Positions 1 to 64,000 of a stretch of DNA of 64,000 nucleotides are shown in pieces. Below the pieces are notes generated by a model. It worked only from the letters and a program-made list of their open reading frames with translations. It searched no databases and had not been told where the DNA came from. The stretch is from positions 1 through 64,000 of the forward strand of contig JADZAE010000047.1 of the NCBI GenBank assembly GCA_020852715.1. The letters are read 5' to 3'. This DNA comes from Deltaproteobacteria bacterium (GTDB lineage Bacteria; Bdellovibrionota_C; UBA2361; SZUA-149; JADZAE01). The position numbers and the translations under genes were made by a program. The first letter of the stretch is position 1; every line of letters begins with the position of its first letter.

Positions 1-2
1 AT

Positions 3-845
3 GCTACAAGCTCTCATAATCATACGGCAAACTACGCAGCTACAACTCATGCGCACTCAATTTACTTGACTTCGCTAGCTCATAATCATACCGCTGACTA
101 CGCAGCTACTGGCCACAATCACACCGCAAACTACGCAGCTACGACTCATGCACACTCGGCCTATGTAGTCGGTAGCGGAGCTCCTAACTTAATTGCTAAG
201 TTCACAGCTGGAGCTACTGTGGGCAATTCTCGTTTATTTGATAATGGATCAAATATCGGCATTGGTACCACAGTTCCCCCTGTTTATGAGATCGGGTTAG
301 TAGGAAATGTTGGCATTGGTACCACAGCTGCCAATAAGAGCCTAACTGTCAATGGAGCAACTACTGCTCGGAATTTCACATCAACCGTAGCTACGGGAAC
401 AGCACCATATGCTGCTACCTCAACTACTCTTAATACTAATTTAAATGCTGACTTACTCGATGGACTACATTCATCGGCATTTGTAACATCACTTACTCAC
501 AACCATACTGCTGACTACGCAGCTACTACTCATGCGCACTCAGCTTACTTGACTTCGCTAGCTCATGATCATAACGCTAACTACATTACCTCTCTCGCCC
601 ACAACCATACTGCTGATTATGCTACAAGCTCTCATAATCATACGGCAAACTACGCAGCTACGACTCATGCACACTCAACTTACTTGACTTCGCTAGCTCA
701 CAATCACACCGCTGACTACGCAACTACAACTCATGCGCACTCAACTTACTTGACTTCGCTAGCTCATAATCATACCGCTGACTACGCAACTACAGGTCAC
801 GCTCACGCTGCGACCTATGCCGCGGTTACACATAGCCACTCTACT
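3..845 (+). repeat. Degenerate tandem coding repeats (His-x-His units)
   Basis: Two blocks (3-165 and about 490-845) are built from near-identical units of roughly 33-36 bases, or 66-69 for a double unit. They encode alternating HNHTADYA and THAHSTYLTSLA. Several units are almost identical at the DNA level, including silent positions. This suggests recent duplication or slippage rather than only selection on protein. Confidence 0.8.
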
Positions 846-1442
846 TTCCCATCGCTAACAATTAACGGAACAACCGGTGTCTCCTTTATCGTGGATACAT
901 CGACTCTCATAGTTGATGCGAGCAATAATCGCGTGGGTATTGGAACCATTAACCCGCAGCTGCTACTGCATATTGAAAGCGCATCGGATACAGATATTTT
1001 CCAACTACAAGATTCCGACGGAACATGTAGTTATAATCCGGAATCAGGTTCCGTAACAGTAACTTGTTCGTCCGATGAACGTTTAAAAGCCAATATTCGC
1101 GATGCTTCCTCGGCATTAGAATATTTCATGAAGCTCAGAATCAGGGATTATACGATTAGGGCTAGCGGTGATGAGACGACTGGCGTTATCGCTCAGGAAG
1201 TAATGAGTACTCATCCGGAAATGGTGCATGAAGATCAAGATGGTATGTATAGCGTAGATCAACCTTCCAGTTGGAAACTAGTAAAAGCCATTCAGGAACA
1301 ACAGAGCATCATTGAAACTCAGAAAGCAGAAATTGAGTCGCTGAGAGCAGAAATCTCCGAACAAAAAGAACGACAAAATACCATAGAAAACGAACTGGCT
1401 GAGCTTAAGAAAGCCATGCAAGGCTTTATCGATACTAGGTAG
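3..1442 (+). CDS. Tail-fibre-like protein with S74 intramolecular chaperone, 5' truncated
   Basis: The frame is open from the first bases of the window, so the N-terminus lies outside it. The TTG at 66 is internal. Most of the visible protein is a repeat of the type HNHTADYAATTHAHS separated by YLTSLA. Between repeats are GIGTT stretches typical of fibre shafts (about 255-330 and 935-960). The C-terminus from about 1068 has the SSDERLK motif of the endosialidase chaperone (peptidase S74) domain. It is followed by a receptor-like GVIAQEV segment and a long coiled coil (about 1290-1420). In this family the chaperone drives trimerisation and then cleaves itself off just before the Asp-Glu-Arg-Leu-Lys. 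A cell-surface adhesin or a phage-derived fibre are both possible; no other phage gene is visible. Confidence 0.85.
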   Translation, partial: ATSSHNHTANYAATTHAHSIYLTSLAHNHTADYAATGHNHTANYAATTHAHSAYVVGSGAPNLIAKFTAGATVGNSRLFDNGSNIGIGTTVPPVYEIGLVGNVGIGTTAANKSLTVNGATTARNFTSTVATGTAPYAATSTTLNTNLNADLLDGLHSSAFVTSLTHNHTADYAATTHAHSAYLTSLAHDHNANYITSLAHNHTADYATSSHNHTANYAATTHAHSTYLTSLAHNHTADYATTTHAHSTYLTSLAHNHTADYATTGHAHAATYAAVTHSHSTFPSLTINGTTGVSFIVDTSTLIVDASNNRVGIGTINPQLLLHIESASDTDIFQLQDSDGTCSYNPESGSVTVTCSSDERLKANIRDASSALEYFMKLRIRDYTIRASGDETTGVIAQEVMSTHPEMVHEDQDGMYSVDQPSSWKLVKAIQEQQSIIETQKAEIESLRAEISEQKERQNTIENELAELKKAMQGFIDTR

Positions 1443-1538
1443 TAGCGGCCTGAAATAAAAAGGTCGTAAAAACAATGTTACTTTTGTAAAAAAGCGCACA
1501 TTTCCTACTAATTACTTAGGCTAAGGAGGCTGGATTTT

Positions 1539-1931
1539 ATGTATAGTTTAATTGTTGAAGATAACTTTTCTGACCGTAAGTTATTACAGCGATTTTTACA
1601 GGAGTATGGAGAAGCAAATATTGCCAGTAATGGCTAAGAGGCGCTCGATGCTTTCGATAGCGCCCATCGAGATGGTAAGCCTTATGATATTATTTTTCTT
1701 GATATAAAAATGCCCGGCTTAGATGGCAAAGAGGTGCTTAACATTATTCGTAACTAAGAAAAGGAATTAGGCATCGGCGGGAAAAAAGCGGTCAAAGTAG
1801 TAATGGTCACAGCAATGGAAGGTGCGAAAAATGTTTTAGATGCTTTTTGGGGTGGATGTGAAGCTTATCCACATAAACCCATTGACAAAGAAACATTAAA
1901 AAGAACTTTGAAAGATTTGGAGATAGACTAA
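1539..1931 (+). pseudogene. CheY-like response regulator broken by two in-frame TAA codons
   Basis: A 130-codon reading frame starts at ATG 1539 behind a strong ribosome site (AAGGAGG, 1523-1529). It is a complete single receiver domain: acidic pair Glu7/Asp8, phospho-acceptor Asp55 (FLDIKMPG), Thr91 and Lys113 (HKPIDK). Two TAA codons interrupt it, at 1635-1637 (codon 33) and 1755-1757 (codon 73). No frameshift is seen and the flanking residues fit the family well (NG-x-EALDAF, IRN-x-EKELG). The simplest reading is a recently inactivated gene. Readthrough or assembly error are less likely alternatives. Confidence 0.8.
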
Positions 1932-1943
1932 ATCAGCAAACAA

Positions 1944-2765
1944 TTAAGTTGCTATTTTTTCTTCGTTAATTCTAAAACCCTGTTTCCTTATTATTGTTTT
2001 TAGAAAGGTCGGCTGTAGCGCGTAAACAATTCGCCCAAAAGGAATAAATCTTTCATAGTAGGGACAGCATAATTTCTTAGCTATTTGCGCCTGTAAGCAG
2101 GCAAGCTCATATTGCCTCTTTAAATAGCTAAAATTCTTATGCCAATAGCTGTTTTGATGTTTTCTATGCTCGCCAATTACTTGGGGCAGGGCGGCTAATT
2201 GCCAACCACCCTTGACCATTTCAAACCAAAGATACAAATCTTCGTTAGCTACTTCTTTGTAGCCACCGACTTTTTGCCAAGCCTCTTTCCTAAACATGAC
2301 TACGGAATGACTAAAGGGAACTAATCTGATGAGCTGTTTTTTTAGCTCCACATGGGTCAGCGGCGGTTTTCTAATAATCCGCTCTTGCCGTATTTGCTGG
2401 TTAATAACATAAGCACCGCCAAGGACGCCGACACTGGGATGAGCATCTAAATACTCGCTTTGTAGCTGCAAACGAGTTTCGTAAATTAAATCATCAATAT
2501 CTAAGTTTGCGATATATTCTCCGCTAGCATTGGCCACAGCTAAGTTTAATGCTTTCACTCTGCCTACACGTCCGGCGAGGAGCAAACGCACAAAGGGGTA
2601 ACGAGATTGCAGATCCTTTATTTTATTTACGCTATTATCAGTGGAACCATCATCAACAATTAGATATTCAAACTCTGTTAGAGTCTGCTCACTGATATTT
2701 CGCAGCAAATCATCAATATATAATTCTCCATTATAAACAGTGCTGATCAGCGATACTTTAGACAT
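1944..2765 (-). CDS. Glycosyltransferase family 2
   Basis: This GT-A fold glycosyltransferase probably adds one sugar to a lipid-linked surface glycan on the cytoplasmic membrane face. The N-terminus reads VSLISTVYNGELYIDDLL, followed by LIVDDGSTDNS and the DxD-like ANLDIDD, which bind nucleotide sugar and metal. A later GGYKEVANEDLYLW is the usual acceptor/base region (ED). I chose ATG 2765 over the TTG two codons upstream because AAGG lies at a fair distance before it. The gene overlaps the end of the upstream GT4 gene by 8 bases, so they are translationally coupled. Donor and acceptor cannot be told from sequence. Confidence 0.88.
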   Translation of the reverse strand: MSKVSLISTVYNGELYIDDLLRNISEQTLTEFEYLIVDDGSTDNSVNKIKDLQSRYPFVRLLLAGRVGRVKALNLAVANASGEYIANLDIDDLIYETRLQLQSEYLDAHPSVGVLGGAYVINQQIRQERIIRKPPLTHVELKKQLIRLVPFSHSVVMFRKEAWQKVGGYKEVANEDLYLWFEMVKGGWQLAALPQVIGEHRKHQNSYWHKNFSYLKRQYELACLQAQIAKKLCCPYYERFIPFGRIVYALQPTFLKTIIRKQGFRINEEKIAT

Positions 2766-3882
2766 GGGCAAGCACCTTTAAATACTGCTCGGCACTGGCT
2801 TGAGCGCTGAATAAGAATGCTCGCTGCCGGCCGGCTTCAGTCGTTTTTTGCGCGGTTTCTTTGTCCCTTAAAACAGACAAAATCGCCTGAGCTAAGGCTA
2901 GCGAATCATTCACCGGCACCAAAACGCCACTGACATTATTTTCTATGATCTCTGCCGGTCCCGATGGGCAATCGCTACTGATCACCGGTAGCTTACAAGC
3001 CATCGCCTCAACAAGAACGTTACCTAAACCTTCCCAGAGAGAAGAAAGGACAAAAACATCGGCACGACTAAAATAGCAATATGGGTTCTTGGTGAATGGT
3101 AATATTTTGGCGGATTCGCTAAGTTGTAATTTATTAATTAAATCCTCAAGTCCTTGCTGCTCAGGACCGGAACCAATAATTAATAAGCGACAGTCAAGTT
3201 TCTCACTTACCTGTTTAAAAGCTTCGATCAATGAAGAAAAGTTTTTTTGTTTGGTTAAACGGCCACAGGCAACAATCACCGGTTTGGATTTTTTTTGCAG
3301 CCAGAGATCCGGACATTCTTGCTTTGCTGCAGCAATGATACTGTCATCTAAGATAGCATTGTAAATAGTCGTTGTTTTTCTTTGTAGATAAGAATTCTCT
3401 TTAATCAGACTAGCGACTACGCCCCGCGAGCAGCCAACCAGATGGTCAAAAAAGCCTAGAATATAAGGGGAAATAGTGAATAATAACCTTGTTTTTATAC
3501 TGTCACTTAGTCGCCGCTCAGCAGCTATATCCATCTGAATTGAAGCCACCAATTTAGGTTTGATTTTTAATCCCGATATCCAAGTACTTAACAAAACAAC
3601 TGCGGCGGCATGATCCTGTAGGGCTAGGATTATATCGGGCTTAAATTTTTTTATGAACCTTGCCAGCGGTAAAATAGCCTTTAGCACGCGGGAAGCTCCC
3701 AGTTCAACCACTTCAATCCCTTCGGGCAAAAAAGCAAGGAGCTGTCCTTCTTTACGGGCTAGTCCTAAAGTGACATTATATTCTTTTTGTAAAAAAGGTA
3801 ACAGGCGCACCAAATGCATCTCAGCCCCACCGCCGGCAAGAGAGGAGGAAAAGATCAGGAGTTTCTTTTTTTCTAACATCAT
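2758..3882 (-). CDS. Glycosyltransferase family 4
   Basis: This is a GT-B fold retaining glycosyltransferase of about 374 residues. The N-terminal SSSLAGGGAEMHLVRLLPF is the acceptor-side motif of GT4 enzymes. The C-terminal half has VACGRLTKQKNFSSLIEAF and the donor-site region SSLWEGLGNVLVEAMA with the E-x7-E pair. The start is the ATG at 3882, which forms an ATGA overlap with the stop of the polymerase-like gene upstream. An in-frame extension to 3912 exists but has no better ribosome site. It belongs to a three-gene minus-strand operon for surface glycan synthesis. Confidence 0.88.
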   Translation of the reverse strand: MMLEKKKLLIFSSSLAGGGAEMHLVRLLPFLQKEYNVTLGLARKEGQLLAFLPEGIEVVELGASRVLKAILPLARFIKKFKPDIILALQDHAAAVVLLSTWISGLKIKPKLVASIQMDIAAERRLSDSIKTRLLFTISPYILGFFDHLVGCSRGVVASLIKENSYLQRKTTTIYNAILDDSIIAAAKQECPDLWLQKKSKPVIVACGRLTKQKNFSSLIEAFKQVSEKLDCRLLIIGSGPEQQGLEDLINKLQLSESAKILPFTKNPYCYFSRADVFVLSSLWEGLGNVLVEAMACKLPVISSDCPSGPAEIIENNVSGVLVPVNDSLALAQAILSVLRDKETAQKTTEAGRQRAFLFSAQASAEQYLKVLAHV

Positions 3883-5276
3883 CTGCGCTGCACCAAAGTA
3901 AATAACCAACAAATAAGCAAGCCCGGAACAAATAAAAGCAGCGCGCTAATTATACTGGATGTAATCGGATAAACATTAAACAAAAGCAGCATATACAATA
4001 AAAATATCAGGGTGGAACGATCGCTTGTCTGAAATAGTGAGTAGACACTTTTGTGAAAACAGCCATATAAAGCAAAAGCTAAAACCACGCCTAAGTAACC
4101 GAAATTCCAATAAGCTTCTCCTATTGGACCCGGGGGAATACCAACATTTACATCAAAAAAAGTCTCGCCTACTAAGCCATCAATCAAGCCAAATTTTTCC
4201 GGCCAAAATTGGCGTGGAATCCAACAAAGAAACGCTGCTAAATAACTCCGGCCATATAAATATCCATCTTGGCTCGGAACATAATGTAAGATTGGATAAA
4301 CAGCTTTGCGCACACTGGATCGCAAAATCAATTCTTTTTGCGTTTCTACCAACATGCTTTGTGCGCTTAACACTTTGTCCCAATCAAAAGCCGCTTGTTT
4401 CTGTAACTGAGTACGTGCAGCGCCCCAACAGCCGACAAAAAACATAATTAAGGTTAAGGTAAGGGCAAAACCAAATTTAGAAAATCTCTGGCGATTATAA
4501 ATCCAAAGCAGAAAACCGATGACAACAATATTGATAATATAACTCCGACTACCACCTAACAGAAGCATCAACAAAAGCGAAACGATTAAGCTTAACCAAT
4601 AAATAACTTTTTTACCGGCCCTGTTGTCTAGCGACCACCAAATCAGACAAGAGACAGCCGCTGCATAAGTGAGCATGGCCAAATAGCCGATACCGGTTAA
4701 CGCTGATTTTCGCCCACCTTGCCAGCTGGCAATATGTGCACCTATGCCGCCGGAAAGCCCAATAAAAATGGTAAAAACAAGCAATGAAAGCAGAACTAGC
4801 AAAACCGCTTTTAAGTCAAAAGATTTTCTGATTGTTAGGAACTTTGCTTTACTTAGAGGCGGAAAATAAAAATAGGCTAGATAATAACTAAACAAGCTAA
4901 TAGCCAAAAGCAACTGTTCTTCCGCCATTAAGGCCGCTATCTGTTCTTCGTTTAAAAATGGCAGTGCATCATTTTCAAAAATGAGTAGCGATAAACCCTC
5001 GCCGCTTATTGCCTGCAGCAAATAAAGAAAAAACAGGCGAATGGCGCTGATTAAAGTGTTAAAAACAAGAGGATGAAACCAGACATAATTTTGGCGATAA
5101 AAAATAAAAGGATATAGCAGTAAGGCAATATGCAATAAACGCAGAAGAAACAGCTTCCAATAGATAAAGGAAGCATGGTCAAGCGCGATAAAAAAACAAT
5201 CAAACAAAGAAAACGCAAAAATAGTGCAGACAGAAAATCGCAGCCAAGGCCGCAGTTGGTAAGATCGATCTTTCAT
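3879..5276 (-). CDS. Wzy-like oligosaccharide repeat unit polymerase
   Basis: This polytopic membrane protein of 465 residues has roughly eleven to twelve hydrophobic segments. The region WIPRQFWPEKFG followed by GPIGEAYWNFGYLG is the pattern I associate with O-antigen or oligosaccharide repeat unit polymerases: a periplasmic loop with Pro-Arg, then Glu-x-x-x-Asn-Phe-Gly. Such proteins join lipid-linked repeat units in the periplasm. It is the first gene of an operon with the two glycosyltransferases downstream, which supports the role. An O-antigen ligase (WaaL type) is an alternative. No flippase is visible in the window. Confidence 0.65.
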   Translation of the reverse strand: MKDRSYQLRPWLRFSVCTIFAFSLFDCFFIALDHASFIYWKLFLLRLLHIALLLYPFIFYRQNYVWFHPLVFNTLISAIRLFFLYLLQAISGEGLSLLIFENDALPFLNEEQIAALMAEEQLLLAISLFSYYLAYFYFPPLSKAKFLTIRKSFDLKAVLLVLLSLLVFTIFIGLSGGIGAHIASWQGGRKSALTGIGYLAMLTYAAAVSCLIWWSLDNRAGKKVIYWLSLIVSLLLMLLLGGSRSYIINIVVIGFLLWIYNRQRFSKFGFALTLTLIMFFVGCWGAARTQLQKQAAFDWDKVLSAQSMLVETQKELILRSSVRKAVYPILHYVPSQDGYLYGRSYLAAFLCWIPRQFWPEKFGLIDGLVGETFFDVNVGIPPGPIGEAYWNFGYLGVVLAFALYGCFHKSVYSLFQTSDRSTLIFLLYMLLLFNVYPITSSIISALLLFVPGLLICWLFTLVQRR

Positions 5277-5648
5277 AATTAGGTACTAAGCATTTATGGA
5301 ATATCACCTGCAATCTGTAACCCATCCTTTCGCGCTCTAACAGGGCAAAAAACCTATAGATAGAATAAATTAATGAGAACAATAGATTTTATAAATCATT
5401 CGGGAAAGAAAAAAGCTAATCGCTGAGCGACGTTGCCCGAGCAATCAGTCAAAACACATAAAAACATGAAAAAGATTAAAATCTTGCAAGATTCTTCGTT
5501 TAGGGCCTAATTAATGACCGATTTATTTTCTTTGTTTAGTTCGAGTAGAAGCTGTTTTCTTCCGCGCTGTAAGTAATTATTTACCGCACGGAAGCTGTAA
5601 CCGCAAAGGTTTTTCTGTGTAAAAAAATACAGAAAGGAGGGTTGGATC
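5277..5648. other. Intergenic region with two hairpins before the next gene
   Basis: This 372-base stretch separates the divergent polymerase-like and 5649 genes, so both promoters should lie here. A hairpin with arms CTTCCG and CGGAAG spans 5559-5594. A second, TTTCTGT (5612-5618) pairing with ACAGAAA (5629-5635), ends exactly where the ribosome site GGAGG (5636-5640) begins. I see no coding potential. Confidence 0.5.
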
Positions 5649-6074
5649 ATGATTTGCCTTGCTCGACCGCTGACGGTACCGGAGACAGACAGAGTCGCAG
5701 CTATCGTTGTGTTTATGTCCGGACAAAGTAACGTCTGCGTTGAACAGTACAGTGGTCTTCACGATGGGGAAAAGACGCCAATTGTTGGTGTCTTTGAGGA
5801 ACATCTTGAAAATATCACCGCTGAGGAAATTATTAGTCATGCCTCGACTAGTGGTATTCTCTTGGTAACCTTTCACAAGGTTAATTTTCAAGATCTTTCG
5901 CTTTTTCTCAAGATGCTCGCCTTTGTTGATCGACTGGCAAGTAGCCCGGTATTGACTAAGCATAGTATTCAGATTCACCGAATCTGTAACTGCCGAGAGA
6001 TGTCCGCACATGAAATTGTTGCCTTAGCTAGGCACAATGGGCTTTTTGCCATACAAAAAGAAATGTTTACATAG
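5649..6074 (+). CDS. Unknown protein, 141 residues
   Basis: I do not recognise this protein. The start is well supported by AAAGGAGGG just upstream. It is soluble by eye: no signal peptide and no membrane segment. It has a short hydrophobic core (AAIVVFMSG, ILLVTFHKVNF) and a central FLKMLAFVDRLASS helix, then an IHRICNCREMSAHEI segment with two cysteines. Codon use looks like that of the neighbours. It stands alone between divergent glycan genes and dapA. A hairpin abutting its ribosome site may affect translation. Confidence 0.6.
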   Translation: MICLARPLTVPETDRVAAIVVFMSGQSNVCVEQYSGLHDGEKTPIVGVFEEHLENITAEEIISHASTSGILLVTFHKVNFQDLSLFLKMLAFVDRLASSPVLTKHSIQIHRICNCREMSAHEIVALARHNGLFAIQKEMFT

Positions 6075-6083
6075 GAGAGCGCT

Positions 6084-6144
6084 ATGAATGGACCACATGA
6101 CGGGGGGGGGGATAGCTAGCTAGAGCTAAAGCTATCTTCCCCCC
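6084..6144 (+). other. G10 tract in a strong hairpin behind an 11-codon mini-ORF
   Basis: Directly after the stop of the 141-residue gene there is AGGAG, six bases, then ATG 6084. This opens an 11-codon frame that runs into ten consecutive G (6102-6111) and stops at TAG 6117. The tract forms the 5' arm of a hairpin: ATAGCT (6112-6117) pairs with AGCTAT (6130-6135), and the G run faces C6 (6139-6144). Neither one base more nor one fewer in the tract opens a long frame. It may act as a terminator-like or leader structure. Confidence 0.4.
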
Positions 6145-6296
6145 TCGCACTCCCAAATGGTTTGTTATTCGGTTACAGCGCCCGCGACTTCTAGGGCATT
6201 TCTGTAAAATAATTGTTGCTTTGTTAAGTATTTAACGCAAAATTTAAACGCCCCATCTTAAACCTAACAACCTCTTAAAATAATTGATAAGTTAAA

Positions 6297-6326
6297 TTGA
6301 ACAAAAATCTGCCTCGGTGCTATAAC
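6297..6326 (+). promoter_or_regulatory. Sigma70-type promoter for dapA
   Basis: TTGAAC (6297-6302) and TATAAC (6321-6326) are spaced by 18 bases. They lie about 58 bases before the dapA start. The early transcript could form a small stem (GTG...CAC). I see no known riboswitch. Confidence 0.45.
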
Positions 6327-6383
6327 CTAAGTATTGAACACCTGTTCGAGGCCCCAAATAATAAATAAAAAAGTGAGAATTTT

Positions 6384-7331
6384 ATGAATAGATTAACTGG
6401 CTCAGTGGTAGCGTTAGTAACTCCCTTTAACAATGACGCTAATCAAACTATTAACTACGATAAGTTAGCAGAGCTTGTTCGTTTCCAGGCACAAGGCGGA
6501 ACAAGCGCCATTGTTCCTTGCGGCACTACCGGCGAAACGCCAACCTTAAGCAAAGAAGAGTGGGAAAATGTAATTAGAACAGTAATCACCACAGCCAAGG
6601 GCACAGGCATGAAAATCATCGCTGGCACTGGTTCTTATTCCACACGCGAAGCGGTGCATCTAACCAGCATGGCCGCTGAGATGGGCGCTGATGCTTGTTT
6701 ATTAGTTACTCCATACTACAATAAACCTACTCCTGAAGGCTTAAAACTGCATTTTCAAGCAATAGACAAAGTAGGGTTACCAATGTTTTTGTATAATGTA
6801 CCCGGCCGCACAGGGCAAAATATCACCCCAGACACTACAATGACACTCTTTGAGTCTTGTCAGAATTTGGTAGGTGTAAAAGCAGCCAATGGTAGCCTTG
6901 ATGAGATCACAGATCTGTTAGCAAAATTGAGCCACAACAATCGCACAGCTTGCGTCATGAGCGGAGATGATGGACTGACCTTACCTGTGCTTTCTGTTGG
7001 TGGTCGCGGAATCATCTCGGTTGCCGCCAATATTATTCCCGGCGTGATGAGACAATTAGTAGATGCTCATTTCGCCCGTGATAATGAGCGGGCAGCAAAG
7101 ATTGCTCAAACCATTCATAGCTTCTGCGGAGCTTTGCTGAAATTCGGTGCTAATCCCATGGGGATCAAAGACATTATGAACCAGGCCGGATTGGCTGTAG
7201 GCGATTGTCGCTTACCGTTAACGGGTTTAACTGAGGATCAATCCAGAAAGCTTTCGCTGATGGCTAAGGACTTAAGAACTAGACTTACTCAATATGGGAT
7301 TAGCTGTGATCCGACTTTAAACTCCTTTTAA
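6384..7331 (+). CDS. dapA: 4-hydroxy-tetrahydrodipicolinate synthase
   Basis: DapA condenses pyruvate with aspartate semialdehyde, the first committed step towards diaminopimelate and lysine, in the cytoplasm. The protein is a 315-residue TIM barrel, a little longer than the usual 290-300. The Schiff-base lysine is Lys166 (VGVKAANG). The pyruvate-binding CGTTGE motif (Thr48-Thr49), the Tyr137 region FLYNVPGRTG with Arg142, and VTPYYNKP are all present. The gene is monocistronic with its own promoter upstream and hairpins downstream. The ribosome site is weak. Diaminopimelate synthesis fits a peptidoglycan-containing Gram-negative. Confidence 0.95.
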   Translation: MNRLTGSVVALVTPFNNDANQTINYDKLAELVRFQAQGGTSAIVPCGTTGETPTLSKEEWENVIRTVITTAKGTGMKIIAGTGSYSTREAVHLTSMAAEMGADACLLVTPYYNKPTPEGLKLHFQAIDKVGLPMFLYNVPGRTGQNITPDTTMTLFESCQNLVGVKAANGSLDEITDLLAKLSHNNRTACVMSGDDGLTLPVLSVGGRGIISVAANIIPGVMRQLVDAHFARDNERAAKIAQTIHSFCGALLKFGANPMGIKDIMNQAGLAVGDCRLPLTGLTEDQSRKLSLMAKDLRTRLTQYGISCDPTLNSF

Positions 7332-7377
7332 AAATATAGGTAACCGTTCACGATCTTTACTGAGTTTCTATTCAAAA

Positions 7378-7427
7378 GCCCCCAGAGGGGGCAAGCTTTG
7401 CGAAGCAAAACTGTGTGGGGGGGGGGG
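7378..7427 (+). terminator. Hairpin cluster after dapA with a G11 tract
   Basis: A perfect hairpin GCCCCC-AGA-GGGGGC spans 7378-7392. It is followed by GCTT-TGCG-AAGC and then eleven G (7417-7427). The first hairpin lacks a long T run, so termination is possible but not classic. Confidence 0.4.
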
Positions 7428-7433
7428 ACGGAG

Positions 7434-7522
7434 ACTAACCCTTCACAAGATTAGTCGTTTCCGATTAGGAAACGACAATAAATAACTGTAAATATTCATA
7501 TTTGTAATACCTCCGGAACGCT
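7434..7522 (+). repeat. 89-nt two-hairpin dispersed repeat, copy A
   Basis: This element aligns without gaps to 50075-50163 over 89 bases; I count 71 identical positions. Its core is the hairpin GTCGTTTCC-gatta-GGAAACGAC. A second AT-rich hairpin around AAATATTCATATTT follows. It lies in the dapA to 7746 intergenic region. Confidence 0.75.
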
Positions 7523-7745
7523 ATTAGTAATAATCCGTGAAGGCTTACAATAATAGCTTTGCAGCTGTTTTTTTTAATATCAACAGCCAGTTATCTCGTC
7601 TGATCAGGGCCGTAGATTACTGGCTATTTTATTCTTTCTAGTTGGCCAAAAACGTGACGGTTATCGGGCACACCCTCAGCTATTTATACCATAACAATAC
7701 CGATAGCTTAACTGGGCAGTAGACCTAATATATAAAAACTTAAAT
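7523..7745. other. Intergenic remainder upstream of the 918-residue gene
   Basis: This stretch holds a CAGCTG-T8 run (7561-7573) and a CAGCCAGT...ACTGGCTA pairing with a following T-rich stretch (about 7585-7635) that could be a terminator. The promoter of the downstream gene should be here but I cannot place it firmly. Confidence 0.3.
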
Positions 7746-10502
7746 ATGAAACTCTTACACTCAATTATTTTAACATTCAGCATTGTTAGTCTGAGTTCGT
7801 CTTGGGTCCGCGCCCAAGAGCAAAACAGCGCGTCATCTGCTGATCAACAACAAGATAATCAATCGCAGTCTGATCAAGATTCCGGTTCAGGTTCACAAGC
7901 TCCGACAGACGCTATGTCTATTCCCGAAACCGGTCAATTCATGCGCGAGCGCGCCCAGATAGCCGTAGAAAAGCTAGGCAAAAAAGAAAACGCCCCCGAA
8001 TTTAAAATGGCTTATAAAATGCACCCCTGGCAGAAAAGTGGTCGCAAGCCACAGGATTCTTTCAAAGACTGGAAAGGTGATTCTCTGGCCACTATGGGCG
8101 CTGAAGAAAAAGAATTTCAAAAATACCAGCCTTCCGATTTAAAAGAAAAAGGTATTCGTAAAATTGAAGATTCTCAAGGAAATAACTTTCACGAATGTTT
8201 TGAACCCCGTCTTGATATGGAAGAATGGGACGAGAAAGGCACTGAATACGACGAGAAGGGAAATCCCATAGATACAGAAAAGATTTACGGCAAAAAAGGC
8301 ACGCCAAGAAATCCTTATTGTTGGCCAAAAACGCTCAGGCCTGAAAAAAAAGAGGATGGAACTTGCCCCGTCCGTACCAATCATGGCGAGGTTTGGGAGT
8401 ATTGGTGGCCGGAATACGAAATCGAAGTCAATGATTTTGGCATCGCCGCAATCAACCCTAAGCAAGAATTTGAGAGAAAAGAGTTACTCCATAAAGAGCT
8501 GAACAAAGCAAAGAACAAACACTATAAGCAGCTCTACAAGCAAAACATTAAGCTGATGAATAAAACTTGGGAAATGGAGACGCAAATTGCTAAGAACCTT
8601 AAGGCTAAAATGTTACCCGGGGAAAGTCAGACCGGTGGGCTAGAGGTTAATGACCAATATCAAACATTTGAAGCACATGGTTATAAAAGCCTTGTGCAAA
8701 CCAAAAATCATAGCTTTCCCGATGTGCGTAAACAACACGGCGAATCAAAAAATATTTATTTTCCAACATCTAAAGATCCCTGCACACCTTATCCTTTCTG
8801 GTACAATGGCTATATCTATAAAAATAACTATGCTTGTTTCGATGATACATTACCTAACCGCATTCTAAAAAAGAAAGGGCCTAATGATGATAAGGAAGAG
8901 GCCAAAGATTTAGATCGTGGGCAAAGCGGGGAGCAAAAAAATAAAGAAAGGGACAACAAGCCTAAATGGGTAGCTGCTTGGACTGAAGAATTTCCGCGCA
9001 TTGCTCCTTATTGGCGCTACGAAGAATTTGCCCAGCGCTTAAACAAAGAACTTTATGAGGCAATGAATCCTTGTGCCGGACAAAATAAAAAGCTTTGTTT
9101 AGGAAGTGGCGGTGCTGCCGGTGGTAATGGGGGTGCTAAAAACCTCAACACAGCGGCAGATTCGAATATTCAGAACAAGGCTTTGTATGATGTCGATGCC
9201 GGAAAAGGGGAGCTACAATTATTAGAAACGCAGGTGCAAGACTTATTACAGCTACCAGAATATGCACCCGGCCTTGACGGAGCCACCCCGCAGGGTAATC
9301 AGCAGCAGCAAAACGATTGGTTTAACATTTGCTCTTGGTGCAGAAATGAGCATTTTAAAGAATCGGTTTTCGCTCTACCGGAATTACTCAAAGGGTTTGC
9401 TACTATCGAGCCGGAAAAGAAGGATATTGCCTGCCGTCTTTGCTATTATGGTGGTAGTAGCGGCTGGCCACCCAATGGCACGCTGATGGGCCATCATGAT
9501 TTAACTACCGGGCCGGCGCTCATTGCTCGTCGCTATGCTAAACTCATCCAAGAATTGAGGGTTAAAAAAATACTTAAAGATGCAGATTTCCCCGGTTTCA
9601 CTGATTTTCAAGGCAAAAAACCGGAAGAACCTGACAAATATATCGATAAACTACAAATGGTTTATCCACGCGTATCGCGTTGTTTTCGCATGAACCCCAG
9701 CGAAAAAGACTATGAGGAAAAGAAACCATTTGGTCAAAAAAGCAAAGAGCCTAATCAAGAGAAACAAGTTCCATTTGTTTGGGAGTTTGCTTTAGATAAG
9801 CAAGCAATCAATAAAGAATTTCCACCGGATCTTGTTGCGCCAAACCAATTAGGTTCTCTGCGCTTTGCCCTTTGGAATCGACGCACCGCCGGCACTTGCC
9901 AGTTTCGCTCTATTGTCGAAAACAATGGTCTAAAAAAAGGGGAGGAGAAAGAAGAAGGGGAAAAGAAAAAGGTTAGAAACTTCAATGGTAAACCCAATAA
10001 GCTCATCGAAGCTGTGCGCAAAGAATTGCCTAATGAAGAAAAGTTTTACACAGGGGATAGTCCCAACAAACTGAAAAGAACTATCGGCAAAGCTAAAGAT
10101 CAAGGCTGGGGCTGTCAGGCATATGATGGCTTTAAGTATAGTAAGAAGAAAAAAGGCGAAAAGGAAAAGCGTATTAAAGATCGCGGCCAAGGTAACCAAA
10201 AACCGGAAGATAAACTCTTTGGGACAAAAGCCTTTGGTTACGATAAGGATAACGCTTATGCCTGCTCAGCGTATCAAATATACCCATTTAAGCAGTTTAT
10301 CGACGAAGAAGTGCAAAAGAAACTAAGAGAATGCCGCAAACTTTTCAATCCACCTAAAGACTCCCAAGAAGATGAAAAGAAATGGGATGAACTTGTAAAA
10401 AAAGAGTTGGAAGAAGAGCAACGGCAAATGAATGCCCCGGAACAACCTGAACCACCGGAAGCACCGGAGCCACCAGAGCAGGAAGAACCCAACGAGCCCT
10501 GA
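7746..10502 (+). CDS. Large exported Cys-rich protein, possibly TraU-like
   Basis: The 918-residue product starts with a clear signal peptide (residues 1-23, cleavage after VRA), so it is exported. The mature protein is very hydrophilic, rich in Lys, Glu and Gln, with about 16 cysteines. It ends in a Pro-Glu-rich tail. Three places remind me of the conjugation protein TraU. They are WEYWWPEYEIEV (from residue 217, after CPVR), CRLCYYGG-SSGWPPNG (563-578), and LRFALWNRRTAGTC (705-718) preceded by YPRVSRCF. TraU is normally about 330 residues, so this would be greatly expanded. No other conjugation gene is in the window. The TraU link is inference by eye; otherwise the gene is unknown. Confidence 0.7.
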   Translation: MKLLHSIILTFSIVSLSSSWVRAQEQNSASSADQQQDNQSQSDQDSGSGSQAPTDAMSIPETGQFMRERAQIAVEKLGKKENAPEFKMAYKMHPWQKSGRKPQDSFKDWKGDSLATMGAEEKEFQKYQPSDLKEKGIRKIEDSQGNNFHECFEPRLDMEEWDEKGTEYDEKGNPIDTEKIYGKKGTPRNPYCWPKTLRPEKKEDGTCPVRTNHGEVWEYWWPEYEIEVNDFGIAAINPKQEFERKELLHKELNKAKNKHYKQLYKQNIKLMNKTWEMETQIAKNLKAKMLPGESQTGGLEVNDQYQTFEAHGYKSLVQTKNHSFPDVRKQHGESKNIYFPTSKDPCTPYPFWYNGYIYKNNYACFDDTLPNRILKKKGPNDDKEEAKDLDRGQSGEQKNKERDNKPKWVAAWTEEFPRIAPYWRYEEFAQRLNKELYEAMNPCAGQNKKLCLGSGGAAGGNGGAKNLNTAADSNIQNKALYDVDAGKGELQLLETQVQDLLQLPEYAPGLDGATPQGNQQQQNDWFNICSWCRNEHFKESVFALPELLKGFATIEPEKKDIACRLCYYGGSSGWPPNGTLMGHHDLTTGPALIARRYAKLIQELRVKKILKDADFPGFTDFQGKKPEEPDKYIDKLQMVYPRVSRCFRMNPSEKDYEEKKPFGQKSKEPNQEKQVPFVWEFALDKQAINKEFPPDLVAPNQLGSLRFALWNRRTAGTCQFRSIVENNGLKKGEEKEEGEKKKVRNFNGKPNKLIEAVRKELPNEEKFYTGDSPNKLKRTIGKAKDQGWGCQAYDGFKYSKKKKGEKEKRIKDRGQGNQKPEDKLFGTKAFGYDKDNAYACSAYQIYPFKQFIDEEVQKKLRECRKLFNPPKDSQEDEKKWDELVKKELEEEQRQMNAPEQPEPPEAPEPPEQEEPNEP

Positions 10503-10562
10503 GCGTCGATGAATAACTGTGTTGTCGGCGCCACAAAGGCATGCGGCGGTCGGCGACACAGC

Positions 10563-10902
10563 CTGTCTTATACACAAATCCATCAAGTGCGTTACTTTAG
10601 AGCAGCACGCGTAAGCGCCATCGCCTTATGAAAATGCCGCGAGCGCTATGGAACGCGTGGTATGATCTGGAGGCTGCAGGCCGGAAGATCTGACGCGCCG
10701 AGACTGGAAATACCAGCTGCGGTATGCGGCTAAGCCGCCAAATGCCGCGTGCCTATTGGGCGCAGGCGACCCACTTTGTCCGCTTTGCTTCCAAAGATGG
10801 GCGCGTTCCACAGGTGCCGGTTAAGTTATCTACCCCCGCCGAGAGTGTTGCAAAAATGCATCACCAAGCCACCCGTTTACGACTTGTGCATAAGACTCAC
10901 AG
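10563..10902. mobile_element. Remnant or MITE with Tn5/IS50-like ends
   Basis: The left end CTGTCTTATACACAAATC (10563-10580) closely resembles the Tn5/IS50 end type (CTGWCTCTTATACACA). The right end (10881-10902), read on the minus strand, begins CTGTGAGTCTTATGCACAAG. The two are imperfect inverted repeats about 340 bases apart. The interior is clearly more GC-rich than the neighbours and has no intact gene. One frame repeats a MPRA[LY]W motif twice (about 10634 and 10741) with a stop between. I see no target duplication. It is probably a decayed non-autonomous insertion. Confidence 0.4.
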
Positions 10903-10954
10903 CTAAGCCGTGCACCCCAACTTAGCAATCAACGCCAATGTTACACACAGCAAA

Positions 10955-12007
10955 TTACATCCAGATTCCGGCAATTTTTTTACCGCAGGGACAGCAGCCA
11001 TTGCGCAGATTATTTTCTAAAATACTGTAACCTTGACGTCGGATTAGCAATCCCTGACACTGCGGACAGCAGGTATTCTGACCGTAGTCAGTATTAATGT
11101 TACCTACATAAACATAATGAAGCCCTACTTCTTTGGCTACCTGATAAGCAGCTCTAAGTGATTGTTCCGGGGTGACCGGCAAATGCAGCAACTGATATGC
11201 CGGATGAAAACGGGAAAAGTGAATAGGTGTTTCTGCGCCAACAGTATTAACTATCCACTTACACATTTCTGATATTTCTTTTATGTCGTCGGTGTAAGTA
11301 GGAACCATGAGATGAATTAACTCTACCCACACTCCCAGTGATTTCATCTTTTCTATAGTATCAAGTACAGGTTTTAGCCTGATTTTAGGCATTTGGCGGT
11401 AGTATTCATCATTAAAGGCTTTTAAATCCACATGCGCAGCATCAATATACCGACAAATATCCTTAAGCGGTTCTTGATTAAAATATCCTGCAGTAACCAA
11501 CACATTCTTTATGCCCGCTTCGCGGGCCAACACCGCTGTATCATAAGCATATTCATAATAGGCTAAGGGATCAGTGTAAGTGTAAGCAATGGACGGAACC
11601 TGATAAGAGACAGCAAAGGAAACAACTTTTTCCGGCGGTAAATCATAACCGGCCACATCTTCCGGTCGGGCCTGGGAAATTTCTGCATTCTGACAGGTTG
11701 GACAACGCAAATTACAGCCACCGGTAGCAATGGATAGAATCCCTGTTCCCGGTAAAAAATGATTGAGCGGTTTTTTTTCCACCGGATCTGTACAAACCGA
11801 ACAAGCATTACCATAAGCCATGATATAGAGCTTACCATCTCTTACTTCTCTAGTCCGACAGCGCCCACGCTCAGTTTCTTTTAAAACGCAGTTATGCGGA
11901 CACAGCAGACAGTGAACTTTGCCTTCCTTAGCCTCATAATAACGAGCTTCTCGGACAAAACGCCCGAAATGCCCGGGAGCAAAATTCTGTTTATCCGTAT
12001 CTTTCAA
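10955..12007 (-). CDS. AmmeMemoRadiSam-type radical SAM enzyme
   Basis: This 350-residue radical SAM protein has the CxxxCxxC cluster motif at Cys98, Cys102 and Cys105 (GGCNLRCPTCQN). Before it lies a Cys-rich N-terminus (Cys33, 36, 40, 50, 69, 72: CLLCPHNC, CSVC). At the end is a zinc-ribbon-like tail CCPQC...CCPCG. This order matches the pyruvate formate-lyase activase-like enzyme of the AmmeMemoRadiSam group. Its usual partner proteins, AMMECR1-like and Memo-like, are not in this window. The reaction is unknown. It is monocistronic and convergent with the preceding region. Confidence 0.85.
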   Translation of the reverse strand: MKDTDKQNFAPGHFGRFVREARYYEAKEGKVHCLLCPHNCVLKETERGRCRTREVRDGKLYIMAYGNACSVCTDPVEKKPLNHFLPGTGILSIATGGCNLRCPTCQNAEISQARPEDVAGYDLPPEKVVSFAVSYQVPSIAYTYTDPLAYYEYAYDTAVLAREAGIKNVLVTAGYFNQEPLKDICRYIDAAHVDLKAFNDEYYRQMPKIRLKPVLDTIEKMKSLGVWVELIHLMVPTYTDDIKEISEMCKWIVNTVGAETPIHFSRFHPAYQLLHLPVTPEQSLRAAYQVAKEVGLHYVYVGNINTDYGQNTCCPQCQGLLIRRQGYSILENNLRNGCCPCGKKIAGIWM

Positions 12008-12183
12008 TCTAATATCCCCTTATCGCTACCATCTAGCTAAAATCATCTTCCTCCATACATCCCTTCAAATCAAGTTTATTCAAACCAATCGCTAATGAAT
12101 TTTGAACAAAATGAAATTTTCATTAGCTTGATATCTTTACTTTTTTCTTTTGAAATGGTGAGGGTTAATGTTAAAGCTAATTA

Positions 12184-13260
12184 ATGAAACGCATTTGTTA
12201 TCTCACAAATTCACTGAATCCAACCAACGGCTGGGGACGATTCTCTACGGAGTTAATCTATCACTCTAAAGCTCAGGGTGTTGAGCCATTGGTGGTTAGC
12301 GCCGATGAATATTTACCTACTTTACTAAAAGACATTGAAGTGCTGCGCAGCCCTACCTTTGGGAAATTACCTAGCTTAAGCTCCTTAAAACTTCACAAAT
12401 TAGCTTCGTCTTGCGATTTAGTACATTGTTTAACCGAGCCCCTAATTCCTACTTTAAATTTTACAATCAAGCCCTTTTTAATCAACCTCATTGGTACTTA
12501 TTGTATTTTGCCGCTTGCCGGAAACAAGGCTTTTTTTTATCGGCGCGCATATCGCAAAGCAGCCAAAATTATCAGCATTAGTAACTATACAGCCAAGCAA
12601 TTTATTGCAAAAATGCCCGAATACGCTGCTAAACTTAATGTCATACCACTCGGTGTTAGCAATTTTTTCTTAAATGCCACAGCTCCGGATCTAACTTTTC
12701 GCAAAAATTTATTGCTTCTCGTCGGTCATGTAAAACCAAGAAAAGGTCTATTGGAGCTTTTACTCGCACTTAAAGAATTAAAGAATGACTACCCGCAGTT
12801 AAAACTACATGTAGCCGGGCCACTTTTGGATAGTCAGTATTTAACTATCGCCCAAAAGTTAATCAGTGACTTTGGTCTAGAGGAACGGGTGGTCTTTTTA
12901 AGCCAAATTTCGGATTTAGAACTACTGCGCCAAATGTCAGAAGCGCGTGCGCTTGTCGTGCCCAGCACCAATAAAAATGGGCATTTTGAGGGTTTTGGCC
13001 TTGTTCATCTGGAAGCCCATGCGCTCGGAACTCCTAGTATTGGCAGCCTCGATTGCGGCAACGAAGATGTGATAAAACATGATAATAACGGCTATTTAAC
13101 TAAGCAGCAGGACACAGCTGAACTTATTGCTGCAATTAAAAATATCTTCGATGACAAAACATGGCTTCGACTTTCAAGTAACGCGAAGCTCTCTGTCCAG
13201 AAATATTCTTGGACGAGTATTTTTAATCAGTATCTGGAAATTTATGAAAGCATCGGTTAA
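12184..13260 (+). CDS. Glycosyltransferase family 4
   Basis: This is a GT-B glycosyltransferase of 358 residues. The N-terminus RICYLTNSLNPTNGWGRFS is the acceptor-side glycine region. The donor half has LLLVGHVKPRKGLLELLLAL and FEGFGLVHLEAHALG with the E-x7-E pair. It opens a plus-strand operon of glycan genes and overlaps the next gene by 17 bases. It likely adds a hexose to a lipid-linked oligosaccharide. Specificity cannot be inferred. Confidence 0.87.
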   Translation: MKRICYLTNSLNPTNGWGRFSTELIYHSKAQGVEPLVVSADEYLPTLLKDIEVLRSPTFGKLPSLSSLKLHKLASSCDLVHCLTEPLIPTLNFTIKPFLINLIGTYCILPLAGNKAFFYRRAYRKAAKIISISNYTAKQFIAKMPEYAAKLNVIPLGVSNFFLNATAPDLTFRKNLLLLVGHVKPRKGLLELLLALKELKNDYPQLKLHVAGPLLDSQYLTIAQKLISDFGLEERVVFLSQISDLELLRQMSEARALVVPSTNKNGHFEGFGLVHLEAHALGTPSIGSLDCGNEDVIKHDNNGYLTKQQDTAELIAAIKNIFDDKTWLRLSSNAKLSVQKYSWTSIFNQYLEIYESIG

Positions 13261-13924
13261 ATTTAATGCTCTATTCATAGATCTTTCTAAGCTCCTTTCG
13301 CGGCGAGGTTTAAAATCCTTTTTTGCTAAGGAGATAAATAAACTTCCGGTAAATGCCCAGGTATTAATAATCGGTGCTGGTGGAACGCTTAGCGATTATC
13401 TTTGTTCGCTACTAAAAACTAAAGGTGTGGGGTATAAAACTTTTGATTACGACTCGCTGACAAAACCTGACATTTTGGGCGACATTCAAAACACCCCCCT
13501 CAATTCAGCGTATTATGACGCTATTTTTTTAGCCGAAGTCTTGGAACATTTACCACAGCCACAAGCAGCTATTTCTAATATATATCAAGCACTTAAACCG
13601 AGCGGCAGATTGCTACTCAGTGTGCCTTTCATTTTCCCGCTTCATGAACAGCCAAATGATTATTATCGCTTTACTAAGTATGGCCTCTTATATTTATTGA
13701 AACCTTTTGGCGAAGTTGTTGTTTTGGAGAGAAACTTCTGGCCGGAAAGTGTTTTTATTTTACTTGCGCGTCTAGTAAAGGAAGAAGGTAAGCTTAATAA
13801 ATTACTCGGGGCAATCTTTGTGTTAGTAGCTCTTTGTTCTTGGCCATTTGTTTTTATTTTAGCTCAAGTGTTTTCCAGCGATTTTCTAACTACCGGTTAT
13901 ACCGCTAGCGCCAAAAAATCATGA
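13244..13924 (+). CDS. Class I SAM-dependent methyltransferase
   Basis: The protein has a Rossmann-type motif I (QVLIIGAGGTLSDYL), an acidic residue after strand 2 (YKTFDYDS), and DAIFLAEVLEHLPQPQ with LKPSGRLLLSVPF, as in methyltransferase 11/23 families. A hydrophobic C-terminal segment (LLGAIFVLVALCSWPFVFIL) suggests membrane association. I chose ATG 13244, which overlaps the upstream gene by 17 bases. The longer frame from 13127 would overlap it by 134. Its place between glycosyltransferases suggests it methylates a sugar or the glycan end. Confidence 0.78.
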   Translation: MKASVKFNALFIDLSKLLSRRGLKSFFAKEINKLPVNAQVLIIGAGGTLSDYLCSLLKTKGVGYKTFDYDSLTKPDILGDIQNTPLNSAYYDAIFLAEVLEHLPQPQAAISNIYQALKPSGRLLLSVPFIFPLHEQPNDYYRFTKYGLLYLLKPFGEVVVLERNFWPESVFILLARLVKEEGKLNKLLGAIFVLVALCSWPFVFILAQVFSSDFLTTGYTASAKKS

Positions 13925-15042
13925 GAATAGTTTTAATTGCCGACTCTTGTTTTGATTTTATGACAGCAGGAGTCGTCCAAATTATTTCGCAAGCCGAAGC
14001 TTTTTTAAAACTGGGACATGAAGTTACACTGCTGGCTCCGGTCAAAACAAATAAAGAACAGGCCTTAGCGCTAATCAAAAAAGAATTTCCTGAGTTAGCT
14101 TTAGAAATTCGCTGTCTTAAATACGATTTCCGCTATGGTTTTAGTTACTTATGGGCCTTACGTATGGCCCGGATAGCTAAAAATTTTAATGCCGATTTAG
14201 TGATTTCTCGGCATTTGGCAGCCAGTTTTTTTTCGGCATTTTTAGCTCGAAAAACTATCTTTGAAATTCATAAAAGTATTTCTGCCTACGGGAAATTTTC
14301 AGCTATTTTTTTTAATTATTTAAAAAAACATCGCCTCGCTAAATTCGCTACTATTTCGCAAGCGTTACTTCGAGAAATCGCACCCTTACTTAAGGATGTT
14401 AATTTATCGGAAAAGATCGATTGCTTTCCTGACGGAGCAAAACAATTAACAGGTGCGCCGGAGTCGATAAATCTCGATCCGCTGAACAATAAAACAAAAA
14501 TCGGATTTTTAGGTCGGCTTTATCAGGGCAAAGGTTGGAAAACGACTTTGCAACTAGCTGATCTCTGCCCCTACTGCGACTTTTATCTATTAGGGATAGC
14601 TAAAGAAGATCTTAAAAAGGCTGGCTATCCTAATATAACGGATAATCTATATGCACTAGGGCATATACCGCAGTATCTGGTCGGCTCTTATCTTAGGGCT
14701 TGTGATATTCTGATTGCTCCTTTTGAAAACAGGGTTTTCGACTTAAGCGGTAGAGATATTACTAACTTCATGTCACCATTAAAGATTTTTGAATACCTAT
14801 CGTGTGCAAAACCCATTATTGTCAGCGACTTAGCGGTTCTACATGAAATCTTAACGCCTAATGTAAATGCCTTATTTGCCGAAGCGGAAAATATAAATTC
14901 CTGGAAAGAAAAGATTGATTTATTGATTCAAGATAAAGCGTTAGCTAGCAAGCTAACAGAGAGTAGTCGATCACTATTTAGCAATAATTACACTTGGGAA
15001 ATTAGGGCAAAAAACCTAATCAAATTTTCGGAGCATGAATAA
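13921..15042 (+). CDS. Glycosyltransferase family 4
   Basis: This GT-B enzyme of 373 residues starts in an ATGA overlap with the methyltransferase stop. The N-terminus reads RIVLIADSCFDFMTAGVVQII. The donor part has IGFLGRLYQGKGWKTTLQL and MSPLKIFEYLSCAKPIIVSD, with the E of the donor site in KIFEYL. The first E of the pair is replaced by a less typical context (SGRDITNFMSP), which is seen in some GT4 groups. It is translationally coupled to its neighbours. Confidence 0.85.
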   Translation: MRIVLIADSCFDFMTAGVVQIISQAEAFLKLGHEVTLLAPVKTNKEQALALIKKEFPELALEIRCLKYDFRYGFSYLWALRMARIAKNFNADLVISRHLAASFFSAFLARKTIFEIHKSISAYGKFSAIFFNYLKKHRLAKFATISQALLREIAPLLKDVNLSEKIDCFPDGAKQLTGAPESINLDPLNNKTKIGFLGRLYQGKGWKTTLQLADLCPYCDFYLLGIAKEDLKKAGYPNITDNLYALGHIPQYLVGSYLRACDILIAPFENRVFDLSGRDITNFMSPLKIFEYLSCAKPIIVSDLAVLHEILTPNVNALFAEAENINSWKEKIDLLIQDKALASKLTESSRSLFSNNYTWEIRAKNLIKFSEHE

Positions 15043-16216
15043 AGATAAAAGAAAAATCGCATTTGCCCTCTTTCAAAGCGCACAGTTAGCCGACGGTGGA
15101 GTCAATAGTGCTCGAGTCCTTTTAAGTCATCTCAATACATGCTCACCGATAATTATAACTCAACGAGAGTCAGCGCTAACTGAAGAGTTTAAAAATAAAA
15201 ATTATCCTGTTCATTTACTTTCGACTAACAGAATCCCTGGAACATCAATTTGGGTAACTGGAATAGGCGAGGGGATTTTGGACTTAATACGCATTGTTAG
15301 CTCCAATATTTGGTGTGTCCTATTTCTTCTGCGTCACAAAATAAGCACTCTGCACTGTAACGATATCTTGGCCTTTCTTTATTTAGGTCTAGGGGCCAAA
15401 TTAGTGGGTGCTAAAGTAATCTTCGTTCTAAGGAGAAGCTTTGCTCAAGGAGAAAACATTAGTTGGAAACATAAGCTGGCCTTTAGCTTAGCTAATCAGA
15501 TCATCACTTTATCTGCTGAAATGGGAGAGTCTTTAAGAGAACAGATCAAATGCTTAAATGGGGACAAAGTTGTTCCCCTCTACAGCGGCGTGGATAGAGA
15601 AAAGTTTTATCCTGTCGATAGCTATGAGCGCCAAGAAATAAGGCATAAATTGGGCATGAGCTGCTGCTCTATAAATATTGCTTATGTGGGCACAATTAGT
15701 CCAAGAAAAGGACAGCTGGAATTCTTAAAACAAGTCTGCCCACAACTAAGAGCAACCCTTCCTCAGCATAAAATTTATTTTCTTGGAGCTGCGACTGAGG
15801 ATAATTTAAGCTATCAAGAAAAATGTTTAGCCATACGCCAAGAACTGCAACTGGAAGAAAATGTTTTTTTTGTTGGCGAAGTAGAAAATATAGCCAATTG
15901 GTATCGGGCTTGCGATTTTGTCGTCTTAGCCTCCCAAAGCGAAGGTTTGGCACGAGCCATGATTGAAGCCTTATCTGTCGGCACACCGGTGATTTCTTTT
16001 GCTGTAAGCTCGGCTCGAGAAGTTCTCCGGCGCTTCCGCTGCGGGCTGGTAATAGAAGCAAATAACTACGACAAGCTAAGTAAAGCGATAGTCGATTTAA
16101 GCAAAAACCGTGTGCAGCGAACTATTTTTCGCAACAATGCACTGCTTGCTGCCGGGCGATTATTTGATGCTAAAAAACAGACCGATATTTTTGAGGGCTA
16201 CCTAAAGAGAGACTGA
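15035..16216 (+). CDS. Glycosyltransferase family 4
   Basis: This 393-residue GT-B enzyme overlaps the previous gene by 8 bases. It has YVGTISPRKGQLEFLKQV and ASQSEGLARAMIEALSVGTPVI with the E-x7-E donor pair, followed by SSAREVL. The last four codons and the stop lie inside a CCTAAA...TTTAGG repeat (16201-16226), so the repeat supplies the C-terminus. A hairpin terminator follows. It ends the first glycan transcription unit. Confidence 0.87.
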   Translation: MNKDKRKIAFALFQSAQLADGGVNSARVLLSHLNTCSPIIITQRESALTEEFKNKNYPVHLLSTNRIPGTSIWVTGIGEGILDLIRIVSSNIWCVLFLLRHKISTLHCNDILAFLYLGLGAKLVGAKVIFVLRRSFAQGENISWKHKLAFSLANQIITLSAEMGESLREQIKCLNGDKVVPLYSGVDREKFYPVDSYERQEIRHKLGMSCCSINIAYVGTISPRKGQLEFLKQVCPQLRATLPQHKIYFLGAATEDNLSYQEKCLAIRQELQLEENVFFVGEVENIANWYRACDFVVLASQSEGLARAMIEALSVGTPVISFAVSSAREVLRRFRCGLVIEANNYDKLSKAIVDLSKNRVQRTIFRNNALLAAGRLFDAKKQTDIFEGYLKRD

Positions 16217-16226
16217 GTTTTTTAGG
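16201..16226 (+). repeat. CCTAAA...TTTAGG element, short copy
   Basis: The 26-base unit begins CCTAAAGAGAGACTGAG and ends TTTTTTAGG. It equals an internally deleted version of the 59-base copy at 19763-19821. Both are followed by the same hairpin block. Confidence 0.65.
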
Positions 16227-16232
16227 GTTAAT

Positions 16233-16253
16233 AAAACGGCTACTGCCGTTTTT
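16233..16253 (+). terminator. Rho-independent terminator
   Basis: AAAACGGC-TACT-GCCGTTTT forms an 8-base-pair hairpin followed by further T. It sits just after the 15035 glycosyltransferase. The same sequence recurs at 19828-19848. Confidence 0.8.
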
Positions 16254-16331
16254 AAGTTAAATGGCGCTTTAGTGGGTAACAATTTTCTTGCGTGCTGTAT
16301 AAAAGAAACTAAGTAAAGAGATTCGGTCGTT

Positions 16332-16925
16332 ATGACTTACCGGCTTCTGGGCAAACGCTTATTAGACTTTATCGTTGCACTTCTGGTGTTTGTTTTATTA
16401 CTACCTTTATTACTGATTATCGCTTTGATTGTCTGGCTCGATTTAGGACTACCTGTTTTGTTTTCTCAACGCCGCATTGGGCTTAATGAAAAGAGCTTTG
16501 TCTTGTATAAATTTAGAACCATGCATGTTGCTCCAAAAAACTCTGATCAGAGCCCCGGAATAAGTGCTATCGGCCAAATACTGCGGGTGAGCGGCTTAGA
16601 CGAGCTTCCGCAGCTTTTTAATATTATCAAAGGCGATATGAGCTTTGTTGGACCAAGACCGCTCTTGCCTGAATATCTGCCACTCTATAATGACGAGCAA
16701 AAAAAACGCCATTTAGTGTGCCCGGGACTAACGGGGCTAGCCCAAGTGTCGGGACGTAATAGCTTAACCTGGCCCCAAAAGTTTGCTTTTGATGTGCAAT
16801 ATGTTGCCAATCTGAGCTTGAGGCTTGATTTTATTATCTTGCTTAAGACATTTGCTTTAGTATTCTCTAAACCTACAACGACAGCTCTTCCGGAACCGTT
16901 TAAGGGAAACTTAACTGATGACTGA
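16332..16925 (+). CDS. PglC-like initiating sugar-1-phosphate transferase
   Basis: This is a monotopic phosphoglycosyl transferase of 197 residues. It moves a sugar-1-phosphate from a UDP-sugar to undecaprenyl phosphate at the membrane. A single N-terminal reentrant hydrophobic helix (about 13-38) is followed by VLFSQRRIGLN, LYKFRTM, the catalytic pair Asp90-Glu91 (SGLDELPQLFNIIKGDMSFVG) and GPRPLLPEY. The short length matches PglC rather than the large WbaP/WcaJ form. It starts the second glycan unit, with PglD-, PglE- and PglA-like genes after it. Confidence 0.9.
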   Translation: MTYRLLGKRLLDFIVALLVFVLLLPLLLIIALIVWLDLGLPVLFSQRRIGLNEKSFVLYKFRTMHVAPKNSDQSPGISAIGQILRVSGLDELPQLFNIIKGDMSFVGPRPLLPEYLPLYNDEQKKRHLVCPGLTGLAQVSGRNSLTWPQKFAFDVQYVANLSLRLDFIILLKTFALVFSKPTTTALPEPFKGNLTDD

Positions 16926-17316
16926 ACAGAGATTTAAAAATTGGGTGCAGCCGGAAATAAAAGATGGACAACCTACTCCTTGGGGTTGGGTAGTAAAACA
17001 TGTAACTAATTTTAGTTTAGGAAAATATACGGATATCGGTGCGTTTTCTTACATCAATGCTTTTTATGGCGTAACTATTGAAGACGAAGTGCAAATCGGC
17101 TCACATTGTTCTATTTATTCCGTATCGACGATTGATAATAAACAGGGCCCTGTTCATTTAAAAAGAAACTGTCGCATTGGAAGTCACAGCGTAATCATGC
17201 CGGGTGTAACAATTGGAGAAAATAGTATTATTGGTGCTTTTTCTTTTGTTAACCGTGATATCCCGGCTAACGTTATCGCCCTTGGTGTTCCGGCTAAAGT
17301 GAGCAGAAATTTATGA
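16918..17316 (+). CDS. Hexapeptide-repeat acyltransferase, PglD-like
   Basis: This 132-residue left-handed beta-helix protein has repeated [LIV]-G-x-x hexads: IEDEVQIGSHCSIYSV, NCRIGSHSVIMPGVTIGENSIIGAFSFV, and ALGVPAKV at the end. Such enzymes use acetyl-CoA to acetylate amino sugars. It overlaps the PglC-like gene by 8 bases and is followed by a sugar aminotransferase with an ATGA overlap. That fits N-acetylation of a 4- or 3-amino sugar. It lacks the N-terminal nucleotide-sugar domain of true PglD, so WbbJ or FdtC/WlbB-type acetylation is equally possible. Confidence 0.82.
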   Translation: MTEQRFKNWVQPEIKDGQPTPWGWVVKHVTNFSLGKYTDIGAFSYINAFYGVTIEDEVQIGSHCSIYSVSTIDNKQGPVHLKRNCRIGSHSVIMPGVTIGENSIIGAFSFVNRDIPANVIALGVPAKVSRNL

Positions 17317-18437
17317 CTATTCAATCTATCCCTCTCTCGCAGCCGGAAATAGACGAGAATGATATTTTGGCCGTTAACTCTGTGCTCAAGACCCCCTTTT
17401 TAAGCCTTGGACCAAAGCAAACACAATTTGAGGAAGCCTTTGCCCGCTATTTAAACGTAAATCACTGCCAGGCCGTTAGCTCCGGTACCGCAGCGCTACA
17501 TTTAATTCTTAGCGCTCTTGATATTAAAGATGGTGATGAGGTTATTACTTCACCTTTTAGCTTTATTGCTTCAGCTAACTCTATTCTTTTTAATCGGGCG
17601 CTACCTGTATTTTGCGATATTGATGCTGAGTCTTTCAATCTCGATATTGAAAAGATTGAAAGCAAAATAACCGATAAAACAAAAGCAATTCTTGCTGTTG
17701 ATGTTTTTGGATTTCCCATGGACATGGAAAAGCTAAAAAACTTAGCCGATAAATACAAATTGAGGCTAATCGAAGACGCTTGTGAGGCTTTAGGAGCAAA
17801 GCGGGGAGAAATAAATGCCGGTAGTTATGCCGATGCTGCGGCCTTTGGTTTTTACCCCAATAAACAAATGACAACCGGCGAAGGTGGTATAGTGGCAAGC
17901 AATAATGAAACACTTGTTCTTAAAGTGAAAAGCTTAAAAAATCAGGGTCGAAGTTTAGAAGATAACAGCTTATTTGTGGAGCTCGGTTATAATTATCGTT
18001 TAAGCGATATTAATTGCGCCCTCGGCCTTACGCAGTTGGATAAAATAAATAAGATGCATGAAAAGCGCGACATAGCGGCTGATTATTATCAGCAGCTACT
18101 TGCCGAAGTGGAAGAAATCATACCTCCTTATGCCGAAGAAAATGTTAAGCGCAGCTGGTTTGTTTATGTAATTGAATTAAAGAAACCATGTTCCGCTAAA
18201 AAACGCGATTTTATTATGAAATATTTACAAGCTAACGAAATAGGCTGTGGCAAATATTTCCCGGCTATTCATTTGCAACCTTTTTATACTGAGCGATTTG
18301 GCTATAAAGAAGGCGATTTTCCCATTTGCGAATCGCTTGCTCAGCGCACGATTGCCCTTCCTTTTTTCGCCAATATGACCTGGGCCCAACAAAAGCGCGT
18401 AGTTGATGTTTTGAAAGAAGCATTAAGCAGAGCTTAA
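17313..18437 (+). CDS. DegT/DnrJ/EryC1 sugar aminotransferase
   Basis: This PLP enzyme transfers an amino group from glutamate to a keto sugar nucleotide. It has 374 residues, normal for the family. The PLP lysine is Lys184 (GFYPNKQMTTGEGG), the ring-facing Asp155 is in LIEDACEALGAK, and SSGTAALHL holds the phosphate. YNYRLSDINCALGL and a C-terminal substrate loop follow. With the acetyltransferase upstream it would give an N-acetylated amino sugar. The matching 4,6-dehydratase (PglF-like) is not in the window. Confidence 0.9.
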   Translation: MTIQSIPLSQPEIDENDILAVNSVLKTPFLSLGPKQTQFEEAFARYLNVNHCQAVSSGTAALHLILSALDIKDGDEVITSPFSFIASANSILFNRALPVFCDIDAESFNLDIEKIESKITDKTKAILAVDVFGFPMDMEKLKNLADKYKLRLIEDACEALGAKRGEINAGSYADAAAFGFYPNKQMTTGEGGIVASNNETLVLKVKSLKNQGRSLEDNSLFVELGYNYRLSDINCALGLTQLDKINKMHEKRDIAADYYQQLLAEVEEIIPPYAEENVKRSWFVYVIELKKPCSAKKRDFIMKYLQANEIGCGKYFPAIHLQPFYTERFGYKEGDFPICESLAQRTIALPFFANMTWAQQKRVVDVLKEALSRA

Positions 18438-18439
18438 AT

Positions 18440-19549
18440 ATGCGCATTGGATTTGTCTCAGTGCTGGATCAAAACCTCGTGCTCTTTCGCTTAGAGCTAA
18501 TGAAAGCATTGATCCTAGAAGGTCATGAGGTGTTTGCTATTACCCCAGAAGGTAAAGCTGCCAACATCTTGCTGGAAAACAAAATAACTCCACTTATTTG
18601 GCCAATGGAGCGCTTTAGCTTAAGCCCCATCAAACTTATGCGGAGCATTAATATTTTAGCCGATATTATTAAGGCTAACCGCTTAGATACAGTTCATGCT
18701 TTTATGCTTAAACCTTGTTTACTCACGAACTTAGCTTGCTTATTGATAAAGAACGTGCGGGTTCTAAATACTCTTACCGGCTTAGGAATAATATATACGG
18801 AGAGTACCTTTAAATATGAACTATCGCGTTATTTATTTGAATTATTTGGCCGTCTTATCTTTCTACGGGCCAATGCTGTCATTTTCCAAAATAAAGAGGA
18901 TTTAGAAATTCTCTTGGCCAAAGGAGTAGTTAGTCAAAAAAAAGCTTCTGTAATCAGAGGCTCAGGCATAGATTGCTCGTATTGGCAAAATGATAAGCTC
19001 GTGAATAATAAAGATAAAATTTTAGTTTTAATGGCTGCCCGGGCCATTAAACAAAAAGGGTTTGAAGAGTATTTCGCTGCCGCAGAAACATTAAACAAAG
19101 AATTTCCGCCAGTTGAGTTTTGGCTCGCTTGTTTTCCGGAAAAACATCATCCTTTTGCTCTCTCTGATCAATTATTTAAGTCGAAAAAAGGCATCAAATA
19201 TTTAGGTTATGTACAAAACATGAAAGAGCTGCTTCGTGATTGCGATATTTTTGTTTATCCCTCGTATTATCGCGAAGGGATACCACGAGCTCTACTAGAA
19301 GCATGCAGTATGGGAAAAGCCTTAGTCAGCACAGATCAAGTTGGTTGTCGTGAAGTTGTGACTAATGGTTTAAATGGATTTACTGTAAAACCTAAAGATA
19401 GTGTCGGGCTGGTCAAAGCACTGCGTAACTTAATTACTAACCCTGCACAGCGGGAACAATTTGGGGTGGAGAGCCGAAAAATAGCATTAGAATATTTTGA
19501 TACAAAAAAAATAAACAGCCAGTACTTAGAGCTTTACAATAAAAACTGA
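18440..19549 (+). CDS. Glycosyltransferase family 4, PglA-like
   Basis: The protein has 369 residues. The N-terminus RIGFVSVLDQNLVLFRLELMKAL and the HAFMLKPCLLTNLACLL, LNTLTGLG stretches resemble PglA/WcaC-type GT4 enzymes that act on undecaprenyl-linked N-acetylated sugars. The donor site has PSYYREGIPRALLEACSMGKAL with E-x7-E. It starts three bases after the aminotransferase. With PglC-, PglD- and PglE-like genes it forms a compact set that would build the first disaccharide. A different acceptor cannot be excluded. Confidence 0.85.
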   Translation: MRIGFVSVLDQNLVLFRLELMKALILEGHEVFAITPEGKAANILLENKITPLIWPMERFSLSPIKLMRSINILADIIKANRLDTVHAFMLKPCLLTNLACLLIKNVRVLNTLTGLGIIYTESTFKYELSRYLFELFGRLIFLRANAVIFQNKEDLEILLAKGVVSQKKASVIRGSGIDCSYWQNDKLVNNKDKILVLMAARAIKQKGFEEYFAAAETLNKEFPPVEFWLACFPEKHHPFALSDQLFKSKKGIKYLGYVQNMKELLRDCDIFVYPSYYREGIPRALLEACSMGKALVSTDQVGCREVVTNGLNGFTVKPKDSVGLVKALRNLITNPAQREQFGVESRKIALEYFDTKKINSQYLELYNKN

Positions 19550-19767
19550 TGGTTGATAAGAAAAACAAATTATGGGTTAAAGGCAAAGTGCTTTCCGGCC
19601 GAGAATTAAACAAATTAGTAGTCGATAAGGATAAGCCTTCCCTGCTCGTTTTCATAATTATCGAAACTTTAGAATGGTGCTTATACGGTTCAATAATATA
19701 TATAGCAGCTATGATCACCAAGCCTATTTGGCTACCAATATGGAATTTAATTAAATTATTAACCTAA
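19549..19767 (+). CDS. Small membrane protein, 72 residues
   Basis: I do not recognise it. The ATG shares one base with the stop of the upstream glycosyltransferase (TGATG), so it is probably the last gene of that operon. A basic N-terminus (KKNKLWVKGKV) is followed by two hydrophobic stretches (LLVFIIIETLEWCLYGSIIYIAAM in two parts, then LPIWNLIKLL). The stop TAA is the start of a CCTAAA repeat, so the repeat may have fixed the C-terminus. It may be a remnant of a longer protein. Confidence 0.5.
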   Translation: MVDKKNKLWVKGKVLSGRELNKLVVDKDKPSLLVFIIIETLEWCLYGSIIYIAAMITKPIWLPIWNLIKLLT

Positions 19768-19821
19768 AAAAATAAGTCGAGGCGATAGAAAGCGTCAAAG
19801 AGATTGACTGAGTTTTTTAGG
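19763..19821 (+). repeat. CCTAAA...TTTAGG element, 59-base copy
   Basis: It begins CCTAAAAAAATAAGTCGAGG and ends GACTGAGTTTTTTAGG, giving 9-base inverted ends. Its GAGGCGATAGAAAGC (19779-19793) occurs inverted at 40295-40309. Its right half occurs at 16207-16226 and 35591-35614. Confidence 0.7.
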
Positions 19822-19827
19822 TTTAAT

Positions 19828-19848
19828 AAAACGGCTACTGCCGTTTTT
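19828..19848 (+). terminator. Rho-independent terminator
   Basis: AAAACGGC-TACT-GCCGTTTT plus T is identical to the terminator at 16233. It ends the second glycan operon. The shared flanks show that element and terminator were copied together. Confidence 0.8.
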
Positions 19849-19871
19849 AGGATTAACTACAAGCTGAACAA

Positions 19872-20480
19872 ATGAATGAACTTGAACAAATGTTGGTTTT
19901 GCTTTTAGCGATCATCGCTATTTTCCCCCTCTATTATCTCGGTCGAATTCTTGTCTCTGAGATAATTGTTTTATTTTTTAAAACATCTTTAACCGTGGGC
20001 GGCTTTTTGCTGAAAAAATCCACCATTTCTCTAAATAAAGCTGATCATTTTTTAAATCTGCAGGATTATGACAAAGCAATTCATGAACTAAAAAAGGCGT
20101 TCTTTCTTACTAATCCCCAGGACCTCGAGCAGATCAATAAAATCAAACAACATCATCAGAATATACTTTCTCGTATTATTCTGCTGGGAGAAGACAGTAA
20201 TTGCCGCTTTGAAAATATCTCTCGGCTTGAACATTTATTGCTGGAAAGAACTGAGTTGCAAAATCTATTAATCAAAGCCAACTCCGCTTTTAGTGAAATA
20301 AGGATGCGCCGTTCAGTTAACGGAAAGTCTTTGCCCAAATGGGGAAAGCAAGAATACCAAGAAAAGATTAAACTTATTGAAACCCAGCTGAAAAACAACA
20401 AAAGCAACTTAGAAAGCGAAATCCATAAGCTTTCGAGCTATTTAAAACTCAGCCCACGCGACAGAAGCATGCTGCAATAA
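19872..20480 (+). CDS. Unknown membrane-anchored helical protein
   Basis: I do not recognise this 202-residue protein. Residues 7-43 form one or two hydrophobic segments (MLVLLLAIIAIFPLYYLG, ILVSEIIVLFF). The segment ADHFLNLQDYDKAIHELKKAFFL reads like one TPR unit. The C-terminal half is helical and charged with likely coiled coils (HLLLERTELQNLLIKA, KLIETQLKNNKSNLESEI). A scaffold at the membrane is possible. It stands between the glycan operon terminator and another unknown gene on the same strand. Confidence 0.6.
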   Translation: MNELEQMLVLLLAIIAIFPLYYLGRILVSEIIVLFFKTSLTVGGFLLKKSTISLNKADHFLNLQDYDKAIHELKKAFFLTNPQDLEQINKIKQHHQNILSRIILLGEDSNCRFENISRLEHLLLERTELQNLLIKANSAFSEIRMRRSVNGKSLPKWGKQEYQEKIKLIETQLKNNKSNLESEIHKLSSYLKLSPRDRSMLQ

Positions 20481-20618
20481 GCCTTTTATGCTTAATAATA
20501 TCAAGATCTTAAAAAAAACAAACTATTAGACTCTAAGTATTTTGCAACAAAAACTCATTTCCTTCGATATTTAATAAGTAGGTAATGTAATAGAACGCCA
20601 ACGCAGAAGAGGAAAATT

Positions 20619-21203
20619 ATGATTTTTAGATTAAATGCAGCTTTAGAAAGCTATTTAAACTCAAATAAAGAGCTAAAACCAATGATTTCCAAGATCAAAG
20701 CAAAATCTCTCTGGGGCGACTGGTTCTGTGGTGGTTTTGATCTCGAATGTGAATTTGAACAGCCGACCAATAGGGCCATATTAGCCATTAACTCTAAAAC
20801 GCTATTTTCTGTTTTCTTTCCTTTTGATGCTTTAGGAAAATTAAAATATTTATCACCTTTGATATTTTTTAATGTATCTAACTCCCTAACCGAGCATTTT
20901 CGCGAGCTAAATTGTTTGGGAGCATTAGGGCCGGATATTGCCAAGGATTATTATTTCAAGCTTACCGATGAAGCGGAAAATGCCAAATTAAATGATTTAG
21001 CCAATCGTATCGATAACTTCCTGTTGAAGCTTGAAAAAAAATCAAAAAAAGAAGCTCCTGTCTTTTCTCTACCGGTAGCGATTAGAGATATTAACTTTGC
21101 ACCACGCCAAGAGTTGGGTGGCCGCAGTCCCCTAGAGTTGGCCTTGGAACTATTTAAAGAAGATTCCTTCAGGGCTAATAAGACTGAGAGTCTGATGATT
21201 TAG
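20619..21203 (+). CDS. Unknown protein, 194 residues
   Basis: I do not recognise it. The start has a good ribosome site (AGAGGAAAATT before ATG). It looks soluble, with an aromatic N-terminal part (LWGDWFCGGFDLECEFE, FSVFFPFDALGKLKYLSPLIFFN) and a Lys-rich helix near 135-150. The C-terminal segment RQELGGRSPLELALELF precedes the end. No signal peptide is evident. It is convergent with trxB, with 19 bases between them. Confidence 0.6.
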   Translation: MIFRLNAALESYLNSNKELKPMISKIKAKSLWGDWFCGGFDLECEFEQPTNRAILAINSKTLFSVFFPFDALGKLKYLSPLIFFNVSNSLTEHFRELNCLGALGPDIAKDYYFKLTDEAENAKLNDLANRIDNFLLKLEKKSKKEAPVFSLPVAIRDINFAPRQELGGRSPLELALELFKEDSFRANKTESLMI

Positions 21204-21222
21204 GGCCAATATAAACCCACAG

Positions 21223-22161
21223 TCATTCATTTTCCTCAAGGTAACGGGCACACTCGATGGCTGCCATACAACCCGAACCAGCAGCCGTTATTGCTTGGCG
21301 ATATTTATGATCTTGCACATCGCCACAAGCAAAAATACCGGCAACGTTTGTTTTTGTCCCCTCCGGCTCTGTGATCAAATAACCATTTTCATCTAATTCT
21401 AGGATGTCATGGAAAAGATCGGTATTAGGTTTGTGCCCAATAGCATAGAACACTGCCGCGCACTCTATCGTTGTTTCTTCATTGGTTTTTAAATTCTTAA
21501 TAATCGCGCCGTAAAGGGAGTTGGTTTTATCGCTCAGTAGTTTAGTAATTCCGCTATTCCAAATTATCTCAATTTTAGGATTAGCTTTCACTCTATCGGC
21601 CATAATTTTACTAGCCCTTAGCTCATCACGACGATGTATTAAACGCACGCGTTTACCAAACCGTGTTAAAAAAATTGCTTCTTCGCATGCTGAATCACCA
21701 CCGCCAACAACAACTATTTCCTGATTGTTAAAAAATGCCCCATCGCAAGTAGCGCAGGTAGATAAGCCAAATCCCAACAAGCTCTTTTCCTCATCTAAGC
21801 CCAGCATTCGCGGCGTGGCGCCTGTCGAGATAATTACAGCATCGGCCTGAAATTCTTCCTGCTCGCAATAAATCTTAAATGGCTTCTTACTAAAATCAAC
21901 TTTTGTCACATATTTCATCAAAAGTTCTGCCCCAAAGCGCTGGGCCTGCTTGGTCATTTTTTCCATCAATTCAGCGCCAAAAATACCATCTTCAAATCCG
22001 GGAAAGTTTTCTATTTCTGTAGTGGTAGTTAATTGCCCGCCGGGAAGCTGACCCTGAATGACAAGAGGATTGAGATTAGCTCGAGCCGTATAAATAGCTG
22101 CCGTTAAACCTGATGGCCCCGAGCCTAAAATAATTACTTTATATTTGTTGCTTCCTGTCAT
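21223..22161 (-). CDS. trxB: Thioredoxin-disulfide reductase
   Basis: TrxB is a cytoplasmic flavoprotein that passes electrons from NADPH to thioredoxin. The 312-residue protein has the FAD motif GSGPSG (13-18), GGQLTTTTEIENFPGF, the redox pair Cys136-Ala-Thr-Cys139 (STCATCDGAFF), the NADPH motif VVGGGDSACEEA, and FACGDVQD near the end. Length and motif order are normal. It is a single gene, divergent from the RluA-family gene and convergent with the unknown gene before it. Confidence 0.95.
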   Translation of the reverse strand: MTGSNKYKVIILGSGPSGLTAAIYTARANLNPLVIQGQLPGGQLTTTTEIENFPGFEDGIFGAELMEKMTKQAQRFGAELLMKYVTKVDFSKKPFKIYCEQEEFQADAVIISTGATPRMLGLDEEKSLLGFGLSTCATCDGAFFNNQEIVVVGGGDSACEEAIFLTRFGKRVRLIHRRDELRASKIMADRVKANPKIEIIWNSGITKLLSDKTNSLYGAIIKNLKTNEETTIECAAVFYAIGHKPNTDLFHDILELDENGYLITEPEGTKTNVAGIFACGDVQDHKYRQAITAAGSGCMAAIECARYLEENE

Positions 22162-22227
22162 TATTCTCTCCGTATGCTATAGCTTGCTCTGATACTTTTA
22201 AATTGATTTTAGTGTCCTTTAGCAAAA

Positions 22228-23160
22228 ATGTCTAAAAACAACAAAATCGTCGCCAATGTTCCCGGTATTCGCTTAGACGCATTCCTAGGCCAAAGCCTAG
22301 CCGATATTAGCAGGCAAGATGTCAAAAAACTATGCGCCAGCGGTAATGTGTTAATTAATAGTAAAATCGCTCGTCCGGGTACAATTCTAAAAATGGACGA
22401 CGTGATAGAATTAATCGACTCTCCTCAGACTCTCTCTCAAGGTGATTTGCCAACGTTAAGCATAGTGTATGAAGATGAATTTCTCATTGTTTCGCTTAAG
22501 CCTAGAGCGATTCATTCTGTATCACAAAAATTTCAGCAGGAGCCAAGCTTTGCCGATGCCTTAATCGCTTATTGCCCACAGTGCAAAAGCGCCGGCAAAG
22601 ACCCGTTAGAAGGGGGCCTTGTGCAAAGATTGGATTATTACACTTCGGGCCTAATTATCGCAGCCAAAGACAAAAACACATGGTATGCTTTACACGAAGA
22701 TTTTCTCGCGCACAAAATTAAGAAAGAATATTTAGCACTGGTCGAAGGTGCGCCTTCTCCTGAACATGGCGCAATAGATACTTTTCTTAATCTAGGAACT
22801 AACTTTGTTACGGTGGAAACAAGTGAAAAACCAAACTTGGTTCGAGCAAAAACTGATTATCGGGTTCTGGTTACAATGCGCAACGAGGCCAATGATTATA
22901 GCGTTATTTGCGCAAGCACAGAGTTCGGCAAGCGCCATCAAATACGTGCGCATTTAGCTTATCTGGGTCATCCTCTTGTTGGCGATGAATTATACGGTAG
23001 TAAATTATCACTTTCTAATTTTCACTCTATCAAACACTCAGATAATGGGTTTCTTCTACATGCAAATTTGATCGAACTAAAACATCCTCACACAAAAATT
23101 AGGCTGTTTTTTGAAGATATGTCGCTAGAATTTAGGGATCTTTTAAAAGAGGAGGGTTAA
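22228..23160 (+). CDS. RluA-family RNA pseudouridine synthase
   Basis: The enzyme isomerises uridine to pseudouridine in rRNA or tRNA. An N-terminal S4 domain (about 14-62, RLDAFLGQSL...VLINSKIARPG) precedes the catalytic domain. The catalytic Asp136 lies in GGLVQRLDYYTSGLIIAAK, where the usual His before RLD is Gln. STEFGKRHQIRAHLAYLGHPLVGDELYG is the other family signature. At 310 residues it fits RluC/RluD. The target site cannot be assigned. Confidence 0.9.
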   Translation: MSKNNKIVANVPGIRLDAFLGQSLADISRQDVKKLCASGNVLINSKIARPGTILKMDDVIELIDSPQTLSQGDLPTLSIVYEDEFLIVSLKPRAIHSVSQKFQQEPSFADALIAYCPQCKSAGKDPLEGGLVQRLDYYTSGLIIAAKDKNTWYALHEDFLAHKIKKEYLALVEGAPSPEHGAIDTFLNLGTNFVTVETSEKPNLVRAKTDYRVLVTMRNEANDYSVICASTEFGKRHQIRAHLAYLGHPLVGDELYGSKLSLSNFHSIKHSDNGFLLHANLIELKHPHTKIRLFFEDMSLEFRDLLKEEG

Positions 23161-23286
23161 TCGGATAAGAACTTGGGCAATCACATAACAAGCCACAAGA
23201 CATTGCGATAAGCATCCATTCTTACCACAATATCCTGTGGGCTAAATAAAAAACGAGACTTTTTACAGAGCCCCTCAAGAAATTTT

Positions 23287-23589
23287 TTATTTAATTAAGA
23301 TAATAACAAATGTCAGAGCTACTAACGATTCTATAAGAGCTAGAACAAGAATCATTGGCACAAACAAGCTTCCAGCAGCGCCAGGATTTCTGCCAATACT
23401 ATCCAAAGCAGCAGCACCTGCACGACACTGAGCTAAGGCGCCGAAAGAAGAAGCTATGGCCATGGCTATAGCAACACCAACCGTTCCCCAATTTGTTGCT
23501 GCTGCCGCCTCGGTTTGCTCAGCAAAAGCCGGCTCAACGGCCAATAAAAGAGCCATGGTTAAAAGTGATAAAATTGTAGCAAAACGCAT
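23287..23589 (-). CDS. atpE: F0F1 ATP synthase subunit c
   Basis: This is the rotor-ring subunit. I start at ATG 23589, giving about 100 residues; the longer frame to 23661 overlaps atpB and adds no family sequence. Residues 1-22 are a signal peptide (LLAVEPAFA), as seen in several deltaproteobacterial c subunits. Helix 1 ends ALAQCRAGAAALDSIGRNPGAAG, and helix 2 holds the ion-binding Glu in LALIESLVAL. The Gln and Glu-Ser positions match those of sodium-binding rings. The usual Gly-x-Gly run of helix 1 is replaced mostly by Ala and Ser. It follows atpB closely. Confidence 0.92.
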   Translation of the reverse strand: MRFATILSLLTMALLLAVEPAFAEQTEAAAATNWGTVGVAIAMAIASSFGALAQCRAGAAALDSIGRNPGAAGSLFVPMILVLALIESLVALTFVIILIK

Positions 23590-23620
23590 AATCCCTCTCG
23601 CGAATAAATAACAGTTAATA

Positions 23621-24370
23621 TTAATGATGATCTTCTGCTTTTTCATCATGCCCATGAGCAACAGCCAAGCGAATATAAATCATAGTTAACATAGTGAAAA
23701 CAAAAGCTTGTATAAAACTTACAAAAGTACCCATAACATAAAAAATTAAAGGTACAATAAATTTAGTTAAATCTGTAAATGCTCCTAATAATAAGTGATC
23801 AGCGCTCATATTAGCAAAAAGACGTAAGCTCAACGTCACCGGACGAATGCAATTACTTACTATTTCAACTACTAATACAACCAACCCGATAAAAACTAGG
23901 GGGAATTTTGTCAGTTCATCAGATCCCATAAAATGCTTGAGATAATTAACTATACCGACCGATCTAATCCCTGAAACGTGATAGTATATAAAAACTATTA
24001 TCGCCAAACCAAAATTAAATGCGAAATTAAGTGGAAAATTTCCTCCTGTTACGGCAGCCACACCCGGAATTAAGCTTATTAAATTTAAAAACAATATATA
24101 AACAAAAATTGAGCCAATAAAAGGTAGGTATTTTCTATTTTCCTTTCCCATAACTTGGTCACCTAATGACATAAGAAATGAGCAAATACCTTCAGCAAAA
24201 GAACGCAGCGACAGCTTATCATCAGGAATTAGCGGATTGTTTGCTTTTCTAACTTTTTTGGCTGCAGCAACGCAAACGCCTGTAATTACAGTAGCAGCTA
24301 TAGCAGCTGTGCAAATGATTTCCTGTTTAGGATCAATCACCTGACTTAGAAATGTGTAACCACTGGACAT
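23621..24370 (-). CDS. atpB: F0F1 ATP synthase subunit a
   Basis: The stator subunit a forms the ion half-channels beside the c ring. The 249-residue protein has five to six membrane segments. The essential Arg is in PVTLSLRLFANMSADHLLLG, and helix 5 reads SFIQAFVFTMLTMIYI. Asn replaces no key residue; RLFANM instead of RLFGNM is common in deltaproteobacteria as I recall. The tail is His-rich (HGHDEKAEDHH). It is preceded by an atpI-like gene five bases away and followed by atpE. F1 genes are not here, so the operon is split. Confidence 0.95.
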   Translation of the reverse strand: MSSGYTFLSQVIDPKQEIICTAAIAATVITGVCVAAAKKVRKANNPLIPDDKLSLRSFAEGICSFLMSLGDQVMGKENRKYLPFIGSIFVYILFLNLISLIPGVAAVTGGNFPLNFAFNFGLAIIVFIYYHVSGIRSVGIVNYLKHFMGSDELTKFPLVFIGLVVLVVEIVSNCIRPVTLSLRLFANMSADHLLLGAFTDLTKFIVPLIFYVMGTFVSFIQAFVFTMLTMIYIRLAVAHGHDEKAEDHH

Positions 24371-24375
24371 ATAGT

Positions 24376-24795
24376 TTATCTCGAGTTTTGCTTTAATCTG
24401 ACAACGGCCGACATACTACCTAACATTAAGGAAAGCATAAATGAAAAAATAACTGAAACCATTAACTTTTTATCAAATAAACTAATCAAGTAGAGTGGGC
24501 CAAATATGATAGAAAGCTTTACTATAACTAGTATGAACATGTTGAATATTGAGACGTGGCCTTTATAGCCATCCTGATCATTGTTTTTTTTGCTAACCAA
24601 AATCAAACCCAATCCTACCCAAGCACTTATATTAATTAAACATAATAATGAACCTAAAATAGATCCGATCAACGATATCTCAGTTATCACGCTAAACTTC
24701 ATTAGAATATATGACACAAGAATCACCAAGCTCGTGCTAAGCACGGACCCTTTAAAAACCTCTAATCCATTACGGCGTATTTCACTAGCATTCAT
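24376..24795 (-). CDS. AtpI-like small membrane protein
   Basis: The 139-residue protein has four hydrophobic segments (LSTSLVILVSYILM, LIGSILGSLLCLINISAWVG, FNMFILVIVKLSIIFG, VIFSFMLSLMLGSM). Its size, topology and position directly before atpB match ATP synthase protein I or its functional analogue, which helps c-ring assembly or magnesium supply. Sequence similarity to AtpI is not obvious by eye, so the call rests on context. It is the first gene of the F0 operon, divergent from dnaA. Confidence 0.65.
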   Translation of the reverse strand: MNASEIRRNGLEVFKGSVLSTSLVILVSYILMKFSVITEISLIGSILGSLLCLINISAWVGLGLILVSKKNNDQDGYKGHVSIFNMFILVIVKLSIIFGPLYLISLFDKKLMVSVIFSFMLSLMLGSMSAVVRLKQNSR

Positions 24796-25222
24796 AATTC
24801 ATCCTTTCTGTGCTTTGTTAGGGGATATTATTAACTAGTAAGCTCATCTTTAGCACTTAAAAATTTTCTCTTTTATATTTTCCCTTAGTTTGACTTTTTC
24901 TCATCATCGGCTATCTTCCACGCACTCTCTCCATTAAAGTTGTTTCAAATTATTTCAGCTACCGAATATTTAATTGTTACCACAAGCAGTGGACAGTCGC
25001 TTCCTTATTTTAAGTCTTGGTTTATTTTAATTTTGCTTTGCTCAATAATTAGGTTGTAAAATTTATCCGTTATTAATTTTGGTTTTTAGTTTAAGTAATT
25101 TTTATTTTAATTTTATTGGCAAAGGTTATTAGCTGAGTATTGCTTTTTAATTTTTCTGTAATATAAACCTTTCCCGTTTCGTAACTTGGAAAGGTCAAAT
25201 AGAAAGCGATAGGGGTCAGACA
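24796..25222. other. AT-rich region between the F0 operon and dnaA
   Basis: This divergent intergenic region must hold both promoters. It is very rich in T/TTA runs. I see no good match to TTATNNACA DnaA boxes, in contrast to the region after dnaA. AGGGG (25212-25216) is a fair ribosome site for dnaA. No gene is evident. Confidence 0.5.
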
Positions 25223-26647
25223 ATGGCTGTTGTCTCAAATGAAAATATTGGCGCTGGTGAGGTTGATCTTAATAGTCTTTGGATTAAGAGCACCGAAATA
25301 TTACGTGGTCGTTTAGATCCACAAATATTCACTGCCTGGATCAAGCCGTTGAGTTTATCTAAGTCTATTGATGCGCAGGGACAATTACGAAACCGCGAAT
25401 TCGGATCTTTTGAACTGGTAGCCCCGAATAAGTTTTGTCGCGATCATATTACAAAACATTATACAGATATCATCTCTTCGGCCTTAAGCGATGTGATTGG
25501 CTCTAACGATGTGAAAGTCTCTGTTAAAAGCCTCGATTTGGAGAATAAACCACGTGTTTCCAGCACTCCGGTTCGTCCTGCGATAGAAAAAAGGCAGGTT
25601 GTCCGAGCAACAAAGACTGAAAAACAGCTATGTGTGGAGTGTAATCTTAACCCCAATTATAACTTTTCCAATTTTGTTGTTGGTTCTTGTAATCAATTTG
25701 CCCACGCTGTCAGCTTAAAAGTTTCTGAACAACCTGGCGCTATTTATAACCCCTTGTTTGTTTATGGTGGTGTCGGACTGGGAAAGACGCACTTAGTTAA
25801 TGCCATCGGTAATTCTGCACGCCGACGTGGTAAAAAAGTTCTATTAGTTACCTCGGAATATTTTGTGAACGAGCTTATTCATTCTGTTCGTAACAACAAG
25901 ATGCCTGAGTTTAAGAGTAAGTTTCGCACACTTGATGTTTTAATCATCGATGATATTCAATTCATTATCGGTAAAGAAAGAACTCAGGAAGAGTTTTTTC
26001 ATACATTCAACGATCTTCACCAAAAGCATAAACAGATTGTTATTACCGCCGACAAGCTTCCACAAGAAATGGTCGGTATAGAAGAAAGGTTAAAAAGTCG
26101 CTTTAGCTCCGGTTTGTCTGTTGATTTACAGACTCCCGATTTTGAGACGCGCGTAGCGATTCTTTCTAAAAAAGCTGAGTTGTCCGGAATAGAGCTAACC
26201 AACAATGTCGCTCAGTTTTTAGCTGATAGAATCGACACTAACGTAAGAGAGCTAGAAGGTGCTTTAAATAGGATTCAGGAAATTAGCGCGCAAAGCTCTT
26301 CGCCTATTACCTTAGAACTTGCTGAATCAGCTTTAAGGATGTTTGCCAAGCAAGACCGCAAAACGTTCACTACAGATCAAATTCAGCAGGCTGTAGCCGC
26401 TTTTTATCGTGTTAGCGCCAATGATTTATTAGGCAAACGACGCACAACTAATATTGCCAGCGCTCGACATATAGCTATGTATTTATGTCGTATTCTAACT
26501 AATAAATCCTATCCTGAAATAGGAGCTTTATTTGGTGGCCGAGATCATTCAACTGTTATCCATGCTTGTAAGACAGTTGAAGATAGGATCAAAGAAGAGC
26601 CTAATATTAAAGGCGATTTAGATACTATCAAATCAAAAGTTCTCTAA
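25223..26647 (+). CDS. dnaA: Chromosomal replication initiator DnaA
   Basis: DnaA binds oriC, forms an ATP-dependent filament and melts DNA. The 474-residue protein has domain I (about 1-90), a linker, and an AAA+ domain with Walker A GGVGLGKTHL (182-191) and Walker B LIIDDIQF. Domain IV has RTTNIASARHIAMYLCR and the box-recognition motif GGRDHSTVIHACKT. Start is ATG with AGGGG upstream. It is followed by the origin and dnaN in the classic order. Confidence 0.98.
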   Translation: MAVVSNENIGAGEVDLNSLWIKSTEILRGRLDPQIFTAWIKPLSLSKSIDAQGQLRNREFGSFELVAPNKFCRDHITKHYTDIISSALSDVIGSNDVKVSVKSLDLENKPRVSSTPVRPAIEKRQVVRATKTEKQLCVECNLNPNYNFSNFVVGSCNQFAHAVSLKVSEQPGAIYNPLFVYGGVGLGKTHLVNAIGNSARRRGKKVLLVTSEYFVNELIHSVRNNKMPEFKSKFRTLDVLIIDDIQFIIGKERTQEEFFHTFNDLHQKHKQIVITADKLPQEMVGIEERLKSRFSSGLSVDLQTPDFETRVAILSKKAELSGIELTNNVAQFLADRIDTNVRELEGALNRIQEISAQSSSPITLELAESALRMFAKQDRKTFTTDQIQQAVAAFYRVSANDLLGKRRTTNIASARHIAMYLCRILTNKSYPEIGALFGGRDHSTVIHACKTVEDRIKEEPNIKGDLDTIKSKVL

Positions 26648-27049
26648 TTGATCTGTTGATAACCTGTTAATAACCTAAACTAGGTTTTATTAATGGTATA
26701 TATCCCTTTGTTTTTTAAATATATTTTAAGCGAGTAATTTAATAATCTTACTAATTAAGCCTTTTGTCTTGTTGATAACTTGTTATTAACTTTGTTGATA
26801 ACCTGTTGGTTAATTGCTCTTTTTGTGAATAACAAAATATCTTTTCTATCTTATCAACCTTTATCAACTTTCAATTAACCTTTTATACTATTTTAATTCA
26901 CAACTTATTTTCCCCAAATCAATTTACTTTTCGCCTCTTTAGTGTTGTTATTCCAGTTATAAACAGTCTTACTACTATAACTACTATTTATTAAATTATA
27001 TTAATAATAATATTTATTCTTTCTGTTAATTTCTAAGGGAGTACTTACA
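26648..27049. other. Replication origin oriC with DnaA boxes and unwinding region
   Basis: The 402-base AT-rich gap between dnaA and dnaN holds clustered DnaA-type boxes. TGTTGATAA (reverse TTATCAACA) occurs at 26654-26662, 26770-26778 and 26793-26801. TGTTAATAA is at 26665 and TGTTATTAA at 26781. TGTGAATAA (TTATTCACA) is at 26824-26832, and TTATCAACC/T at 26851 and 26861. TTATAAACA at 26957-26965 precedes TACTACTATAACTACTATT, a DnaA-trio-like tract (from 26970). Then comes a pure A/T stretch (26986-27018) suited to unwinding. Confidence 0.85.
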
Positions 27050-28177
27050 ATGAATTTTAGCGTTAAGAAAAAATCGATAGTTGAGTTTTTAAATCTAGCT
27101 AGTTCCATTGTAGAGAAAAGAAATACAATGCCAATTTTAGCGAATGTTAAAATTAGCGTTGAAGATAAAACTCTAACCATGATGGCCACAAATCTAGATA
27201 TCAGCGTTTATTCCGAGATTGAGGCTAATGTTGTCATTCCTGGTGAAATAACAGCCAATGCTAAAAATCTCGCAGAAATAGTAAATGAATTACCGGGAGA
27301 GGTTATTAATTTCAGTATCAGTAAAGGGCAAAGAATAGATATTGAAAGCGGTAATTCTACTTTCAAAATAAATGGTTTGTCAGCAATTGAATATCCTAAG
27401 ATTCAAGGAGTTGATTTAAAGAATCCTGTATCGGTAGAAGCCAGAAAGATCTCAGAAATGCTGGAAAAAGTATCGTTCGCTGTTTCTCAAGAAGAAACAA
27501 GATATAACATAAATGGTGTTTATGTAGAAACGATTGAACAAAAGATAGTAAAAGATAAAAAGGGTATTAGATTTGTAGCAACTGATGGTCACCGTTTGGC
27601 TGTAATTGACAGACCGGCTGAAGGGTTGGCTTTTTCCAAGAATGTGATTTTACCAAGAAAGGGAACAAGTGAAATTAGAAAGCTTGTAGAAAATAATACG
27701 GGCGTCGCCTATGTTTCGGTTAATAATTCATTTTTTATTATCCGTAGTGGAGGTATTACTTTAGGCCTGCGTTTAATAGATGGTGAATATCCAAATTATA
27801 GCAAGGTCATTCCTAGTGAAATAAGCACAGAATTTACAACAAATAAATCAGAGCTTTTGGCTGCTGTAAAAAGAGTATCTTTGGTTACCACAGACCAATG
27901 TCGTGCCCTCTGTTTTGACTTGAATAATAATAATTTACGTATTTATTCATCAAGTCCTGAGTTTGGAGAAGCAGATGAGCAGCTAACCGTAAAACAAAGC
28001 GGTAAAGATGTACGTATTGGTTTTAGCGCTCGCTATATTACTGAGCTTTTGACGGCAATGTCTGGAAGTGAAATGGTAACAGTAAAGTTGAACGGCGAAA
28101 ATGGTCCGGGATTATTTTTAAGCGACAACGATGAATATTATAAATGCGTTGTTATGCCCATGCGTTTTGATTTCTAA
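27050..28177 (+). CDS. dnaN: DNA polymerase III beta sliding clamp
   Basis: DnaN forms the ring that tethers DNA polymerase III. The 375-residue protein has the three clamp domains. Recognisable parts are MNFSVKKKSIVEFLNLASSIV, NTMPILANVKI, ATDGHRLAVIDRP, LRLIDGEYPNYSKVIP, and the terminal YKCVVMPMRF. The start follows a GGGAG site after the origin. It is followed by recF after 14 bases, so the two are probably cotranscribed. Confidence 0.98.
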   Translation: MNFSVKKKSIVEFLNLASSIVEKRNTMPILANVKISVEDKTLTMMATNLDISVYSEIEANVVIPGEITANAKNLAEIVNELPGEVINFSISKGQRIDIESGNSTFKINGLSAIEYPKIQGVDLKNPVSVEARKISEMLEKVSFAVSQEETRYNINGVYVETIEQKIVKDKKGIRFVATDGHRLAVIDRPAEGLAFSKNVILPRKGTSEIRKLVENNTGVAYVSVNNSFFIIRSGGITLGLRLIDGEYPNYSKVIPSEISTEFTTNKSELLAAVKRVSLVTTDQCRALCFDLNNNNLRIYSSSPEFGEADEQLTVKQSGKDVRIGFSARYITELLTAMSGSEMVTVKLNGENGPGLFLSDNDEYYKCVVMPMRFDF

Positions 28178-28191
28178 TTGGTCTAAGAAAA

Positions 28192-29358
28192 TTGTTTGTT
28201 AAAGAAATAGAATTAAATAATTTTAGACTATTAGAAAATACGAAGCTGTCCTTTTCTAAAAAGATTACTATTCTCTATGGTCTCAATGGCCAAGGCAAGA
28301 CCAGTTTCTTGGAAGCAATATATTTACTTAGTCATGCTAAGTCATTTCGAACGGCGAAAACAAAAGACTTACTAAGCTGGCGCTTAGGCACAGAGCAGGA
28401 TGTAGCACTGAAAATTGGTGGTCGGATAGAAACTCAAGATGGGGATAAACTATTAAGTTTCTCGCTTCATAATGGCCAGAAAGTTTTATCGATAAACAAT
28501 AATAACGTTCAACGTTTCGCGGATTTTTACGGTCAGCTAGCCATTGTTGCGATTACACCGGATGACGAAGAAATAATTACAGGTCAAGCTGCGACTAGAA
28601 GAAAGTTCATTGATCAGCTAATAGCAAGCGTATCCCCGGTTTATATTGATAATTTACTAAGCTATCAAAGAGCGGTTAAGAATAAGAATGCGCTACTGCG
28701 TTCTTATAAATCTCTTAGTTTAGGAGAGCAGGAAGAATTTAAAAAACAAATATTGGTCTGGAACTCCTCAATAATAGAACACGGTTTAATTATAGCAAAA
28801 CTAAGAAGACATTACGTCGAGCGGTTAAAGCCGCACTTTCAGCGATATCATAATTTTCTCATTCAAGGCGAGATTATCGAAAAAACCGAAATAGAATACG
28901 AGAGCCGTTTTATAAAAGAAGGTGAATTATTATCAATTAAAGACTTAGAGCAATCTTTTGATAAATATTACCTTAGGGAAATTAAGCTACAAAGTTCTTT
29001 AATGGGTGTTCATCGTGATGACCTGAACTTTGTTATCAATTGCGGAAACGGAGACAATATTGCCCGCACAGCAGCCTCTAAAGGTCAGGTAAAAACATTT
29101 ATCTTAGCTCTTAAACTAGCTTGCTGTGAGATTATTAAGGAAGAAAACCAAAACAAAGAACCACCGATTTTGTTATTAGATGATATTGAGTCGGAACTGG
29201 ACGAGCAAAGAAAGGCCTCTTTTTTCACATTATTTAGTGATTTAAGCAGTCAGATTTTTATTGCTACGACCAGTAAAACCCCCTTCTTAAATGGTATTTC
29301 TGAGGCCTTAGAAATGAACGTTTATCAAGGCAAAATAACTCATCAAAATAATTTATAA
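28192..29358 (+). CDS. recF: DNA replication and repair protein RecF
   Basis: RecF is an SMC-like ATPase that loads RecA at gaps. Walker A is GLNGQGKTS (30-38), close to the N-terminal VKEIELNNFRLLEN. The signature region is TAASKGQVKTFILALKLA and Walker B is ILLLDDIESELDEQR. The start codon is TTG at 28192; no ATG fits the conserved N-terminus. Length (388) is slightly above typical. It lies between dnaN and gyrB as in many genomes. Confidence 0.95.
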   Translation: MFVKEIELNNFRLLENTKLSFSKKITILYGLNGQGKTSFLEAIYLLSHAKSFRTAKTKDLLSWRLGTEQDVALKIGGRIETQDGDKLLSFSLHNGQKVLSINNNNVQRFADFYGQLAIVAITPDDEEIITGQAATRRKFIDQLIASVSPVYIDNLLSYQRAVKNKNALLRSYKSLSLGEQEEFKKQILVWNSSIIEHGLIIAKLRRHYVERLKPHFQRYHNFLIQGEIIEKTEIEYESRFIKEGELLSIKDLEQSFDKYYLREIKLQSSLMGVHRDDLNFVINCGNGDNIARTAASKGQVKTFILALKLACCEIIKEENQNKEPPILLLDDIESELDEQRKASFFTLFSDLSSQIFIATTSKTPFLNGISEALEMNVYQGKITHQNNL

Positions 29359-29385
29359 CTTATTGATATTACTACCGAAAGAAGC

Positions 29386-31951
<2,566 letters not shown>

Positions 31952-31966
31952 TTTTTGGGTTTAATA

Positions 31967-34510
31967 ATGGATTCCACAAATATAATACCAGTCAATATTG
32001 AAGATGAGATGCGTGGTTCTTACATGGACTACGCGATGAGCGTAATCATTGGCCGCGCCCTTCCGGACATCAGAGACGGTTTGAAGCCTGTGCATCGGCG
32101 CATTTTGTTCGCTATGCTTAGCGAAGGGTTATTGCCCAACAAAAAATACTCCAAGTGCGCCGGTGTTGTTGGTGAAGTTCTTAAGCACCTTCACCCGCAT
32201 GGTGATATGGCTGTTTATGATGCCTTAGCGCGTATGGCGCAGAGCTGGAACCTTCGTTATCCGCTGATTGATGGTCAGGGAAATTTTGGCTCAATTGATG
32301 GCGATTCGGCGGCAGCTTATCGTTATACAGAATGTAAAATGCGCCCAATTTCCGAAGCTATGCTTGCCGATATCGACAAGAGAACTGTCGATTTTATGCC
32401 AAATTTTGATGAGTCGATGGAAGAGCCGGTTGTCCTGCCCGCCCGAATTCCTAATCTGTTAGTGAACGGGACTGAAGGTATTGCTGTAGGTATGGCTTCC
32501 AGAATACCCCCCCACAACCTTTCTGAAGTGATTAAAGGCACAATTCGTCTGATTGAGGAACCAGATTGTTCGGTTGAAGATTTAATGGAATGCATTCCGG
32601 CGCCGGATTTTCCTACCGGGGGCATAATTTATGGTTCAGCTCCGCTCAGACATGTTTATGAAAAGGGGAGAGGGTTAATAAAAATCCGGGCCAAGGTTCA
32701 CTTTGAAGCGATTAAGGGGGCAAAACGTGAAGGTGAAGCGATTATTATCGATGAAGTGCCTTATCAGACAAACAAGGCTAAACTAGTCGAGAAAATAGCT
32801 GAACTAGTTAATGAAAAGCGTATCGAAGGGATTTCTAAGCTTCGCGATGAATCTGATCGTACAGGCATGCGTGTGGTCATCGAGATTAAGCGCGATGCTG
32901 TTGGCGAGGTTGTGCTTAATCAGCTGTTCAAGCTGACTCCAATGGAGAGAACTTTTGGTATTATTATGCTCTCCATCGTCGAAGGTCAGCCGCGAATACT
33001 TGGGCTTAAAGATATTTTACAAAAATTTGTTGAGCATAGACGTGAAGTCGTTGTTCGCCGCAGCCAATATGAGTTGGATAAAGCTAAAGCTAGACAACAT
33101 ATCGTCGAAGGGCTGCGTATTGCTCTTAACAATATTGACGAAGTCGTTGAACTGATAAAAAAATCGGAGTCAACCGCAGCCGCTAAATTGGCCTTACAAG
33201 ATAAATTTAGCCTTTCAGAAACACAGGCACAGCATATTTTAGATATGCCGTTAAAGCGTTTAACGGGCTTAGAAAGAAAAGCGCTCGAAGATGAATATCT
33301 AGAATTAAATAAGCTCATCAGTGAATTGACTGAAATTCTAGGAAGCTCGGCGCGAGTGGATCAGATTGTCATTGCCGAGCTTAGAGAAGTAGACGAGCAG
33401 TATGGTGATAAGCGTCGCACAGAAATTGAGCCCGACGGCGAAGATATCGATTTTGAAGATATGATTGCCGAAGAAGATATGGCGGTTACTATTAGCCATC
33501 GTGGTTATATTAAGCGCTGTTCACCATCGGTCTTTAAAGCGCAGCGACGTGGCGGCAAAGGTATTCAAGGGGCGAAGAAGCTAGGCGAGGAGGATGATGA
33601 TTTTATTGCTGATATGTTTGTCGCTTCCACTCATGCGCATCTCTTGGTGCTTACCTCACAGGGTAAATTGCACTGGCTGAAAGTCTATCAGCTACCTGAG
33701 ATGAATAGAACAGCACGAGGCCGAGCAATTATTAATATGCTCAAGCTCGATGAAAGCGAGAAAATCTCAGCTGTTCTGCCGGTCAGGGAGTTTGAGGAAG
33801 GTAAGTATGTGATTTTCGCCACCAAGAAGGGATTAATTAAACGCGTCGATTTGATGGCTTTCTCCAATATTCGCCAAGGTGGGCTCAAGGCCATTAGTCT
33901 TAACGATGGCGATGAGTTGGTTGCGGTTAGATTAACGGATGGTTGTAAAGATTGTGTCGTTTCTTCTAAGGGCGGCATGGCTATTCGTTTTGATGAAAAC
34001 GAAATTAGAGAAGTAGGTCGCGTGGCTCGCGGCGTACGTTCGATAAGCTTAGACGAAGGCGATGAAGTGGTCAGCTTTGTTGTGCTCGATAAGAGCTGGG
34101 ATGGACAAATGGTGGAGGATATGACGCTATTTACTGTTTGCGCCAACGGTTATGGAAAGAGAACAGCGGTAGATGAGTATCGTGTTCAGGGCCGCGGTGG
34201 TAAAGGTGTGATCGACATCAAAACCGAAGGGCGCAACGGGCCGGTTATCGGCACACTGCGTGTTTACCCCAAAAACGATGTTATGATTATCACTAATAGT
34301 GGTAAAGTGATTCGCATACCGGTAGGTAGCGTTTCTGTAATTGGACGTAATACTATGGGTGTTCGCTTGATTAATTTGGAAGAAAACGAAAATGTTGCTG
34401 CTGTTGCGCGTTTAGTTGAGGCCGAAGATACTACTGATGTAGATGAAAATGGTCGCGAAACCGAAGAGGGTCTAGTTGATATTGAGATATCCGAAGATGC
34501 AAAACACTAA
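31967..34510 (+). CDS. gyrA: DNA gyrase subunit A
   Basis: GyrA breaks and rejoins DNA. I start at ATG 31967 (MDSTNIIPVNIEDEM), giving 847 residues; a TTG four codons earlier is less likely. The active Tyr120 lies in AAAYRYTE. The quinolone region reads HPHGDMAVYDALARM: Met81 replaces the usual Ser (E. coli 83), while the Asp equal to 87 is kept. The C-terminal beta-pinwheel has the GyrA box QRRGGKGIQGAK (about 33541). The gene overlaps gpsA by 14 bases. Confidence 0.97.
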   Translation: MDSTNIIPVNIEDEMRGSYMDYAMSVIIGRALPDIRDGLKPVHRRILFAMLSEGLLPNKKYSKCAGVVGEVLKHLHPHGDMAVYDALARMAQSWNLRYPLIDGQGNFGSIDGDSAAAYRYTECKMRPISEAMLADIDKRTVDFMPNFDESMEEPVVLPARIPNLLVNGTEGIAVGMASRIPPHNLSEVIKGTIRLIEEPDCSVEDLMECIPAPDFPTGGIIYGSAPLRHVYEKGRGLIKIRAKVHFEAIKGAKREGEAIIIDEVPYQTNKAKLVEKIAELVNEKRIEGISKLRDESDRTGMRVVIEIKRDAVGEVVLNQLFKLTPMERTFGIIMLSIVEGQPRILGLKDILQKFVEHRREVVVRRSQYELDKAKARQHIVEGLRIALNNIDEVVELIKKSESTAAAKLALQDKFSLSETQAQHILDMPLKRLTGLERKALEDEYLELNKLISELTEILGSSARVDQIVIAELREVDEQYGDKRRTEIEPDGEDIDFEDMIAEEDMAVTISHRGYIKRCSPSVFKAQRRGGKGIQGAKKLGEEDDDFIADMFVASTHAHLLVLTSQGKLHWLKVYQLPEMNRTARGRAIINMLKLDESEKISAVLPVREFEEGKYVIFATKKGLIKRVDLMAFSNIRQGGLKAISLNDGDELVAVRLTDGCKDCVVSSKGGMAIRFDENEIREVGRVARGVRSISLDEGDEVVSFVVLDKSWDGQMVEDMTLFTVCANGYGKRTAVDEYRVQGRGGKGVIDIKTEGRNGPVIGTLRVYPKNDVMIITNSGKVIRIPVGSVSVIGRNTMGVRLINLEENENVAAVARLVEAEDTTDVDENGRETEEGLVDIEISEDAKH

Positions 34511-35498
34511 GGTAACAGTTCTAGGAGCTGGCAGCTGGGGAACGGCACTAGCTAACCATTTAAGTCATGTCGGGCATGAAGTTACTATTTGGAGTCCCGA
34601 GCTTGATGTTTTGTCGCAGATTGAGGCCGAGCAGAAAAATGATAAATATTTCCCCGGCCTGATATTAAAAAAGATGACTGTCGAGAGAGACATTGAGCGT
34701 TCACTTGCTCAAGCTCAGTTGATAGTTGTATCCGTGCCTTCTTTTGCTTATCGAGAGGTAAGCGAGCATCTTAAAAAGGTCAAAGACAGGGAAGCCCTGA
34801 TTGTTTCCACGGGTAAGGGACTAGAAGAAGAAAGCTTGTCGCGCCTAACTGAAGTCATACAGCATGAGCTGAGTGGCTATCAGCGGGTGGTTGCTTTATC
34901 TGGGCCAAGTTTTGCCTTGGAAGTACTAAAAGGTTTGCCAACGGCTGTAGTTATTGCAGCCGCTGATTTAGAGATTGCCAAAGAGGCCGCTACTTATTTT
35001 CATCATGACTATTTTCGTGTTTACCCATCAATCGACATTATCGGCGTTGAAATCGGTGGAGCAATCAAGAATATTATAGCGCTTGCGGTTGGTGTGGTTG
35101 ATGGAGCCGGTATGGGTAATAATGCCCGGGCGGCGCTAGTGACCAGAGGGTTAGCAGAAATTCAGCGACTAGTTGTCGCTATGGGCGGCGATAAATTGAC
35201 AATAGTGGGGCTAAGTGGTCTTGGTGATCTATTATTAACATCTACTGGAGATCTTAGTCGTAATCGTCGAGCCGGGTTAGCCTTGGGACAAGGCGAAAAG
35301 CTTAGTGATGTTTTAACAAAAATTGGTCAAGTGGTGGAAGGCGTACAAACAGCACCGAAAGCAAAAAGGCTTGCAGAGAAATATGGCGTAATTATGCCCA
35401 TAGTTGATGAGATGAATAAGCTTTTAAAAGGGGAGACTACCGCCAAAGAATCAATTGCCACACTGCTGGCTCGGGCTCCTAATGTAGAGTTTCGTTAA
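34497..35498 (+). CDS. gpsA: Glycerol-3-phosphate dehydrogenase (NAD(P)+)
   Basis: GpsA reduces dihydroxyacetone phosphate to sn-glycerol-3-phosphate for phospholipid synthesis. The NAD motif VTVLGAGSWGTALANHL is at the very N-terminus. LSGPSFALEVLKGLPTAVV and the catalytic Lys in GGAIKNIIALAVGVVDG follow, then RAALVTRGLAEI and LSGLGDLLLT. I chose ATG 34497, which makes 333 residues and a 14-base overlap with gyrA; an upstream frame adds seven residues without family support. A long hairpin follows. Confidence 0.96.
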   Translation: MQNTKVTVLGAGSWGTALANHLSHVGHEVTIWSPELDVLSQIEAEQKNDKYFPGLILKKMTVERDIERSLAQAQLIVVSVPSFAYREVSEHLKKVKDREALIVSTGKGLEEESLSRLTEVIQHELSGYQRVVALSGPSFALEVLKGLPTAVVIAAADLEIAKEAATYFHHDYFRVYPSIDIIGVEIGGAIKNIIALAVGVVDGAGMGNNARAALVTRGLAEIQRLVVAMGGDKLTIVGLSGLGDLLLTSTGDLSRNRRAGLALGQGEKLSDVLTKIGQVVEGVQTAPKAKRLAEKYGVIMPIVDEMNKLLKGETTAKESIATLLARAPNVEFR

Positions 35499-35583
35499 GC
35501 CTAAAAAAATAAAAAATCGCACCTACCCGTTGGTGATTTTCGAAATTCAAGGTAAGTAAGCGCGATTTTTTATTTTTTTAGGC
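35499..35583 (+). terminator. Perfect 22-bp inverted repeat terminator after gpsA
   Basis: The arms 35499-35520 and 35562-35583 are exact reverse complements: GCCTAAAAAAATA... and ...TATTTTTTTAGGC, with inner GCGATT. The 41-base loop can pair further (ACCTACC with GGTAAGT; GATTT with AAATT). The outer part has the CCTAAAAAAAT ends of the repeat family. It is symmetric, so it could stop transcription from both sides. Confidence 0.75.
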
Positions 35584-35614
35584 CTACCCAAAGAGATTGA
35601 CTGAGTATTTTAGG
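35583..35614 (+). repeat. CCTA...TTTTAGG element, 32-base copy
   Basis: It directly abuts the preceding hairpin. It shares AAGAGATTGACTGAG and TTTTAGG with the copy at 19797-19821. It lies just upstream of proS. Confidence 0.6.
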
Positions 35615-35639
35615 TTAAGCAACAAATAAAGAAAGAATC

Positions 35640-37193
35640 ATGGCAAACGCACAAAAACAAAACGAGCAGCAGGAAAGTATTACCGCTAGAGCCGCTAATT
35701 ATGGCCAGTGGTATTTGGATGTTATCCGCCGGGCAGATTTAGCTGATCATTCATCGGTCAGAGGTTGTATGGTTATTAAACCACATGGCTATGCAATTTG
35801 GGAAAAGCTACAAAGAGAATTAGATGATCGCTTTAAGGCCACAGGTCATGTCAATGCTTACTTTCCTTTATTTATACCGCTATCTTTTTTAAGCAAAGAA
35901 GAACAACATGCTGCCGGTTTTGCTAAGGAGTGTGCTGTTGTTACTCACCACCGCTTGGTATCTAAGGACGGCAAGGTAGTAGTCGATCCGGAATCACAAT
36001 TAGAAGAGCCGCTCATTGTTCGTCCGACCAGTGAAACTATCATTTGGGCCCAGTATAAAAATTGGATTCAGAGTTACCGAGATTTGCCTATTTTAATTAA
36101 CCAGTGGGCTAATGTTGTTCGCTGGGAGATGCGCACCCGTTTATTTTTAAGAACAGCGGAATTTTTATGGCAGGAAGGTCATACCGCTCATGCCACCGAA
36201 GAAGAGGCACGGGAAGAAGTAGTGCGCATGCTGGATGTTTACGCGGATGTGGCGGAAAACGTCATGGCAGTGCCGGTAATTAAGGGAGCAAAGACACCCG
36301 GCGAGCGTTTTGCCGGTGCCGTAGATACTCTTTGCATTGAAGGCATGATGCAAGACGGAAAGGCCCTGCAAATGGGCACCAGCCATTATTTAGGCCAAAA
36401 CTTTGCCAAGGCCCAAGACGTTCAATTTTTAAATAGCAAGGGTGAGTTGGAGTATGTTCATGCTACCAGTTGGGGCGTTTCGACACGTTTGATCGGTGCT
36501 TTGATTATGACACATTCCGACGATGTCGGTATGATTTTGCCGCCCCGTTTAGCCCCGATTCATGTCGTGGTTGTGCCTATTTACAAAACCGAAGAAGAAC
36601 AAAAGAAAACGATTGCCGAAGCTCACACTCTGGCGGCTGAATTAAAATCGGCAGGTATCGTAGTTAAAGTAGATGACCGTGAAGGAATTATGCCCGGAGC
36701 TAAATTCTATGAATGGGAAGGCAAAGGAGTGCCCCTGCGCATTGAAATCGGTCCAAAAGATATAGAGAAAAATAGCCTCTGCTTAGTGCGGCGCTTTGTT
36801 ATCGAGAAAGAAGGAGAGTCCGAGCAAGACTTAAGAAAGAGAAGGAAAAGTTTTATTCCGCGGGCAGAAGGAGTAACGACTGTCAAATCTCTTCTGGAGA
36901 CAATGCAGAGCGAGCTATTAGAGCGGGCAAGAATTATGAGCCGTGCCCGAACTAAGGTAATTGACACTTTAGAAGATTTCGAAAAGTTTTTTACTCAGGA
37001 AAACGGTGGCTTTGCTTGGGTGCATTGGGCCGGAAATTCGGATGGCGAAGATCAGATGGCTAAACGCTTTGAAACAAGCATTCGTTGCCTACCATTTCCT
37101 GACCAGATTATTCCTGAGGCTAGAGGCGAAGGGAAATGTATTTTGACCGGTAAGCCTTCTAAGCAGCGAGTTGTCATGGCTAAAGCTTACTAA
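35640..37193 (+). CDS. proS: Prolyl-tRNA synthetase, archaeal/eukaryotic type
   Basis: ProS charges tRNA-Pro with proline. The 517-residue protein is the short class IIa form without the bacterial insertion editing domain. It shows [17 protein letters not shown], the motif 2 region [38 protein letters not shown], and [19 protein letters not shown]. The protein ends in Ala-Tyr like archaeal and eukaryotic enzymes. This type occurs in scattered bacteria. It is a single gene, convergent with tatC. Confidence 0.95.
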
Positions 37194-37226
37194 TCTAAAT
37201 GTATTATATTGCACGCGAGAAGGAAG

Positions 37227-37946
37227 TTACGCTCTTTTGAACAATAGCGGTGCGAACATTAGAATATTACCTAGCTCAAAAAGGCCAATAAGAAGTATCC
37301 ATACAACTAACATACTAGCCACATCAGCCGGAGTAATGATAGCGGCAAATATAGCCAGACATAAGTAAACATAACGCCGTGATTTTGAAACAGCGTCTTT
37401 GGATATTATGTTTAGAATTGCCAAAATGGGTAAAATTAAAGGAATTTCACACATCAGCCCAACAATGAGTATTATTTGGCAGCTAAGTAACAAATAATCC
37501 CTTATACTAATCATAGCTTCCACATCTGAAGCCCCCATTGCCATAAAAAATTTTAGGCACAGTGGAATCAGAATAAAGTAAGCTAAAACAGCTCCTAGAT
37601 AAAAAAATAGACCGCCAGCTATGAAAAAAGGTTTAAGTACGGATAACTCTTTAGGATAAAGAGCGGGTTTAATAAAAAACCAAATTTGCAATAGTATATA
37701 AGGACAAACCATGAATAAAGATACCCAAGCTGACACTTGGAACATGGTTATTACTTTATCCAAAACGTTTAAATAAACGATATGACCACTAGGTTCCAAC
37801 GCGAACCTAAGTGGTATCATTAAGAGGTTAATAAGTTCATCTGAAAAATAGGTAACAACAACAAAAACTACCATTAACAGGATAACAATACGAATTAGCC
37901 GATATCTAAGCTCTCCTAAATGACCAACAAAGTTCATCTGTTGCAT
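37227..37946 (-). CDS. tatC: Sec-independent translocase TatC
   Basis: TatC is the receptor for twin-arginine signal peptides in the inner membrane. The 239-residue protein has six membrane segments. Signatures are FVGHLGELRYRLIRI at the N-terminus, the conserved loop IKPALYPKELSVLKPF with the Glu that contacts the signal, and a later LIVGLMCEIPLILP. It is the last gene of the tatB-tatA-tatC operon, 9 bases after tatA. Confidence 0.95.
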   Translation of the reverse strand: MQQMNFVGHLGELRYRLIRIVILLMVVFVVVTYFSDELINLLMIPLRFALEPSGHIVYLNVLDKVITMFQVSAWVSLFMVCPYILLQIWFFIKPALYPKELSVLKPFFIAGGLFFYLGAVLAYFILIPLCLKFFMAMGASDVEAMISIRDYLLLSCQIILIVGLMCEIPLILPILAILNIISKDAVSKSRRYVYLCLAIFAAIITPADVASMLVVWILLIGLFELGNILMFAPLLFKRA

Positions 37947-37955
37947 GGATCTTCT

Positions 37956-38138
37956 TTATTTTTTGTCGGTATCATTAGAATTATTTTGAGAAGAGTTGTT
38001 ATCCTGCTTAATTGCTTTTTTAAAATTAACAATACTCTTCGCAATCGCCTCGCCCAATAAGGGAAGTTTACTACCCCCAAACAATACTAATATTATTAAA
38101 AGTATAATGATAAGCTCACCAAAGCCAAGTCCAAACAT
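37956..38138 (-). CDS. tatA: Twin-arginine translocase subunit TatA
   Basis: TatA forms the protein-conducting assembly of the Tat system. The 60-residue protein has an N-terminal membrane helix (GELIIILLIILVLFGG). Then come the hinge FGGSKLPLLGEAIAKS and an amphipathic helix with FKKAIK, followed by a polar Asn/Ser tail. The FGGSKLP form is TatA-like. It starts one base after the upstream tatB-like gene. Confidence 0.88.
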   Translation of the reverse strand: MFGLGFGELIIILLIILVLFGGSKLPLLGEAIAKSIVNFKKAIKQDNNSSQNNSNDTDKK

Positions 38139-38139
38139 A

Positions 38140-38367
38140 TTAACCCTTTAAATTTGATTGTTCATTTATATCTTTTTCTACTTTAGAATCAGTGGCGGTA
38201 CTATTTTCGTTCAATAAGGAAGAGGGGCTAAACTCACTTTTTGCTTTCTGAAATTCTTTAAAAGCATTCCCCAGCGAACGCGCAAATTCCGGTAGCTTCT
38301 GCGGACCAAGAAAAATTAGTGCAAAGATTCCTATAATTATTAGCTCTCCGCCGCTCAAACCAAACAT
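38140..38367 (-). CDS. Tat translocase TatB-like subunit
   Basis: The 75-residue protein has an N-terminal helix ([15 protein letters not shown]) with the hinge [20 protein letters not shown]. The LGP-x-KLP hinge is closer to TatB, while the short length is closer to TatA. With a second TatA-like gene next to it, a TatB role in substrate hand-over is likely. A TatA/E paralogue cannot be excluded. It leads the tat operon. Confidence 0.8.
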
Positions 38368-38876
38368 ATTTTACCTCATGCTTCAAATATCTAATCAAGT
38401 ATCGTTTCAATTTCCGCACACTAACTGCGCTGTTTATTACCTAATAAAAATTATTCTAGGCTACTGCTCGGGTTAAGAATTAACCAACTTTTATTAATTC
38501 TCAGATGAGTAAAGCATAGCACACATAATGCTCTATGTCTGTCATATATTTGGATATGTCATCAGGTGGAAAGAAGTTTTCTTTTAAACTTGGCGGATGC
38601 ACACTTTGGCTAATTACCCCAGAGCAAATATTTAGCGGTCTAAGCCCACTTTTCGGATCGACTACATCATAACCATAAATTATTTACTGCTGGTATTTAG
38701 CAACTTAATCATCCTTCACTGGTGTCAGCTTAAAGTAGCATTGCTATTTAGTTTTATATTATTGTTACAATTAGGCGATAATTATACGGGCTTTCAAATT
38801 GACCGACCTTGTTGCTTTAAATTACAATCGTCCTACTTTATCATCCGGCCCACAAATATTAGGTTAAGGTGAATTT
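38368..38876. other. Intergenic region between tat operon and a pseudogene
   Basis: This 509-base divergent region should hold the tat promoter. I see no long frame, repeat copy or known RNA. It is AT-rich and could itself contain decayed sequence. AAGGTG near 38866 would be the ribosome site of the broken downstream gene. Confidence 0.4.
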
Positions 38877-40258
38877 ATGTTTAGAAAATATTATACCTTT
38901 TGCTTATTGGTTGTTTTAAGTTTTCCTGCATGGTCTCTAGCAGCTGATGTGAACACAGCTGGTGTTAGTCAGCTAAAAATCTTCGGACAAAAATCATCAG
39001 CAGAAGCGTAGATTGGTGCCGTGGCTGGAAACAGAGCATTTCATGTGACCAGCATAGCGATTGACCGACGTCGAGAGAAAACAGACATTCTTTACGTAGC
39101 GGATTCGGGCAATAACAGAATACTAGGTTTCAAGAGTTTGGGTGTGTGCAGTAATAATAAGGCTCAAGCATGCACTAATAGTAAGGACTGCGTAGATTCA
39201 AAGCGTTGTATAATTAATCGTAATAAAAAAGCAGATAAAGTATTCGGTCAAGCCGACTTTAGTAGCGCTGCTTGTAACCATGATAACATGAAAGGCAGAG
39301 ATAAAGAGGCAGGCAATAATAGCCTTTGTTTATTAAATCTTCCTCATCGTACGAACTTAGCTGAGTACTAGATACGCATGCATTTGGACGTTGATCGTTA
39401 TGGGAACTTTTGCCAAGAATAATCAATTAATTGCTTATAGAGATTACCGCCTGATGGTGTGGAACGATTATACAAATAAGGCTTCCGGCGCTAGTGCTGA
39501 TTTTACTTTAATAGATAAACATATTTTTAGAGGGTGGTCACATCATACCGTGGTCGATAAAAATAGATTATGAATCATGGGTAATAATAGTATGGTGGTT
39601 GTTTACTAGTTACCACTAAATCCAAACAGTAAGCCATTAACAGTAGAAACGATGCTGATCCATGGTTGGCTATGAAATCTACCGATGCCCGCTCTTTTTG
39701 TAGTCTTAATGTAGTTCGTTTTGATAATGAAGGAAACTTTTTGTCATAGAAAACCGTTATGAATGCCATGGCAATAACCGTATAACTGTGTTTAGTGCCA
39801 ATGACTTAAAAAACAAAGATGTATTTCTCCGTATATTTACGGAGTTGGCAGCGGTTAAAGTTTTTAACAAAAAGTCACTCACTACTTCACCAAGGGGGCG
39901 GTGTAGTAGTATTTTAAATAACCCAAATTCTCCTGTATCGCTGGCGTTTGATAGCAAGTATAGAATGATTATCGGCAATGATGGCTACTCAGCGGGACCT
40001 GATAGCCAAAAGCTAAGGGCCTATAAGCAGTTATTCTTCTATGCTAATCCCATGAAACAACAAGGATCAAGTTATGTTCAGGGTCAGCTCCCTGATGCCT
40101 ATATTCCTCTACCACTTAGTGCCTCAGGCGAATTAAGTTTTGATGAAAGTGATAACTTAATTACCCAAGATCATACTTGGCGTAGAATTATGATTATCAA
40201 CTACAACAATGATAGCTCTTATCTCGTCCCTACTGGGCATAGCAGTTGGCCAAATTAG
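38877..40258 (+). pseudogene. Decayed secreted NHL-repeat type protein
   Basis: An ATG at 38877 with a signal peptide (FCLLVVLSFPAWSLA) opens a frame broken by TAG at 39009 and at 39369. Homologous-looking sequence then continues in changing frames: HLDVDRYGNF (frame of 38877), YRDYRLMVWNDYTNKASG (frame +1, from 39391), NVVRFDNEGNF (back), and ENRYECHGNNRITVFSANDL to the end (third frame). The parts YVADSGNNRILGFKS and VFGQADFSSAACNHDN resemble the Cys-containing NHL beta-propeller proteins of deltaproteobacteria. I count at least four stops and three frameshifts. The gene is clearly dead. Confidence 0.85.
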
Positions 40259-40269
40259 TTGGTTTGTTA

Positions 40270-40325
40270 ATCGACTGATTTTTTATTTTTTGGGGCTTTC
40301 TATCGCCTCTACCGATTTTTTTAGG
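40270..40325 (-). repeat. CCTAAA-type element, inverted copy
   Basis: On the minus strand it starts CCTAAAAAAATCGGTAG and includes GAGGCGATAGAAAGC, identical to 19779-19793. It lies between the convergent pseudogene and VWA gene. Its other end is not a clear CCTAAA, so it may be truncated. It contains several T runs and may terminate transcription. Confidence 0.6.
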
Positions 40326-40375
40326 ATAAACATTACTAGCAAAGGCCATAGGGCGTCAAAAGATGAGCTTGCATC

Positions 40376-43003
40376 TTAGTGCCGAGAAAATAGCCTACGC
40401 ACCCACAATATGATAGTTGCTAGAGATTTTTCGCGGATAAAGGCTTCGATCACGATTAACAAAGAGGCAAGTATGATAAGTGGCGGATGGAGAGGAGTTT
40501 TTTTGGTAATAGTTGAGGTAGCCGTTTTTAATTCCGCCAATTCCGGATTAATTTTGCCACCAGTAAGGTAAGCTAAATCCGAAAGAAGTTTAATGTTTAA
40601 GCCCTGACCTTGTCTTTCTCCAAAGGCATTAGTCGGAATATTTATCGCTAATGGAGGAAAAGAGAACTTGCCATAGGTGATATTAAGTTTATAGTCGCCA
40701 GCCTGGGCTTGTTGAATGTTTGCTAGAAACCTTCCTTTTTTTGCTTGTGTGAATGAAATAGTATTTTTGCTCCCTTTAGGAGAGATGTAATTGAGCTCAG
40801 TTTTGGGGGCATTTTGTTTATCTAATGCCGGATCAAAAATAGCCAAATCTAAGTTAATGGATTGCTTATCAATTGAGTAGCGGAGATCGAAATCTACATT
40901 TACTTTATCTTTCTCATTTTTGTTTTTTAATTGAATAAATAATTCAGACCAAAATTTTACGAGCTGCTTCCATTTTAACCAGGGCAGCGACCAACGACCA
41001 CTAATATCTGAGGTAAAGGAGATAACGGAACCTTGGCCATATTGCCAGCTTGCTAGAAGAGGAAATGACTTATCACCTTTTTCAATAGCTAGTTCGAGAT
41101 GAGCATTAGGTTTCATCGTTGTTTCCACGAACCCTGTTAGCGGTGGAAAATCTTCTCCTTGTGTAGAACTTAAACCATCTTTTCCAAGAGAAACGACGTA
41201 GTTCTCTTGCTCGTGCATTGTTTTCTCTCCCGTTGCTACTTTAATGTCGCGAATAAATATTTCCGGCAAAGTTGAGGCATCAATGGTTTGGTAGAATGCT
41301 CCTCGACAATAGGATGCAAACATTTTTAGCAGAGGAATATCTGCCTCTTTGCCTAAGGCTATGGTGGATAAAGTGATATTTGCCTCGCTAATCCTATCTA
41401 ACTCTTGCTCATATTCACCGCCGGCAATAGGAAACTGGCCATCACTAAGCATAATAATATGTTTTTTCCCGGCGTTGGTATTGGCTAAACTTTGGCGAGC
41501 TGCGGCTAACGCGGGTAAGGGATTAGTTTGTCCGGCAGCAGTTAGATTACGTAGGCGATGTTCGGCGTTTTCTTTAACTTCATTGACTAATGCTGTGCGA
41601 ATAATAACAAAAGGTGCCGAATCAAAGCCAATCACCCCCACATAGTCATCATCTTTAAGTGATTGTATTGATGACAGGGCAGCACTTTTTGCAGCACCCA
41701 TTTTATTTTCTTCAACCATACTCCGTGATTTATCAATTAGCAAAATCACGGCATTATTTAATTTCTTTTTTGTTGTTTGTGGTGGAATAAACTTAACTGG
41801 GGAAATTATCTCCAGAGGAGTGTCAATATATCCACCCAGGCCGAAACTCTGATCACCACCGATGTTAATTAGCGCCCCGCCTTTTTGCACAAACTCCGTT
41901 AATTTATCAAGAAAGGCGTTCGGTAAATTTTGTTTAGCGATATTGTTAAGCACAATGGTTGCATATGCAGAGAAATCGCTGCTGATATTGTCTCCGCGTG
42001 AACGGGCAAGAGTAGTTAAAGTAAAACCCTTAAGAGAGAGTAGCTTCTCTAATATTTCAATTTCTTCGTAGCGATCACTAATCAGCAAAATTTTATCCAG
42101 CTCTTTTACGGAAATCCAACTATATTTTTCCTCAACTACTTTGGCCTCAGAATTTTCTGTATTATACAAAGCGGCACGAACTTTATGAAGACCACTTTCA
42201 GTTTTGGGAAATTTGGCTACGATTAGTTTTTCACTTTCAGGTTTTATTTTTATAGGAAACTCAGCTATCTGCTTATCGTCAATATAAACTAAAACTTTTG
42301 CTGACTTTTCATCGGGATAAGTATTTTTAATGGCTATTCTAATATCTGTGTCACTACTAGTGGTTATGGTGTAGGGAAGATTAAGTGCTGTAATAGTCAA
42401 GCTTTCACTACTAAAATCCTCTTCGCTAGGAATAAGTGGATAGACATGAATATCATTTGCTGTAAGTAACTGTGCTTGTTTTAGAGCATCACCAGCTGTC
42501 TCCCAGCCATCACTGAATAATAAGGCTGGTCGGTTGATGCTCGAATTGTTAAGCGTCTCCAGCGCTGCGGCTAAATTTGTGACCCCGGTATCAATATTGT
42601 CTAGGGCTGAGGAAAGTTTATTATCAATAGATTTTGCATCTTCATTTTTCCTCAGTTCAATGGCGGTTAAGGGTGACTTGGCAAAAGGCGAGAGAGTAAA
42701 ACTAACATCAGGATTGGCTTCCAGATATTTAGCTAGCATTTGACTAAACGATGCGCGGGCCTGAGCGGAAATGCTATAGGAGACATCGGCTAAAATTCTC
42801 ATTTCCTTACCGATTTGTTTTTTGTGTATTTCAGGTTGAGCTAGTGCGGTTATTAAAAGTGTGAAAGTTGCACTACGAAAAATCACAGACAAGAATCCAA
42901 TGTTTTTCTGATAACTAATAGTCCAACAAATGGCTAGTAATAGCGGTAGTAACCAAAAAAAATGGGGGGCAGCAAAAGTCAAGTTAGAAAATATATTGAT
43001 CAT
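40376..43003 (-). CDS. Membrane protein with two VWA-like domains and a GATase1-like domain
   Basis: The 875-residue protein has two N-terminal and one C-terminal membrane helices. A first VWA-like domain has a DxSxS metal site (Asp73-Ser75-Ser77; LADVSYSIS) and FSDGWETAG. A glutamine amidotransferase-like fold lies around 300-400 (FVQKGGALINIGGDQSFGLGGY). A second VWA domain has Asp424-Lys-Ser426-Arg-Ser428, then GVIGFDSAPF and MLSDGQFPIAG. A region FPLLASWQYGQGSVISFTSD follows. Such proteins end MoxR operons. The gene overlaps the BatA-like gene by 4 bases. It probably acts in envelope maintenance; substrate unknown. Confidence 0.82.
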   Translation of the reverse strand: MINIFSNLTFAAPHFFWLLPLLLAICWTISYQKNIGFLSVIFRSATFTLLITALAQPEIHKKQIGKEMRILADVSYSISAQARASFSQMLAKYLEANPDVSFTLSPFAKSPLTAIELRKNEDAKSIDNKLSSALDNIDTGVTNLAAALETLNNSSINRPALLFSDGWETAGDALKQAQLLTANDIHVYPLIPSEEDFSSESLTITALNLPYTITTSSDTDIRIAIKNTYPDEKSAKVLVYIDDKQIAEFPIKIKPESEKLIVAKFPKTESGLHKVRAALYNTENSEAKVVEEKYSWISVKELDKILLISDRYEEIEILEKLLSLKGFTLTTLARSRGDNISSDFSAYATIVLNNIAKQNLPNAFLDKLTEFVQKGGALINIGGDQSFGLGGYIDTPLEIISPVKFIPPQTTKKKLNNAVILLIDKSRSMVEENKMGAAKSAALSSIQSLKDDDYVGVIGFDSAPFVIIRTALVNEVKENAEHRLRNLTAAGQTNPLPALAAARQSLANTNAGKKHIIMLSDGQFPIAGGEYEQELDRISEANITLSTIALGKEADIPLLKMFASYCRGAFYQTIDASTLPEIFIRDIKVATGEKTMHEQENYVVSLGKDGLSSTQGEDFPPLTGFVETTMKPNAHLELAIEKGDKSFPLLASWQYGQGSVISFTSDISGRWSLPWLKWKQLVKFWSELFIQLKNKNEKDKVNVDFDLRYSIDKQSINLDLAIFDPALDKQNAPKTELNYISPKGSKNTISFTQAKKGRFLANIQQAQAGDYKLNITYGKFSFPPLAINIPTNAFGERQGQGLNIKLLSDLAYLTGGKINPELAELKTATSTITKKTPLHPPLIILASLLIVIEAFIREKSLATIILWVRRLFSRH

Positions 43004-44850
43004 GACTTCTCCCGCAAATTCCTTAAGAAGAAAAGTGTTTCAATGGTTAACATTAGCAAAGCAGCTAAGAGAAAATAAAACACAAATTCTTTGCTTTTTT
43101 CTGTGGAGTTATCGCTGATTTTTATTGTCCCCAAGGGCGCTATATTAGTTGTTGTTACTTCTGAAGTAACTGATTCTTGAAAATAAAAGGCATTGATAGC
43201 CTGCGAGTTCTCACTACTGTTATTACCCTCGCGAATGCGATAAATGCCTGGCTCTGCAAAAATATAAGATTCTTTATTGTCAATATTGCTAATCACTTTA
43301 TTGTCGGGAGTTAAGATAGTGTAAATAGAATTCGATTGCGGTTTAAAAATGCTACCACTAAGGCCATAAGCGTTCGTGGAATCAGATTGTGTGAGCCAGT
43401 TAAGCAAGTTTAAAAATAAAGTAGTACTTAAAGGTGTTTTCGCGCCTTCAAAAGGAAAGATTTCAAAACCAACTGCTGCTAAACGATGGCCATGGCTTTC
43501 ACCAGCCATCAAGATATGTCCTTGTTCTGTATTAATAACCCCACTGGCCCAAGGGAGTGCCTGAAAAGCACTGGCTAGTGTTGGTTTTAATAAAGCTACA
43601 CGTAGGTAGCGTGTTAACGGATGAGTATCTAACCATGACGTGATTACGGGATTAGCTTCATTATTGGTCAGCAGAGGGAAAATGGTATTTTCCGGGGGTA
43701 GTATTAGTAGAGATGGTGTTTGTGGTGCTGTCTGTGGTGCTATTTTATAAAAAATAACTAAATCATAAGTGTGAGTGGCAAATTCCTGAGAGTTTTCTAT
43801 ATCTGCTTGTGTTTTGGTGGTAAGTTTAATAGCTGAAAGTTGCTCAAGACCTGAATTGACAGGCTCATCACTCACTAATAACAAATTAAGCCGAGAAGAA
43901 ATATCGCTATTAACATAGGCGATATCGTCAACGCTAATAGCGTTCTCTTGCCCATCCGGATTTGATAGCTCTAGGCGGTAAGTGTTGCGGATATTAGTAT
44001 TATCAAGATCAATAACTAAATCGGTGTAACCACTATTAGATCCAAGGAAACCCTTTTCTGAGGTTAATAGCTCCGGTGACTCCTTATCGAGAGAATATAA
44101 TTTAACGCTAAAGGAAATATCGCCATGCGTGGCTTTATCATAATGCACGCGTGCAAGAATCTGTTGTTTATCCTGAGCGAATTTGCGCAAATTAGCAGAA
44201 GAAAAAAATAGATTCCCTAAAGAATCATTAAAAAGCAATGACTCTATTTTGTGACTGTCCACTGAAGGAATACTAAATTTTTGATCGCTAAAAATATAAA
44301 TTTTTTGATAGCTGGGGGATTTTATCAATTCTGGAAGCTCACTGGCTAGCTGATCAGCGGAGAATGATGGTTTGATGCTTTTTAGAGCTTCAATGGCCAC
44401 GTCTGCGGATTCATTATTTACGATCCGTTTTAAGCGCGGAGTAGAGAGATAAAGCGAAACTTTAGAAAATTTATTTTGCTTAAGCGTCTCCTCTAGTTTT
44501 CTCCTGGCCATTTCGAAACGGCTATAATTATTTTTAGTTTGAGCTTGCATGCTCAAGGATGTATCTAAAATAAATATGTTCGTATCGTTTTTATCGTTTT
44601 TAACTATATCGGCTAAGGCTAAAGTGAGAGCCAAAATGGCAAAAAGTTCAAGAAAGTAACGTAAGGGAAGTTTTATTTTTTGTTTGATAACTGTTTTTTT
44701 TGGTAAAGAACGTAAAATCATAATACTAGCAATCTTATCTTTGCTGAAGCGTCCCTGATAAAGATAAGCAAGAATTAAAATAGGTCCAAGTAGAGCTAAC
44801 CAAAGCCCCCCCCAATTTAGTAATTGATAACTGGATAAAAAACTCATCAC
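43000..44850 (-). CDS. BatA-type aerotolerance-like VWA membrane protein
   Basis: The N-terminus has two membrane helices in the BatA/aerotolerance regulator pattern (LLNWGGLWLALLGPILILAYLY and YFLELFAILALTLALADI). The basic ILRSLPKKTV segment lies between them. A VWA-like domain follows with the metal motif IFILDTSLSMQAQ. The long extracytoplasmic part ends in a helix LLAALLMLTIETLFFL. At 616 residues it resembles the BatA-fused proteins of MoxR loci. It overlaps both neighbours by 4 bases (ATGA), so translation is coupled. Confidence 0.82.
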   Translation of the reverse strand: MMSFLSSYQLLNWGGLWLALLGPILILAYLYQGRFSKDKIASIMILRSLPKKTVIKQKIKLPLRYFLELFAILALTLALADIVKNDKNDTNIFILDTSLSMQAQTKNNYSRFEMARRKLEETLKQNKFSKVSLYLSTPRLKRIVNNESADVAIEALKSIKPSFSADQLASELPELIKSPSYQKIYIFSDQKFSIPSVDSHKIESLLFNDSLGNLFFSSANLRKFAQDKQQILARVHYDKATHGDISFSVKLYSLDKESPELLTSEKGFLGSNSGYTDLVIDLDNTNIRNTYRLELSNPDGQENAISVDDIAYVNSDISSRLNLLLVSDEPVNSGLEQLSAIKLTTKTQADIENSQEFATHTYDLVIFYKIAPQTAPQTPSLLILPPENTIFPLLTNNEANPVITSWLDTHPLTRYLRVALLKPTLASAFQALPWASGVINTEQGHILMAGESHGHRLAAVGFEIFPFEGAKTPLSTTLFLNLLNWLTQSDSTNAYGLSGSIFKPQSNSIYTILTPDNKVISNIDNKESYIFAEPGIYRIREGNNSSENSQAINAFYFQESVTSEVTTTNIAPLGTIKISDNSTEKSKEFVFYFLLAALLMLTIETLFFLRNLREKS

Positions 44851-45725
44851 TTTAATAAACCTAATTGTGGTAGCCTTTTTAGCACTACTTCGCGTACGTC
44901 CTCAGCTGAGGAAATTAGGATATGGGGAACCCCAATTTTTACAGCAAACTTTTCGATAGTGGCGATATGATCAGCGAGCGCGTAAGCATAATCTTTCACT
45001 GAACTCTGATCGAGAATGACTTCCACTGTTTCTCCTGTTTCACTATCAACAATTAAGTGATTACCAAAATCTAGTTTTAATTCTAACTCGGAATTTCCTA
45101 AGACGTGGAAAAGAACAACTTCAAAATTTCGAGCTAGTAATAGCCTTACTGCTTGAAAAATATCTTCATGAGGATAGTAGAAATCAGAGATCAAAAAACA
45201 CTTTCCCGGAGTTTTTTGTCGCTGCATGCTTAGGCCAATTTCGTAGGGAAGGTTGATGTGGCCAGCCGGCTTTTGTTCTTTTAAAAAGGTCGCTACTTTT
45301 TTCCAAGAACGAGCATTGGCAAAGCGTGGTGATAATTCTTTTCCCAGCGAAGCGATGCGTATAGTATCACCATCGGATAATGCCACGTAGGAAAGGGCTA
45401 AACTTAGCTCCTGACAAAGTTCAAATTTATGATCATTCTCCGGAAGAGACATAGAAGCACTGCAATCAAGGAGAAAAATTACGTTAAGATCTTGTTCCTC
45501 TCTAAATTGTTTAATGTAGAGTCGCTCCGAGCGAGCAAAGATTCCCCAGTCGATATGGCGAAAATCATCGCCGGGACTATAAAGACGAAAATCAGCAAAC
45601 TCTAACCCATGCCCTCTTCTTAATGATACATGTCCTCCCTGACGGGAACCGAGAAACGCACGCCGTGTACGAATTTTTAGTTGCTGCAAGTGTCGAAAGA
45701 AAGCTGGGGTAAAGGAGTCAATCAT
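44847..45725 (-). CDS. DUF58 domain protein
   Basis: The 292-residue cytoplasmic protein has the DUF58 signature: GDDFRHIDWGIFARSERLYIK in parts, then VIFLLDCSASMSLPE, which carries a VWA-like metal motif. These proteins travel with MoxR ATPases and are thought to be adaptors or clients of them. It lies four bases after moxR and overlaps the BatA-like gene by four bases. Length is normal. Confidence 0.9.
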   Translation of the reverse strand: MIDSFTPAFFRHLQQLKIRTRRAFLGSRQGGHVSLRRGHGLEFADFRLYSPGDDFRHIDWGIFARSERLYIKQFREEQDLNVIFLLDCSASMSLPENDHKFELCQELSLALSYVALSDGDTIRIASLGKELSPRFANARSWKKVATFLKEQKPAGHINLPYEIGLSMQRQKTPGKCFLISDFYYPHEDIFQAVRLLLARNFEVVLFHVLGNSELELKLDFGNHLIVDSETGETVEVILDQSSVKDYAYALADHIATIEKFAVKIGVPHILISSAEDVREVVLKRLPQLGLLK

Positions 45726-45729
45726 ATGT

Positions 45730-46725
45730 TTAAGACTTTTCCTCTACTTCTTGAATTAATTGATCGCTTGTCACTCCTTCCGCTTCGGCTTGATAATTTA
45801 ATATCAATCTATGGCGCAGAGCCGGTATCAATACTTGCTTGATATCTTCATAGGCTAGGTTAACTCGCCCATCGAGAAGCGCTAGCACTTTAGCTGTGAG
45901 CAAAATTGCTTGGGCAGCGCGCGGACCAGGTCCGAAGCGCACATATTGGCGCACTGACTCAGTGCAGTGGTTGCTGCCTGGAGTTAAAGCAAAAATGATT
46001 CCAACTAACAGATCCTCTAGCGGTGGAGCAACGATGACTTGGCGCACAAAACTACGCATTGCCATGATTATGTCCCTAGTCTCCGTCGCATTGAAAACTG
46101 GACCTAACTTAACATCTTTTGTTCCGGTGGTGCGGTTTAGTATTTCTTTTAGTTCGCTAGAGGAGGGAGAATTAACCAATAGCTTAAATAAAAAACGATC
46201 AAGCTGTGCCTCAGGCAAAGGATAGGTTCCCTCAAGTTCGATGGGATTTTGCGTAGCTAGTACAAAAAATGGTGCTTCTAATTTGTGGGTTGTTCCCAAA
46301 ACGCTGATTTGCTGTTCTTCCATGGCTTCGAGCAAAGCTGATTGAGTTTTTGGGCCGGAGCGATTTACTTCGTCAGCCAGAACGATATTGGAGAATAACG
46401 GACCTGGTTTAAAAACAAACGATCTGTGCCCGTTTTCATCTTCCGTAAGAACTTGGGTTCCGGTTATGTCGGTTGGCATTAGATCAGATGTGAACTGAAT
46501 ACGGTGAAAGGAAAGTCCCATTGTTTGGGCAATGGATTTGACAAGTAGTGTCTTTCCCAGACCTGGAGCGCCTTCTAATAAAACATGACCACCGGCAAAA
46601 ATCGCGGTAAGCGTGAGTCGTAATACGCCTTTTTGGCCAACTATTTTTTTACTGACCTCGGAAGCTATTAAGTTAAACTTGTCGCGAAACTCTTCTACTT
46701 GTTGTTCTAGTTCTTCTTTGCTCAT
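45730..46725 (-). CDS. MoxR-family AAA+ ATPase
   Basis: This 331-residue AAA+ protein is probably a chaperone that matures or activates the VWA proteins encoded downstream. Walker A is GAPGLGKTLL (52-61), Walker B is IVLADEVNR (Asp117-Glu118), and sensor 1 is VLATQNPIELEGTYPLPEAQ in the family form. FGPGPRAAQAI is the sensor 2 region. It leads the moxR - DUF58 - BatA - VWA set, with the Gln/Asn-rich gene 38 bases upstream. Confidence 0.93.
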   Translation of the reverse strand: MSKEELEQQVEEFRDKFNLIASEVSKKIVGQKGVLRLTLTAIFAGGHVLLEGAPGLGKTLLVKSIAQTMGLSFHRIQFTSDLMPTDITGTQVLTEDENGHRSFVFKPGPLFSNIVLADEVNRSGPKTQSALLEAMEEQQISVLGTTHKLEAPFFVLATQNPIELEGTYPLPEAQLDRFLFKLLVNSPSSSELKEILNRTTGTKDVKLGPVFNATETRDIIMAMRSFVRQVIVAPPLEDLLVGIIFALTPGSNHCTESVRQYVRFGPGPRAAQAILLTAKVLALLDGRVNLAYEDIKQVLIPALRHRLILNYQAEAEGVTSDQLIQEVEEKS

Positions 46726-46763
46726 ATCTCCACTCCCGTGGTTAGTTAGTTATTTAAATTGTT

Positions 46764-48653
46764 TTAACGAAGAAACTCCTGATATTCAACCGGAATAGGT
46801 TGCTTCTCCAAACTGGAATTATCTTCCGGTTTAGCAAAATCTTTATCGCCGATAGCAGTTTTTGCTTGGGCCGGTGATTTATTGACATAGCGAAGCTTAT
46901 CCTCTTTACCTTGATTGTCCCCTGTCGGCTTCTTATCATCAGGAATTTCTACTTTTACGAGTTTTTTATCAGGACCAAGCAGCTTCTCTGCTGTTTGTTC
47001 GGCATAAGGATCAAAGCGTGGCGTTTTATTATCCTGCTCAGGCAGCTTAGCCGCTTGTTTTTCAAAATTGTTGTTACTTTCGCTGGGTTTTGTGGTCTGG
47101 ATCTGGTTTTGCTGGGACGATGTTTTTATATTTCCATCCTGTTTTTTCTCTGCTGGCGAAGTGTTGTTTGTTTGTTTATCTTTGTCTGTCTTTCCTTTAT
47201 CCGGAGTTTTGCTATTGGCCTCATTCTTCGGTTTTTGTGTTTCGGCTTTTTGTCCAGAAGCATTGTCTTTGTTTTGACCTTGTTGCTGGTTATCTTGTTT
47301 TCCTTTGCCCTTACTCTCAGATTTTTGTTCTCCCTGGCCACCGGCTTCCTGCTGATCTTTTTTAATTTGCTCCAGTTGCTTTTGTACATTGCTTAGCTGA
47401 TCAGATTTATTTTGTCCTTTGCTGTCTTGCTTATTATTTGCCGTCTCTTGCTTTTGTCCTTCGCCCTTTGTGCTTTTATCTTGTTTCTCGGTTATGTTAT
47501 TTTGTTCAGCAGAGGTTTTAGCTTGGGCATTGCCTTGATCAGACTGCTCTTGAGAATTTGGTTGAGTTTTATTGCCGGCATTAGGATTAGATTTAGAACC
47601 CTGGATATCAGCAGAACTTTGTGCGCCAGAGCCTTCTTTTTGCTCCTGGTTTTGCTTATTATCGTTTGAAGTTTGTTGCTCCGCGTTCTCTTTATTGTCT
47701 TGTTGTTGACTCGAGCTTTGCTTGGTAACCATATTTTGCTTATTTTGCTCTTCTTGGCTTTGTTTATCTTTTTCCGGCGAAGAGCTACTTTGTGCCTTGT
47801 TTTCTTTGTTTTCGCTTTGTGAATTGTGAGAACTTTCTTGATTCTCAGCTTCTTTGCGGGAACTTGCCTGATCTTCTTTTGTATGAGCTGATGAAATATT
47901 GTTGTTTATGCTTTTCTCGGTAGCAACTACACTACTGGAGCTTTTTTCTGTGCTAGCCTGTTCTGTGCTCTTTTCTGCAGCGGCTAATGTTTCTTGTGTT
48001 TCCTCTGCAAGTAGCCCATCGTCTTCTAGTGTGTTGGCGAGGTCTTCAAGCTTGGAAACCAATTCCGGGCTAAGGGTGGGAGATTGGGCAATCAAAGCTT
48101 TTATCTCGTCAGCATGGTGTTGGGCTAGGATCTCAAGTGGGCTTGGCTGAGGGCGATAGTAATAGAGCATAAAGAACAGTAAAAAGGCGAAAGGTAAAAA
48201 TAACAGGGAAATTTTTGTGCTTCGTTGAATGTGCCAGGGTGCAATTGTTGAGAGTTTATTAGGTTGTTCTCCGAGCTCGTTATTTAATTGTTCCTTTATT
48301 AGCTCAAATGCATCTGTGTGATCGGCAGGTTGTGAAGAAAATATAGATGTCAAAAATCTTTCTTTGGTTTTAAAAAACGAATCAAGAATAGCTGCGGCCT
48401 TAGGGGCTTGGATTGATGACAGTTTTTGGTGAAAAGTAAGATAGATAATGATTGTCAAGAGCAGGGCTACGATCAGCAAAGGATACTGAATTAAATGCGA
48501 ATGACGATAGTTAAATAAATAGTAGAAAGCGCAGGCAAGCGCAGTAAGTGGGGGAGCGATTAATAACAGATTATTGGCAATTAAGTGTAAGAGTAGGCGC
48601 CTTTTGATTTTGGCTAATAAGGATATTGCCGGCTCTAGCGCGTCATTGTTCAT
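46764..48653 (-). CDS. Membrane protein with very long Gln/Asn/Ser/Lys-rich region
   Basis: The first 230 residues hold three hydrophobic helices (about 27-46, 57-75 and 147-166) and a charged helix (KLEDLANTLEDDG). From about 230 to 555 the sequence is almost only Gln, Asn, Ser, Lys, Glu and Thr. A short conserved-looking end follows (RFDPYAEQTAEKLLGPDKK and PIPVEYQEFLR). N-terminal helices plus an acidic helix are reminiscent of DUF4175-type proteins at MoxR loci. It is the first gene after mltG on this strand and likely part of the MoxR operon. The low-complexity part would be disordered. Confidence 0.7.
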   Translation of the reverse strand: MNNDALEPAISLLAKIKRRLLLHLIANNLLLIAPPLTALACAFYYLFNYRHSHLIQYPLLIVALLLTIIIYLTFHQKLSSIQAPKAAAILDSFFKTKERFLTSIFSSQPADHTDAFELIKEQLNNELGEQPNKLSTIAPWHIQRSTKISLLFLPFAFLLFFMLYYYRPQPSPLEILAQHHADEIKALIAQSPTLSPELVSKLEDLANTLEDDGLLAEETQETLAAAEKSTEQASTEKSSSSVVATEKSINNNISSAHTKEDQASSRKEAENQESSHNSQSENKENKAQSSSSPEKDKQSQEEQNKQNMVTKQSSSQQQDNKENAEQQTSNDNKQNQEQKEGSGAQSSADIQGSKSNPNAGNKTQPNSQEQSDQGNAQAKTSAEQNNITEKQDKSTKGEGQKQETANNKQDSKGQNKSDQLSNVQKQLEQIKKDQQEAGGQGEQKSESKGKGKQDNQQQGQNKDNASGQKAETQKPKNEANSKTPDKGKTDKDKQTNNTSPAEKKQDGNIKTSSQQNQIQTTKPSESNNNFEKQAAKLPEQDNKTPRFDPYAEQTAEKLLGPDKKLVKVEIPDDKKPTGDNQGKEDKLRYVNKSPAQAKTAIGDKDFAKPEDNSSLEKQPIPVEYQEFLR

Positions 48654-48674
48654 GTGTTTGATAAGGTAATATTA

Positions 48675-49919
48675 TCATTGGCCCAAAATTTGATTAACTT
48701 TATCCTGGCTAACGTTCTCTCTGTTTGCCTCATCGTGACCTAATGTAGGGAAATCAAGTTGACCAAAAGTAATTTTCTTTGGCTTTGGTTTTTGTTTTGG
48801 TGCTTCCTCAATTTTAGTCGGTGGCGGTGGTAGCAGAGCATCAATATTCATTTGTTGTTTAGGAGCCAGTTCATTTTCTACGTCAGCCCTTTCCTTTTGA
48901 TAACGATTAACTGCTTCTCGATGTTCTTTATAGGACGTAGAAAAATGGTGTGTGCTATCATTTTTGGCTACAAAATAAAGAAACTCACTTTCGCTTGGGT
49001 TAAGCACGGCTTCAATTGCTTCTAGGCCGGGATTACAGATAGGCGTGGGGGGTAACCCTTTAGTTAAATAAGTGTTATATGGATTTGGCGTCTTAAGATG
49101 CAGCTTGGTTAGATTGCCATTAAAATCAGGAATGCCATAAATAACGGTGGGATCGCTTTGTAATGGCATAGCCAGACGTAAACGATTGGAGAATACCGAA
49201 GCAATTAATGGGCGCTCTTTGGGATCAGCAGTTTCTTTTTCGACAATGGATGCTAACGTGAGTAGTTGATTGATGCTTAAGTTAAGGTCGGCGGCACGTT
49301 TACGTACTTCCGGTGTGAGCTTAGCTTTCGTTCTATCAACTAGACGTTGCAAAATTTTTTCCGAAGTGATTGGTTTGGTAAACTTATAAGTATCAGGAAA
49401 AAGGTAACCTTCGAGCGAGCTGGAAAGTATTCCCAGATTTTGTATAGTAGAAGAGGTTGTCGCACCTTTTAGGATTTCGGCTGCTGTGGCTAAAGTGGAT
49501 TTTTCAACAATGGCAGCTATCTCTTTGATGTTTGCACCTTCCGGTATGGTAAAAGTGTAATAAATGACATTACCGCTCAGTAAAGTTTCTAAGATACGAG
49601 CTGGTGTCATACTTGATGAAATTTGATATTCGCCCGCCGGTATTTTTCGTAGCTGAGTTTCTATTGTATCTCCTTTCATGCGTGCTAAATAATAAAGCGC
49701 CCACCATCGCCGTATCAATTGCGAGTCTTCCATGCGAATAGCAATCTTGCGAAGATCATCTCCTTCAAGCACAGCAAATAGCATAGTAGGTTCATTTGGA
49801 GTTTTACTCACTGGGGAAAAGGCATTGAAAATAATAATAGTAATGATCACTATTCCCAGGAGGAAACTGGCCAAGTAGGGAACGATTTGACCAAGAATGG
49901 CAAGCAAGCGAACTAACAT
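48675..49919 (-). CDS. mltG: Endolytic murein transglycosylase MltG
   Basis: MltG cuts nascent peptidoglycan strands near the inner membrane. An N-terminal membrane anchor (about 10-32) is followed by a LysM-like part and the YceG domain. The catalytic glutamate is in ASIVEKETADPKERPLIASVF (about 223-243, cited in part). LQSDPTVIYG and YNTYLTKGLPPTPICNPG are the other signatures. The 414-residue protein has an unusual Pro/Lys-rich tail of about 70 residues. It precedes the MoxR operon and follows ruvX at a distance. Confidence 0.94.
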   Translation of the reverse strand: MLVRLLAILGQIVPYLASFLLGIVIITIIIFNAFSPVSKTPNEPTMLFAVLEGDDLRKIAIRMEDSQLIRRWWALYYLARMKGDTIETQLRKIPAGEYQISSSMTPARILETLLSGNVIYYTFTIPEGANIKEIAAIVEKSTLATAAEILKGATTSSTIQNLGILSSSLEGYLFPDTYKFTKPITSEKILQRLVDRTKAKLTPEVRKRAADLNLSINQLLTLASIVEKETADPKERPLIASVFSNRLRLAMPLQSDPTVIYGIPDFNGNLTKLHLKTPNPYNTYLTKGLPPTPICNPGLEAIEAVLNPSESEFLYFVAKNDSTHHFSTSYKEHREAVNRYQKERADVENELAPKQQMNIDALLPPPPTKIEEAPKQKPKPKKITFGQLDFPTLGHDEANRENVSQDKVNQILGQ

Positions 49920-50074
49920 GTTAATCCTATTAAGTTTATAGCTAACGATTTGTTGCTACTCTAATAAGTATTGCGCCTCTAAGGCAACCTAATTTCGTAG
50001 TCACTACCCCGTAATTGCATAGTATAGTTGTGTCCCTTCACTCCTTCTACTGAGCTACTATACGAAAGAGGAAA
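49920..50074. other. Intergenic hairpin between ruvX and mltG
   Basis: GTATAGT (about 50020) pairs perfectly with ACTATAC (about 50056) around a 28-base loop. This lies directly before repeat copy B. It does not fold as a tRNA. Confidence 0.35.
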
Positions 50075-50163
50075 ACTAAGCCCTCACAAGAAAAGTCGTT
50101 TCTACTAAGGAAACGACAATAAATAATAACAAATATTCAAATTTGTAATACTTGTGAAATGCT
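50075..50163 (+). repeat. 89-nt two-hairpin dispersed repeat, copy B
   Basis: It aligns to 7434-7522 without gaps, with 18 differences over 89 bases. The stem GTCGTTTC...GAAACGAC is kept while the loop differs. The second hairpin CAAAT...ATTTG is also kept. It lies between ruvX and mltG. Confidence 0.75.
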
Positions 50164-50206
50164 AAAAAAGATCCTCTCATAAAGAGTTATGGATTATGTA
50201 ATAGTT

Positions 50207-50662
50207 TTAGTTGTTATTATTTTGTGATTTAGCTTGAAGGTAACTATCCAAAATAATGGCGGCACTAACTCTGTCTAAGGCCGCACTTTTTTCTTTATTT
50301 TTGAGCTTACTGTCGCTCAGCACTCGTTGTGCTTGAGCTGTGCTTAGACGCTCATCCCAAAGAGATAATTTTATAGAGGCAAATTCGGGGAAACTATCAA
50401 GGTATCGCTGCAATTTACTGTGAAATTTTAATACTCTTTGACCTTGTTCTGCCAAACTGCCATCGAGTTTTCTTGGAAGTCCGATCACTATTTCACTAAC
50501 AGTATTTTTTTCAATGATTTCCTTTAATTGGCCGAGGCACTGAGCAAGAGTTTTCGCTTCTATAGTTGTTAGCGGCTGCGCCGAGAGGCTAAGGGGATCA
50601 CTTATAGCAACGCCCGTGCGAGCATCTCCAACGTCTAAACCAATTATTCTTATTGCCTTCAT
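50207..50662 (-). CDS. ruvX: Putative pre-16S rRNA nuclease / Holliday junction resolvase YqgF
   Basis: The 151-residue RNase H-fold protein has the first Asp in IIGLDVGDARTGVAISD and the region VIGLPRKLDGS. SLWDERLSTAQAQRVL holds the second acidic residue and DRVSAAIILDSYL the last. In E. coli it trims the 5' end of 16S rRNA. Length is normal. It is transcribed towards mltG, which often neighbours ruvX in bacteria. Confidence 0.93.
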   Translation of the reverse strand: MKAIRIIGLDVGDARTGVAISDPLSLSAQPLTTIEAKTLAQCLGQLKEIIEKNTVSEIVIGLPRKLDGSLAEQGQRVLKFHSKLQRYLDSFPEFASIKLSLWDERLSTAQAQRVLSDSKLKNKEKSAALDRVSAAIILDSYLQAKSQNNNN

Positions 50663-50945
50663 ATTGCTTCGCCTTTATTAAACAAAACTATGTAACCGTT
50701 AACGCTCTTGGCCGACTACTCTGTCAGACATCGTGGGTCGAGAGCCGCTTTTGGGCTCTTGAATTGCTCCGCGAGTAGTTCATTACACTATCGAGTTATT
50801 TCGGTTCTTGTTGAGAGGATAGCGAGTTCTTTTCTTCAAGAGCCTTTGACGAGGGTCGCATAATTACCTTCGATTAGTGCTCGCCACTCGTCTTTAAATA
50901 AGGAATAAACTGCTCGCTAGTTTGCAGTTTATTCTTTATTATTGT
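50663..50945 (+). ncRNA. Candidate structured RNA with terminator
   Basis: The region has long-range pairing: GGCTCTTGAA (about 50753) with TTCAAGAGCC (about 50837). Inside, CTATC (about 50791) can pair with GATAG. Local AGAGCC/GGCTCT can form an alternative hairpin. It ends in AATAAACTGC...GCAGTTTATT followed by CTTTATT, a 10-bp terminator-like hairpin (about 50911-50943). No protein frame fits. It may be a small RNA such as a 6S-like molecule, but I do not recognise a known consensus. Orientation is uncertain. Confidence 0.35.
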
Positions 50946-51180
50946 TAGGCGCTAGATGTGCTTCTAATGTCGCACCGCGCCTCGTATTCGGCTCAAAATC
51001 GTGGCGGTTACAGGTTATTTAAAAATATAAATTTTTATTTTTTATGTTTTGTAACTACCTGCTTTTTCACATATTAATACGTCGTGAACGGATACAAAAC
51101 TATGCTAATGGCTGAAAAATAGCAATTATTATTGCTGTTTAGCTTATCTTTGGCAGGCCGGTGGAAAAAGCCATGGACTC
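50946..51180. other. Intergenic region upstream of the M23 peptidase gene
   Basis: It is AT-rich with no coding sign. A stem GCAAT-TATT-ATTGC (51121-51134) is visible. The promoter for the peptidase gene should lie here. Confidence 0.35.
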
Positions 51181-52803
51181 ATGCTAGCTACCCACGCCAT
51201 GAATGAGTCAAACGCACAAAAAAAGTGTCAAAACACTATTTACTCTAATACGGCCGATTGGAGTTACGATGAAGTTCCTTTAACTGTTTACCGCAGCAAT
51301 AATAAGAAAAGACGTGCGCAATCTTCGCAGATTAGATCCCAAAGCAAGAATTTTGCTTTTAAGTTTTTTGTTTTAATTTTCATTCAGCCCTTAAGGGTTA
51401 TCAGTAAATTGCTATCTTCTTTGCTTTCTTTTGTGCCCAGGGCGAGGATGGCAAAAATATCACAGGATTCCAAAGTTCTACATTTACCAACTAAGGTCAT
51501 TGCTCCTTTATCATTTCTGGCAAACAAGTACTCCGCACTTGTTCTGCTGATGATTATGGCCCTTTTCGGAGGTTATTATTACTGGAGCAAATTGGAATAT
51601 AAATATCGCCTGGCAAGCGAACCGCTAATCAAGAAAATAAATTCTCAACCGAGTTTTTCTTCACTAAATCCTTTAAAGCCACAATTGGTTTCCCTGACTG
51701 TTCGATCTAAAGATACTTTTGCTTCCATTCTTTCTCGCTTTGGAATTGCTGCCAGCGAAGCACAAGAAATTGAGGTTCTTTTATTAGCTAGCGGAAAACA
51801 AAAAGAAAAAAGTTTCAAGCTAAAAGTTGGTCAAAAGGTCGAATATCATTTTTCTTCTGAAAAAACCCCTTGGGAGTTAATAGTTGTTAATAATGCCGGC
51901 GTGCAGTTTGCTGTCAAAAAAGATACTGCCGGTAAATTCCAACTGAAACAAGTGGAGCTGACAAAGGTGGAAAAGGAGAGAATAGCAGTTGGTATTATTT
52001 ATACTTCGTTTGCTGAGGCTGCTCGTAAGTCCGGAGTTTCTTATGATATTATCGATGACATGGTTGACTTATTTAGTAACCGCGTGGAATTTAACCGCGA
52101 TTTACAGAAAGGAGATCGCTTTACACTTATTTTAAGTGGTCGTGAATTGGAAGATGGGACAATTATTGGTGGCAATGTTATCTTGGCGGCGGCACTTAGT
52201 ATTAATGGTAAGCAAATTAAAGCTGTGCGTTGGGTCGGGTCGGATGGAAAGCCTAGATATTTTGATGAAAGTGGTCAGTTAATTGGCGATTTTTTTCTAC
52301 GTTACCCGCTTAAGTTTTCGCATATTTCCAGCACATTTTCTTATGCTCGATTTCATCCGATTCTGAAAACATTTCGTCCCCATCGGGGTGTGGATTTTGC
52401 TGCTCCCACAGGTACACCTGTGCGTAGCGTCGCTGACGGGACGATACGTTTTGCTGGCTATAAGGGGGCTAGCGGATTGATGGTGGAAATAGCTCACGGT
52501 GGTCGTTATTCAACAAACTACTTACATCTATCGCGAATTAATAGTGAAATTAGGACAGGAGCGCGTGTAAGTCGTGGGCAGGTTATTGGCGCAGTAGGGA
52601 ATACCGGTCGTTCAACCGGCCCACATTTGCATTATGGGTTTTATGATAGCGGTAAATATGTTGATCCTCTAAAGATCAAGTTGCCGGTGATGGATGATGT
52701 TCCTAAAGGGAGTCGTTTAGATCAGCGCTATATGCAGAAAGTTACCTTTACTTTAGATAATTATCAAACAATGAAAGTAGATAAGCCACAATGGTATCAG
52801 TGA
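51181..52803 (+). CDS. M23 family metallopeptidase, membrane-anchored
   Basis: This is a LytM-type zinc endopeptidase acting on peptidoglycan cross-links in the periplasm. A cytoplasmic basic N-terminus is followed by one membrane helix (about 118-137, LVLLMIMALFGGYYYW). An OapA/LysM-like region (VRSKDTFASILSRFGI) comes next, then the M23 domain with His401 and Asp405 (HRGVDFAAPTG) and the His482-Leu-His484 motif (GPHLHYGFY). The zinc set is complete, so it should be active. It overlaps rlmD by 13 bases. The start could also be ATG 51199. Confidence 0.9.
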   Translation: MLATHAMNESNAQKKCQNTIYSNTADWSYDEVPLTVYRSNNKKRRAQSSQIRSQSKNFAFKFFVLIFIQPLRVISKLLSSLLSFVPRARMAKISQDSKVLHLPTKVIAPLSFLANKYSALVLLMIMALFGGYYYWSKLEYKYRLASEPLIKKINSQPSFSSLNPLKPQLVSLTVRSKDTFASILSRFGIAASEAQEIEVLLLASGKQKEKSFKLKVGQKVEYHFSSEKTPWELIVVNNAGVQFAVKKDTAGKFQLKQVELTKVEKERIAVGIIYTSFAEAARKSGVSYDIIDDMVDLFSNRVEFNRDLQKGDRFTLILSGRELEDGTIIGGNVILAAALSINGKQIKAVRWVGSDGKPRYFDESGQLIGDFFLRYPLKFSHISSTFSYARFHPILKTFRPHRGVDFAAPTGTPVRSVADGTIRFAGYKGASGLMVEIAHGGRYSTNYLHLSRINSEIRTGARVSRGQVIGAVGNTGRSTGPHLHYGFYDSGKYVDPLKIKLPVMDDVPKGSRLDQRYMQKVTFTLDNYQTMKVDKPQWYQ

Positions 52804-54101
52804 GCATGTCTTCCTCTTCGCTTCAGGTTAAAATAGATAATCTTACTTTTGGCGGCGACTTCATTGGTAATGTTAATTTCAGCGCTGACCAGTCTTTACT
52901 TGGTATAAAAGCTTTTGTTCCTTATTGTCTTCCCGGAGAGGAAGTTAAAGTTGAGATAGTTGAAAAGAAATCTCAGTTTTTAAAAACAAGGTTACTTGAA
53001 GTTATCACACCGGCAGCTGATCGAGAACAACCACTTTGCTCGCATTTCATGCTTTGCGGTGGTTGCGAACTGCAGCAAATGAAATACCAAGCCCAGCTCC
53101 GAGCGAAGCAAGAGATGATTTTAAATGCTTTGCGTGGTCTACCTTACCTAAAAAATGTAGAAACCCTTTTGCAGCCTTTAGCCGCTAGCAGCCCGTATCG
53201 CTATCGTCTACGAGCTGTTTTTCACGGCAATCAAGATGGGCAAATTGGCTTTTTTAAGCCGCAAACGCACGATGTTGTCAGTATTGAGGAGTGCCATATT
53301 TTAACAGAAAAGCTGGCCAGCTTAGTGCCGCGTTTAAAAGAATTTGGCACCATGGTTTGTGCTTTGGCCTTTTCGCTAAACTTAGCCGAAGATGAGCAAG
53401 GGGTAATTGCTGTTATTGAGGGCCAAGAAATAAAAACAAAAGAAGATTTAACCAAAATCGCAGAGGCAGCTGATCGCTTATTTGTAAATTATATTGTTAA
53501 ACAAAATGGCAAAGAACTGCTAGTTAAGGGGCGTAACGAGCTATCTTATTCTCTGCAAAAAAATAGTGAGCTTAAGTTAATAGTTCCTGCTGGTGGTTTT
53601 TCTCAAGTTAATTGGCAAGTAAATCAATTGTTGATTGAGAAAGTTGTTGAGGAATGTTTGGCCGATCGTGGTAAAACAGTATTGGATCTATATGCCGGGG
53701 CAGGCAATTTTACTTTACCCTTAGCCCAAGCCGGGTTTTTTGTGACGGCGGTGGAGTGTGATGCGCGACTAGTAAACTTAGGCAAGAAGAACATAAGCAA
53801 AAATAATCTTGCTGATAAAATAAAATATTTTGGCCAATCGGTTGAGGTTTTCTTAAAGCAAAGCAATGCTTGTAAAACTTCTGATATAGTAATTCTTGAT
53901 CCGCCGCGTAGCGGTTTACAAAAGACGGCTGAAGCAATTAATTTTGGTAAGAAACTGATTTTGCTTTCTTGTTATTTTCCAAGTTTTATCAATGACTTAA
54001 AAGCTTTACAACGCTATGGTTGGCAGGTAAAACAAATCGCTCCTTTTGATATGTTCCCACAAACTTCTTTAGTCGAAATTATGACAGTTCTTACTCGATG
54101 A
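52791..54101 (+). CDS. TrmA/RlmD-family RNA uracil-5-methyltransferase
   Basis: The enzyme methylates a uridine at C5 in rRNA or tRNA. The N-terminal part is TRAM-like. Cys83, Cys89 and Cys92 (CSHFMLCGGCELQQM) with Cys168 form the expected iron-sulfur site. The SAM motif is VLDLYAGAGNFTLPLAQAG, then IVILDPPRSGLQ, and the catalytic Cys394 in LLSCYFPSFINDL, with VEIMTVLTR at the end. The catalytic loop differs from the common SCNPATLARD. At 436 residues it fits RlmD/RlmCD. A start at ATG 52806 is possible. Confidence 0.9.
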   Translation: MVSVSMSSSSLQVKIDNLTFGGDFIGNVNFSADQSLLGIKAFVPYCLPGEEVKVEIVEKKSQFLKTRLLEVITPAADREQPLCSHFMLCGGCELQQMKYQAQLRAKQEMILNALRGLPYLKNVETLLQPLAASSPYRYRLRAVFHGNQDGQIGFFKPQTHDVVSIEECHILTEKLASLVPRLKEFGTMVCALAFSLNLAEDEQGVIAVIEGQEIKTKEDLTKIAEAADRLFVNYIVKQNGKELLVKGRNELSYSLQKNSELKLIVPAGGFSQVNWQVNQLLIEKVVEECLADRGKTVLDLYAGAGNFTLPLAQAGFFVTAVECDARLVNLGKKNISKNNLADKIKYFGQSVEVFLKQSNACKTSDIVILDPPRSGLQKTAEAINFGKKLILLSCYFPSFINDLKALQRYGWQVKQIAPFDMFPQTSLVEIMTVLTR

Positions 54102-55194
54102 TCTTGCTAGCAATGATATAGTTTGCATAATTATTGGCTAAGGCATGTACCCCCTCATCTGTATAATGAACAACATCAGCGAAATAATTTTCATGATTTG
54201 AAAACAGCAGTGCTTGATCAAGATAGTAAGTTTTGTTTTTGGCAGCTACTTGTTCCAGAATGTGATTATAAAATTCATGGTGTTTTAAAAACATAGGATA
54301 GGGCGGATAGAGGATTGTGTCATGATAAGGCTTAGCATTTTGAGCCACATAAAACCTATCTTCTTGGCTAGAAATTGGTTGCGATGCAAATAAAACTTTT
54401 ATTCCGGCGTCTTGACTTATGTGAACCAGTGTTTGCAGATTATTAGTAAAAGTTCTTTGTCCGATAGCCAGAGGAGCTTCGCTATAAGTTTGCGAACTGG
54501 AAGCGATACTGAGTTTTTCCGGCATAGATAAAGGAAGACGCTTTTTTAGGAACCAATAAAATCGCGAATACTGAAATAACACATTTAATGGAGAGAAAAG
54601 CTCCTGATAATCAGGAGCCGCATAAAATTTACTGCCATATTTATTGCTATAGTCTGTGCGGTAATTAGGCCAATAAGCTGTGGTTAAGTCGTTAATATTT
54701 TCACTGATTATCGCCATATCGGCTTGCCAATAAACGACATCAAAAGCAAGTAGAGTCAGCAAGTGAGCGCTGGAATAGGCGGCAAATCCGGCATTGATGA
54801 CCTCAATATTTTTGTTTGGATATTTAGCTTGTAATAAGTGCTCAAGTATTAGCGGGTAGTGGATGGAGCTTTGCTCGTAATTATTTTTATTCTCGGTTGT
54901 TGAACCGCCTAAACAAACAATGCGAAAAGTATTTGTTGGTTTGTTGTATAGAAAACTGCGATGATAACGATCTTTGATGACTGTCGGGAATGGAGCGTCG
55001 TCATAATGGTTTGTACCGAAAATACGAAAGGGTAGAATCTTTTTCGTGCGTAATTTGTCCAGTTGATTTTCCGGAGTAGAAAAAAAGTTTTCTTTAAGGG
55101 TCAACGTGTAATAAGTGCGCAGAGCAAGCTCAGCGGAGAGAAAGAGGAGCAAACAACAAAAAAAACAAAGTAATAGATTTGATTTTTTGACCAT
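54091..55194 (-). CDS. SGNH/GDSL hydrolase-like protein
   Basis: The 367-residue protein has an N-terminal membrane anchor (about 7-22), so its catalytic part is outside the cytoplasm. The serine block is RIVCLGGSTTE (Ser98), the Asn block is ISENIND (Asn168), and the Asp-His pair is FADVVHYTDEG (Asp340, His343). These fit SGNH hydrolases that remove or add acyl groups on glycans. Its end overlaps rlmD by 11 bases in convergent orientation. Substrate unknown. Confidence 0.85.
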   Translation of the reverse strand: MVKKSNLLLCFFCCLLLFLSAELALRTYYTLTLKENFFSTPENQLDKLRTKKILPFRIFGTNHYDDAPFPTVIKDRYHRSFLYNKPTNTFRIVCLGGSTTENKNNYEQSSIHYPLILEHLLQAKYPNKNIEVINAGFAAYSSAHLLTLLAFDVVYWQADMAIISENINDLTTAYWPNYRTDYSNKYGSKFYAAPDYQELFSPLNVLFQYSRFYWFLKKRLPLSMPEKLSIASSSQTYSEAPLAIGQRTFTNNLQTLVHISQDAGIKVLFASQPISSQEDRFYVAQNAKPYHDTILYPPYPMFLKHHEFYNHILEQVAAKNKTYYLDQALLFSNHENYFADVVHYTDEGVHALANNYANYIIASKIIE

Positions 55195-55478
55195 CGGTTA
55201 CAAAAGCTGATACTCCGCTAATCCATGAATTCCGTGGCCATATAAATACAATTTCGGGATTTATGCAGCTGAACTTAGTTAATCGCACTTAATCGCTTGA
55301 TTTTATCGCTAATTTACAAGCATTTTATTCTTCGCCCGCTTGTTTAAATGGCTGAAACTATTAGAGATATAGTATTTTCCCTTACAAGTTAACTTTCTGT
55401 TATAGTAAACCGCATTTTTTGGCTCCGATTAGGCGCCTACGCTCATCATAGAACTGAACTATATATAAGGAGAGGACA

Positions 55479-58133
55479 GTGAAGACGGCAGAAATCAGAC
55501 AGGCATTTCTAAACTACTTTAAAAGTAAGGGGCATACCATAATCAGAAGTTCCTCCCTCATTCCGGCGGGTGATCCAACTTTATTATTTGTTAGCGCCGG
55601 TATGGTCCAATTTAAGGATCTTTTTCTAGGAATTGAAAAGCGGGCCTATACACGTGCTACCACCACGCAGAAATGTTTACGTATTTCCGGAAAACATAAT
55701 GACTTGGAAAACGTTGGTCGCACTGCTCGCCATCATACTTTTTTTGAGATGCTGGGAAATTTTTCTTTTGGCGATTACTTTAAAGAAGATGCCATTAAGT
55801 TTGCCTGGGAATTTTTAACTAAGGAGTTAAAATTACCTAAAGATAGGCTTTGGGTTACTGTATTTGAAAAAGATGATGAAGCTTTTGCTCTTTGGGAAAA
55901 AAATACCGATGTCCTTCCCGGAAGAATTTTACGTTACGGAGAAAAGGATAATTTTTGGGCGATGGGCGATACCGGTCCATGTGGTCCAAGCACAGAAATA
56001 CATTATTTTCTGGGCGACGATCTTAGTGCGCAAAGCGAAGAGGATTTTCGCAAAGAAGATGGTCGTTATGTCGAGATCTGGAATAATGTATTTATGCAGT
56101 TTGATCGCACCCCAGACGGCCAAATGACGCCATTACCAAAACCGTCCGTTGATACGGGTATGGGGCTGGAAAGAATTGCTGCTATCAAACAAGAACGCTT
56201 AGCTAACTATGATAATGATTTATTAAGACCGATCATTGCTTATGTTGAACAGTTAAGTGGCAAGAAATACGAAGGTATTGATTATCGCGAACGTGATCTG
56301 CTTTCTGATACGCAATATGCTTACGATGTGGCTATGCGAGTAATTTGTGATCACAGTCGCGCCTGCGTATTTTTAATTGCTGATGATATTTTCCCGTCCA
56401 GTGATGGACGCGGTTATGTTTTAAGGCGCTTATTACGCCGTGCCTGCCGCCACGGACGTAACTTAGGATTTCAAGAAACTTTCCTTTATAAGGTTGCTGA
56501 GCAAGTAATCTCCGTTATGAAAGAAGTATTTCCTGAGATAGAGGAAAAGAAGAAAAAAATTATTGAAACGATAAAACAAGAAGAAATTAAATTTAGTGAG
56601 ACTTTAGATACCGGCCTTAAGTTTTTGGAAAAACATGTAGCGCAAGTTAAAGAGCATAAAGGCATAAAGCTCTCCGGCTCGGTGGCCTTTAAGCTGCACG
56701 ATACTTATGGGTTCCCTTTAGACCTGACTGAAGATATCGTGCGTATTCAACATTTAACTGTTGATAAAGAAGAGTTTGAGCAAGAAATGGAAGCGCAGCG
56801 CGAAAGGTCACGTAGCGCAAGGGCCTCAACGACTGAACTAATTTTGCAGCGTTCGGTAAAACCAATTAAGTCTAAATTCGTTGGCTATGAGTTTGTCGAA
56901 TATGAGTCTGAGGTAACCGGACTTTTTAATGAAGGTGGGGAAGTAGAATCGGCTGAAGCTAATCAGGAAGTAGCTTTAGTTGCTGCGGTTACGCCTTTTT
57001 ATGCTGAATCCGGAGGGCAGGTTGGTGATACCGGATCAATTTCTTCAAATTCCTGCACCTTGGAAGTAATTGATACGCAGAAAGTTGGTGGCGATACGAT
57101 TGTTCATATCTGTTTGGTTAAAGATGGCAGTATCAAAAAAGGCGATAAGATCCGCTTAGAAATTGATAAAGACCGCCGTAAGAAAATAGCTGCTCATCAC
57201 TCGGTAACGCACTTACTCCATTTGGCCCTGCGGGAAGTACTTGGCGATCATGTCAAGCAGGCAGGAAGCCGAGTTACTGATCAATCTTTTCGCTTTGACT
57301 ATTCGCACAATAAGCCTTTGAGTAGCGAAGAAATTGAACAGATTGAAATGATAGTTAATCGTGAAATTTTGGCTAACTCTGCTGTCTCTACGGATATTAT
57401 GGATGTCGAGAAAGCTAAGCAAAGTGGGGCGATGGCCCTTTTTGGTGAAAAGTATGGGGATCAAGTGCGTGTTGTTCAGGTTTGTCCACGTTCGCGTGAG
57501 CTGTGCGGCGGAACGCATGCTGTTCGCTCTGGTGATTTGGGTATGTTTGCTATCATTGGTGAAAGTAGTATTGCTGCCGGAGTAAGACGTGTTGAAGGTG
57601 TGTGCGGATTTTCTGCTTGGCAGCAATATAATAATTCACGAAAACTAATTCGATCTAGTGCTGAATTGATTAACTCTGCGGAGAAAGATTTGGTTGAACG
57701 TGTGACAAAATTAGTTGAACGTAGTAAAGATTTAGAGCGAGAAAACGAGCGTCTTACTACAAGTCTAAGCACTAGTAACACCGGCGAATTAATCGAAAAA
57801 GCCCGAGTGTTATCTGATGGCACAAAGGTTATCGCAACAATCTTAAAACAAACTAACGCTCAGCAATTGCGGACAATAGCCGATGATATTCGTGCAAAAG
57901 TTCCCTCCAGTTGTGTTTGTTTAGCTACTGTTAATGAAGGTAAGGCTATGGCTTTGGTTGCTGTTAGTGAAAATCTTACCAGTCGCCTACATGCCGGCAA
58001 CACTTTAAAAGTCGTAGCTCAAGCTATGGGTGCAAAAGGAGGCGGCAAAGCTGACTTTGCTCAAGCTGGCGGTGGAGATCCAACTAAGCTAGATGGAGCT
58101 TTAAGGCAATTTGAGAAACTTGCTTCATGGTAA
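55479..58133 (+). CDS. alaS: Alanyl-tRNA synthetase
   Basis: AlaS charges tRNA-Ala and edits mischarged Ser and Gly. The start is GTG 55479 behind AAGGAGAGG. The 884-residue protein has RQAFLNYFKSKGHTII, FVSAGMVQFK and the class II motifs. The editing site has HHSVTHLLHLALREV and CPRSRELCGGTHA, with the zinc-type His/Cys. The C-Ala domain ends MGAKGGGKADFAQAGGGDP. All are as usual. It overlaps the pgpH-like gene by 7 bases. Confidence 0.98.
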   Translation: MKTAEIRQAFLNYFKSKGHTIIRSSSLIPAGDPTLLFVSAGMVQFKDLFLGIEKRAYTRATTTQKCLRISGKHNDLENVGRTARHHTFFEMLGNFSFGDYFKEDAIKFAWEFLTKELKLPKDRLWVTVFEKDDEAFALWEKNTDVLPGRILRYGEKDNFWAMGDTGPCGPSTEIHYFLGDDLSAQSEEDFRKEDGRYVEIWNNVFMQFDRTPDGQMTPLPKPSVDTGMGLERIAAIKQERLANYDNDLLRPIIAYVEQLSGKKYEGIDYRERDLLSDTQYAYDVAMRVICDHSRACVFLIADDIFPSSDGRGYVLRRLLRRACRHGRNLGFQETFLYKVAEQVISVMKEVFPEIEEKKKKIIETIKQEEIKFSETLDTGLKFLEKHVAQVKEHKGIKLSGSVAFKLHDTYGFPLDLTEDIVRIQHLTVDKEEFEQEMEAQRERSRSARASTTELILQRSVKPIKSKFVGYEFVEYESEVTGLFNEGGEVESAEANQEVALVAAVTPFYAESGGQVGDTGSISSNSCTLEVIDTQKVGGDTIVHICLVKDGSIKKGDKIRLEIDKDRRKKIAAHHSVTHLLHLALREVLGDHVKQAGSRVTDQSFRFDYSHNKPLSSEEIEQIEMIVNREILANSAVSTDIMDVEKAKQSGAMALFGEKYGDQVRVVQVCPRSRELCGGTHAVRSGDLGMFAIIGESSIAAGVRRVEGVCGFSAWQQYNNSRKLIRSSAELINSAEKDLVERVTKLVERSKDLERENERLTTSLSTSNTGELIEKARVLSDGTKVIATILKQTNAQQLRTIADDIRAKVPSSCVCLATVNEGKAMALVAVSENLTSRLHAGNTLKVVAQAMGAKGGGKADFAQAGGGDPTKLDGALRQFEKLASW

Positions 58134-60574
58134 ATTTTCACGACATTATAGAAAAGCTGCGCGCTTTTCAGCATGACAGGCAGACGCATAAAAAGCTGCT
58201 GGTTTTGCTGATTGCCGTAGCTTCTTTGAGTGTCCTTTTATCTAGCTCTAACTACATTAAAAGTTTACCTGAGGATTTTAAAGTCAGTGCTGTATCCAAG
58301 CGCACAATTAAATCGCCGCTTGATTATCGGGTTGCCGATACAGAGGCTACAGAAACCTTAAAATCAGAACGAGAAAAACTTGTAAAACGCGTTTTTGTAA
58401 TCAAGGACGATACAGCTGAATTTACACCATCCGTAATCATCGAGCATTTATTTAAATACTTTGATGAAATGCTTCCACAAGAACCTAAGGCAGAAGGCTC
58501 ATTTCCAAATGACGCAGTACATTCCAAAATAGAACAAAGGCTTAATTTAGTCCTTACTTCTTCAGAGTGGCAATTATTATTAGATAGAGGAAATTGGCAG
58601 GCAATTAAAGAAATTTTATTTTTTACGCTAGAGCCGATTTTTGAAGATGGTATAACAAACAATAAAGATTTTATTACTATAGAAATGGTTTCTCATGGTG
58701 CGGTGATTCGCCGTCAGTCGAATGGCCTCGAACAGGATATTAGTGTTCTATCTAGTGTTTATGATGAAGCGAGTGCTAAGAAGGCGCTACAAAAGTCTAT
58801 CATGACAACACAGTTAAAACAGGGCTTAGCTTTTAATACTTTAGTCACCAAATTAGCGAGCAGCATTATTAGGCCAAATCTATTTTTTGATGAAATGGAG
58901 ACGGCTGCCAGAATTAAAAAAGCAAAAGATAGTATTCGTCCGGTGTATCATGTTGTCCGTAAGGGGCAAATCATTGTGCGTGCCGGAGATGAGATAAGAA
59001 AGGATCAGGAACTAAAAATAATTCGTCTCAATCAGTTACAAAGTGAGCAAAATTACTTTTTTTCTACATTAGGTTATGCTTTCTTAATTAGTTTAATGCT
59101 TATCTCTGTTTATGTTTTTATTAAGAGAGTCTGGCCAAATTTTCAACCACGCGGTCGTGATTTACTGTTAGTTACATTTTTCCTTATTGCCAATATTATA
59201 TTGATTAAGGTTTTTCGTAATCTCGGTGAGATAGCGAGTCTTAGTTTATCCGAGGCTGATAGCGCCATGTTCGCGTTAATAGCCCCGCTTGCCTGCGGTG
59301 GGATTTTGTTTCAGGTGACAATGGGATCAGCTGCGTTATTTCTTTTTATACTCAGCTTGTCTCTAATCACGGGTATCTTTCTGGAGAGTAATTGGAGTTT
59401 TATCCTTTACATAATAATCGGCAATTTAGTTGGTGGCTTTAGCGTTACTGATTGTTCGCGGCGTTCAGATTTTTTGCGTGCCGGTTTGTATATTGCCGTC
59501 GCAAACGTGTTAATTATTCTTTGTTACTTTATTTTATATCCGCAAAGCAGTAGCGGGTATATTGTTGCCAGCATGGTGTGTGCTTTTCTTGGCGGCTTAT
59601 TTTCGGCTTTAGTCGCTACCGGAATTAGTCCGTTGGTGGAATATTATGGCTCTTATATCACGAGTATCAAATTGATTGAGTTGGCTTCATTAGATAGACC
59701 GTTATTACGGGAGTTGTCACTGCATGCACCGGGAACTTGGAGTCACTCGGTTGTGATGAGTCAGTTATGCGAATCTGCAGCTGAGGCGATTGGGGCTAAT
59801 AGATTTTTAGTAAGGGTAGGAGCTTATTACCACGATATTGGGAAGCTAAGGAAGCCAACCTACTTCATCGAAAATCTCATAGATGATGATAATAAACATG
59901 AGAAGCTCGCTCCTTCCATGTCGGCCTTAATAATCAAATCCCATGTTCGCGATGGTGTGGAGATGGGCCGTAAAGTCGGGTTACCTTTAGCTGTGCTTGA
60001 TCTGATTAGGCAGCATCATGGAACAGGCTTAATTCGCTATTTTTATGATAAAGCGAAGCATGAAAATAAAGAGGAGGTAGAGATATCAGAGGACCATTAT
60101 CGCTATTTAGGTCCTAAACCTCAGACTAAAGAGGCGGCGATTGTGATGCTTGCTGATAATGTTGAAGCAGCATCAAGAACTTTAGTGGAGCCGACAGCAG
60201 CGAGAATTCAGGGTTTGGTTCAAAAAATGATCAATAATATTTTCAGCCAGGGCCAATTAGATGAGTGCCCACTGACCTTAAGTGATTTGCATAATATCGC
60301 CAAGCAGTTTACTAGAGTCCTAACGGCAATTTCACACCGAAGAATTGAATATTCAGAGAAGGCAGAAAAGATTAATCCCCATCAACATAAACACTCGGAA
60401 ATAGGAGAAGCCCATGAGGAGAGTGACGAGCAAGGCCAAGGAGGCGATTCCTCTAAACACAGAGCGGCTAAGCATTATGGTGAAGCCGACAGTAAAAAAG
60501 GATCTGCAGAAACATCTGTCAAAAAAGGAGTTACAGCAGATCGTCATGAAACTCTTAGAAGACTTGGAATGTGA
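58127..60574 (+). CDS. PgpH-type 7TM-HD membrane phosphodiesterase
   Basis: PgpH proteins cleave the second messenger cyclic di-AMP. The 815-residue protein has one N-terminal helix (about 24-42) and an extracytoplasmic 7TMR-HD part. A block of membrane helices spans about 310-500. The cytoplasmic HD domain carries His540 (WSHSVVM), His569-Asp570 (YYHDIGKL) and His630-His631 (QHHGTGL), the full metal set. The tail after about 740 is polar and low in complexity, and its DNA also encodes the start of ybeY in another frame. Confidence 0.92.
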   Translation: MVNFHDIIEKLRAFQHDRQTHKKLLVLLIAVASLSVLLSSSNYIKSLPEDFKVSAVSKRTIKSPLDYRVADTEATETLKSEREKLVKRVFVIKDDTAEFTPSVIIEHLFKYFDEMLPQEPKAEGSFPNDAVHSKIEQRLNLVLTSSEWQLLLDRGNWQAIKEILFFTLEPIFEDGITNNKDFITIEMVSHGAVIRRQSNGLEQDISVLSSVYDEASAKKALQKSIMTTQLKQGLAFNTLVTKLASSIIRPNLFFDEMETAARIKKAKDSIRPVYHVVRKGQIIVRAGDEIRKDQELKIIRLNQLQSEQNYFFSTLGYAFLISLMLISVYVFIKRVWPNFQPRGRDLLLVTFFLIANIILIKVFRNLGEIASLSLSEADSAMFALIAPLACGGILFQVTMGSAALFLFILSLSLITGIFLESNWSFILYIIIGNLVGGFSVTDCSRRSDFLRAGLYIAVANVLIILCYFILYPQSSSGYIVASMVCAFLGGLFSALVATGISPLVEYYGSYITSIKLIELASLDRPLLRELSLHAPGTWSHSVVMSQLCESAAEAIGANRFLVRVGAYYHDIGKLRKPTYFIENLIDDDNKHEKLAPSMSALIIKSHVRDGVEMGRKVGLPLAVLDLIRQHHGTGLIRYFYDKAKHENKEEVEISEDHYRYLGPKPQTKEAAIVMLADNVEAASRTLVEPTAARIQGLVQKMINNIFSQGQLDECPLTLSDLHNIAKQFTRVLTAISHRRIEYSEKAEKINPHQHKHSEIGEAHEESDEQGQGGDSSKHRAAKHYGEADSKKGSAETSVKKGVTADRHETLRRLGM

Positions 60575-60929
60575 GGATTTTGAGTTAAGCATAGTATTTT
60601 GTAACGATAAAGAGATTGCTGTTCTTAATAAGCAATACCGCAATAAAGCAAAAGCCACTGATGTCCTTTCGTTTTCTTTGCGCGAAAACAGCAAAGATAG
60701 CATGATCAGCTATATTTTAGGCGATATCGTTATTTCAGTTGATTCTGCTAAGCGCCAAGCTCGGGAGAAAAAACTGTCGGCAAAAGAAGAGTTGCTAAGA
60801 TTGCTTATCCATGGCTTCTTACACTTATTAGGTTATGATCATGAAAATGTGAGCATAAAAAAAGCTCGTGCCATGCAAAAAAAGGAAGATGAACTACTGA
60901 ATAGCTTAGGATTATGGATAACAAACTAA
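60414..60929 (+). CDS. ybeY: Endoribonuclease YbeY
   Basis: YbeY matures 16S rRNA and serves ribosome quality control. The metal motif is His133-x3-His137-x5-His143 (LLIHGFLHLLGYDHE), with ATDVLSFSL before it. I chose ATG 60414 because AGGAG (60403-60407) stands six bases before it, giving 171 residues. ATG 60477 would give the more usual 150 but lacks a good site. Either way it overlaps the pgpH gene, out of frame, by 98-161 bases. It overlaps prfB by 16 bases. Confidence 0.9.
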   Translation: MRRVTSKAKEAIPLNTERLSIMVKPTVKKDLQKHLSKKELQQIVMKLLEDLECEDFELSIVFCNDKEIAVLNKQYRNKAKATDVLSFSLRENSKDSMISYILGDIVISVDSAKRQAREKKLSAKEELLRLLIHGFLHLLGYDHENVSIKKARAMQKKEDELLNSLGLWITN

Positions 60930-62045
60930 TCAACGAATACGAACTAAAACAGCGGATAGAGAAATTAAAAGTTTCTCTGCAGGCGCTGGGGAATTATCTT
61001 TGACTTAACCGCTAAGCAAGGCAGGTTGGCTGAAATAGCCAATCAGGCCGCCGAACCAAATTTTTGGACAAATTCGGAAAGCGCGCAGAATATTCTAAAA
61101 GAGCGTGCTTTGCTAACAGAGCAAGTGGAGGCGTCAGCCAAACTTACATCCGGTGTTGAAGATTGCCAGACTTTATTAGAGTTAGCTCAAGAAAGTAACG
61201 AACAGGAGCTATGGCTAGAGTGTCAGCAGGAAATTCAGCGCGCAGAGGCAATATTATCTGAGTTTGAGTTAAATCGGATGCTGGCGGGGCCACACGACAA
61301 GTGTTCGGCAATTATGGAAATAAACTCTGGTGCCGGTGGAACAGAGGCACAAGATTGGTGCGAAATGTTACTTAGGATGTATTTGCGCTGGGCGGAGCGG
61401 AAGGGATTTTCTACTGAGCTGATTAGTATTCATGCCGGTGAGGAAGCCGGGATAAAAAATGTTGCTGTTAGCATTAAAGGTAAAAATGCCTTTGGTTATT
61501 TGCGCGCGGAAAGGGGGGTGCATAGACTTGTTCGGATATCGCCCTTTGATTCTAATGCTCGTCGCCACACGTCTTTTGCTTCAGTTGGTGTTATGCCGGA
61601 GATTGACGAAGAAATTAATATTGTCATCAATGAAGATGAGTTACGTATTGATACTTATCGCTCCAGTGGTGCAGGTGGACAACATATTAATAAAACAGAT
61701 TCAGCGGTGCGCATCACCCATGTTCCTACCGGAATTGTCGTTGCTTGTCAGACTGATCGTTCGCAACATAAAAATAAAGCACAAGCGATGAAGCTCTTAA
61801 AAATGAAACTTTTTCAGTTAGAGGAAGAGAAAAAACGCGAAGAATTAGATCGCCTTGCCGGAGAGAGAAGAAAGATAGATTTCGGTAGCCAAATACGTTC
61901 CTATGTTATGCACCCTTATCAGATGGTTAAAGACTTGCGTACTAATTGCGAAACCGGTGATGTACAAAGTGTGATGGATGGTAAATTAGATGAATTTATT
62001 CGTAGTTTCTTGATGTCTGATGAATGGAATCGACCGGAGATATAA
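60914..62045 (+). CDS. prfB: Peptide chain release factor 2 (programmed +1 frameshift)
   Basis: RF2 reads UGA and UAA stops. The first 29 codons run from ATG 60914 to CTT-TGA-C (60998-61004); a +1 shift then continues as Asp-Leu-Thr from 61002 to 62045. That gives 376 residues. The stop-recognition motif SPF (VRISPFDSN) and the catalytic GGQ (SSGAGGQHINKT) are present. The usual purine-rich stimulator is here GGGG (60988-60991), with six bases before CTT instead of three. Annotators may see only the second part. The frameshift senses RF2 level. Confidence 0.95.
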
Positions 62046-62050
62046 TTTAA

Positions 62051-63439
62051 ATGAAAAATGATTTTCGTGTTACAGTATATGGTGCAGCTGGAACAGTTAC
62101 TGGATCTAAGTATTTATTAACTGCTGGGGCACATGATTATTTGATTGATTGCGGAGTGTTTCAGGGGAAAAAAGATTTGCGCCTGCGAAATTGGGCGAAG
62201 CCGAAGTTTAAGCCGGATCGAATAAAGTCCATTATTTTAACTCATGCGCATATTGATCATACAGGTTATTTGCCAGTTTTATATAAATTAGGTTTCAAGG
62301 GGCCTATTTATTGCACTGAAGCTACCAGTGATCTGTTAGAGTTATTATTGATAGATGCTGCGCATCTACAAGAGGAAGAAGCAAATTTTGCAAATAAGTG
62401 GAAAACTTCCAAGCATGAACCAGCGAAACCCTTATATACGGAAGCTGATGCCCGGCATGTTTTAAAGCAGATCAAAACTATTCCTTTTTATGAATTTTCG
62501 GAAGTCGGTCCCGGGCTTAAAGTAAAACCCACATTTGCCGGTCATATTTTGGGATCAGCTTGTCTAACCTTTGACTACAAAGGTAGCGGTGTTTCTTTTT
62601 CCGGAGATGTTGGGCGTTATAATCAGCCGATATTAAATGATCCGCAGCCATTAGAAATAGGAAATTGTCTCTTTTGTGAGTCTACTTATGGAGATCGAGA
62701 TCATGGTCAGGTAGATTCTTTAAGTGAGTTAGAAGTAGTTATCAATCGCGCTTATCAACGGCGTGGACCGATTTTGATTCCAGCTTTTGCTGTCGGCAGA
62801 ACACAATTATTGCTTTATTATATTGCGCAGCTGGAGAAAGAAAATCGTATTCCTACCTTACCGGTCTTTGTCGATAGTCCGATGGCCATTGATACCACGG
62901 CGCTATACAAAAAACATCGCGAAGAATTTGATACTGAGGCATTGGCGCTAGTTAAAGATGGTGGAGTGATTCTTACCACAGGAAAAACTTATTTTTGTAA
63001 GACACGCGATCAATCTAAGCAGTTAAATGGCTTGCAGGGACCGCGAATAATAATTTCAGCCAGTGGCATGGTTAATGGTGGTCGTATTTTACACCATATG
63101 CGTAATTGGTTACCGCATAAACAAACAACGGTTGTTTTTGTTGGTTATCAGGCAGTTGAAACCAGAGGTCAGTTGATTCAATCCGGGGTGGAAAGCGTAA
63201 AGATTTTTGCCGAGGAAGTTCCTATTCATGCCCAAGTGGAGACAGTAAGTTCTTTATCGGCACACGCTGATCGAAGAGAATTAATAAAATGGCTCAAAGA
63301 CGCAAGCACTGCTCCGACTACTTGTAAAATAATTCATGGAGAACCGGAAGCTGCGGATGCTTTTTCAGCGCTGGTTACAGAAGAGCTTAATTGGAATTGT
63401 TCCGTTGCTCAGGATGAAGAAGTCGTTGAAATCGCTTAA
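62051..63439 (+). CDS. Beta-CASP metallo-beta-lactamase RNA-processing nuclease
   Basis: The 462-residue protein has the MBL motif THAHIDHTGYLP (His65, His67, Asp69, His70), then GHILGSACL and FSGDVGRYNQPI. The beta-CASP part has PAFAVGRTQLLLYY, ISASGMVNGGRILHH and SSLSAHADRRELIKWL. This is the CPSF73/YSH1-like bacterial RNA exonuclease family. All metal ligands are present. It starts five bases after prfB, so is likely cotranscribed. Confidence 0.92.
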   Translation: MKNDFRVTVYGAAGTVTGSKYLLTAGAHDYLIDCGVFQGKKDLRLRNWAKPKFKPDRIKSIILTHAHIDHTGYLPVLYKLGFKGPIYCTEATSDLLELLLIDAAHLQEEEANFANKWKTSKHEPAKPLYTEADARHVLKQIKTIPFYEFSEVGPGLKVKPTFAGHILGSACLTFDYKGSGVSFSGDVGRYNQPILNDPQPLEIGNCLFCESTYGDRDHGQVDSLSELEVVINRAYQRRGPILIPAFAVGRTQLLLYYIAQLEKENRIPTLPVFVDSPMAIDTTALYKKHREEFDTEALALVKDGGVILTTGKTYFCKTRDQSKQLNGLQGPRIIISASGMVNGGRILHHMRNWLPHKQTTVVFVGYQAVETRGQLIQSGVESVKIFAEEVPIHAQVETVSSLSAHADRRELIKWLKDASTAPTTCKIIHGEPEAADAFSALVTEELNWNCSVAQDEEVVEIA

Positions 63440-64000
63440 TCAGTTGATAGCGTTTCTTAATTTAAGCACCTTTTCTAAGATCGTGAGATTATATTGTGCC
63501 TGATAACACTCGCTATCTAACGCCAGAGCTTGATCCCAATAGTTTTTTGCCTGCTCCAGTTCGTAACGTTTAAAAGCGGCAATACCTAAATCTACAAGTT
63601 GACGGATAGTAAGTTTTGCTTCCACTATTTTGGGGCTTTGCGGTTTAGACCTTTGAGGGAAAGTATCATCTTCGGCTAACGTTAAATTATCATCAAAATT
63701 AAGATCAGCTGATTGATCAAAGATTTCTTTAGTGGCGATAGATGTATGTTTCAATCCCTGCTGGACGTGTAAAAGCAGATTGTCAATATCGAAAGGCTTT
63801 TCAAGGTAAGCGATACAACCGTTATTTAAAGCTTGTTTAGCAATGCTTTCATTGCCATAGGCTGTAATTAAAATGGCTTTAGTGTCAGGTGCGATTTGTT
63901 TGAGGCAATGCGTGAGTTCTAAACCATTCATTCCCGGAAGACGAAAATCTGTAATCAAGAGTTCAGTGCATTTTGTTTTGAGTATAGGGATTGCTGCTTC
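63440..64000 (-). CDS. Response regulator with TPR-like tail, 5' truncated
   Basis: The frame stays open to the window end, so the N-terminus is missing; the TTG at 63958 is internal. The visible receiver part has the phospho-acceptor Asp in LLITDFRLPGMNGLEL, Thr in ILITAYGNES, and Lys in AYLEKPFDIDNLL. A polar linker follows, then a TPR-like helix pair (LGIAAFKRYELEQAKNYWDQALALD). There is no DNA-binding domain, so output is probably by protein contact. It is convergent with the MBL nuclease gene, with no gap. Confidence 0.85.
   Translation of the reverse strand, partial: EAAIPILKTKCTELLITDFRLPGMNGLELTHCLKQIAPDTKAILITAYGNESIAKQALNNGCIAYLEKPFDIDNLLLHVQQGLKHTSIATKEIFDQSADLNFDDNLTLAEDDTFPQRSKPQSPKIVEAKLTIRQLVDLGIAAFKRYELEQAKNYWDQALALDSECYQAQYNLTILEKVLKLRNAIN

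Follow-up and report, generated by a model that had tools for sequence, protein, structure and literature searches.

A regular His-x-His ladder in a chromosomal S74-type fibre gene of a Deltaproteobacteria bacterium: a candidate metal-binding shaft shared with phage fibres

The fibre gene at the contig edge

The window, by which we mean the whole stretch of 64,000 nucleotides that was analyzed, starts at the first bases of contig C47 (JADZAE010000047.1) and opens with the 3′ part of a fibre gene. The features recognized in this gene are as follows.

3–1442, forward strand: S74-type fibre gene, last 479 codons; open frame, the window start being the start of contig C47
15–155, forward strand: HxH block 1, five His-x-His (HxH) motifs at 11-residue spacing (residues 5–51), by the contig end
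258–362, forward strand: GIGTTVPPVYEIGLVGNVGIGTTAANKSLTVNG, capping-loop-like GIGT segments (about residues 84–120) of a beta-helix of the S74/mosaic adhesive trimeric (MAT) type, the motif being as in PMC10769870
441–497, forward strand: LNADLLDGLHSSAFVTSLT, fibre motif of the form NADLLDGxxSxxF (NADLLDGLHSSAF) between the HxH blocks
498–839, forward strand: HxH block 2, eleven HxH motifs at a spacing of 11 (once 12), residues 166–279
840–1070, forward strand: predicted mature tip, residues 280–356 (~77 residues), with VGIGTINPQLLLHIES, placed by its location immediately ahead of the serine at which S74 would cleave
1071–1226, forward strand: S74 chaperone/protease domain, with SDERLK at 1071–1088 and predicted self-cleavage before Ser357
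1260–1427, forward strand: putative coiled-coil-like C-terminal tail (IQEQQSIIETQKAEIESLRAEISEQKERQNTIENELAELKKAM), judged from its sequence

The initial annotation had described 16 HxH motifs, spaced about every 11–12 residues, and both the count and the spacing are exact in this frame. The motifs (HNH, HAH, HDH, and one HSH) form a first block at residues 5, 16, 27, 38, and 49 and a second at residues 166, 177, 188, 200, 211, 222, 233, 244, 255, 266, and 277, giving 13 spacings of 11 residues, one of 12, and a single gap of 117 residues, not noted initially, that parts the two blocks. Sixteen is a minimum, as the 5′ part of the gene lies beyond the contig end. The histidines are concentrated in the motifs, which hold 32 of the 36 in the frame, and the array far exceeds chance, with composition-matched shuffles (n = 10,000) having a mean of 2.6 HxH and a maximum of 10. 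At the DNA level, a pattern of four HxH with an 11-residue period matched seven times in the window vs. none in 100 dinucleotide-preserving shuffles. Two main unit types alternate, HNHTADYAATT, in which the Tyr lies at +6 from the first His, and HAHSAYLTSLA, in which it lies at +5, and the DNA of block 2 carries a 66-bp tandem repeat (496–794).

The joining of these repeats to an S74 chaperone, also proposed initially, is well founded: residues 357–408, at the C-terminal end, match Peptidase_S74 (PF13884) at 38.5 bits (cut-off, 22), and the SDxxxK catalytic motif is present as SDERLK at residue 357. The PHROG matches of the frame are to phage tail fibre families. We have high confidence that the product is a trimeric S74 fibre.

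Downstream of the fibre gene are glycosyltransferases, followed by dapA, dnaA, dnaN, recF, gyrB, gyrA, and other housekeeping genes (names assigned by reading the translations). These 62 kb show no evident phage genes, and the DNA upstream is absent from the assembly. Because of its housekeeping neighbors and the lack of evident phage genes among them, we conclude that the fibre gene lies among ordinary chromosomal genes and not in a prophage. Directly after it, a complete response-regulator receiver frame (1539–1931, forward strand; MYSLIVEDN...KPID...) contains two in-frame TAA codons (1635 and 1755) and looks like a recent pseudogene.

Ladders in the same genome and beyond

The HxH ladder is found at four loci on four contigs of the genome, with 46 HxH units in total. 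Besides that in the window, these are:

Contig C56, 1–954: ladder of 10 HxH with a different C-terminal tip, without S74
End of contig C34 (contig end at position 258016), minus strand: 1861 codons, 13 HxH, S74
Contig C75 (L013, about 1150–2800): ladder of 7 HxH; the gene is decayed and has a C56-type tip

Since contigs C47, C56, and C34 each terminate inside HxH repeats, their copy numbers are minimum values. The family is chromosomal and has both kinds of tip, S74 in C47 and C34 and the other tip in C56 and the decayed C75 copy, so that shaft and tip are freely combined between genes. The NADLLDG-type motif adjoins HxH blocks in the C34 paralogue as well, and a similar motif is present in L155, L163, and L202. 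Within the arrays of the four loci the next unit always follows at 10–12 residues and none of the 46 units has lost its His pair; the His codons are mixed (CAT 34/CAC 12 and CAC 26/CAT 20) and other positions vary. Intact pairs amid mixed codons and varied positions are what selection acting on the two histidines would be expected to leave.

The decayed C75 gene has frameshifts and stops and still contains a GIGT segment, YadA-head-like TALGYSAL repeats, and its seven HxH ahead of the C56-like tip. Both non-S74 loci, on contigs C56 and C75, adjoin genes for secreted-looking repeat proteins (L011, 1100–3082 forward and 3640–4209 reverse; L013, 759–1133 reverse) with the repeat WAKRxGGTGADxGxGxAxDSxNNxIxxGxxTGNADxNGDGDxTDGGAES; these are possibly part of a linked surface system.

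Among the 46 genomes searched in the phylum, the ladder was found only in the source genome, whose family has no other sampled member. An extra pattern match in the relative G035 was rejected as noise, as it equals its backward control. Among the searched relatives, S74 turned up in a single further genome of the class. The protein concerned (L279) looks secreted and has a collagen-like stretch, in keeping with a view of HxH arrays and collagen-like stretches as possible alternatives for a trimeric shaft.

The initial annotation knew of no description of so extended an array in a bacterial chromosomal protein, and had suggested a search of genomes for the same repeat. That search found the repeat in viral contigs, in bacteria, and in one archaeon, and the array is not unique. 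With one Tyr added to the pattern of four HxH at an 11-residue period, the DNA scan picked out 88 stretches among viral contigs and another 66 among genomes sampled one per species (without the Tyr the pattern gave many poly-His and CAY-repeat frames, and the counts are those of the Tyr version with a filter). After removal of poly-His there were 71 distinct fibre-like proteins with the ladder, from phages, bacteria, and one archaeon, for which the consensus over relatives is H-[ND]-H-D-x-x-Y-[AS]-x-[IL]-x. The relatives (L230, L240, L202, L173, L274, and others) have the same unit and register as the window fibre. They differ in the Asp that follows the second His in their consensus, whereas the window fibre has Thr or Ser there and alternates two unit types. 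Viral L230 has 18 units in an unbroken run with both Tyr types, and the window units match its units in both forms (Tyr +5 and +6). A protein of 3299 codons on viral contig IMGVR_UViG_3300048586_000134 (L240) contains 76 HxH, many of them as 11-residue HNHDxxY units, and its ladder is possibly the richest of its type. Both exceed what is seen in the window.

Some relatives share the S74 motif (viral proteins L272, L274, and L042) and others are secreted-looking chromosomal proteins. Examples of the latter are L202, from an Actinomycetota metagenome-assembled genome, with 25 HxH and NADLLDG-type motifs, and L173, from a Deltaproteobacteria genome, with a signal-peptide-like start, a beta domain, four HxH, and VGIGTDNPTTKLDV; L163 and L209 also look secreted. 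The ladder is present in addition in Myxococcota proteins and in the archaeon Methanocalculus (L186). Some of the cases on genome contigs may be prophages.

No family in Pfam or NCBIfam covers the 11-residue repeat, and its PHROG matches are weak, give it no name, and are confined to families of unknown function. Searches with the repeat region by tblastn and by a related-locus search gave no matches in the phage, viral, and genome collections, probably as a result of low-complexity filtering. As a shaft repeat, the HxH-Tyr ladder is common, unnamed, and structurally unsolved.

Two other kinds of HxH repeat were seen in viral contigs. A second 11-residue type, [PN]-x-HTH-[PQN]-[FV]-x-[IF]-x-[IL]-P (L118, L123, L132, L064, and L113), has a beta-strand-like alternation and is nearer to T4 gp37 in style. 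In a third type (L031, L068, L127, L030, and L072), typified by DSHSHSITVDSESHAHDASSANDTHDHSGSSS, an HxH recurs every 9–13 residues.

Probable metal binding and alternative readings

Trimeric fibres and spikes in which HxH motifs bind an axial metal include T4 gp37, the R1 and R2 pyocin fibres, P2 gpV, and the spikes of phi92 and R2 pyocin (PMC6116203). In the T4 gp37 needle (PDB 2XGF), seven iron ions are held by histidines along the trimer (PMC6116203), and substitution of either of two histidines (H929A or H931A) results in no plaques (PMC6957217). T4 gp12 has Zn, bound via HxH, after refolding (PMC6116203), and the stem of the 80alpha receptor-binding protein holds Fe with six His (PMC7048315).

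The sequences of the ladder are consistent with a role for the two histidines as a pair. When units were set by their Tyr/Phe spacing in the 71 proteins, outside the search pattern, both His were present 122 times and a single His 67 times, with most of the listed single-His units found outside arrays. Were the two independent, about 28 pairs would be expected, a comparison to be read without a p-value, as related sequences are not independent. AlphaFold2 monomer models were of low confidence (mean pLDDT of 34 for residues 1–356 alone and 45.5 for block 2 plus tip with 13 relatives), with a pLDDT below 55 in every block, and the placing of 7 of the 11 block 2 HxH fully within strands comes from an unreliable model. 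Searches of the PDB with the frame and with array profiles found no 11-residue HxH array among solved structures and, by phmmer and hmmsearch, no gp37. Their weak matches were to one unit of 80alpha FibU (E 0.58) and, via the GIGT segment, to fibre protein 8ojn (E 0.39), which we take to be one of the MAT fibre structures. The analogy to the solved HxH fibres is therefore one of motif and not of homology.

By that analogy, we consider it probable that the array binds metal, given a trimer. The metal-stacked needle of the T4 gp37 kind proposed in the initial annotation stands as far as an S74-capped fibre with periodic HxH, as in the solved six-His iron fibres, is concerned; no sequence kinship to gp37 was found. 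Gp37 has eight HxH, vs. 16 in the window fibre, at irregular spacings (9, 9, 14, 14, 32, 37, and 141), without the Tyr register, without S74, and with no homology found to the window array. The window fibre may work like the gp37 needle without being its relative.

The same trimeric fibre might instead use its inward-facing His pairs for packing and hydrogen bonding, as metal-free layers or a pH-dependent lock in which any metal is incidental. The units do retain their Tyr and, in most relatives, the Asp after the second His, pointing to other packing interactions, and no array of this type is present among solved structures. Against this, where trimeric fibres and spikes have been solved their HxH binds metal (PMC6116203, PMC7048315), and the two histidines stay together as a pair, and we regard metal-free layers as rather unlikely.

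We think it improbable that the gene is a prophage tail fibre and not a cellular adhesin. The best profile matches to phage tail fibre families, the frequency of the repeat in viral contigs, and the missing upstream DNA would all suit a prophage, but the 62 kb that follow hold glycosyltransferase and housekeeping genes and no evident phage genes, the C34 paralogue adjoins cellular methyltransferase genes, and the ladder recurs at separate loci on four contigs.

The suggestion in the initial annotation of a metal sensor or sink drew no support from neighbors or sequence. A surface protein rich in His, with a role in buffering or sensing metal, would account for 32 histidines in 16 pairs within 479 residues, but the strict 11-residue register common to phage fibres points to structure, no metal transporter or regulator is evident beside the fibre gene in the window, and small His-rich proteins from the same scan (e.g., from Helicobacter) have irregular poly-His, making this reading very improbable. 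Equally remote is a tandem-repeat assembly artefact, with the true gene having more or fewer repeats, as might be suspected from the 66-bp repeat and the contig ends within HxH repeats: the units differ in sequence, unique DNA lies on both sides of block 2, and the objection concerns copy number and not the existence of the array.

A proposed model and its relation to known fibres

The reading that we favor, with fair though not strong confidence as a whole, is of a secreted, self-trimming trimeric fibre with a metal row along its shaft. The gene product, whose N-terminus lies beyond the contig, would be secreted and form a homotrimeric fibre on the cell surface, probably acting as an adhesin. 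Its C-terminal S74 domain would bring the three chains into register and then cut itself off before Ser357, leaving a beta-helical tip on a long shaft. Each 11-residue unit, H-x-H-x-x-(x)-Y, would place two histidines per chain on the threefold axis, forming one six-His octahedral metal site, most likely for iron, and a row of at least 5 + 11 metal ions would lock the three chains and stiffen the shaft. This shaft module also occurs in phage tail fibres and is joined to different tips in different genes.

The closest layout that we found is that of the S74 subgroup of MAT fibres in Bdellovibrio bacteriovorus (Bd3182; PMC10769870). In common with the window family, MAT fibres are chromosomal, have S74 (SDxxxK) and non-S74 tips and GIGT capping-loop-like segments, and occur in several copies per genome with swapped tips; by comparison, the main text of the MAT paper makes no mention of HxH, histidine, or metal (PMC10769870). 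The signal peptide and conserved ~130-residue beta domain that define MAT fibres would fall in the missing 5′ part of the window gene. A single divergent query for such an N-terminus (from L173) gave no convincing match in the source genome, and an apparent MAT N-terminus on contig C82 proved to be a subtilase-like protein. VGIGTINPQLLL (residue 311) matches the MAT capping-loop motif V-G-G/N-pi-X-X-P-X-X-X-L only when the motif is widened by one hydrophobic position following VG; as printed, the motif may have lost a symbol.

Among fibres with HxH sites, the R1 and R2 pyocin fibres (6CL5, 6CL6), P2 gpV, the phi92 spike, and the 80alpha stem each have, as described, one axial six-His Fe site and no ladder. 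Six or seven HxH are predicted to hold iron along the shafts of the Alteromonas phage R22Y tail fibre (PMC11705849) and Burkholderia phage E094 gp23 (PMC8174754); these are fewer sites than in the window, known by prediction only, and in R22Y the inner ones follow one another at about 22 residues. In the open-access literature we found no description of regular HxH arrays in cellular proteins, and the most HxH metal sites described for any one fibre were seven, all such fibres being from phages (PMC11705849, PMC8174754, PMC6957217).

HxH metal sites in fibres have been known singly or as the seven irregular sites of T4 gp37. For a ladder of regular period, in which every 11 residues might hold a metal and which is common in phages and present in cellular surface fibres, we found neither a family entry nor a solved structure. 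We propose tentatively, at slightly less than even odds, that the trimeric shafts of phages and of bacterial surface fibres share a general and so far unnamed component, the unit H-x-H-x-x-(x)-Tyr, that each unit holds one metal ion, in rows of at least 10 ions, and that assembly is metal-dependent. If the metal row is real, long, stiff fibres could be built from it in a simple modular fashion, and fibre assembly would depend on the supply of metal. Phage and bacterial fibres would also be a countable store of bound iron, as has been put forward for marine phages in the "Ferrojan horse" hypothesis (cited in PMC11705849).
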